Source: Thiobacillus sp. (lineage in GTDB: Bacteria; Pseudomonadota; Gammaproteobacteria; Burkholderiales; Thiobacillaceae). From it: a DNA stretch of 34,302 nt. Position numbers and translations under genes: made by a program. The stretch covers positions 1-34,302 of the forward strand of contig JAGVGD010000098.1 in NCBI GenBank assembly GCA_020057245.1, in the 5' to 3' direction. Shown piece by piece: positions 1 through 34,302 of this stretch (position 1 is the stretch's first letter; each line of letters starts with the position of its first letter). The notes under the pieces were generated by a model, which saw only the letters and a program-made list of their open reading frames with translations, did no database searches and was not told the DNA's origin.

Positions 1-2139
<2,139 letters not shown>

Positions 2140-3138
2140 CTACCCCACCTGCGTCTGCCGATCCTCCAACGCCTCCAGCAAATGGAACAACGGCTTCAGC
2201 TCAATGTAACGCTCGCAAACCTTCCGCAGATACCGCATCACCAACGGCATATCCTTCAAATACCCATCCTTGCCATCCCGGTGATACAGCCGCGCAAAAA
2301 TCCCCAGCACCTTGATGTGCCGTTGCGCCCCCATCCATTCGAAATCACGCCAGAAATCGCCGAAATCCTCCCGCACCGGCAAACCGGCGGCGCGCGCCTT
2401 TTCCCAGTAACGGATCACCCAGTCGAGCTGATGCTCTTCGTCCCACTCGATATAGGCATCGCGGTAGATTGAGGCGAGGTCGTAGGTGATGGGGCCGTAG
2501 ACGGCGTCCTGGAAATCGAGGATGCCGGGATTGGGATCGCTGACCATCAGGTTGCGCGAATGCCAGTCGCGGTGCACGTAGACCTGCGGCTGATCGAGAT
2601 TGTTGACGAGCAGGCGCTCGAACACGGTGTCGAGGTGAGCGCGCTGTTCTTCGTTCAGCGTCACGTCGAGGTGCTTCGCCACATACCACTCGGGAAACAG
2701 CATCAGCTCGCGGGTGAGCAGGGCGCGGTCGTATTCCGGCAACACGCCGGGGCGGCTGGCTTGCTGGATGCGGATCAGCGCATCGTTGGAGGCCAGGTAC
2801 AGCTCGCGTGCGGTGCTGTCATTCAGCGCCGACAGGTAGGTGGTGTTGCCGAGATCGGTCAGCAGCAGGAAGCCCTGCTCCAGATCGGCTGCCAGCACCT
2901 GCGGCACATGCACCCCGGTATCGCCGAACAGCTTGGCCACCGCGATGAAGGGGCGGCAATCCTCGTGCGCCGGGGGAGCGTCCATCACGATATAATCGCG
3001 GCCTTTGGCACCGCCTTCACTTGACGCGACGCGAAAATAACGGCGGAAACTGGCGTCCGCCGATGCCGGGGCGATGTCCAGGGCATCCCCGCCCAGTTGC
3101 CGGGCGGCCCAACGCTGTAATGCTTGCAAACGATCCAC
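2140..3138 (-). CDS. amgK: anomeric MurNAc/GlcNAc kinase AmgK
   Basis: Aminoglycoside-phosphotransferase-fold kinase that phosphorylates the anomeric hydroxyl of N-acetylmuramate or N-acetylglucosamine, feeding MurU; cytoplasmic. The 332 residues match the family's usual size. VHRDWHSRNLMV is the catalytic loop and GILDFQDAVYGPITYDLASI the metal-binding DFQD segment; the N-terminus MDRLQALQRWAARQLG and ASFRRYFRV are typical of this COG3178 group. It is divergent from lptD, with only about 75 bp between the starts, so both promoters must fit in that gap. Downstream, the repeat-rich gap separates it from murU on the same strand. Confidence 0.93.
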   Translation of the reverse strand: MDRLQALQRWAARQLGGDALDIAPASADASFRRYFRVASSEGGAKGRDYIVMDAPPAHEDCRPFIAVAKLFGDTGVHVPQVLAADLEQGFLLLTDLGNTTYLSALNDSTARELYLASNDALIRIQQASRPGVLPEYDRALLTRELMLFPEWYVAKHLDVTLNEEQRAHLDTVFERLLVNNLDQPQVYVHRDWHSRNLMVSDPNPGILDFQDAVYGPITYDLASIYRDAYIEWDEEHQLDWVIRYWEKARAAGLPVREDFGDFWRDFEWMGAQRHIKVLGIFARLYHRDGKDGYLKDMPLVMRYLRKVCERYIELKPLFHLLEALEDRQTQVG

Positions 3139-3214
3139 TGTGGTACGGCTCCAAATGACGCTGGTTTCAAATTAACGCTGTTTTCAATCTAACCCACTGA
3201 CGGATTTTACCTCG

Positions 3215-5425
3215 TTGTCCTTCCTGCCCGGCCTGGCTTGTGCTGTATTGCTGTTCACTGCGTGTTCTGCGGTGGCGGACAGCCTCGCGCTGAAATCCAA
3301 TGCCGAACCGAGCAGTCCGACGGTAGCCGGTGAGGCCGGGCCGATGTTCGTGATGGCCAACGAAATCGAATCGAGTTCGCCCAACGTCATTGTGGCGACG
3401 GGCAATGTGGAAGCCCGCCAGGACGGACAGAGCTTCTTTGCCGACTGGCTGCTCTACGACACCTCGCGCAGGTTTGTCGAGGCGCGCGGCAACGTGCGGA
3501 TGGAGCAGCCCACCCTGCTGGTGAGCGGCGACACACTCAAGTTCAACCTCAACGACTACAGCGGCGAGCTGACCCATCCGGTCTACAGCCTGCCGGTGCA
3601 GAACGGGCGCGGCCACGCCGAACACATCGCGTTCATCGACGCCAACAATTCCACCCTCACCGATGCCACCTACACCACCTGCCCGGTCGGCAACGATGAC
3701 TGGTATCTCCAGGTCGGCGAGCTCGACCTCGACAAATCGCGCCAGATCGGCGTGGCGCACAACGCCACCCTGCGCTTTCTCGACGTGCCGATCCTCTACA
3801 CGCCATGGATCGACTTTCCGCTCAACGACGCGCGCAAGAGCGGCGTGCTGCCCCCCACGTTCGGCACCACCGAGCGCAGCGGCATCGACTTGATGGTGCC
3901 GTATTACCTGAATCTCGCGCCCAACTACGATGCCACGATCTACCCGCGCCTGCTGTCCAAGCGCGGCCTGATGCTGGGCGGCGAATTCCGCTATCTGCTG
4001 GACGCGTTCGGCGGCACCAACCGGGTCGACCTGCTGGCCAACGACCGCGAGCTCGATCGCTCGCGCTGGGATGTCGTGCTCAACAATACCTACCGCATCA
4101 ACGCCAGCACGCAGGTCGGCATGCTGTACAACCGCGTGTCCGACGACGATTACTTCCGCGACTTTTCCAACCAGGCGGCCATCACCTCGGTCAGCAACCT
4201 CAACCAGGAACTCTGGCTCATCACGCAGCACCGCAACTGGAGCGCCGAACTGCGCGCGCAGACCTTCCAGACCCTGCAGGACTCAACCGCGGTCACCCCC
4301 ATCATCGAGCCGTATTCCAGGCTGCCGCAGGCACGCCTCAGCATGGCCAACACGTTCGGCCCCGGCGTCGAGTTCAAACTCGAAGCCGAAGCCGTGCATT
4401 TTGCGCATGACAGCCTGATCGAAGGCACCCGGGTGCTCGCCTACCCCACGCTGCGCATGCCGCTCGTCAGCTCGTTCGGTTACATCACGCCGCAAATCGG
4501 CTGGAGCAGCACCTATTACGCGCTCGACGACAGCGCGCCCGAGCAGCGCATCACGCGCAACCTGCCGATTTTCAGTCTCGACAGCGGCGTCGCCTTCGAC
4601 CGCCCATTCAAGCTCGGCGATGCCGATTATTCGCAAACGCTGGAACCGCGCGTCTACTACGTCTACGCGCCCTACCGTGACCAGACCGACATCCCGGTGT
4701 TCGACACCGCCCAGCTCGACTTCGGCTACGCCGAGATGTTCACCGAGAACCAGTTCATCGGCGGCGACCGCGTCAACGACGCCAACCAGCTGACGGTCGC
4801 GATTACCAGCCGCTTCACCGAGGCCGCCACCGGTTACGAGCGTCTGCAGGTCACGCTCGGCCAGCGCTACTATTTCAGTTCGCAGCAAGTCACCCTGCCG
4901 GGCGTGGCGCCGCGCAGCAGCAACTCGACCGACATGCTGGTCGCCGCGAGCGGACAGGTCAGCCGCGACTGGTACGTCGCCGGTGGCTGGCAGTACGACA
5001 CCCAGAACGGCGCGGTCGTGCGGCAGAATCTGGCGGCATCCTATCGTCCGGGCGCGGGTCGCGTGGTGAACGTCGGCTACAACTTCATCGAACAGAACAC
5101 CGAGCAGATCGACATCTCGGCGCAATGGCCGCTGGCCCGGCGCTGGTACGGCATGTTCCGCTACAACTATTCCTACTATGACAACAAGCTGGTCGAAGGT
5201 CTAGCCGGGCTTGAATACAATGGCGGCTGCTGGTTGCTGCGCGGCGCCGTGCAGCGTCTGGCCACCAAGGATGCGGAATCCACCGACTCGTTCTTTATCC
5301 AGCTGGAGTTGAACGGACTCGGAGGCATCGGCTCCAATCCAACCAGCGTTCTGAAACAAAGCGTCCCCGGATACCGGCCGAGCAATGAACTGTTCTCCAC
5401 ACCCCATGCAAATGAAAACTATTGA
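3215..5425 (+). CDS. lptD: LPS-assembly outer membrane protein LptD
   Basis: Outer-membrane beta-barrel that, with LptE, inserts lipopolysaccharide into the outer leaflet. About 736 residues. A hydrophobic signal segment FLPGLACAVLLFTACSAVA is followed by the OstA-like N-terminal domain (VMANEIESSSPNVIVATGNV; FNLNDYSGELTHPVY) and a long aromatic-rich barrel domain. No ATG is available: the frame opens after a stop at 3173, and the candidates are TTG at 3215 (GACGGA at 3199-3204, spacing 10) or CTG at 3197. Mature cysteines are only C156 (TTCPVGNDDW) and C672 (GGCWLLRG), whereas E. coli LptD has four; this suggests a single interdomain disulfide. The 3' end overlaps surA by 14-20 nt, the usual lptD-surA arrangement. 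Confidence 0.95.
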   Translation: MSFLPGLACAVLLFTACSAVADSLALKSNAEPSSPTVAGEAGPMFVMANEIESSSPNVIVATGNVEARQDGQSFFADWLLYDTSRRFVEARGNVRMEQPTLLVSGDTLKFNLNDYSGELTHPVYSLPVQNGRGHAEHIAFIDANNSTLTDATYTTCPVGNDDWYLQVGELDLDKSRQIGVAHNATLRFLDVPILYTPWIDFPLNDARKSGVLPPTFGTTERSGIDLMVPYYLNLAPNYDATIYPRLLSKRGLMLGGEFRYLLDAFGGTNRVDLLANDRELDRSRWDVVLNNTYRINASTQVGMLYNRVSDDDYFRDFSNQAAITSVSNLNQELWLITQHRNWSAELRAQTFQTLQDSTAVTPIIEPYSRLPQARLSMANTFGPGVEFKLEAEAVHFAHDSLIEGTRVLAYPTLRMPLVSSFGYITPQIGWSSTYYALDDSAPEQRITRNLPIFSLDSGVAFDRPFKLGDADYSQTLEPRVYYVYAPYRDQTDIPVFDTAQLDFGYAEMFTENQFIGGDRVNDANQLTVAITSRFTEAATGYERLQVTLGQRYYFSSQQVTLPGVAPRSSNSTDMLVAASGQVSRDWYVAGGWQYDTQNGAVVRQNLAASYRPGAGRVVNVGYNFIEQNTEQIDISAQWPLARRWYGMFRYNYSYYDNKLVEGLAGLEYNGGCWLLRGAVQRLATKDAESTDSFFIQLELNGLGGIGSNPTSVLKQSVPGYRPSNELFSTPHANENY

Positions 5426-6731
5426 TCATCCTGAATGGCTCAGCCCTCGCTGGGTGCTGATGCTGCTGATCGTCGCGGCATCGCTGCTGTCCGGACAGCC
5501 CGCGCGCGCCGAAGTGGTGCAACTCAATTACATCGTCGCGGTCGTCAACGACGAAGTCATCACCCGGCAGGAACTCACCAAGCGTTACATCGAAACGGAA
5601 AAAGCCCTGGCGCGGCAGAACACCCCGCTGCCGCCGCGCAACGTGATCGAAAAGCAGCTGCTCGAACGCATGATCACCGAGCTCGCCCTGCAGCAGCACG
5701 CCCGCAACACCGGCGTGCGAGTCGACCCGGCACAGGTCGAGCGCGCGATCCAGCGGATTGCCGAACAGAACAAAATGGACGTGCCCACCCTGCAGGCCAC
5801 GCTGGAAAAACAGGGCCAGAGCATGGACAGCATGCGCGCCACCATCCGCAACGAGCTGCTCATCGCCCGCGCCCGCGAGCGCGACGTCGACAACCGCGTC
5901 ACCGTCAGCGACGCCGAAATCGAAGGCTATCTGCAGACCAAGGCGCAGCAGGGCGCAGAGACCGAATACAACTTCTCCCACATCCTGGTCACCGTGCCGG
6001 AAAGCGCCTCGCCCGAACAAATCCAGGCGCTCCGCGCCCGTGCCGACGACGTTCGCGCCCAGCTCGAAAAGGGCGCCGATTTTGCCCAGCTGTCGGCCAG
6101 TTCGTCCGATGCCCCCAACGCCATGCAGGGCGGCGCATTCGGCTGGCGCCCCAGCGGCAAGATGCCGGCGCTGTTTGCCGACGCCCTGAAGCCGCTGCAG
6201 CCCGGCCAGATCAGCCCGGTGCTGAAAAGCAGCAACGGCTTCCACATTCTCAAACTCAACGACAAGCGCGGGCTCGACGCCGCGCTCAGCGTCACCCAGA
6301 CGCACGCGCGCCACATCCTGATCAAGACCAACGAACTCACCTCGGAATCCGATGCCCGCAGCCGCCTGCTGCAGCTCAAGGAAAGGCTCGAAAACGGCGC
6401 GAAATTCGAGGAACTCGCACGCCAGTATTCCGACGACGGCAGCGCTTCCAAAGGCGGCGACCTCGGCTGGATCAACCCCGGCGACACCGTGCCCGAATTC
6501 GAGCGCGCGATGGACGAACTGAAGCCCGGCGAAATCAGCCAGCCGGTGCGTTCGCCATTCGGCCTGCACCTGATCCAGGTGCTGGAACGCCGCGACCAGG
6601 ACGTCACCCAGGAACGCCAGAAACTGCAGGCGCGCCAGGCCATCCGCGAGCGCAAGGCCGAAGAAGCCTTCCAGGACTGGGTGCGGCAGATTCGCGACTC
6701 GGCCTATGTCGAGTTGCGGCCGCTTGACTGA
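5412..6731 (+). CDS. surA: periplasmic chaperone / peptidyl-prolyl isomerase SurA
   Basis: Periplasmic chaperone that escorts outer-membrane proteins, LptD included, to the BAM complex. About 439 residues. The signal peptide reads WVLMLLIVAASLLSGQPARA, cleaved before EVVQLNYIVAVVNDEVITRQEL. The SurA N-terminal helical domain is followed by two PPIC rotamase domains, roughly residues 180-285 (NFSHILVTVPESASPEQIQA) and 295-400 (THARHILIKTNEL ... YSDDGSASKGGDLGWINPG), and a C-terminal helix. The ATG at 5412 lies inside the end of lptD; an in-frame ATG at 5406 is equally possible and neither has a clear Shine-Dalgarno, consistent with translational coupling. Confidence 0.96.
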   Translation: MKTIDHPEWLSPRWVLMLLIVAASLLSGQPARAEVVQLNYIVAVVNDEVITRQELTKRYIETEKALARQNTPLPPRNVIEKQLLERMITELALQQHARNTGVRVDPAQVERAIQRIAEQNKMDVPTLQATLEKQGQSMDSMRATIRNELLIARARERDVDNRVTVSDAEIEGYLQTKAQQGAETEYNFSHILVTVPESASPEQIQALRARADDVRAQLEKGADFAQLSASSSDAPNAMQGGAFGWRPSGKMPALFADALKPLQPGQISPVLKSSNGFHILKLNDKRGLDAALSVTQTHARHILIKTNELTSESDARSRLLQLKERLENGAKFEELARQYSDDGSASKGGDLGWINPGDTVPEFERAMDELKPGEISQPVRSPFGLHLIQVLERRDQDVTQERQKLQARQAIRERKAEEAFQDWVRQIRDSAYVELRPLD

Positions 6732-6741
6732 GACCGACGCC

Positions 6742-7731
6742 ATGTTGCCCGTCATCGCCCTCACCGCAGGCGAGCCGGCCGGCATCGGCCCCGACCTTTG
6801 TATCGCCCTGTCGCACCGGGACCTGCCCTGCCGCCTGAGCGTGCTCGGCGATGTCGACGTGCTGCGCGCCCGTGCTGGCCAACTCGGCATCCACGTCAAC
6901 TTCATCACCGGCGATGCCATTCCCGCGCATCAGGCGGGCGCACTGCATGTACATCACATTCCGGTCGCCAGCGCAGTCGTGCCGGGCACGCTCAACCCCG
7001 ACAACAGCGCCCACGTGCTGGCCCTGATCGACGCCGCCCTTGAGGGCTGCATGAACGGCTCCTATCAGGCCATCGTCACCGCGCCGGTACACAAGGGCGT
7101 CATCAACGATGCGGGCTACGCCTTCACCGGCCACACCGAATACCTGGCCGAGCACAGCGGCACCGCACGCGTCGTGATGATGCTGGTCGGCGGCGGCCTG
7201 CGCGTGGCGCTCGCCACCACCCATCTGCCGCTGCGTGCCGTGGCCAACGCGATCAAGCCCAGGCTGCTGACCGAAGTCATCCGCATCCTCCACACCGACC
7301 TGCAGAAGCGCTTCGGCATCGCCTTTCCGCGCATCGTCGTCGCCGGGCTCAATCCCCACGCCGGCGAATCCGGCCATCTTGGCCGCGAGGAAATCGACAT
7401 CATCGAACCCACGCTTGCGCGCCTGCGCGGCCAGGGCATCGACCTCATCGGTCCGCTACCCGCCGACACCCTGTTCTCGCGCATCCGCCATACCCAGTGC
7501 GACGCCGTGCTGGCGATGTACCACGACCAGGGTTTGCCGGTTCTCAAATACGCCAGCTTCGGCGAAGGCGTGAACGTCACCCTGGGATTGCCCTTCATCC
7601 GCACCTCGGTCGACCACGGCACCGCGCTCGATCTCGCCGGTACCGGCCGCGCGGAAGTGGGCAGCCTGGTAGCGGCGATCGAAATGGCTCTGGATATGGC
7701 GAGCAGTGAGCGGGGAGCGGTGAACGGTTAA
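6742..7731 (+). CDS. pdxA: 4-hydroxythreonine-4-phosphate dehydrogenase PdxA
   Basis: NAD-dependent oxidation of 4-phospho-hydroxy-L-threonine in pyridoxal-5-phosphate synthesis; cytoplasmic. The 329 residues match the E. coli length. LTAGEPAGIGPDL is the conserved N-terminus; TGHTEYLAEHS, GLNPHAGESGHLGREE and YHDQGLPVLKYASFGEGVNV carry the metal-binding histidines, and SVDHGTALDLAGTGRA the C-terminal signature. The ATG at 6742 sits 10 nt after the surA stop; an in-frame ATG at 6706 would begin inside surA and adds an unconserved leader, so I rejected it. The surA-pdxA-rsmA order is common in proteobacteria. The stop codon lies in the loop of a strong hairpin (next entry). Confidence 0.96.
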   Translation: MLPVIALTAGEPAGIGPDLCIALSHRDLPCRLSVLGDVDVLRARAGQLGIHVNFITGDAIPAHQAGALHVHHIPVASAVVPGTLNPDNSAHVLALIDAALEGCMNGSYQAIVTAPVHKGVINDAGYAFTGHTEYLAEHSGTARVVMMLVGGGLRVALATTHLPLRAVANAIKPRLLTEVIRILHTDLQKRFGIAFPRIVVAGLNPHAGESGHLGREEIDIIEPTLARLRGQGIDLIGPLPADTLFSRIRHTQCDAVLAMYHDQGLPVLKYASFGEGVNVTLGLPFIRTSVDHGTALDLAGTGRAEVGSLVAAIEMALDMASSERGAVNG

Positions 7732-7761
7732 CCCCACCTCCCCCACCGCTTACCGCTCACT
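7705..7761 (+). repeat. 18-bp imperfect inverted repeat spanning the pdxA stop codon
   Basis: The left arm 7705-7722 (AGTGAGCGGGGAGCGGTG) and right arm 7744-7761 pair at 16 of 18 positions, with a 21-nt loop holding the pdxA TAA at 7729-7731. There is no U-tract, so it is not a standard terminator. It ends 17 nt before the rsmA ATG and could affect mRNA stability or rsmA translation; that role is inference. Confidence 0.6.
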
Positions 7762-7778
7762 CCTCACCGCCTCACACC

Positions 7779-8555
7779 ATGCACACCCCCCGCAAACGCT
7801 TCGGCCAGAACTTCCTCATCGACGACGGCATCATCCACGCCATCGTCAACGCCGTGCATCCGCAAGCGGGCGAAACCGTGGTCGAAATCGGCCCGGGGCT
7901 CGGTGCGCTGACCCGTCCCCTGCTCGAACGGCTGCCGCATCTGCACGCGGTCGAACTCGACCGCGACATCGTCGCGCGGCTGCAGCGAAGCTGGCCGGCC
8001 GAGCGCCTCAGCGTACACAGCTGCGATGCCCTGAAGTTCGATTTCGGCAGCCTCGGGACCGAGCTGCGCATCATCGGCAACCTGCCCTACAACATCTCCA
8101 CCCCGCTGCTGTTCCACCTGATGGAATTTGCCGCACAGATCCGCGACATGACCTTCATGCTGCAAAAGGAAGTGGTCGAGCGCATGGTGGCCGAACCGTC
8201 CACCAACGACTACGGGCGCTTGACGATCATGTTGCAGCGCCGCTTTCATCTGGAGTGGCTGCTCGACGTGCCGCCCACCGCGTTCAATCCGCCGCCCAAG
8301 GTCGATTCGGCCGTGGTGCGGCTGATCCCCAAAACGCCGGCTGAAGTCGTGCCGCTCGACGAAACCCTGTTTGCCCGCGTGGTGCAGGCCGCGTTTTCGC
8401 AGCGGCGCAAAACGCTGAAAAACACGCTGGGAAGCCTGCTGAAGCCGGAAGGATTTGCCGCGCTGGGGATCGATTCCACGCTGCGCGCCGAAGCGCTGCC
8501 GCTGGCCGATTACGAACGCATCGCGCAGCATTTGAAACTTGGCGAAGGAAACTGA
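7779..8555 (+). CDS. rsmA: 16S rRNA (A1518/A1519-N6,N6)-dimethyltransferase RsmA/KsgA
   Basis: SAM-dependent enzyme that dimethylates two adjacent adenosines in the 3'-terminal helix of 16S rRNA during small-subunit assembly. The 258 residues fit the family (about 270). PRKRFGQNFLIDDGIIHAIV is the canonical N-terminus, VVEIGPGLGALTRPL the SAM-binding motif I, VELDRDIVARL motif II, and IIGNLPYNISTPLLFHL contains the NLPYN catalytic motif. FSQRRKTLKNTLGSLL marks the C-terminal domain. The ATG has no clear Shine-Dalgarno; the leader is the CT-rich sequence CTCACTCCTCACCGCCTCAC just after the hairpin. Confidence 0.96.
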   Translation: MHTPRKRFGQNFLIDDGIIHAIVNAVHPQAGETVVEIGPGLGALTRPLLERLPHLHAVELDRDIVARLQRSWPAERLSVHSCDALKFDFGSLGTELRIIGNLPYNISTPLLFHLMEFAAQIRDMTFMLQKEVVERMVAEPSTNDYGRLTIMLQRRFHLEWLLDVPPTAFNPPPKVDSAVVRLIPKTPAEVVPLDETLFARVVQAAFSQRRKTLKNTLGSLLKPEGFAALGIDSTLRAEALPLADYERIAQHLKLGEGN

Positions 8556-8557
8556 AA

Positions 8558-9166
8558 ATGATCGAGAACCCGGAACGCTTTGATCAGGCCCGCTTTGACC
8601 AAACCGTGGCCCTGTTCGACGCCGCCAACGCCGAAGACCCCAATCAGGATGAAGGCCAGCCCAAGGAACTGCTGTACGGCCAGCGCATGTCGGAGATGAT
8701 CGGCCGCTTCGCGCCGGACGCCTCCGAAGCCGCGCAGCTGGCGGTGCGCGCCCAGCACATCCGGCGCTGGACAGTGCCGCGCAACAGCTACCCGATGGAC
8801 AAGGAGGGCTATCACGCGTGGCGCACCGGGCTCTACACCTTTCACGCCAACACCGCCGGAGAACTGATGCGCGAGGCCGGCTACGACGACGCCATGATCG
8901 AGCGCGTCAAGAAAGCCGTCGGCAAGCGCGGCATCAAGGTCAATCCCGACACCCAGCTGCTGGAAGACATCGCCAACCTCGTCTTCATCGAGCACTACAT
9001 GCTGGCCTTCGCCGCGAGCAAGCCCGAATACGACGAAGCGAAATGGCTGGAAATCATCCGCCGCACCTGGAGCAAGATGTCAAAGAACGCCCAGGCTTTT
9101 GCCCTGTCCGGCAAGATCAAACTGCCGGAACCGCTGGTGCCGCTGATCACCAAGGCGATCAGTTAA
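8558..9166 (+). CDS. DUF4202 domain protein
   Basis: The 202 residues match the DUF4202 family, conserved in proteobacteria without an established function; I recognise it from the overall pattern, for example FDQTVALFDAANAEDPNQ, YGQRMSEMIGRF, AQHIRRWTVPRNSYPMDKEGYHAWR and LEDIANLVFIEHYM. It is predicted all-helical, soluble and cytoplasmic, with no signal peptide or membrane span. Conserved His/Asp/Glu residues in AQHIRRW and EDIANLVFIEHY could form an HD-like metal site, but that is inference. It starts two bases after the rsmA stop, with AAGGAA at 8545-8550 inside the end of rsmA, so it is very likely cotranslated with rsmA. Confidence 0.8.
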   Translation: MIENPERFDQARFDQTVALFDAANAEDPNQDEGQPKELLYGQRMSEMIGRFAPDASEAAQLAVRAQHIRRWTVPRNSYPMDKEGYHAWRTGLYTFHANTAGELMREAGYDDAMIERVKKAVGKRGIKVNPDTQLLEDIANLVFIEHYMLAFAASKPEYDEAKWLEIIRRTWSKMSKNAQAFALSGKIKLPEPLVPLITKAIS

Positions 9167-9197
9167 TCCACGCAACAGCCGCCAGAAAGGCGTCCGT

Positions 9198-9623
9198 TCA
9201 GTCCGGCAGCGTCACCGCCCCTGCAGCATCGAGCGCGAACCCCGGGTTCCACGCCACCTCCCACAGGTGGCCGTCGAGGTCGCGGAAGTAGCCCGAATAG
9301 CCACCCCAGAAAACCTCCGCTGCGGGCTTGACGATCACCGCCCCCAAGGCCGCCACCTCTGCCAGCACCGCATCGACTTCCTCGCGCGCGCGGGTGTTGT
9401 AGGCCAGCGCAAAACCGCCCGCGCCGTTGCGCTCGGGCGACACCCCCGCATCCGCCGCCAGACTCGTCCACGGCCACAGCGCAAACGCCAGTCCGCCGCA
9501 CTGAAAGAACGACACGCCCTCGGCCTGCCGCATCGAACGCTGCCAGCCGAGCGCTTCGTAGAACGCCGTGCTGGTGGCGAGGTCTTGCACGCCGAGGGTG
9601 ATCAGGCTGATGCGTTGCTCCAT
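9198..9623 (-). CDS. VOC-superfamily (glyoxalase/bleomycin-resistance-like) protein
   Basis: 141 residues with the vicinal-oxygen-chelate fold: ISLITLGVQDLATSTAFYEALGW (first beta-alpha-beta unit), FFQCGGLAFALWPW, and GYFRDLDGHLWEVAWNP at the C-terminal metal-binding strand. The family includes dioxygenases, isomerases and resistance proteins; the substrate cannot be told from sequence. It lies at the downstream end of the minus-strand gloA-containing cluster, 41 nt after the small membrane-protein gene, and is convergent with the DUF4202 gene. It differs clearly from the GloA-type protein nearby, so it is not a recent duplicate. Confidence 0.85.
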   Translation of the reverse strand: MEQRISLITLGVQDLATSTAFYEALGWQRSMRQAEGVSFFQCGGLAFALWPWTSLAADAGVSPERNGAGGFALAYNTRAREEVDAVLAEVAALGAVIVKPAAEVFWGGYSGYFRDLDGHLWEVAWNPGFALDAAGAVTLPD

Positions 9624-9664
9624 GCTTGGGACTCCTTACAGCGTAGCCAGGTGGCAATTTGGGT

Positions 9665-9970
9665 TCAGCTTCGAAAACACTGTTTGTTCTGATAGTTGAA
9701 TGCCCCACCCGAGTCTAGGCATCGATCTACAGCCAAGGCCTCTGAAAAGTATGTATACGAGTAGACGCCACCAACCGCAACGAAAATCCAGAAGGCCAGC
9801 CCGGCCACAATTACCCAACCACCTTCTGGATTAATGTCTTTCTTGAAGATACGGCATATCAGATAGCCGGGGCCTCGAATAAGGATCTCCAGCACAACCT
9901 CAAGAACAATATTGCCAATCACTCTCAGCATTCCGCCCAGAAACTCTCCTGCGGCATCCCCGATTGGCAT
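9665..9970 (-). CDS. small membrane protein of unknown function
   Basis: 101 residues, unassigned. An amphipathic or hydrophobic N-terminal part (MLRVIGNIVLEVVLEILIRG) is followed by a cytoplasmic-looking KKD stretch, a clear transmembrane segment WVIVAGLAFWIFVAVGGVYSYTYF (about 52-75), and a short tail DRCLDSGGAFNYQNKQC with two cysteines that could pair outside the membrane. I recall similar C-D-S-G-G-x-F-N-Y tails in assorted uncharacterised proteobacterial proteins. The ATG is 3 nt past the gloA stop. Base composition is noticeably more AT-rich than in the flanking genes, which suggests a later arrival in the operon. Confidence 0.65.
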   Translation of the reverse strand: MPIGDAAGEFLGGMLRVIGNIVLEVVLEILIRGPGYLICRIFKKDINPEGGWVIVAGLAFWIFVAVGGVYSYTYFSEALAVDRCLDSGGAFNYQNKQCFRS

Positions 9971-9973
9971 TTG

Positions 9974-10390
9974 TTAGATTCCCGTAGGTTCCTGCGACCA
10001 ACCCGCCGTGCCCTTCTGAATAAACTCGATCGGATACCCATCCGGGTCTTCGATGAACGCAATCACGGTGGCGCCGTGCGACATCGGCCCGGCCGGGCGC
10101 AGTATCTTGCCGCCCTTGACTGCCGCCGCGTCGCATGCCGCGTAGGCGTCGTCGACTTCGATGGCGATATGCCCGTAGCCGCTGCCAATCTCGTATTTGT
10201 CCACGCCCCAGTTGTATGTGAGTTCGAGCACCGCCGCCTTTTCTTCGCTGTCGTAGCCGACAAAGGCGAGGGTGAACTTGCCGCCCGGATAGTCCTTGCG
10301 GCGCAGCAGCTGCATGCCGAGCACGCTGGTGTAGAAGTCGATCGAGCGGTCGAGGTCGCCGACGCGCAGCATGGTGTGGAGAATTCGCAT
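9974..10390 (-). CDS. gloA: lactoylglutathione lyase (glyoxalase I)
   Basis: Metal-dependent enzyme converting the methylglyoxal-glutathione hemithioacetal to S-lactoylglutathione in methylglyoxal detoxification; cytoplasmic. 138 residues (E. coli GloA 135). The four expected metal ligands are visible: His5 in [10 protein letters not shown], Glu in [11 protein letters not shown], His in [11 protein letters not shown] and Glu in [10 protein letters not shown]. The short form without the loop insertions of zinc-type enzymes fits the Ni/Co bacterial class. The gene follows the metallopeptidase gene by 15 nt and is followed closely by the small membrane protein. Confidence 0.95.
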
Positions 10391-10405
10391 GGTTTAACCC
10401 CTCTA

Positions 10406-11086
10406 TCAAAGCTGAAACAGCGTTGTGCCCATTCTGCGCAACTCGGCGCGCCTTGCCAACGCATCGGGGCACAACACCGCAACCTGCGCCCAGAAGCGCG
10501 GCGAATGGTCGAGGTGAATCAGATGCGCCAGTTCGTGCGCGGCGACGTAGTCGATGATCGCCAGCGGCGCCTGCACCAGCCGCCAGTTGAGTCGCACATG
10601 GCCGCTGCGGGTACAGCTGCCCCATTGGGTTTGCGCGTTGGACAGGGCGAAACGGCTGGGCGCGCGTCCCAGCTTGCGGGCATTGCGCGCGAGGCGCCAG
10701 GCCAGCAGGCGGGCGGCCTGCTCATACAGCCAGCTGCGGATCAGGTCGTCGAGGTCGGCATCGTGCGGCGCGTGGATGCGCAGGGTGTCGCCGCGGCGGC
10801 GTACTTCGACGAACAGGGAAGGCAGAATATCGAGCGCCAGTTCGCGTCCAAGGTAATGCACGCTGCTGGCGGGCAGCGCGGCGTCCTGCGGCGCGCGCGC
10901 CTGCATGCGCGCCCAGGTGCGCACCAGCCAACCGTGCTGCTGGACCACATAGCGTTCGATCTCGGGACGCGGGGTCCAGCTGGGCGCATGGATGCGCACT
11001 TCGTGTGGGGTGACGGTGAGGCCGAGGGTGCGACGACGGCGCGAGCGCTTGAGGGCGAACGGCACCGCCGCTTCGCCAAGTTGCAA
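10406..11086 (-). CDS. YgjP-like M48-family zinc metallopeptidase (DUF45)
   Basis: About 226 residues. The zinc-peptidase motif HELAHLIHLDHSPRFW (HExxH followed by a distal His) and the conserved block NAQTQWGSCTRSGHVRLNWRL are the hallmarks of the YgjP/WSS1-like DUF45 group. The biological substrate is unknown for the family. No signal peptide, so presumably cytoplasmic. The frame first opens at TTG 11086; a GTG at 11065 (VPFALKRSRRRRTLGLTV) is the other plausible start, and neither has a strong Shine-Dalgarno. It sits between plsC (7 nt upstream) and gloA in the glyQ operon. Confidence 0.85.
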   Translation of the reverse strand: MQLGEAAVPFALKRSRRRRTLGLTVTPHEVRIHAPSWTPRPEIERYVVQQHGWLVRTWARMQARAPQDAALPASSVHYLGRELALDILPSLFVEVRRRGDTLRIHAPHDADLDDLIRSWLYEQAARLLAWRLARNARKLGRAPSRFALSNAQTQWGSCTRSGHVRLNWRLVQAPLAIIDYVAAHELAHLIHLDHSPRFWAQVAVLCPDALARRAELRRMGTTLFQL

Positions 11087-11093
11087 CAGGCCG

Positions 11094-11816
11094 CTATTGG
11101 TGTGCGGCAGCAGGGGGCAGCCTCGTCATTTCGGTTTCGATCCAGGCTTCGACCATCCGGGTCAGCTCGGCCGCGCTCTTGCCGGTGCTGTCGATCGCCG
11201 GGCCGATGCGCACGGTGACGGTGCCGGGGCGTTTGATGAAGGCGTTCTTCGGCCACACTTCGCCGGCGTTGTGCGCGACCGGCACGATGGGTGCGCCGGT
11301 TTCGGCCGCCAGCCAGCTGCCGCCGATGCCGTACTTGCCTTTTTCGCCGGGGGCGACGCGGGTGCCTTCGGGGAACACCAGCACCCAGAAGCCTTGCGCC
11401 AGCTTGGCGCCGCCCTTGGCCACGATCTGCTTCAGCGCCTCGCGCCCGGAACTGCGGTCGATGGCGATGGGCGAGAGCAGGCGAAACGCCCAGCCGAAGA
11501 ACGGCACGTTCAGCAGCTCCTGCTTGATCACCGGCGAGACCGGCGGAAACAGGAACAGGAAGGCCACGGTTTCCCAGGCCGACTGATGCTTGGCGAGAAT
11601 GATGGTGGGCTGCGACGGCAGGTTTTCACGCCCTTCGACCACATAGCGAATACCCAGCACCCAGCGCGCCAGCCAGATCACCAGATGGTTGTAACCGGTG
11701 ATCAGCCGGTAGCGCGCGTGCGCGGAAAACGGAAAGCTGAACAGGGCGACCAGGCTGAACAACACCGTCAGCAGGGTCTGGAAAAAAGCGAAAATCAACG
11801 AGCGGACAAGGTTCAT
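11094..11816 (-). CDS. plsC: 1-acyl-sn-glycerol-3-phosphate acyltransferase PlsC
   Basis: Inner-membrane enzyme that acylates lysophosphatidate to phosphatidate, the second acyl transfer in phospholipid synthesis. 240 residues. An N-terminal membrane anchor, LIFAFFQTLLTVLFSLVALF, precedes the acyltransferase motifs: AKHQSAWET in the position of NHx4D, PIAIDRSSGREAL (motif II), VFPEGTRVAPGE (motif III) and APIVPVAHNAG (motif IV). Motif I has Glu where the textbook form has Asp (Hx4E); I recall this from other betaproteobacterial PlsC proteins, so it need not mean loss of activity. The ATG overlaps the gmhB TGA as ATGA. Confidence 0.93.
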   Translation of the reverse strand: MNLVRSLIFAFFQTLLTVLFSLVALFSFPFSAHARYRLITGYNHLVIWLARWVLGIRYVVEGRENLPSQPTIILAKHQSAWETVAFLFLFPPVSPVIKQELLNVPFFGWAFRLLSPIAIDRSSGREALKQIVAKGGAKLAQGFWVLVFPEGTRVAPGEKGKYGIGGSWLAAETGAPIVPVAHNAGEVWPKNAFIKRPGTVTVRIGPAIDSTGKSAAELTRMVEAWIETEMTRLPPAAAHQ

Positions 11817-12355
11817 GTTGACAGGGTAAGCAATTGGTCGACCGCCTCGCTGAGGTCATCGAACACCGTCGTATTTTTTGGCAGGCCGCCCGCCGCCAGG
11901 GTTTTCTTACCCTTGCCGGTTTTGACCAGCAAGGGCCAGGCATCGACGCTTTCCGCCACCAGCAGGTCGCGCAGCGAATCGCCCACCACCGGCACGCCGA
12001 CCAATTCCTTGCCGTAGCGCGCGGCAATCTCGTGGAACAGCCCGGCCTTGGGCTTGCGGCAACTGCAATCCATTTCGACCGAATGCGGACAGAAAAACAC
12101 CGCCTCGATGCGCCCGCCCGCCTGCATGACCGACTTGTGCATCTTGGCGTGGATGGCGTTGAGCGTGGCCATCTCGAACAAGCCGCGCGCGAGGCCGGAC
12201 TGGTTGGTCGCCACCACCACGCGCCAGCCTTCGCGCGTCAGCCGCGCGATCGCTTCCAGGCTGCCGGGTATGGGTTTCCATTCATCGGGCGATTTGATGA
12301 ACTGGCTGGAGTGGACGTTGATGACACCGTCGCGGTCGAGAATGATGAGCTTCAT
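11813..12355 (-). CDS. gmhB: D-glycero-D-manno-heptose-1,7-bisphosphate 7-phosphatase GmhB
   Basis: HAD-superfamily phosphatase that removes the 7-phosphate of heptose 1,7-bisphosphate on the way to ADP-heptose for the LPS inner core; cytoplasmic. 180 residues. LIILDRDGVINV carries the nucleophile Asp7 and acid/base Asp9; VVVATNQSGLARG is motif II; the zinc-binding loop FFCPHSVEMDCSCRKPK shows Cys, His, Cys, Cys as expected for GmhB; VPVVGDSLRDLLVA supplies the C-terminal acidic motif. It begins 9 nt after the glyS stop and ends in a 4-nt overlap with plsC. Confidence 0.95.
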   Translation of the reverse strand: MKLIILDRDGVINVHSSQFIKSPDEWKPIPGSLEAIARLTREGWRVVVATNQSGLARGLFEMATLNAIHAKMHKSVMQAGGRIEAVFFCPHSVEMDCSCRKPKAGLFHEIAARYGKELVGVPVVGDSLRDLLVAESVDAWPLLVKTGKGKKTLAAGGLPKNTTVFDDLSEAVDQLLTLST

Positions 12356-12364
12356 GGCATTAGT

Positions 12365-14479
12365 TTAGGCCGCCAGACGCGAGAGGTCAGCCACCCGGTT
12401 CATGGTCTGGTGCAGCTGGTTCAGCAGCGCCAGCCGGTTGGCTTTCAGCGCGGGATCGTCGGCGTTGACCATCACGCTGTCGAAGAAAGCGTCGACCGGG
12501 GTTTTCAGGGCGGCGAGCGCTTGCAGGGATGCAGTGTAGTCGCCTGCCTCGAAGGCGGCGTCGGCCAAAGGTGCAATTTCGCTCAGAGCAGCGAACAGCG
12601 CTTTCTCTGCATCCTCGACGAAGCGTGCCGGATCGGCGCTCTCGCCCACCGCGCCTTCGGCTTTTTTGAGGATGTTGCCGACGCGTTTGTTTGCAGCAGC
12701 AAGAGCAGGGGCTTCAGGCAAATGAGCAAATTCGCGCACTGCGATCAAACGTCTTCCGACTTGATGGAAACGATCCGGGCGTAATGCCAGCACAGCGTCG
12801 ACGGTCTGAGCCGACGACCCCGATTCACGTAGAGAGTTAGCGAAGCGCTCGTAGATAAAGTCGGTGACTTCAGACACTGCCTCGGAGCGGAGCGAAACCT
12901 TGAATGCCGCTGATGCCTCACGAATCGGCGTAGACAGGGGCAAGTGGTGTTCTGCAAGCAGACGGATAACTCCGAGCGCGTGCCGACGCAACGCGAACGG
13001 ATCCTTGTCGCCAGTCGGCTTCTCGCCAATGCCGAACAACCCCACCAGTGTTTCCAGCTTATCCGCCAAGGCCACACACACACCCACGGGATTACGCGGC
13101 AGTTCGTCACCGGAAAAGCGCGGCTTATAGTGGTCTTCGATCGCAAACGCGATGTCGTCAGCAAGGCCATCGTGCTGCGCGTAGTAGCGCCCCATGATGC
13201 CTTGCAACTCGGGGAACTCGCCGACCATATCGGTCAGCAAATCAGCCTTGGCCAGCAAGGCAGCCTGGTCGGCTTTAAGCGCCAGCGCCTCGCCACCGAT
13301 CTGTTCGCCAATGGCGCGGGCAATCGCCTGCACCCGGGTCACCCGTTCGCCCTGGGTGCCGAGCTTATTGTGATACACCACCTTGGCCAGACCCAGCACG
13401 CGCGAATCGAGCGCCTTTTTGCGATCCTGGTCAAAGAAGAACTTGGCATCGGCCAGCCGCGGGCGCACCACGCGCTCGTTGCCCTCGATCACGGCGGAGG
13501 CATCGGCGGGCGAGATGTTGGAGACGATGAGGAACTGGTTGGTCAGCTTGCCGCTGCTGTCCAGCAGCGGGAAATATTTCTGGTTCGCCTTCATGGTCAG
13601 GATCAGGCATTCCGGGGGCACATCGAGGAAAGTGGTTTCAAACGTGCCGACCAGCACATTGGGCCGCTCGACCAGCGCGGTGACCTCGTCCAGCAGCGCG
13701 TCGTCGTCCACCGGCTTGAAACCCAGCGGCGCGGCCGCGGCCTGCAACTGGCGCACGATGTCGGCACGACGCTCGGCGAAGCTGGCGATGACCGCGCCCT
13801 CGTCCTTCAACTGCGCGGCGTAGCTGTCGGCGGACGCCAGCACCACCGGGCTCACGCGCGCTTCGAAGCGATGGCCCTGCGTGTCGCGCCCGGCGTTCAA
13901 ACCCAGCACCGACACCGGCACGATGTCCGCGCCATGTAGCGCGACCAGACCGTGCACCGGGCGCACGAAGTTGACGGTGGTCCAGCCGTCGGCCAGCGGA
14001 TACGTCATCACCTTTGGAATCGGCAGTTTCGCCATCGCGCTTTCCAGCGCGCGCTGCAAGCCTTCGGCCAGCGGGACGCCCGCTGCGACGCTGTCGTAAA
14101 ACAGCGCTTCGTTCTTGCCGTCAGCCGCGCGCCGCAAGCCGGCCACCGCAGAGGCGTCGGCACCCAGCGCAGCCAGGCGCTTCAACAGCGCAGGCGTCGC
14201 GTTGCCGGCGGCATCAAGGCCCACCGCAACCGGCATCAGCTTGGTCGACACGGACTTTTCCGCCGCGCAAGCCAGCACGTTTGCCACATGCACGCCGAGC
14301 CGGCGCGGCGAAGCAAAGTGGCTGACCGCGGCTTTTGCATCGGCCAGCCCTTGCGCGACCAGACTTTCGGCGAGTGCGGCAGCAAACGCCTCGCCCAGTT
14401 TTTTCAGCGCCTTCGGCGGCAGCTCTTCGACGAAGAGTTCGACGAGCAGGTTTGCTGCCTTAATCACATCGGTGCTCAT
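12365..14479 (-). CDS. glyS: glycyl-tRNA synthetase beta subunit
   Basis: Large subunit of the bacterial alpha2beta2 glycyl-tRNA synthetase, needed for tRNA-Gly recognition and full activity. About 704 residues against about 690 in E. coli. The start [20 protein letters not shown] and later blocks such as [33 protein letters not shown] and [12 protein letters not shown] are characteristic; the C-terminal part resembles the DALR-type anticodon-binding region. The ATG at 14479 follows a strong GGAGG and overlaps the glyQ stop in an ATGA; an in-frame start at 14524 lies inside glyQ and is unlikely. Confidence 0.97.
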
Positions 14480-15399
14480 GCGGCCTCCTTCTTCGCCAGG
14501 CTCGCCTGCACTTCTTCGGCCCATTCGCGTGGCGCCATCGGAAAGCCCAGCCGCGCGCGCGAATCAAGGTAGCTCTTCGCCACCGCGCGCGCCAGATTGC
14601 GGATGCGCCCGATATACGCCGCGCGCTCGGTCACCGAAATCGCGCCGCGCGCGTCAAGCAGATTGAAGGTGTGCGCGGCTTTCAATACCTGTTCGTAGGC
14701 CGGCAGCGCGAGTTGCGCCGCAATCAGTTCCTGTGCCTTTTTCTCGTGCGCGCTGAACGCCGTCAGCAGAAAATCGACATCGCTGTGCTCGAAGTTGTAA
14801 GTCGACTGCTCGACTTCATTCTGGTGATACACGTCGCGATAAGTCAGTCCTTCCGTCCACACCAGGTCGTACACGCTCTCGACGCCCTGCAAATACATGG
14901 CGAGGCGCTCCAGACCATAGGTGATTTCGCCGGTGATCGGTTTCACGTCGATGCCGCCGACCTGCTGGAAATAGGTGAATTGCGTCACCTCCATGCCGTT
15001 CAACCACACCTCCCAGCCCAGCCCCCAGGCGCCCAGCGTGGGGTTTTCCCAGTCGTCCTCGACGAAGCGCACGTCGTTCTTCTTGAGGTCGAAACCCAGC
15101 GCTTCGAGCGAACCGAGATACAGCTCCAGAATGTCTGACGGTGCGGGTTTGAGCACGACCTGAAACTGGTAGTAATGCTGCAGTCGGTTGGGGTTGTCGC
15201 CATAACGGCCGTCCTTGGGACGGCGGCTCGGCTGCACGTAAGCGGCCTTCCACGGCTCGGGCCCGAGCGCACGCAGGAAAGTCGCAGTATGCGAAGTGCC
15301 GGCGCCGACTTCCATGTCGTAGGGCTGCAGCAGCGCACAACCGCGCTCGCCCCAGTAGCGTTGCAGGGTGAGGATGATGTCCTGAAAGGTGGGTTTCAC
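14476..15399 (-). CDS. glyQ: glycyl-tRNA synthetase alpha subunit
   Basis: Catalytic subunit of alpha2beta2 glycyl-tRNA synthetase, a class II enzyme forming glycyl-adenylate. 307 residues (E. coli 303). The N-terminus [20 protein letters not shown], then [39 protein letters not shown] and [16 protein letters not shown] are diagnostic. First gene of the minus-strand operon that continues through glyS, gmhB, plsC and the metallopeptidase. The 261-bp divergent gap to the lipoprotein gene must hold its promoter; TAAAAT on the minus strand at 15435-15430 is a possible -10 without a good -35. I saw no T-box or riboswitch-like structure there. Confidence 0.97.
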
Positions 15400-15533
15400 G
15401 GCAGATAGGCGGCTTTTCGGTAAAGCGGCATTTTAGCTTGGTTGGAGCGGGTTTCGGGAGCTTGGCCTGCGCGGCCGCCGACCCCGCCCGCAGCACGAAA
15501 TCTGCGGCAGTTTTCCCCGTAGAATTTCCCGTC

Positions 15534-15539
15534 TATATT
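15534..15539 (+). promoter_or_regulatory. possible -10 element for the MltF-like gene
   Basis: TATATT stands out in a GC-rich background 122 nt before the ATG, with the weak TTTTCC at 15511-15516 at the -35 distance (17 bp). This is a sequence match only; the -35 is poor. Confidence 0.3.
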
Positions 15540-15660
15540 CTGGGCGGAAAGGTGAGCATGCCAGGCAAGCGATCCAGGCTCCGGCAACTGCGAACCTTGC
15601 CTTGCATACTCAAAACATTTCTGGCCGCGGCCAGACAAAATCCATTCGGGGAGCGCAAGC

Positions 15661-17238
15661 ATGCTGAAATATTTTTCTCTGCCATCGTCACGCGCCCTGC
15701 CAGCCCGTCTCGCCGCGGTTGCTCTCGCAATCGTCCTGAGCGCCTGCGGCGAGGGCGAAAAAGCCCCTGCCGCAACGGTCGATACCAAGCCATCCGCCCA
15801 GCCGCCCCAGGTAGCTGTCACTGCCCCGCCGGAAGAAACAGGCCAGCTCACAATCGACTTGGACCGAACCGCCAAACCCTGGACCGGCGATCTCGACGGG
15901 ATGATCGAGCGGCGTGTCATTCGCGTTCTGACGACCTACAGCAAGACCAGCTATTTCGTCGACCGGGGCAGCCAGCGTGGAGCAACCTACGACATTTTCC
16001 GTGTGTTCGAGGCGGACCTGAACAAGAAGCTGGCGCAGGACAACAAGTTGAAGAGCAGACATCTCAAGGTGCATGTGATCTTCATCCCGGTGGGCCGGGA
16101 GGGCTTGCTACCGGCACTGGCCGCCGGCAAGGGCGATATCGCGGCGGCAAACCTCACTGACACGCCCGTGCGGCGCAAGCAGGTCGATTTTTCCGCGCCG
16201 GTCTATCCCAACGCCAGTGAAGTGGTGGTGTCCGGTCCGGACTCACCTCAGGTATCCAGCGTGGACGACCTGGCCGGCAAGACGGTGTTCGTGCGCAAGA
16301 CCTCCAGCTACCACGAAAGCCTGATGGCGCTGAACCAGCGCTTGGCCTCCGAGAAAAAACCCGCCGTGATCATCAGGGAAGCGCCGGAGGTGCTGGAGGA
16401 TGAAGACCTGATCGAAATGGTGAATGCCGGCCTGATGCCACTCATCGTGGTGGACAAGCATATGGCGGACTTCTGGAAGCAGGTGTTCCCTGGCATCAAG
16501 GTGCATGACGATGTGGCCGTGCGTACCGACGGCAATATCGCGTGGGCGATTCGCAAGTACAGCCCACAGCTCAAGGCCGCCCTCGATGATTTTCTGGCGC
16601 GCAACGCCAAGGGTTCCACCACGGGCAATGTCATCCTGGCCAAATATTTCAAGAATGCCGGGTACGTGAAGAACGCTGCTGCGGAATCCGAGCGCAAGAA
16701 ACTCCGCACCCTGGTGCAGTATTTCCAAAAATACGGCGATCAGTACGGCGTCGACTGGCTGCTGATGGCCGCCCAGGGCTATCAGGAATCCCAGCTGAAC
16801 CAGTCTGTCCGCAGCAAGGTGGGGGCCATCGGCGTGATGCAGATCATGCCCGCCACCGGCAAGGACTTGAACGTAGGCAACATCGCCGAGATCGAACCGA
16901 ACATTCATGCCGGCATCAAGTACATGCGCTGGATGATCGATCACTACTACGGCGATGAACCCATGACCCAGCTCGACAAGGCGCTGTTCGCGTTCGCCTC
17001 CTACAACGCCGGCGCCGGGCGGGTCGCGCAGCTGCGCAAGGAAGCGGTCAAGCGCGGGCTGAACCCGAACGTCTGGTTTCACAACGTGGAATATGTGGCC
17101 GCCGATAAAATCGGCGCGGAGACGGTGACTTACGTGTCCAACATCTACAAGTACTACATTGCCTACAAGCTGCTGATGGAGGTCCAGGCGGAGAAGGCCC
17201 GGGTCACGAAGCCGGTCGGGGCCAAGCAGCCCCGATAA
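15661..17238 (+). CDS. MltF-like lytic transglycosylase lipoprotein (SBP_bac_3 + SLT)
   Basis: Predicted outer-membrane-anchored lipoprotein combining a solute-binding domain with a murein lytic transglycosylase. 525 residues. The lipobox LSAC puts the lipidated cysteine at C29 (ALAIVLSACGEG). A proline/alanine-rich linker leads to a periplasmic binding-protein-like domain (about 85-330; VIRVLTTYSKTSYF, LLPALAAGKGDIAAANLT, VDDLAGKTVFVRKTSSYHESL). An SLT domain follows (about 355-500), with catalytic Glu376 in AAQGYQESQLNQ, GAIGVMQIMPATGK and FASYNAGAGRVAQL. This is the MltF domain order, in which cell-wall fragments control the lyase domain. GGGGAG before the ATG is a plausible ribosome binding site. 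It is divergent from glyQ. Confidence 0.9.
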   Translation: MLKYFSLPSSRALPARLAAVALAIVLSACGEGEKAPAATVDTKPSAQPPQVAVTAPPEETGQLTIDLDRTAKPWTGDLDGMIERRVIRVLTTYSKTSYFVDRGSQRGATYDIFRVFEADLNKKLAQDNKLKSRHLKVHVIFIPVGREGLLPALAAGKGDIAAANLTDTPVRRKQVDFSAPVYPNASEVVVSGPDSPQVSSVDDLAGKTVFVRKTSSYHESLMALNQRLASEKKPAVIIREAPEVLEDEDLIEMVNAGLMPLIVVDKHMADFWKQVFPGIKVHDDVAVRTDGNIAWAIRKYSPQLKAALDDFLARNAKGSTTGNVILAKYFKNAGYVKNAAAESERKKLRTLVQYFQKYGDQYGVDWLLMAAQGYQESQLNQSVRSKVGAIGVMQIMPATGKDLNVGNIAEIEPNIHAGIKYMRWMIDHYYGDEPMTQLDKALFAFASYNAGAGRVAQLRKEAVKRGLNPNVWFHNVEYVAADKIGAETVTYVSNIYKYYIAYKLLMEVQAEKARVTKPVGAKQPR

Positions 17239-17300
17239 AAAAGGGAGTAAAGGGTAGCGTCCTCTTTAACTCCTTTAACCCTTCTTTAACCCTTTAACCA
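17239..17300 (+). repeat. short TTTAAC repeat and weak stem downstream of the lipoprotein gene
   Basis: TTTAAC occurs four times, starting at 17265, 17274, 17285 and 17293. The first copies can pair imperfectly with AAAGGGAGTAAAG at 17240-17252, giving a weak stem that may help end transcription. No U-run follows, so the terminator call is tentative. Confidence 0.3.
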
Positions 17301-17348
17301 AGGTAGCCGGGAAACATCCTGCGCAATAACGAAGGTACCGAGTGCACC

Positions 17349-17621
17349 TTACGCGCGCTTGCGCGTAGCCGATGTTGCGCGAGGCGTTCCCGGCTCTGCA
17401 TGGGCATCAACGTAAGTATCGATGAGCTTCCGGATCATGCGCTGATACTGCGTGTGATGTTTGGAGGCTTCGGACTTGAAGAAGTCGACGCTCTTCTTGC
17501 TCAGCGCAATGGTGACCTTGACCCCTTCCTCGCGGAACGCAAGCTCCTCGGGCGGCGGGAGAAAATCCAGAATGACCTTGGCATCAACCGGCTCGTCGGT
17601 GTACTTAATTTTCGTGCTCAT
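17349..17621 (-). CDS. brnA: BrnA-type antitoxin (ribbon-helix-helix)
   Basis: 90 residues beginning MSTKIKYTDEPVDAKVILDF. The C-terminal half GVKVTIALSKKSVDFFKSEA ... QRMIRKLIDTYVDAHAE has the strand-helix-helix pattern of a ribbon-helix-helix DNA-binding domain. BrnA antitoxins neutralise BrnT and repress their own operon. The ATG at 17621 lies inside the end of brnT (17-nt overlap), in the toxin-first order typical of BrnTA. A longer in-frame reading back to 17846 would run antisense-like through brnT and is not credible. The lysine/arginine-rich tail TRKRA is unusual but short. Confidence 0.88.
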   Translation of the reverse strand: MSTKIKYTDEPVDAKVILDFLPPPEELAFREEGVKVTIALSKKSVDFFKSEASKHHTQYQRMIRKLIDTYVDAHAEPGTPRATSATRKRA

Positions 17622-17883
17622 AAATTGCCTTTCCCTTCCGCCAGTAACCGGCGCCAAAGATTCGTATAACCCCACTGCGATAGGTAAAGCGAACAGTGAG
17701 GGTGCCGCCCTCGACCCTGCCGAAACAGAAATAGCGTTTCTCGCCTTCGCTATGTGCGAGGTCCTCGGCGATGACGCGGTGCGGGTCGGCAAACGCATAT
17801 TGCGCCAGCGAGAAAGCCACCCCGTGCTTCTTCCGGTTTTCAGCATCCTTGTTTTCGTCCCACTCGAACCGGGCTTTGTTCAT
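17605..17883 (-). CDS. brnT: BrnT-family toxin
   Basis: 92 residues in the usual BrnT size range; RelE-like fold ribonuclease toxin of a type II toxin-antitoxin system. The start FEWDENKDAENRKKHGVAF is the diagnostic BrnT N-terminus, followed by FADPHRVIAEDLAHSEGEKRYFCFGRV and a C-terminal VRFTYRSGVIRIFGAGYWRKGKAIYE, where the arginine/aromatic residues of the family cluster. It appears intact. With brnA downstream and overlapping, the pair forms a complete module between the mltF-like gene and a lower-GC membrane-protein gene, consistent with acquired DNA. Confidence 0.9.
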   Translation of the reverse strand: MNKARFEWDENKDAENRKKHGVAFSLAQYAFADPHRVIAEDLAHSEGEKRYFCFGRVEGGTLTVRFTYRSGVIRIFGAGYWRKGKAIYEHEN

Positions 17884-17903
17884 ACGCTCACGCTAGCATG
17901 GCA

Positions 17904-17919
17904 ATGGCGAATTAGCCAT
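17904..17919. promoter_or_regulatory. possible brnTA operator palindrome
   Basis: ATGGC-GAATTA-GCCAT, a perfect 5-bp dyad with a 6-bp spacer, lies 21 bp upstream of the brnT ATG, where an autorepressing BrnA would be expected to bind. No binding data are available from sequence alone. Confidence 0.35.
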
Positions 17920-18045
17920 ATAAATGTATGGGGAATTACGGCAGGTCCAATGTCAAAGCTCCAACAGCGAAACCTGAAGGCTTGGGATTGGTGATTGTTG
18001 GGCTCACCCTGAACTGTCGGCTGTTTGCCGGGGAGATTCATTCGA

Positions 18046-18075
18046 CGCATTACGCCTACGGCTAATGTGCCCTAC
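18046..18075. repeat. dispersed intergenic palindrome (REP-like)
   Basis: GCATTACGCCTACGGCTAATGTGCCCTAC forms an imperfect hairpin (GCATTAcGCC / GGCTAATGTG) and resembles the short palindromes ending in CCCTAC that are scattered through many proteobacterial genomes. It sits at the 3' end of the membrane-protein gene, in a 197-bp gap upstream of brnT in which I see no gene. Confidence 0.45.
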
Positions 18076-18080
18076 ACGGG

Positions 18081-19622
18081 CTATCGTGGTACAGCCCGGA
18101 TAACAACGGGCGCGCCCTTTGCCGGCCTGAGTTTCCAAGGATAGGCATGAACGAGTTGTAATTTCTCGCCTTCCCAGCGCAAGTCTGAAAACTTTCCGGG
18201 CCAACCGACTGTAGCGACATTTGGCCGACCTTTGGTAGGCACGGTCCCTTTGGGGAGTACCGACACATTAACAAACTTGGCTGGGTTGCCCCTGCATTCG
18301 AATACGTAGGCATAAGCCGTGCGCGCACCATCTGAGGAGTCAACCGCCTTCAGAATCCTTGTGACACAAGATGGGACTTGATCCGGGGCCGGTTGTACGA
18401 AACTCACCGTCAACGCGCCAAAGAACAGCATCCATGCACCGAGCACAGCGGACTGCCCAATCCGTTTGTAGTTCTTCTCGTTATTTCGTTTATCGAAGTG
18501 GTCGACAATAATTGCCACAAAGCTCAATGCCGCCAGTAGCCATGATGTGTACATGAGCCAGGCAGACACCCCATGCAGATGCAAGGTGCTCCGTTTCGCG
18601 GGCATCATCAGATCGTCGACCCACACCCCCCAGCTACCCCAAAAAACAAGGATCAAAACTGTCGCCGCCGAGAAAAACAAATCGCCCTTGGTATAGGCGT
18701 TTGGTCGGTATTCCACTTGGGGGGGCGTTTCACCTGCATCCGGCCTGAAGATGCGATTCAAGGCGTCCAGAATTTCGTCGCCCGTGTCAGGCACTTTTGA
18801 AATATCGATCAAAACGGGCGACTCAAGCACACCCTGTCCATCCTCATATTGCCCTCCCAGCAAGTCGATCTGGATACGGTTCTTGCGTGCGTCTGCCAAC
18901 TTGATATCGGCAACGGCGGACCATGGAATGGAACGGGTAGGCATCACCCACAGGGAATGAAAGTTTGCCCGCACTGCTGCTGCTTTTGCGCCCGGCAACA
19001 GCATGCTGATCAACATGCCGAGAATGAATCCAAATGGAGAAAATACTAGGCCTACACCGGGCATGCTCCAGGCTATAGCGGCCAATGCCAATGCCACGAA
19101 CAGCGACATCAGGGCCGCCACAGCCATGTTTCCAGCCCAGCCCTGCTTCACAGCATATTCGCCCAACGTCTGGCTAGTGTTCGATATCGGAATTTCACTC
19201 TGTGGCCCAGCTGTAAGCCATGCATCCAGCTTTTGGAGTGATTTCGGATTAAGCCTGAGACTGTTCAAATCAATCGGCATACGCCATGCGCGTCCCTCCT
19301 CCAGAACGTCAATCAAGACCTCTTCATTTTCCCTTTTGATTTTCTTAACGTTTTCCCAGTCGAGCGATCGACCGAGGCTTCTGATGTAGAGCCCTTTCAC
19401 TTCGAAAAGAAACTCAGGCCGGCGGGCATTGATATATGCGCCAAGCAGAGCCCCGAAACCTGCAAGCCCGAGCATGATCGCAAGCGCGAAGGGGCCCTGG
19501 CCTTCCATCGATGACGTCCAGATCATCGCCGCAAATACAACGACCAGCGCAATCAGCAACCACCAGCCTCTAAGGTCGCTTTTCCACCTGACTTTCAATG
19601 GTTGTAGTTCGCCTGTATGCAT
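18081..19622 (-). CDS. unrecognised multi-pass membrane protein with internal duplication
   Basis: 513 residues from the ATG at 19622, which follows GGAGAG with 7-nt spacing; an in-frame TTG at 19637 is less likely. Seven hydrophobic spans are visible: about 20-37, 44-64, 166-187, 189-211, 315-335, 353-374 and 391-409. Two soluble segments after spans 2 and 4 (68-136 and 215-292) resemble each other: SLDWENVKKIK / SIPWSAVADIKL, EVLIDVLE / RIQIDLL, MPIDLNSL / VLIDISKV, then LQKLDAWL / ILDALNRI. This pattern is like bacterial PH-type domains. Positive-inside charges place both in the cytoplasm and the C-terminal 100 residues (C419, C443) in the periplasm. Lower GC than its neighbours. Function unknown. 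Confidence 0.75.
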   Translation of the reverse strand: MHTGELQPLKVRWKSDLRGWWLLIALVVVFAAMIWTSSMEGQGPFALAIMLGLAGFGALLGAYINARRPEFLFEVKGLYIRSLGRSLDWENVKKIKRENEEVLIDVLEEGRAWRMPIDLNSLRLNPKSLQKLDAWLTAGPQSEIPISNTSQTLGEYAVKQGWAGNMAVAALMSLFVALALAAIAWSMPGVGLVFSPFGFILGMLISMLLPGAKAAAVRANFHSLWVMPTRSIPWSAVADIKLADARKNRIQIDLLGGQYEDGQGVLESPVLIDISKVPDTGDEILDALNRIFRPDAGETPPQVEYRPNAYTKGDLFFSAATVLILVFWGSWGVWVDDLMMPAKRSTLHLHGVSAWLMYTSWLLAALSFVAIIVDHFDKRNNEKNYKRIGQSAVLGAWMLFFGALTVSFVQPAPDQVPSCVTRILKAVDSSDGARTAYAYVFECRGNPAKFVNVSVLPKGTVPTKGRPNVATVGWPGKFSDLRWEGEKLQLVHAYPWKLRPAKGAPVVIRAVPR

Positions 19623-19651
19623 TGGATTTCTCTCCAAAACAATTGCTGTTT

Positions 19652-19670
19652 GCCTCTAGCAGCTAGAGGC
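19652..19670. promoter_or_regulatory. perfect 19-bp dyad upstream of the membrane-protein gene
   Basis: GCCTCTAGCAGCTAGAGGC is fully symmetric around 19661 and lies 30 bp before the membrane-protein ATG. On the minus strand a possible -35 TTGATA (19704-19699) and a poor -10 TACTTA (19681-19676), 17 bp apart, would place the transcription start at the edge of the dyad. It could be an operator or an mRNA hairpin. Confidence 0.45.
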
Positions 19671-19700
19671 CGCGCTAAGTATTACAACAGCCGATTTATA

Positions 19701-21668
<1,968 letters not shown>

Positions 21669-21894
21669 GCGGTTGTGTGCGCGGACGCACCCTGACTCAG
21701 TGATGCGGGAGGGCGGATTCTACCCTGCCAGCCCGCTGCGGCCGCTTTGCGGTGTCTCCTGTTTGGCAGTTCGACGCGGACTGTCATGATTTCATCAACC
21801 CGCGCGCCGCCCGATGCCGCCGCCGGAGAACCCATCCTGGCTATCCAATTGATTTAAATGGACTTTACAAACAGCCGCCGGCAAGCAGACTGGA
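21669..21894. other. divergent intergenic region upstream of the sigma-54 type promoter
   Basis: No credible gene. It holds an imperfect dyad GGCAGT (21765-21770) / ACTGTC (21780-21785) about 110-130 bp upstream of the -24/-12 element, a distance suited to an enhancer-binding-protein site. TTGATTTAAATGGA at 21849-21862 matches only half of an FNR-type box. The promoter of the ABC-F gene must also lie here. Confidence 0.35.
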
Positions 21895-21910
21895 TGGCAC
21901 AGGCATTGCA
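21895..21910 (+). promoter_or_regulatory. sigma-54 (RpoN) type -24/-12 promoter
   Basis: TGGCAC-AGGCA-TTGCA matches the sigma-54 consensus TGGCACG-N4-TTGCW, with GG and GC exactly 10 bases apart (G21896-G21897 and G21908-C21909). Transcription would begin near 21920, leaving about a 26-nt leader that contains the Shine-Dalgarno AGGAG at 21936-21940. Strand and spacing fit the small gene downstream. Such promoters require an ATP-dependent activator; none is encoded in this window. Confidence 0.7.
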
Positions 21911-21946
21911 TGTAGTGAGGCATCCAAACGCAATCAGGAGCGCATC

Positions 21947-22099
21947 ATGAAACTCAACTTCGGCCAAACCCAACTCGTCCTTGCCCTCAGCAGCTCGCCC
22001 TTCGACTGGTTCTACGGCCACACCGAACGCATGAGCCTCACCAGCCTGTCGCTGCTGTTCGTGCAGTTTTCCCTGTTTGCCCGCCAGCCGAGTGTGTAA
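21947..22099 (+). CDS. small protein of unknown family, first of a tandem pair
   Basis: 50 residues, starting at the ATG 6 nt after a strong AGGAG. The sequence begins MKLNFGQTQLVLALSSSPFD, then WFYGHTERMSLTSLSLLF, then VQFSLFARQPSV. No signal peptide and no charged helix; the second half is hydrophobic or amphipathic and could lie on or in a membrane. The next gene encodes a clear relative, which argues that both are real. It lies behind a sigma-54 type promoter. I do not recognise the family and propose no function. Confidence 0.75.
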   Translation: MKLNFGQTQLVLALSSSPFDWFYGHTERMSLTSLSLLFVQFSLFARQPSV

Positions 22100-22269
22100 T
22101 GCAACTGAATCGATGCATCAACGTGAGCCTCGCCTTGTCCCGCTCACCGCTGGCGCTGTTTAACGGCAGCACGAACCAGATGTCGATGTTCAGCCTGACG
22201 CTGCTGTTCATCGAACTGCGCGTGTTGCGCCGCCAGCCTGCGTATTGCCCGCAGATGCCGCGCACCTGA
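22099..22269 (+). CDS. small protein of unknown family, second of the tandem pair
   Basis: 56 residues beginning MQLNRCINVSLALSRSPLAL, then FNGSTNQMSMFSLTLLF, then IELRVLRRQPAYCPQMPRT. The ATG shares its A with the last base of the upstream TAA (TAATG), a classic coupling arrangement. With one gap, it matches the first protein at about 22 of 49 positions, including LALSxSP, F-x-G-x-T, MSxxSLxLLF and RQP; residues between these are often conservative. It has more positive charge (RVLRRQP) and two cysteines. The stop lies 2 bp from the convergent kinase stop, so transcription from the two sides collides here. Confidence 0.72.
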   Translation: MQLNRCINVSLALSRSPLALFNGSTNQMSMFSLTLLFIELRVLRRQPAYCPQMPRT

Positions 22270-22271
22270 TT

Positions 22272-23582
22272 TTATCGCCGGCGCAATTCCAGCACGGCTT
22301 CCAGCCCGCCGCTTGCCCGGTTGGCCAGTTCCACCTTCCACCCGTTTGTTTCCGCCAGCTGACGCACCAGCGCCAGCCCCAGCCCGGTTCCCCCTGTCTG
22401 CAGCGAACGCGAAGCTTCCAGCCGGTAAAACGGCCTGAACACCTTTTCCAGCTGATCCTCGGGAATGCCCGCGCCGCTGTCGCGCACGATCACCCTGGCC
22501 GATTGTTCCGTGCATTCCAGCGCCAGCTCGACCGGCGTGCCACCACCGTAGCGCTGCGCATTCTGGATCAGGTTCGCCACGATTTGCCGCAGCGCCAGCC
22601 GGCCCCCCTCGATTTCGCAGGGCGCCGCAGATGACCAGGACAAGCCGGCCTCCGCCGCCACCTCCAGCAGCAAAGCCGCAAGATCGAAGCGCGCGCGCGG
22701 TTCGGCCTGGGTGGTGCGCGCCAGTTCCAGATAACCGCCGATCAGCCGGTTCATTTCGGCCAGATCGTTGACCGCGCGGTCGATACGCGCCTGATTAGAG
22801 CTGGCGCGGGCGGTATCCGCCGGGCTGGCATCGTCGCGCAGCATTTCCAGATTGAGCTGCAGGCGCGTCATCGGCGTACGCAAATCGTGCGAAATGCCGG
22901 CCAGCAAAGTGGTGCGGTTATCCAGCAATTCACGCACCGCACGTGCCATGCGGTTGAAACGGCGCGCCAGTTCGGCCAGTTCGAAAGGCCCGGTCTCCGG
23001 CAGCGGTTCCGGCAGCTCGCCCGCGCCCACCTGCCCGGTTGCCTCGACTGCGCGCGCCAGCGGAACCGTGATGCGGCGCACCAGCAGCAGCGCCGTCAGC
23101 AGGCTCAGAAAGGTCCCCAGCGCGACCACCGCCACCGCGGCCAGCGGCGTCTGGACGGCATAGCGATCGGGAAAAAACCCCACCCGCAAGTCGTGTCCGC
23201 CGAGCGGAATGTCCAGCCAGGCCGCAGCCGAACCCGGCACGCCGCGCAAGGCCACCGTCTCGCCCAGGCGCTGGTTCAGTGCACTCTCGATCTGGCGGCG
23301 AAAAGTGAACGGCGGCGCGCTGGCTGTCGCGCCGACATCGACGGTGGTCAGGCGCAAACCATGGCGCTTCGCAAGTTCGCGCTCGAACGCCGCGCGCGTC
23401 TGCGGTGGCAACTCCACCCAAGTTTGCGCCGACAGCACGATCAGGCCCGCCAGATCGTTCGCCGAACGCTCCGCCACCGGCACGATCAGGGTGCGATACA
23501 TCACCCAGAACGCAGCCGCCTGAAACACGATGAAGGCGAGCGCCAGCGTCAGCGCGGTGCGGGCGAATAGAGAATGGGGCAT
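22272..23582 (-). CDS. envZ: EnvZ-like sensor histidine kinase
   Basis: Inner-membrane sensor kinase of the EnvZ type, 436 residues. Transmembrane spans at about 8-30 and 145-168 enclose a ~115-residue periplasmic sensor domain; HAMP follows (about 168-220). The H-box GISHDLRTPMTRLQL has phospho-acceptor His232; N-box NLIQNAQRY, G1 DSGAGIPED and G2 TGGTGLGLALV complete the ATPase. The motif SHDLRTPMTR is close to that of EnvZ. Its partner OmpR lies about 4 kb upstream on the same strand, separated by the large c-di-GMP protein. A perfect dyad GGAATGACATTCC (23598-23610) lies just upstream. The Shine-Dalgarno is weak. Confidence 0.9.
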   Translation of the reverse strand: MPHSLFARTALTLALAFIVFQAAAFWVMYRTLIVPVAERSANDLAGLIVLSAQTWVELPPQTRAAFERELAKRHGLRLTTVDVGATASAPPFTFRRQIESALNQRLGETVALRGVPGSAAAWLDIPLGGHDLRVGFFPDRYAVQTPLAAVAVVALGTFLSLLTALLLVRRITVPLARAVEATGQVGAGELPEPLPETGPFELAELARRFNRMARAVRELLDNRTTLLAGISHDLRTPMTRLQLNLEMLRDDASPADTARASSNQARIDRAVNDLAEMNRLIGGYLELARTTQAEPRARFDLAALLLEVAAEAGLSWSSAAPCEIEGGRLALRQIVANLIQNAQRYGGGTPVELALECTEQSARVIVRDSGAGIPEDQLEKVFRPFYRLEASRSLQTGGTGLGLALVRQLAETNGWKVELANRASGGLEAVLELRRR

Positions 23583-23597
23583 GGGTCAGGAACTTGT

Positions 23598-23610
23598 GGA
23601 ATGACATTCC
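23598..23610. promoter_or_regulatory. 13-bp dyad upstream of the sensor kinase gene
   Basis: GGAATG-A-CATTCC is perfectly symmetric and lies 15 bp before the kinase ATG, in the 91-bp gap after the c-di-GMP gene. It may be an operator or a small mRNA hairpin. Confidence 0.25.
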
Positions 23611-23673
23611 CGCCAGAAATGGCGTCGGCCAACCCCGACTGAGCCGGTCGCAGGTTTCGCCGCCAACGGGCAC

Positions 23674-26600
23674 TCACTTGATGAATACCGGCTCTCGCGC
23701 CGACAACAGTTCGTCGATACGGCAGGGCTTGTGAATGGCGTAGCCCTGAGCATAGTCAACCCCAATTTCCCGGAGCGCCTCCAGGATCAGGGGCGATTCC
23801 ACGTATTCGGCCACCGTGATCAGACCCAGCGAATGTCCAATGTCGTTCATCGACTTGACCATGGCATAGTCGTCCGAATTCTGCAGCATGTCCTTGACGA
23901 AGCCGCCGTCGATTTTAAGCGTATCGGTGCGCAGGTTTTTCAGGTGGGCGTAAGAAGTGAAGCCGCTGCCAAAGTCGTCGAGTGAAAACTTGCAGCCAAA
24001 GCGACGAATTTCCCGGATGAAATCCTGCGCGGCGCCATAACTTTCGATGGCGGCGGTTTCCGTGATTTCGAAGGCGATTTTGTGGGTGGGGATGTCGCTG
24101 CCCGGCAGCACCTGCTGCAGATAGCTCATCACCTCGGGATTGCTCAGCGAGTTGGCCGAAAGGTTGATGGCGAACCCACCCAGGGACGCAAAACCCGACG
24201 GGTTGGCTCTGATCCATTCGAACACGTTCCGCATCACCCAAATATCCAGTTCGTGTGAACGCTGCAGGCTTTCTACTGCGGGAACGAAGTGCACGGGGCT
24301 GACTTCCTGTCCGGCCTCGCTATCGATACCCAGCAGAATCTCGTAATAGGGCAGAAGCGAGGTGTTGTCCGTATTGATGGGCATTACCTGTTGGCAGCGC
24401 AAATACAAGCCGCTCCCTTTGAGAAAGGAGTCGAGGCGTCCTGCCCAATCCATCATGGATTCCTGGGACTGCAACTGCGGGCTGGACTGCTCATAAATCT
24501 GCATCCGGTTGCGCCCCATTGATTTTGCCGTGATACACGCCGAGTCGGCATGCCGGATGGCTTCTGCCGCGCTGAACCGGGTCGGCGCATATTCGGTCAG
24601 GCCGATATTGAAACCGATGCTGTAGCTGTGCTCCCCATGCTGGAAATGGAAATCCTTCACCTGCTTGAGCAGGCTATCGACGGCCTGGCAACCGTCGTCC
24701 CGGCTGCAGTTGGGCAGCAGAATCGCCAGGGTATCGTCGCGGAACGTGGCGATGGCGGCATCAGGGCCGATTTGCGCGCGAACCTCGTTGGCCAGACTGC
24801 GGGCCAGGCTTTCTGCAGCAGCCACACCGCAGGTGTTGTTGATCATGCGGAACTGGTCAAACTCGATGATGCCAATCGCGTGCGCTTTGTCCTCCTGGTC
24901 CGGCATGGCCAGATGGTTCAAGTGATGCATGAAACCCTTGCGATTGAGCAATCCCGTCACCGGGTCGTGCATGACCTGATGCACCATGCGCTGATAAGTC
25001 TCATCGAACAAGGCATGTTCCGAGCGCTCGAACAGCGGCATATCCAGATCCTTGCCCGGATTGACGAGCCCCCCCTGCATGCGCCTGGAAAGCTCGGCCA
25101 GCGTGAACTCGGTCTTGCTGGTCGCGGAGCGGTTGGCGAAGGCGCAGCCTAATGGCGGCTGGCTGACCCAGATGAGCTGCATCGGAACCTTGCCGTCGTC
25201 CAGACTGAAATCCCACCAGTCGCCCACTCGCAGGCGTTCCGCCAGCCGGCGATGCGCGGGCGCATCGTCCCCCTCACCGTGTGATGTAGCCAATCTGCCC
25301 GGCGGGACCAACACCATCGCGCTGGCGGTTGCTGCGGCTGCGGGACGCAACGACGCATCGGCCAGCCTGTCGCCCAACTCATCCATGAATGCAGCCAACA
25401 GCTTGGCGTCGACGTTGACCGTTGCCAGCGTGCGCTCGACCTCGCTCAGCAATGCCTGGGCCGCCTCAGGGGCTCGGGACGCGTCCACATGATCAGGGCC
25501 GAGCCAGGCGAACAGCCGATCCAGCACCGCCAGGCCCGCGTCCCACAAGTCACCCTGCGCGCCCTGGCGCATTTCCAGCAGAACGAGATACTGGCGCCAG
25601 CCCGCATCCAGCAGGCGCAACAGCATGGCCGGCACTTCGCGCCCCGCCAGGCGCTGTTCCAGTGCTGCGTTGACCCGGGTGCGGGCCGAACGGATGCGCT
25701 CCCGTCCCTCGCTGGCTTCCTGCAGGCGCGCCACCCGCGTTCTGCGGACTTGCAGGATCGGCAACAACACCTTTTCGAGACTGTCGCGAACCCCCTCGAA
25801 AATGCCGGGGTCCTCATCGGCCCGAGCGCAGACACGATCCACCAACAGGTAGAGGAATCGTTGCAGCTTGGCATCAAAAAACTTGCCCTTGTCATCCGCC
25901 GCCACGGCGTATTGCTCAATGAGGTTGAGCACCTGCCGGGCGGGATGATCCGGCAAGTTGGGGAAATTGGCGTCCTGCAGCGCAAGCTTGAGCAGCGGAC
26001 GCTCCAGCCGCTTCACCAGCAACTCCACGTCCGAACTGGGCACGAAGTCCGCCCGTGCCCGGGCGAACAAATCCGAGGTGGTATCCAGAATTCGCCGATG
26101 GTCCGGCGCAATCCATCTGGCACCGCCCCCGCTCGATGCGATGTGCGCATCGATCTGATCGGTCAATGAAGCGGGCATACCCGCCGTTGCCTGGCTCACG
26201 CGTGGCAAGCTGTCCAGGGCGAGCTGCAACTCGCGCAGGCTGGCCTCCGGCAACGTCGCCCCGGCGCTGCTCGACCCGGGAGGTCGCAGCGCTGACTCAT
26301 CGCGCCCGACCATCTGGCGGGCGGTCTGTTGCATGCGGCTGACCACTTGCAGGATCTCGGGCCGCGCGGCAACCGGATGTCCCGGGGCAGCACCCATCTG
26401 GCGACTGGATCGCGCTGCAGGCGCCACCGGTGCAACACTGGCTGCACGTCGTTGAGACTGATTGAGGGTCGCCAGAATACGATCCAGACTGTACTCGGCG
26501 CTTTCCGGCGTTTGGGGCGTACCCGCCTGATCCTGCTTGTAAAGTGCGTTCAGCGTATCCGCGATTTCGGCAAGATCCGGCCTCGGCTTGTCACTTTCAA

Positions 26601-27666
26601 CGGGTTGAACCTCTGCCGCTGCGGCCGGGGCAGGCTTCGATTTCGCCTTGCCGCGGCCCGGCTCGGGCAGGGTGGCCGGTTGCAGGGAAGCCAGCGTCTG
26701 GTTGAGCTGCTTGTAAAGCGCCAAACTATGGTTCGACACCGCTTGCCCGAGCGTTTTGTAGAGAACCGCCCGCATGGGGTTGGAGAAATCCAGCACCTGA
26801 ATGGCATCCTGGAAAGCACGGCCGATCATTTCCGGGCCAAGGGAATTGTTTTTTCGGTCGACCGGCATGCCGATCAGCCTGCTGTAGCGCTGTTCGAACT
26901 CACCGAGCGGGGTCGCAATAGCCGTCTCGATCTGCTTGATAACCGCCGACAAACTCAGCCAGTCCTCGAATTCGGCCTCGTCGACAAGGGACAGCTTTTT
27001 CGCTGCGGGTGCACCCAAAGAGGCTTCCGTGGCCGACCCGGCATACGAGATGCGGTCGCGTACGGCATTGAAAAAATCGCATTCGATCCGGCTGCGGTGC
27101 TGTGCCAGTTCCTGAACACCATAATCGTAACGGGAGCGCTCCAGAAAACTCGGCTCGTCCTGACCTGCCTCACGCAGACGCTCCACAGCGCGCTGAAAGA
27201 AATCCTGCATCACCCTATCCAGAAAGCTGCGGAACTGGTTGGTGCATTCCAGTTGCAACGCCTGGGTCTGCTGCGGGCTCAGGCCATCGCCCTCCCCGCC
27301 GGAATCAGGCTGGGCAAGATGTCCACTTGCCGCCCGCAAGGCCTGCACGACCCCTTCGGGCAGAGTGGCGGTAAAAACACCTACTCCACCGGGCGACACA
27401 TGCGCGACCCGCCCCTTGCACCGAAATGCGCCGGAGGCGCCCACTTCAAACATCACCTGCACGGAATCGCCCACCAGCGCCGGAAGGGCGGCGTCGGGTG
27501 TGCGCGCGCCAGGAAAAGCCACGTACAACCCCGTCTGGCAATAGTCACGAATTTCGGCCGGAATGGCCTCACCTTCGCCAAAACGGATCTGCGCGGTCTG
27601 CAATGTGACCAGCCGCGCATGGCGCCGCTGTTCCTTTTTACCTGTTCTGGTAGAAGCAGAAATCAT
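23674..27666 (-). CDS. PilZ-DUF1631-GGDEF-EAL multidomain protein
   Basis: 1330 residues, no signal peptide or membrane span. Residues ~10-115 look like a PilZ domain (RRHARL at 14-19, then RDYCQTGLYVAF at 40-51, Cys in place of the usual Ser). A long DUF1631-like region follows (RPLLKLALQDANFPNLPDHPARQVLNLIEQ; later GDWWDFSLDDG). The GGDEF-like domain, introduced by DPVTGLLNRKGF, has FRDDT (975-979) where GGDEF is expected, so it should not make c-di-GMP. The EAL domain has EIL at 1109-1111 but keeps NLSANS, FEITET, DD at 1230-1231 (LDDFGSGF), LKIDGGFV and YAQGY, so phosphodiesterase activity is possible. Encoded between ompR and envZ. Confidence 0.88.
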   Translation of the reverse strand: MISASTRTGKKEQRRHARLVTLQTAQIRFGEGEAIPAEIRDYCQTGLYVAFPGARTPDAALPALVGDSVQVMFEVGASGAFRCKGRVAHVSPGGVGVFTATLPEGVVQALRAASGHLAQPDSGGEGDGLSPQQTQALQLECTNQFRSFLDRVMQDFFQRAVERLREAGQDEPSFLERSRYDYGVQELAQHRSRIECDFFNAVRDRISYAGSATEASLGAPAAKKLSLVDEAEFEDWLSLSAVIKQIETAIATPLGEFEQRYSRLIGMPVDRKNNSLGPEMIGRAFQDAIQVLDFSNPMRAVLYKTLGQAVSNHSLALYKQLNQTLASLQPATLPEPGRGKAKSKPAPAAAAEVQPVESDKPRPDLAEIADTLNALYKQDQAGTPQTPESAEYSLDRILATLNQSQRRAASVAPVAPAARSSRQMGAAPGHPVAARPEILQVVSRMQQTARQMVGRDESALRPPGSSSAGATLPEASLRELQLALDSLPRVSQATAGMPASLTDQIDAHIASSGGGARWIAPDHRRILDTTSDLFARARADFVPSSDVELLVKRLERPLLKLALQDANFPNLPDHPARQVLNLIEQYAVAADDKGKFFDAKLQRFLYLLVDRVCARADEDPGIFEGVRDSLEKVLLPILQVRRTRVARLQEASEGRERIRSARTRVNAALEQRLAGREVPAMLLRLLDAGWRQYLVLLEMRQGAQGDLWDAGLAVLDRLFAWLGPDHVDASRAPEAAQALLSEVERTLATVNVDAKLLAAFMDELGDRLADASLRPAAAATASAMVLVPPGRLATSHGEGDDAPAHRRLAERLRVGDWWDFSLDDGKVPMQLIWVSQPPLGCAFANRSATSKTEFTLAELSRRMQGGLVNPGKDLDMPLFERSEHALFDETYQRMVHQVMHDPVTGLLNRKGFMHHLNHLAMPDQEDKAHAIGIIEFDQFRMINNTCGVAAAESLARSLANEVRAQIGPDAAIATFRDDTLAILLPNCSRDDGCQAVDSLLKQVKDFHFQHGEHSYSIGFNIGLTEYAPTRFSAAEAIRHADSACITAKSMGRNRMQIYEQSSPQLQSQESMMDWAGRLDSFLKGSGLYLRCQQVMPINTDNTSLLPYYEILLGIDSEAGQEVSPVHFVPAVESLQRSHELDIWVMRNVFEWIRANPSGFASLGGFAINLSANSLSNPEVMSYLQQVLPGSDIPTHKIAFEITETAAIESYGAAQDFIREIRRFGCKFSLDDFGSGFTSYAHLKNLRTDTLKIDGGFVKDMLQNSDDYAMVKSMNDIGHSLGLITVAEYVESPLILEALREIGVDYAQGYAIHKPCRIDELLSAREPVFIK

Positions 27667-27745
27667 TTTAATTTTATCGGGTGGTCCCTACCAAAAAGAT
27701 ACCCATCAGATTGCATGATATTGGCGCAAAAACAGTACTTCTAGC

Positions 27746-27758
27746 AGATTACTAATCT
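27746..27758. promoter_or_regulatory. 13-bp dyad across the ompR stop codon
   Basis: AGATTA-C-TAATCT is perfectly symmetric and overlaps the ompR stop (27752-27754), about 80 bp upstream of the c-di-GMP gene. It could be a regulator site for that gene; it lacks the run of U expected for a terminator on the minus strand. Confidence 0.25.
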
Positions 27759-28465
27759 TTGCCCCGCGGCACAAACAAATATCCCTGTCCTCGTTGAGTG
27801 CGGATGTAAGCCGGACTGGCAGGGTCATCCTCGATTTTCTTGCGCAGGCGATTCACCCGCACGTCGATACTGCGATCGAACGGGTCGCGTTCGAAGCCAC
27901 GCAGCTGGTCCATCAACCAGTCGCGCGACAGCGCACGGTTGGCATGGCCGACAAAGATTTCCAGCAGTTCGTATTCGCCGCCGGTCAGCACGATTTCGCT
28001 GCCATCGCGGGTGAGGGTGCGGGCATCGAGATTGACGACGAACGGTCCGAACACAAAGGTTTTGGCCGGCGCCGCGACCGCCTGCGCGGGTGCCGCATCA
28101 TGCCGCCGCAGCACAGCGCGAATGCGCGCCAGCAATTCGCGCGGGTTGAAAGGCTTGGGCAGGTAGTCGTCCGCGCCGACCTCCAGTCCAATGATGCGGT
28201 CGATATCCTCGCCCTTGGCCGACAGCATGATGATGGGCGGAAATCCCGGCTGCGCGCGCAGGCGGCGGGCAACCGACAGGCCGTCCTCGCCCGGCATCAT
28301 CCAGTCGAGCACCACCAGCTGCGGCAGACGCACCGCCAATAGCCGGCCCAGCGCGGCCGCATCGGCCGCCATCTCGACCGCGTAGCCTTGCGTACCCAGA
28401 TACTCGGCCACCAGTTCACGGATGCCGGGGTCGTCATCGGTCACGTAAATCAGATCTTTTTTCAT
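27752..28465 (-). CDS. ompR: OmpR-family response regulator
   Basis: 237 residues from the ATG at 28465; longer in-frame readings run into the upstream regulatory region. Receiver domain: acidic cluster DDD at 10-12, phosphorylated Asp54 in LVVLDWMMPGEDGLS, IIMLSAKGEDIDRIIGLEVGADDYLPKPFNPRELLARIRAVLRR, which is very close to E. coli OmpR. The C-terminal winged helix (LTGGEYELLEIFVGHANRALS; DRSIDVRVNRLRKKIEDD; GQGYLFVPRG) binds DNA. First gene of a minus-strand set with the c-di-GMP protein and the EnvZ-like kinase. A GTTACA direct repeat 40-59 bp upstream of its ATG may be its own binding site. Confidence 0.93.
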   Translation of the reverse strand: MKKDLIYVTDDDPGIRELVAEYLGTQGYAVEMAADAAALGRLLAVRLPQLVVLDWMMPGEDGLSVARRLRAQPGFPPIIMLSAKGEDIDRIIGLEVGADDYLPKPFNPRELLARIRAVLRRHDAAPAQAVAAPAKTFVFGPFVVNLDARTLTRDGSEIVLTGGEYELLEIFVGHANRALSRDWLMDQLRGFERDPFDRSIDVRVNRLRKKIEDDPASPAYIRTQRGQGYLFVPRGKD

Positions 28466-28504
28466 GCGGCAACTATAGCGCGGCATCCGCACCCTTCGCA
28501 TCCG

Positions 28505-28524
28505 GTTACAAAGCGTTACAAAAT
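28505..28524. promoter_or_regulatory. OmpR-type box: 10-bp-phased GTTACA direct repeat
   Basis: GTTACAAAGC and GTTACAAAAT stand directly in tandem at 28505-28514 and 28515-28524. OmpR-family dimers bind head-to-tail 10-bp half sites, often containing GTTACA-like cores, so this spacing is what such a regulator needs. It lies between the divergent ompR and the first small exported-protein gene and could control both. Assignment to this particular OmpR is inference. Confidence 0.55.
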
Positions 28525-28611
28525 GGCGCCTGCGTGAAACAGAACGCTTACTTTCCCCACCCAAACTGCGAAGCGTGGGAGCGAGACATCGCCCCCGCAC
28601 AAGGAGACAAC

Positions 28612-28902
28612 ATGAACACACGTCACACATGGATCGTTGGTCTGGCTGCACTGGGATGGATGCTGACCGCACCCGCCCACGCCAATCCATACGACCCGGG
28701 TGGCTCGTTCATGGTGGCCAAGGACGACCGCCGCGACGACGCCCGTCAGGCCCCGCGCAACGACAAGGCCGGTACGCGCAGCAGCGACAAGCGCGATGAC
28801 GGCCGCGACGATGCCCAGGGCTACGGCTATGGCTACGAGCGGCGACAGCAACAGGAACAAGGCAACAGCAAGGACCGTTCCGCGTCGCAGCCACGTCGCT
28901 AA
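28612..28902 (+). CDS. small exported charged protein, unknown function
   Basis: 96 residues. AAGGAG at 28601-28606 precedes the ATG. A signal peptide, WIVGLAALGWMLTAPAHA, is followed by a mature chain of about 70 residues, very hydrophilic and rich in D, R, Q and G: KDDRRDDARQ, SDKRDDGRDDAQ, then GYGYGYERRQQQEQ. This composition suggests an intrinsically disordered periplasmic protein. No domain recognised. It is the first gene downstream of the GTTACA repeat, 30 nt before the glycine-zipper gene, and probably cotranscribed with it. Confidence 0.7.
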   Translation: MNTRHTWIVGLAALGWMLTAPAHANPYDPGGSFMVAKDDRRDDARQAPRNDKAGTRSSDKRDDGRDDAQGYGYGYERRQQQEQGNSKDRSASQPRR

Positions 28903-28932
28903 CCCGCACCGCTTCACTCAAGGAGAGTCAGC

Positions 28933-29499
28933 ATGAGTACACGCATTTTCAACACGACCCTGATCGCCGCATTGCTCGCAGCCAGCGGCAGCGCCCAGGC
29001 CGACCGCCGCGACGACGATGAAATGACCGTGCGCGCCAAAGTCGTCGCCAGCGAGCCGGTGTACGAAACCATCAACGAACCGCGCAAGCAATGCTGGACC
29101 GAAACCAGCGGCCATGAAACGCAAACCTGGCGCTCGGCGCCCAACCCCGGCGGTGCCGTCCTCGGCGCCATCGCGGGCGGCCTGCTCGGCTCGACAGTCG
29201 GCAAGGGCAACGGCAAGGTCGCCGCAGCCGCCGTCGGCGCGGCCACCGGCGCTGTGGTGGGCGACCGCTGGAATAACGGCGTGGTCACCGAGTCGCGTCC
29301 CGTTCAGGTGGAACGTTGCAGCATCCAGGACAACTACCGTCAAGTGCTGGCCGGTTACGACGTGCGCTACCGCTTCAACGGTCGCGAATTCAATACCCGC
29401 CTGCCCTACGACCCGGGCAAATATCTCACCCTCAACGTGAGCTACCGCATTGCGCAGGACCAGCACGACAAGCGCTGGTCCCCAGACGGCCGCAGCTGA
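28933..29499 (+). CDS. exported glycine-zipper 2TM domain protein
   Basis: 188 residues. The signal peptide TTLIAALLAASGSAQA is followed by DRRDDDEM, echoing the previous protein. A domain with VVASEPVYETINEPRKQCW leads into the glycine-zipper hairpin GGAVLGAIAGGLLGSTVGKG ... AAAAVGAATGAVVGDRW (about 75-115), the pattern of the 17-kDa-antigen/SlyB group of envelope proteins. The C-terminal part (VERCSIQDNYRQVLAGYDVRYRFNGREFNTRLPYDPG) is the globular tail common in these proteins. There is no lipobox, so it is likely periplasmic or membrane-associated. AAGGAG precedes the start. Confidence 0.85.
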   Translation: MSTRIFNTTLIAALLAASGSAQADRRDDDEMTVRAKVVASEPVYETINEPRKQCWTETSGHETQTWRSAPNPGGAVLGAIAGGLLGSTVGKGNGKVAAAAVGAATGAVVGDRWNNGVVTESRPVQVERCSIQDNYRQVLAGYDVRYRFNGREFNTRLPYDPGKYLTLNVSYRIAQDQHDKRWSPDGRS

Positions 29500-29540
29500 T
29501 TTAGCCGCGCCCCGTCCTCATTCCTGAAAGGAAACCGATC

Positions 29541-29894
29541 ATGTTACGCACCTCATTACTTGCCGCCGTACTTCTCGCCACCCCGCTCGCCGCACTCGCC
29601 TCAGGCGGTTATTCCGCGGGCGGCCATAGCAGCCGCGTCGTTGTCAGCGAGCCAAGCGTCGCCGTTTCCATCGGCGCGCCGCTCAGCGGGTTCAATTTTT
29701 ATTACCAGAGTGGGGGCTTTTACGCGCCGGTGGCGCCGGTCTACTACCGCGCCCCGGTGATCGTGCGGGCGCCGTATTACCCGCCGCATCGCGTGCAGCA
29801 TTACCCCGCGCGCCACGACTGGCATGGCGGGGGGCGCCATCACCGCGACCGCGACGACGATCATCGCGGGCGGGGCCATGGCCGGGACGATTGA
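29541..29894 (+). CDS. small exported His/Asp-rich protein
   Basis: 117 residues. Signal peptide LLAAVLLATPLAALA; the mature N-terminus is Gly/Ser-rich; the middle is aromatic and proline-rich (FYAPVAPVYYRAPVIVRAPYYPP). The tail HDWHGGGRHHRDRDDDHRGRGHGRDD could bind divalent metals. AAAGGA precedes the start. It is the third consecutive exported small protein in this run and probably shares the transcript. The family resembles uncharacterised exported proteins with PxYY repeats; no function assigned. Confidence 0.7.
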   Translation: MLRTSLLAAVLLATPLAALASGGYSAGGHSSRVVVSEPSVAVSIGAPLSGFNFYYQSGGFYAPVAPVYYRAPVIVRAPYYPPHRVQHYPARHDWHGGGRHHRDRDDDHRGRGHGRDD

Positions 29895-29909
29895 ACCCGG
29901 TTTGGTTTA

Positions 29910-29928
29910 CCCGCGCTGAAGGCGCGGG
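29910..29928. terminator. hairpin between the exported-protein run and cca
   Basis: CCCGCGC-TGAAG-GCGCGGG is a strong 7-bp stem between two convergent genes, 16 nt after one stop and 8 nt from the other. No U-tract on either side, so it may be a factor-dependent or bidirectional terminator. Confidence 0.4.
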
Positions 29929-29935
29929 CGTCCGC

Positions 29936-31150
29936 TCACTGCGTCAGCTTCCAGGCCTCAACGGCAGCCGCGCGCGCACGGAACACCGCTTCGCGCACCT
30001 TGTCGGGCACGGCCGCCTGAGCCACTTCACCAGCATCGACTGCGCGGGCGACCGCAAACGCCTGCATCAAATAGGCGGGCGCGGGGAACGCGCGCGTCTC
30101 ATACCCCGGACGGCCGCGAAAATCGCATTCGCAGGCCTGTAAAAACTCGGTGAAGCGTTGCGGGCGGCGAAATGCATCGACGCGTTCGAGCAACTCGATC
30201 ACTGTGGCGGCGCGCAGCTCTGGCGCACGGTGCACGTTGCCATGGTCGCGTGCGACCGCAATAGCCAGATCGCGACAATCGGCCGGTACGCGCACGCGTT
30301 CGCACAGCGCGCGCACCCGTTCGACGCTTTTGGCTTCATGACCGTGATGCTTCGGCCACAGTTCGGGCGGCGTCGCACCCTTGCCGAGATCGTGGGTCAG
30401 TGCGGCAAAGCGCACCGGCAGGCTGTAGCCCTGAGCGGCGGCCCAGTCGACGACGAGCATGACATGGACGCCGGTGTCGATTTCGGGATGATGGGCGGGC
30501 GGCTGCGGCACGCCGAACAGGCAGTCTATTTCGGGAAACAGCCGCGCCAGCGCGCCGCAGTCGCGCAGCACCTGGAACATGCGCGAAGGCTGCGCTTCCA
30601 TCAGGCCGCGCGCAATTTCCTGCCACACGCGCTCGGGCACCAATGCGTCGACCTCGCCTGCGTCCACCATCTGCTGCATCAGCGCCCGAGTTTCCTCTGC
30701 CACCGTAAAGTCGGTGAAGCGCGCGGCAAAGCGCGCTAGCCGCAGGATGCGTACCGGGTCTTCGGCGAAGGCGGCGCTGACGTGGCGAAAGACTTTCGCC
30801 GCCAGATCGCGCTGCCCGCCGTACGGGTCGATCAGCTTGCCGTCGCCGTCCTCGGCCATCGCATTGATGGTGAGATCGCGCCGCGACAAATCCTGCTCCA
30901 GTGTGACATCGGGCGCGGCATGCACGGTGAACCCCTTGTAGCCCTTGCCGGATTTGCGTTCGGTGCGCGCCAGCGCGTATTCGGCATGGCTGTCGGGATG
31001 GAGAAAAACCGGAAAGTCCTTGCCCACCGGCTGGTAGCCCAGCGCCACCATCTGTTCAGGGGTGGCGCCGACGACCACGTAATCGCGATCGACTACGGGC
31101 AGGCCCAGCAAACGATCGCGCACGGCGCCGCCGACGATATAGGTTTTCAT
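29936..31150 (-). CDS. cca: multifunctional CCA-adding enzyme
   Basis: Adds or repairs the 3' CCA of tRNA without a template. 404 residues from the ATG at 31150. [16 protein letters not shown] is the nucleotidyltransferase start, [11 protein letters not shown] supplies the DxD metal site, [10 protein letters not shown] the tRNA/nucleotide-selecting motif, and [16 protein letters not shown] the neck. The C-terminal HD domain ([26 protein letters not shown]) is present, as in E. coli Cca, giving phosphatase/phosphodiesterase activities. The start overlaps the stop of the DUF2007 gene in an ATGA, which argues for coupled translation and against an in-frame start at 31171. Confidence 0.96.
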
Positions 31151-31365
31151 GACGGGCTGGCCGCCTCCCACCTCAGGATCGCTTCACGCGCCCGCTCGTA
31201 GCCGTCCTCGTCCACCAGCAGACGCACCAGTCCGTGCGCCGGCAACTCGCCTACCCCGCCTTGCAGATAAGCGCCGACTACCTGAACAGCGATGCCCTCC
31301 TGCGCAAGATAGCCTTGGAGAATATGGGCTTCAACCGCATTCGACGCCTCATATACGGTTTGCAT
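31147..31365 (-). CDS. DUF2007 family small protein
   Basis: 72 residues: [20 protein letters not shown] begins the family pattern, then [20 protein letters not shown] and [21 protein letters not shown]2007 proteins are small ferredoxin-fold-like cytosolic proteins of unknown role, thought to be signal-transducing by analogy only. Starts 5 nt after the NDUFA9-like stop and overlaps cca by 4 nt, so it belongs to the same operon. Confidence 0.85.
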
Positions 31366-31370
31366 GAATG

Positions 31371-32408
31371 CTAGCGGCCAGCGCCTTCACGGTAGGCGTC
31401 GTAACGCGCGCGTGGCGAATCGTCTCGGAGGTATTCGGGCGCGATCGCTTCGAGCGCGACAGGCTGGAAGCCGAACACGTCCGGCCAGCCGCCCTTGCAG
31501 ACGTTGTCGGTGCACATGGCGTAGTGGTTGTCGCGCGTCATCAGCTTTCTGCCGGGTTTGAACTCCAGCGCCCAAGCCTGCAGAAAAGACGCGAAATTGC
31601 CCAGCGGAATCAGGCTGCGTTTCTTGCCGATGATTTCGCCAACGTAGTTCACCAGCTCTTTCAGGCTGTAGGCCTTGGGGCCGCACAGGTCGTAGGTCTG
31701 GCCATAGGTCGCGGTGTTGTCGAGGCTGTCGGCAAAGGCGCGTGCAACGTCGTCGACGTGTACCGGCGCAAAGCGTGCAGCGGCATTGGCCAGCGGCATC
31801 ACCGGGAAAGTCTTGAGCAGGCCGGCGAACATATTGAGGAAGGAATCGCCACGGCCGAAGATGACCGACGGACGGAAAACAGTCACGTTCAGCCCGTAGC
31901 CGTGAATCAGCTTGGGGCCGTTGAGATACCAGTTTTCGTGTTCGATATGGTGGACGCCGGATTCGCGCACCAGGAATTCGGCCACGCCCTTGGAGCGCTG
32001 ATAGGCCGAACGCGAATTGGGATGGGCGCCGAGCGCGCTCATGTGCAGCAGGCGGCGAACGCCCGCTTCGCCGCAGGCATGGATCACCTTGCGCGTCAGC
32101 TCGATATGGGTCTGATGGAAATCGCCGCGGCGTGCACTCGGCAGGTCGACACGGCCGATCCGGTTCTCGTGCAGGATGCCGACCAGATTGATCACGGCGT
32201 CCATGCCGCGGAAGTTGCGGATCAGGTCCTGCTGGTCATGCACGTCGGCCTCGATCACTTCTACCGTGGGCAGCAGGATCAGTTCCTTGGCCATTTCGCG
32301 ACGGTGGCTCAGGACGCGTACCTTGAGGCCGCGGGCGGCGAGCTGGCTGACGAGATGGGAACCGACAAAACCGGAGCCCCCCAAGATGCAAATGCGTTCG
32401 ATCTTCAT
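31371..32408 (-). CDS. NDUFA9-like NAD(P)-binding epimerase/dehydratase-family protein
   Basis: 345 residues with an atypical short-chain dehydrogenase fold: Rossmann motif ICILGGSGFVGSHLVSQL, VEVIEADVHDQQDL, INLVGIL, and SAYQRSKGVAEFLV with the Tyr-x3-Lys pair. The overall sequence resembles the complex I accessory subunit NDUFA9 family, widespread in betaproteobacteria as stand-alone proteins; the substrate is unknown. A 65-bp gap separates it from slt upstream and probably contains a promoter (AT-rich TTATCTGTATATAAGG on the plus strand near 32419-32434). DUF2007 and cca follow closely. Confidence 0.88.
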   Translation of the reverse strand: MKIERICILGGSGFVGSHLVSQLAARGLKVRVLSHRREMAKELILLPTVEVIEADVHDQQDLIRNFRGMDAVINLVGILHENRIGRVDLPSARRGDFHQTHIELTRKVIHACGEAGVRRLLHMSALGAHPNSRSAYQRSKGVAEFLVRESGVHHIEHENWYLNGPKLIHGYGLNVTVFRPSVIFGRGDSFLNMFAGLLKTFPVMPLANAAARFAPVHVDDVARAFADSLDNTATYGQTYDLCGPKAYSLKELVNYVGEIIGKKRSLIPLGNFASFLQAWALEFKPGRKLMTRDNHYAMCTDNVCKGGWPDVFGFQPVALEAIAPEYLRDDSPRARYDAYREGAGR

Positions 32409-32473
32409 GATTATTTAAGGTTATCTGTATATAAGGCGATCCTGATTTTAGCGCGGAACACCTGAATTGCGCG

Positions 32474-34302
32474 CTATTCGTCCCCGGCTGACGCATCGGC
32501 AGGCTCGGCGGCAACCGCGGTCTTGCGCGGCGGCACCACGCCCAGCCGGTCTTTCAGCAGCACCGACGGCTGGCCGAAGCGCTGGGCGTAATACATGGCG
32601 TTGCTCATCACCTTTTTGACGTAATCGCGGGTTTCGGCGAACGGAATCGACTCAATGTAGACCGCGGCCTCCATCGGCTGGCTGCTGCGCCAGCGCTGCG
32701 CCCGTCCCGGGCCTGCGTTGTAGGCGGCGGTGGCGAGCACCGGCGAACCATCGAGACTGGTCTGCACATGCTTCAGGTAGTAGGAGCCGAACTGAATATT
32801 GCGCGCGGGATCCTGCATCTCGCGAGTGTCGAAGCCCTTGATCCCCAGCCGCTGCGCAATCCAGCGCGAGGTGGCAGGCATGATCTGCATCAGACCGGCT
32901 GCGCCCACACTGGAGCGGGCGACGTTGATGAAGCGGCTCTCCTGCCGCATCAGGCCGAACACCCAGGCTTCGTCGATCTGGTTGTCGCGGGCGGCCTGCT
33001 GCGCCAGTTCGCGATACGGCGCCAGAAAGCGCAACTCGAAGTCGTGCAGCTCGCGGGTGCGTTCGGCGGTATTGATGGCGCGGTCGTACCACGCCATTTG
33101 CCGCGCTACTTCGGCCGCGGCCAGCAGCTGGGTGTCGGAAAAGTCCTGGATCGCCCAGCTCCACTCCAGCGCGGCATCGCTGCGCAGGTCGAGCGCGTAC
33201 AAGGCCTGCGCCCGTGCAATGCCGGGATTGCGCGCAATCGCCGCCACATTCTCGCCGCCGGTTTTGACATTGATCTGCGGGGCCGATATCACCGGCCCCA
33301 GTTCCTCCTGCGCCAGCTGGCCGTAGTAGTGATGCTCGCGCGACAGCGGCAGGAAAATCGCGTTCGCCGCCTGCCGCTGGCCGTTGGCCTGCAACGCACG
33401 TGCACGCCAGTAGCGCCAGACCGGCTGCGCGCGCGACGACTCGGCCATGCTTTCGATCACCCGTTGCACGGTTTTCCAGTCGTCCTCGCGCAGCGCTGCG
33501 CGTGCCCACCATTCGCGCTGAAAATCAGTCACGGTGACGTAACCTGCCTGCTGATACCAGGCGAGCGCGACCGGCTCATGGCGGCGCGCAGCCCAGGTGG
33601 CGAGCCGCGCCCAGGCGACCTGCTGCTCGGCCTCGCTCAGCTTCGCCGCCACTTTCTGCAATGCAGACTCGGCCGAACGGGAATTGTTTTTTGCAACCTG
33701 ATCCAGTGCATACAAGGCCAGCTCGCGCTCGCCGCGCTGCTTGAAATCCAGCTTGCCGTTGCTCAACAAGCGTGCCGGATCGCGCGCCGCCTGATCGAAT
33801 ACGCCCGCGGCGGGACGCTGCGCTTCCGGCAGGGCGCGGGACACCGCCTGCGCGACCCGCAGATTGCCCGCCTCCAGCGCCAGCCGCATGCGCCGCCACA
33901 CATCCTCCTCATTGATGAGCCCGGCTTCCATCAACAGGCTGAACAGGGGATCGCAGGCATTCGGCAGATCGCGTCCGCTGAACCACAAGGCCACCGCCTC
34001 GCGCGCCTGGCTGCGGTTGCCCTGCGCCCATTCGGCGCGGTAGGCGTAGCAGCGATGCGTCGCATCCGGCTTCTGCAGGGCGGGATACTCCGCCAGGTAT
34101 TGCGCCCAGGCGGAACGCACGCCCAGCGACTTGAGCCAATCGCTGCGCACCAGCTCGGCCACGCGACTGCCCGGATAGCGCGCCAGAAAATCGGCCACGC
34201 GGGCTTCATCGCCGCGGCCCGCCAGCATCAAACGCCAGTACTCGACATACGGCATCAGGACATGCTCGGCAGGCACCTCGGCCGCGGCGCGTTCGAGGGC
34301 GG
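32474..34302 (-). CDS. slt: soluble lytic murein transglycosylase, N-terminus beyond window
   Basis: Periplasmic lytic transglycosylase that cleaves glycan strands to 1,6-anhydro-MurNAc products. The frame is open to the right edge (609 codons visible); the signal peptide must lie outside, so an internal GTG at 34276 is not the start. The long alpha-superhelical part is followed by the catalytic domain: WVFGLMRQESRFINVARSSVGAAGLMQIMPATSRW with the catalytic Glu in RQESR, FDTREMQDPARNIQFGSYYL, and TAAYNAGPGRAQRW. Ends with an acidic tail ADASAGDE. It is the second lytic transglycosylase of the window. Confidence 0.93.
   Translation of the reverse strand, partial: ALERAAAEVPAEHVLMPYVEYWRLMLAGRGDEARVADFLARYPGSRVAELVRSDWLKSLGVRSAWAQYLAEYPALQKPDATHRCYAYRAEWAQGNRSQAREAVALWFSGRDLPNACDPLFSLLMEAGLINEEDVWRRMRLALEAGNLRVAQAVSRALPEAQRPAAGVFDQAARDPARLLSNGKLDFKQRGERELALYALDQVAKNNSRSAESALQKVAAKLSEAEQQVAWARLATWAARRHEPVALAWYQQAGYVTVTDFQREWWARAALREDDWKTVQRVIESMAESSRAQPVWRYWRARALQANGQRQAANAIFLPLSREHHYYGQLAQEELGPVISAPQINVKTGGENVAAIARNPGIARAQALYALDLRSDAALEWSWAIQDFSDTQLLAAAEVARQMAWYDRAINTAERTRELHDFELRFLAPYRELAQQAARDNQIDEAWVFGLMRQESRFINVARSSVGAAGLMQIMPATSRWIAQRLGIKGFDTREMQDPARNIQFGSYYLKHVQTSLDGSPVLATAAYNAGPGRAQRWRSSQPMEAAVYIESIPFAETRDYVKKVMSNAMYYAQRFGQPSVLLKDRLGVVPPRKTAVAAEPADASAGDE

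Follow-up and report, generated by a model that had tools for sequence, protein, structure and literature searches.

Do two overlapping frames of about 50 codons, at positions 21947 to 22269 of a Thiobacillus sp. contig, encode proteins, and if so, what controls them and what might their products do? We addressed these questions on a 34,302-nt stretch of DNA (contig JAGVGD010000098.1 of assembly GCA_020057245.1), hereafter the window, whose source genome is a fragmented assembly of 189 contigs and 82% completeness.

Two overlapping paralogous genes and their relatives

Gene A (21947..22099, plus strand) encodes a protein of 50 aa and gene B (22099..22269, plus strand) its 56-aa paralogue, the start of B overlapping the stop of A as TAATG with one base shared between the frames. 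A Shine-Dalgarno sequence, AGGAG (21936..21940, plus strand), is separated by 6 bases from the ATG of A at 21947, and similar sequences precede A in most relatives. The frames, coordinates, overlap and AGGAG given in a preliminary description of this DNA were thus all confirmed in the window. That description had also reported about 22 identical residues and one gap between the two products. Our global alignment contains 22 identities and one internal gap, with a score of 88 compared to a maximum of 30 after shuffling (none of 2000 shuffles of B scored as high), and BLASTP of A against B gave E = 3e-12 over 38 residues. In 34 of the 40 Thiobacillus rows the start of B lies one base inside the stop of A, and in 4 it lies at other offsets; the motif search missed B in two rows (L029 and L037), in both of which it was found by tblastn.

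Codon substitution in A and B is mainly synonymous, the median dN/dS being 0.107 across 39 distinct rows of A and 0.214 across 38 of B, compared to pN/pS values of 0.86 to 6.7 when the same DNA is read in the other two forward frames. These substitution patterns indicate that A and B are protein-coding and that both are under purifying selection.

The family search produced a match in 53 of 117 genomes. Both genes, with two matches each, are present in 48 of 56 Thiobacillus genomes (that of the window included), and the pair also occurs in five genomes from two other genera of the same family, three from g28 and two from g36. B adjoins A in these genera as well, the g28 copy of B being too distant for the A query and plain by eye. 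A profile search at the level of the order (Burkholderiales in GTDB) covered 399 genomes and returned 17 at E <= 0.01, of which 15 were accepted as members: four from Thiobacillus, eight from g95 (family f50), and one each from family f35 (g46), family f29 (g40) and g31, a further genus of Thiobacillus's own family. Each accepted member outside Thiobacillus had one matched copy, which indicates that single-copy relatives exist in one more genus of the family as well as in three other families within the order. The member L193 (E 0.005) was kept on account of a fitting start, length and sigma-54 type site, and its promoter is accordingly not independent evidence. L191 and L192 (E 0.002 to 0.003) were dropped as partial matches, as were L115 and L116, one of which has an internal stop. 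At the class level, 4 of 369 genomes reached E <= 0.01, including the window's own, and none was counted as a member; G606 and G621 have stops inside the match according to the table, and the match in G746 is partial and lies in a 477-residue frame.

The preliminary description had attributed the pair to a local duplication. The duplication is not a recent one: in a tree of 32 rows and 60 columns, in which the bootstrap had not settled and most other forks were unresolved, the ten A rows group in a single clade (100/98) to which all three pair-holding genera contribute. A and B would therefore have parted before these genera did. The B rows do not form one clade, and the two g28 B rows group with the long-branched L193.

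The eight Thiobacillus genomes negative for the pair were searched with the neighbouring EnvZ-like sensor kinase as the query. G009 and G129 retain both neighbours of the pair, the two matches being approximately 127 and 116 bases apart, compared to 606 in the window; A, B, the promoter and the upstream dyad described below are all missing together. In G007, G018 and G116 the contig stops within or just beyond the 3' end of the kinase gene, a fragment of B being left at the contig end in G116. At E <= 1e-60, neither G001 nor G003 matched the kinase, and the match in G026 was one of only 42-44%. Two of the eight are therefore true losses and six are uninformative. Neither an absence of homologues from related genomes nor homologous DNA with broken frames, the two outcomes named beforehand as fatal to the coding claim, was encountered: homologues are common, and G009 and G129 are without the whole cassette rather than carrying disrupted frames. 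The tandem arrangement and the motifs noted in the window were seen again in relatives, and the proposal that these are real genes is upheld by the common homologues and by purifying selection on both frames.

A sigma-54 type promoter and an upstream dyad

The most informative part of the locus is the combination of a sigma-54 type promoter and an upstream dyad, both absent from the preliminary description. The promoter, TGGCACAGGCATTGCA (21895..21910, plus strand), agrees with the sigma-54 type pattern at 11 of 11 positions and is the single TGGCAY-N5-TTGC site in the 34-kb window. With a scan that picked the best site per row and gave a bonus for GG and GC, a site with at least 8 of 11 positions was found in 58 of 58 members examined (11 of 11 in 39). 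These comprise 42 rows from Thiobacillus, three from g28, two from g36, eight from g95 and one each from g46, g40 and g31, some of them nearly identical to one another. The site starts 50-58 nt before the ATG of A in 56 of the 58 rows, approximately 52 nt being typical. The presence of a -24 GG/-12 GC element in the right spacing in every row marks these sites as sigma-54 type promoters, and we hold with high confidence that A and B are real, RpoN-controlled genes.

In Thiobacillus, all 12 fixed positions of the dyad TGACGG-N4-CCGTCA are present in 35 of 42 rows, 94-96 bp before the promoter save for one at 82. Across the 56 whole Thiobacillus genomes, the exact dyad was found in 40; it lies beside the pair in 39 of the 48 pair-positive genomes, and elsewhere there are 7 further copies in 6 genomes, compared to 10 in 10 genomes for a reversed-pattern control. 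The strict dyad thus appears to be a strong, nearly operon-specific signal in Thiobacillus. A second exact dyad was observed at G035:C32:82953-82968, approximately 2.7 kb from the copy beside the pair.

The window itself carries a degenerate copy, TGTCATGATTTCATCA (21782..21797, plus strand), a candidate sigma-54 activator site located 97 bp before the promoter. It agrees with 9 of 12 positions of a relaxed consensus, TGWCGR-N4-YCGWCA, with p 0.37 for a match anywhere in 170 bp and p 0.038 when the match is limited to the expected spacings, themselves chosen after the data had been seen; against the Thiobacillus consensus p is 0.93. The nearest relative of the window's species, L032, likewise has a degenerate dyad (9 of 12 relaxed positions, p 0.41 anywhere). 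No dyad was found in L003, where Ns hide part of the upstream region.

Of the 16 rows from other genera, three (L043, L045 and L188) reached p <= 0.05 with the Thiobacillus consensus, the match in L045 sitting at another spot. The relaxed consensus gave p <= 0.05 in 13 of these rows, where the dyad lies 84-86 or 93-97 bp before the promoter, and failed in the remaining three (L114, L187 and L193); this consensus was partly drawn from the tested rows, the spacings were fixed afterwards, and the result is much weaker without the spacing limit. The difference between the two spacings is close to one turn of DNA, as expected of an enhancer. Together these matches are suggestive of an activator site outside Thiobacillus. 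A scan of three genomes with the relaxed dyad gave 12 sites (three with the reversed control), three of which adjoin the pair; of the nine away from it, two are accompanied by a sigma-54-like site at a distance of up to 220 bp. Both of these are TGACGAAGCTTCGTCA, at position 1501 of L202 and L208 from two Thiobacillus genomes; the sigma-54-like site is 84 bp further along, and next come a gene of 88 aa and a thioredoxin-like one.

Between the dyad and the promoter of the window lies an IHF-like site, AATCAATTGGATA (21842..21854, minus strand), which agrees with 8 of 9 positions of the IHF consensus (p 0.035). Of 57 rows, 26 have an IHF-like site in this interval at p <= 0.05.

Genomic neighbours of the pair

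The EnvZ-like sensor kinase gene (22272..23582, minus strand) is convergent with the pair and outside its operon, its stop lying 2 bases from that of B. The EnvZ-like and OmpR-like assignments of the window neighbours come from HMM matches below the curated cut-offs. Between these two genes, at 23677-27666 on the minus strand, is a gene for a protein of 1330 aa that matches GGDEF-EAL (c-di-GMP) proteins in its C-terminal part. Two further neighbours, at 18084-19637 (518 aa) and 28534-28899 (122 aa), had no NCBIfam match at E <= 1e-5, and at 17349-17883 on the minus strand there are two overlapping small frames that, judged by sequence, resemble a BrnT/BrnA toxin-antitoxin pair.

The position of the kinase suggests that A and B could be an accessory of the EnvZ/OmpR-like system, that is, a small connector that, by binding the kinase or the regulator, couples the system to an RpoN signal. 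The kinase gene adjoins the pair in Thiobacillus and also in the g28 and g36 loci, where the ABC-F gene, the neighbour on the other side in Thiobacillus, was not found; by eye, a similar kinase gene is convergent with the single-copy gene of g31. Against this, the relatives in families f35, f29 and f50 adjoin other genes in the stretches read: the f35 gene has a glyS-like gene nearby, and most f50 loci have the gene facing a glycerate-kinase-like one (both named from sequence). Moreover, G009 and G129 keep the kinase without the pair, and the convergent orientation means that pair and kinase are not one operon. We therefore consider an accessory role unlikely.

The same convergence raises the alternative that the transcript matters, with an RpoN-driven RNA running into the neighbour as antisense and the peptides being secondary. 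In 26 of the 34 loci where a tail of the kinase gene was located (38 examined), the stop of B overlaps the kinase stop or is at most 10 bases away from it, and a search of the window for terminator-like sites between B and the kinase gene gave none. However, selection is plainly on the peptides, the window has no Rfam match, and, because the neighbour differs between families, no single antisense target would be conserved. An antisense function is accordingly very improbable.

Two small co-translated genes might also suggest a toxin-antitoxin or phage-derived module. This is equally remote in our judgement: the products of A and B are paralogous and the pair keeps a constant place in the genome across three genera; a scan of viral contigs with A gave 69 stretches that fit a pattern and no confirmed relative, a plasmid search with A gave no match, and matches to PHROGs were sub-threshold only.

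Predicted products, proposed function and comparison with known sigma-54 systems

As the preliminary description had held, A and B belong to no recognized family in the libraries searched. Neither protein matched a Pfam or NCBIfam family at E <= 10. For 21 diverse members, NCBIfam gave no match, Pfam a single chance-level one (0.05, in one member), and PHROGs a best value of 0.1, and a profile search of PDB chain sequences returned none at E <= 10. Likewise, none of the literature found on Thiobacillus or betaproteobacterial sigma-54, RpoN regulons and small proteins seems to describe this family.

An AlphaFold model of A has five strands (pLDDT 86, pTM 0.57). The model of a distant single-copy relative has the same strand order (pLDDT 72, pTM 0.48) and adds a low-confidence C-terminal helix. 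A, and by homology B, is thus predicted to be a soluble five-stranded beta meander rather than a membrane helix. Membrane contact had been proposed earlier from the hydrophobic second half of the proteins; this hydrophobicity is real, but it is low for a helix that spans the membrane (Kyte-Doolittle means of 1.05 and 1.01 over the best 19 residues), and neither hydropathy nor the all-beta model supports membrane contact. A simple measure of sheet amphipathicity was not above that of shuffled sequences. Fold searches with the models gave weak matches only, the best being the C-terminal domain of RseB/MucB, a weak likeness by predicted structure alone.

We propose that A and B together make up a small operon that depends on RpoN and would be silent until its activator is switched on. 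An activator of the NtrC family would bind the upstream dyad, IHF may bend the DNA between dyad and promoter, and A and B would then be translated in a coupled fashion. Translational coupling and paralogy suggest that A pairs with B, and the single-copy relatives might pair with themselves; we offer this hetero-association as tentative, with the balance somewhat against it. The pair may act by binding a cytoplasmic partner, a small regulatory protein being likelier than an enzyme; a regulatory, protein-binding role is possible but doubtful. For the whole account, from activator to target binding, of A and B as small soluble beta proteins co-translated from an operon that depends on RpoN, we would put the chances at about even, an estimate lowered slightly by the weak outcome of the independent dyad test in genera other than Thiobacillus. 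A more specific version, a one-operon RpoN response in which a dedicated Thiobacillus enhancer (whose strict form is all but unique in the genome) drives an obligate A/B heteromer that switches a core cytoplasmic target and replaces an ancestral homomer kept in other families, is improbable.

Genes of about 50 codons escape the usual length cut-offs and family libraries, and A and B represent such genes conserved across several bacterial families. They seem to carry their own regulatory logic, so the inducing condition could be sought directly; if the enhancer truly serves a single operon, it would offer a clean route to an orphan activator.

A comparison of the enhancer-binding proteins (EBPs) of three pair-positive genomes with those of two pair-negative ones (G026 and G003) yielded no activator candidate. 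It included 42 of 48 loci in the clustering, left out some full-length EBP matches, and has little power because G026 and G003 are without the neighbouring kinase too.

Among described systems, the PrsK/PrsR pair acts with sigma-54 to govern PEP-CTERM genes, Thiobacillus included, through an activator motif that ends in TTTACA and lies 32-92 nt before the promoter (Haft et al., 2006; PMC1569441). The PEP-CTERM genes resemble A and B in having a sigma-54 promoter and an upstream activator motif in Thiobacillus. PrsR was rejected as the activator of A and B, TTTACA in the stated spacing being present in none of 57 rows; in addition, the PEP-CTERM family is represented in Pfam, whereas neither A nor B matches Pfam. 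PEP-CTERM matches numbered 33 in G000 and 34 in G118, compared to 16 to 19 in the four other Thiobacillus genomes searched.

A second comparison is with GlrR/QseF, which controls glmY and glmZ through TGTC-N10-GACA sites (PMC8745638, PMC4987338). The glmY and glmZ genes have a sigma-54 promoter, IHF sites and a dyad of TGTC/GACA half-sites, and the A/B operon resembles them in its sigma-54 type promoter, IHF-like site and dyad with such half-sites. They differ in the gap between the half-sites, which is N10 in the GlrR sites and 8 bases in the A/B dyad, and in their products, which are small RNAs for glmY and glmZ and proteins for A and B.
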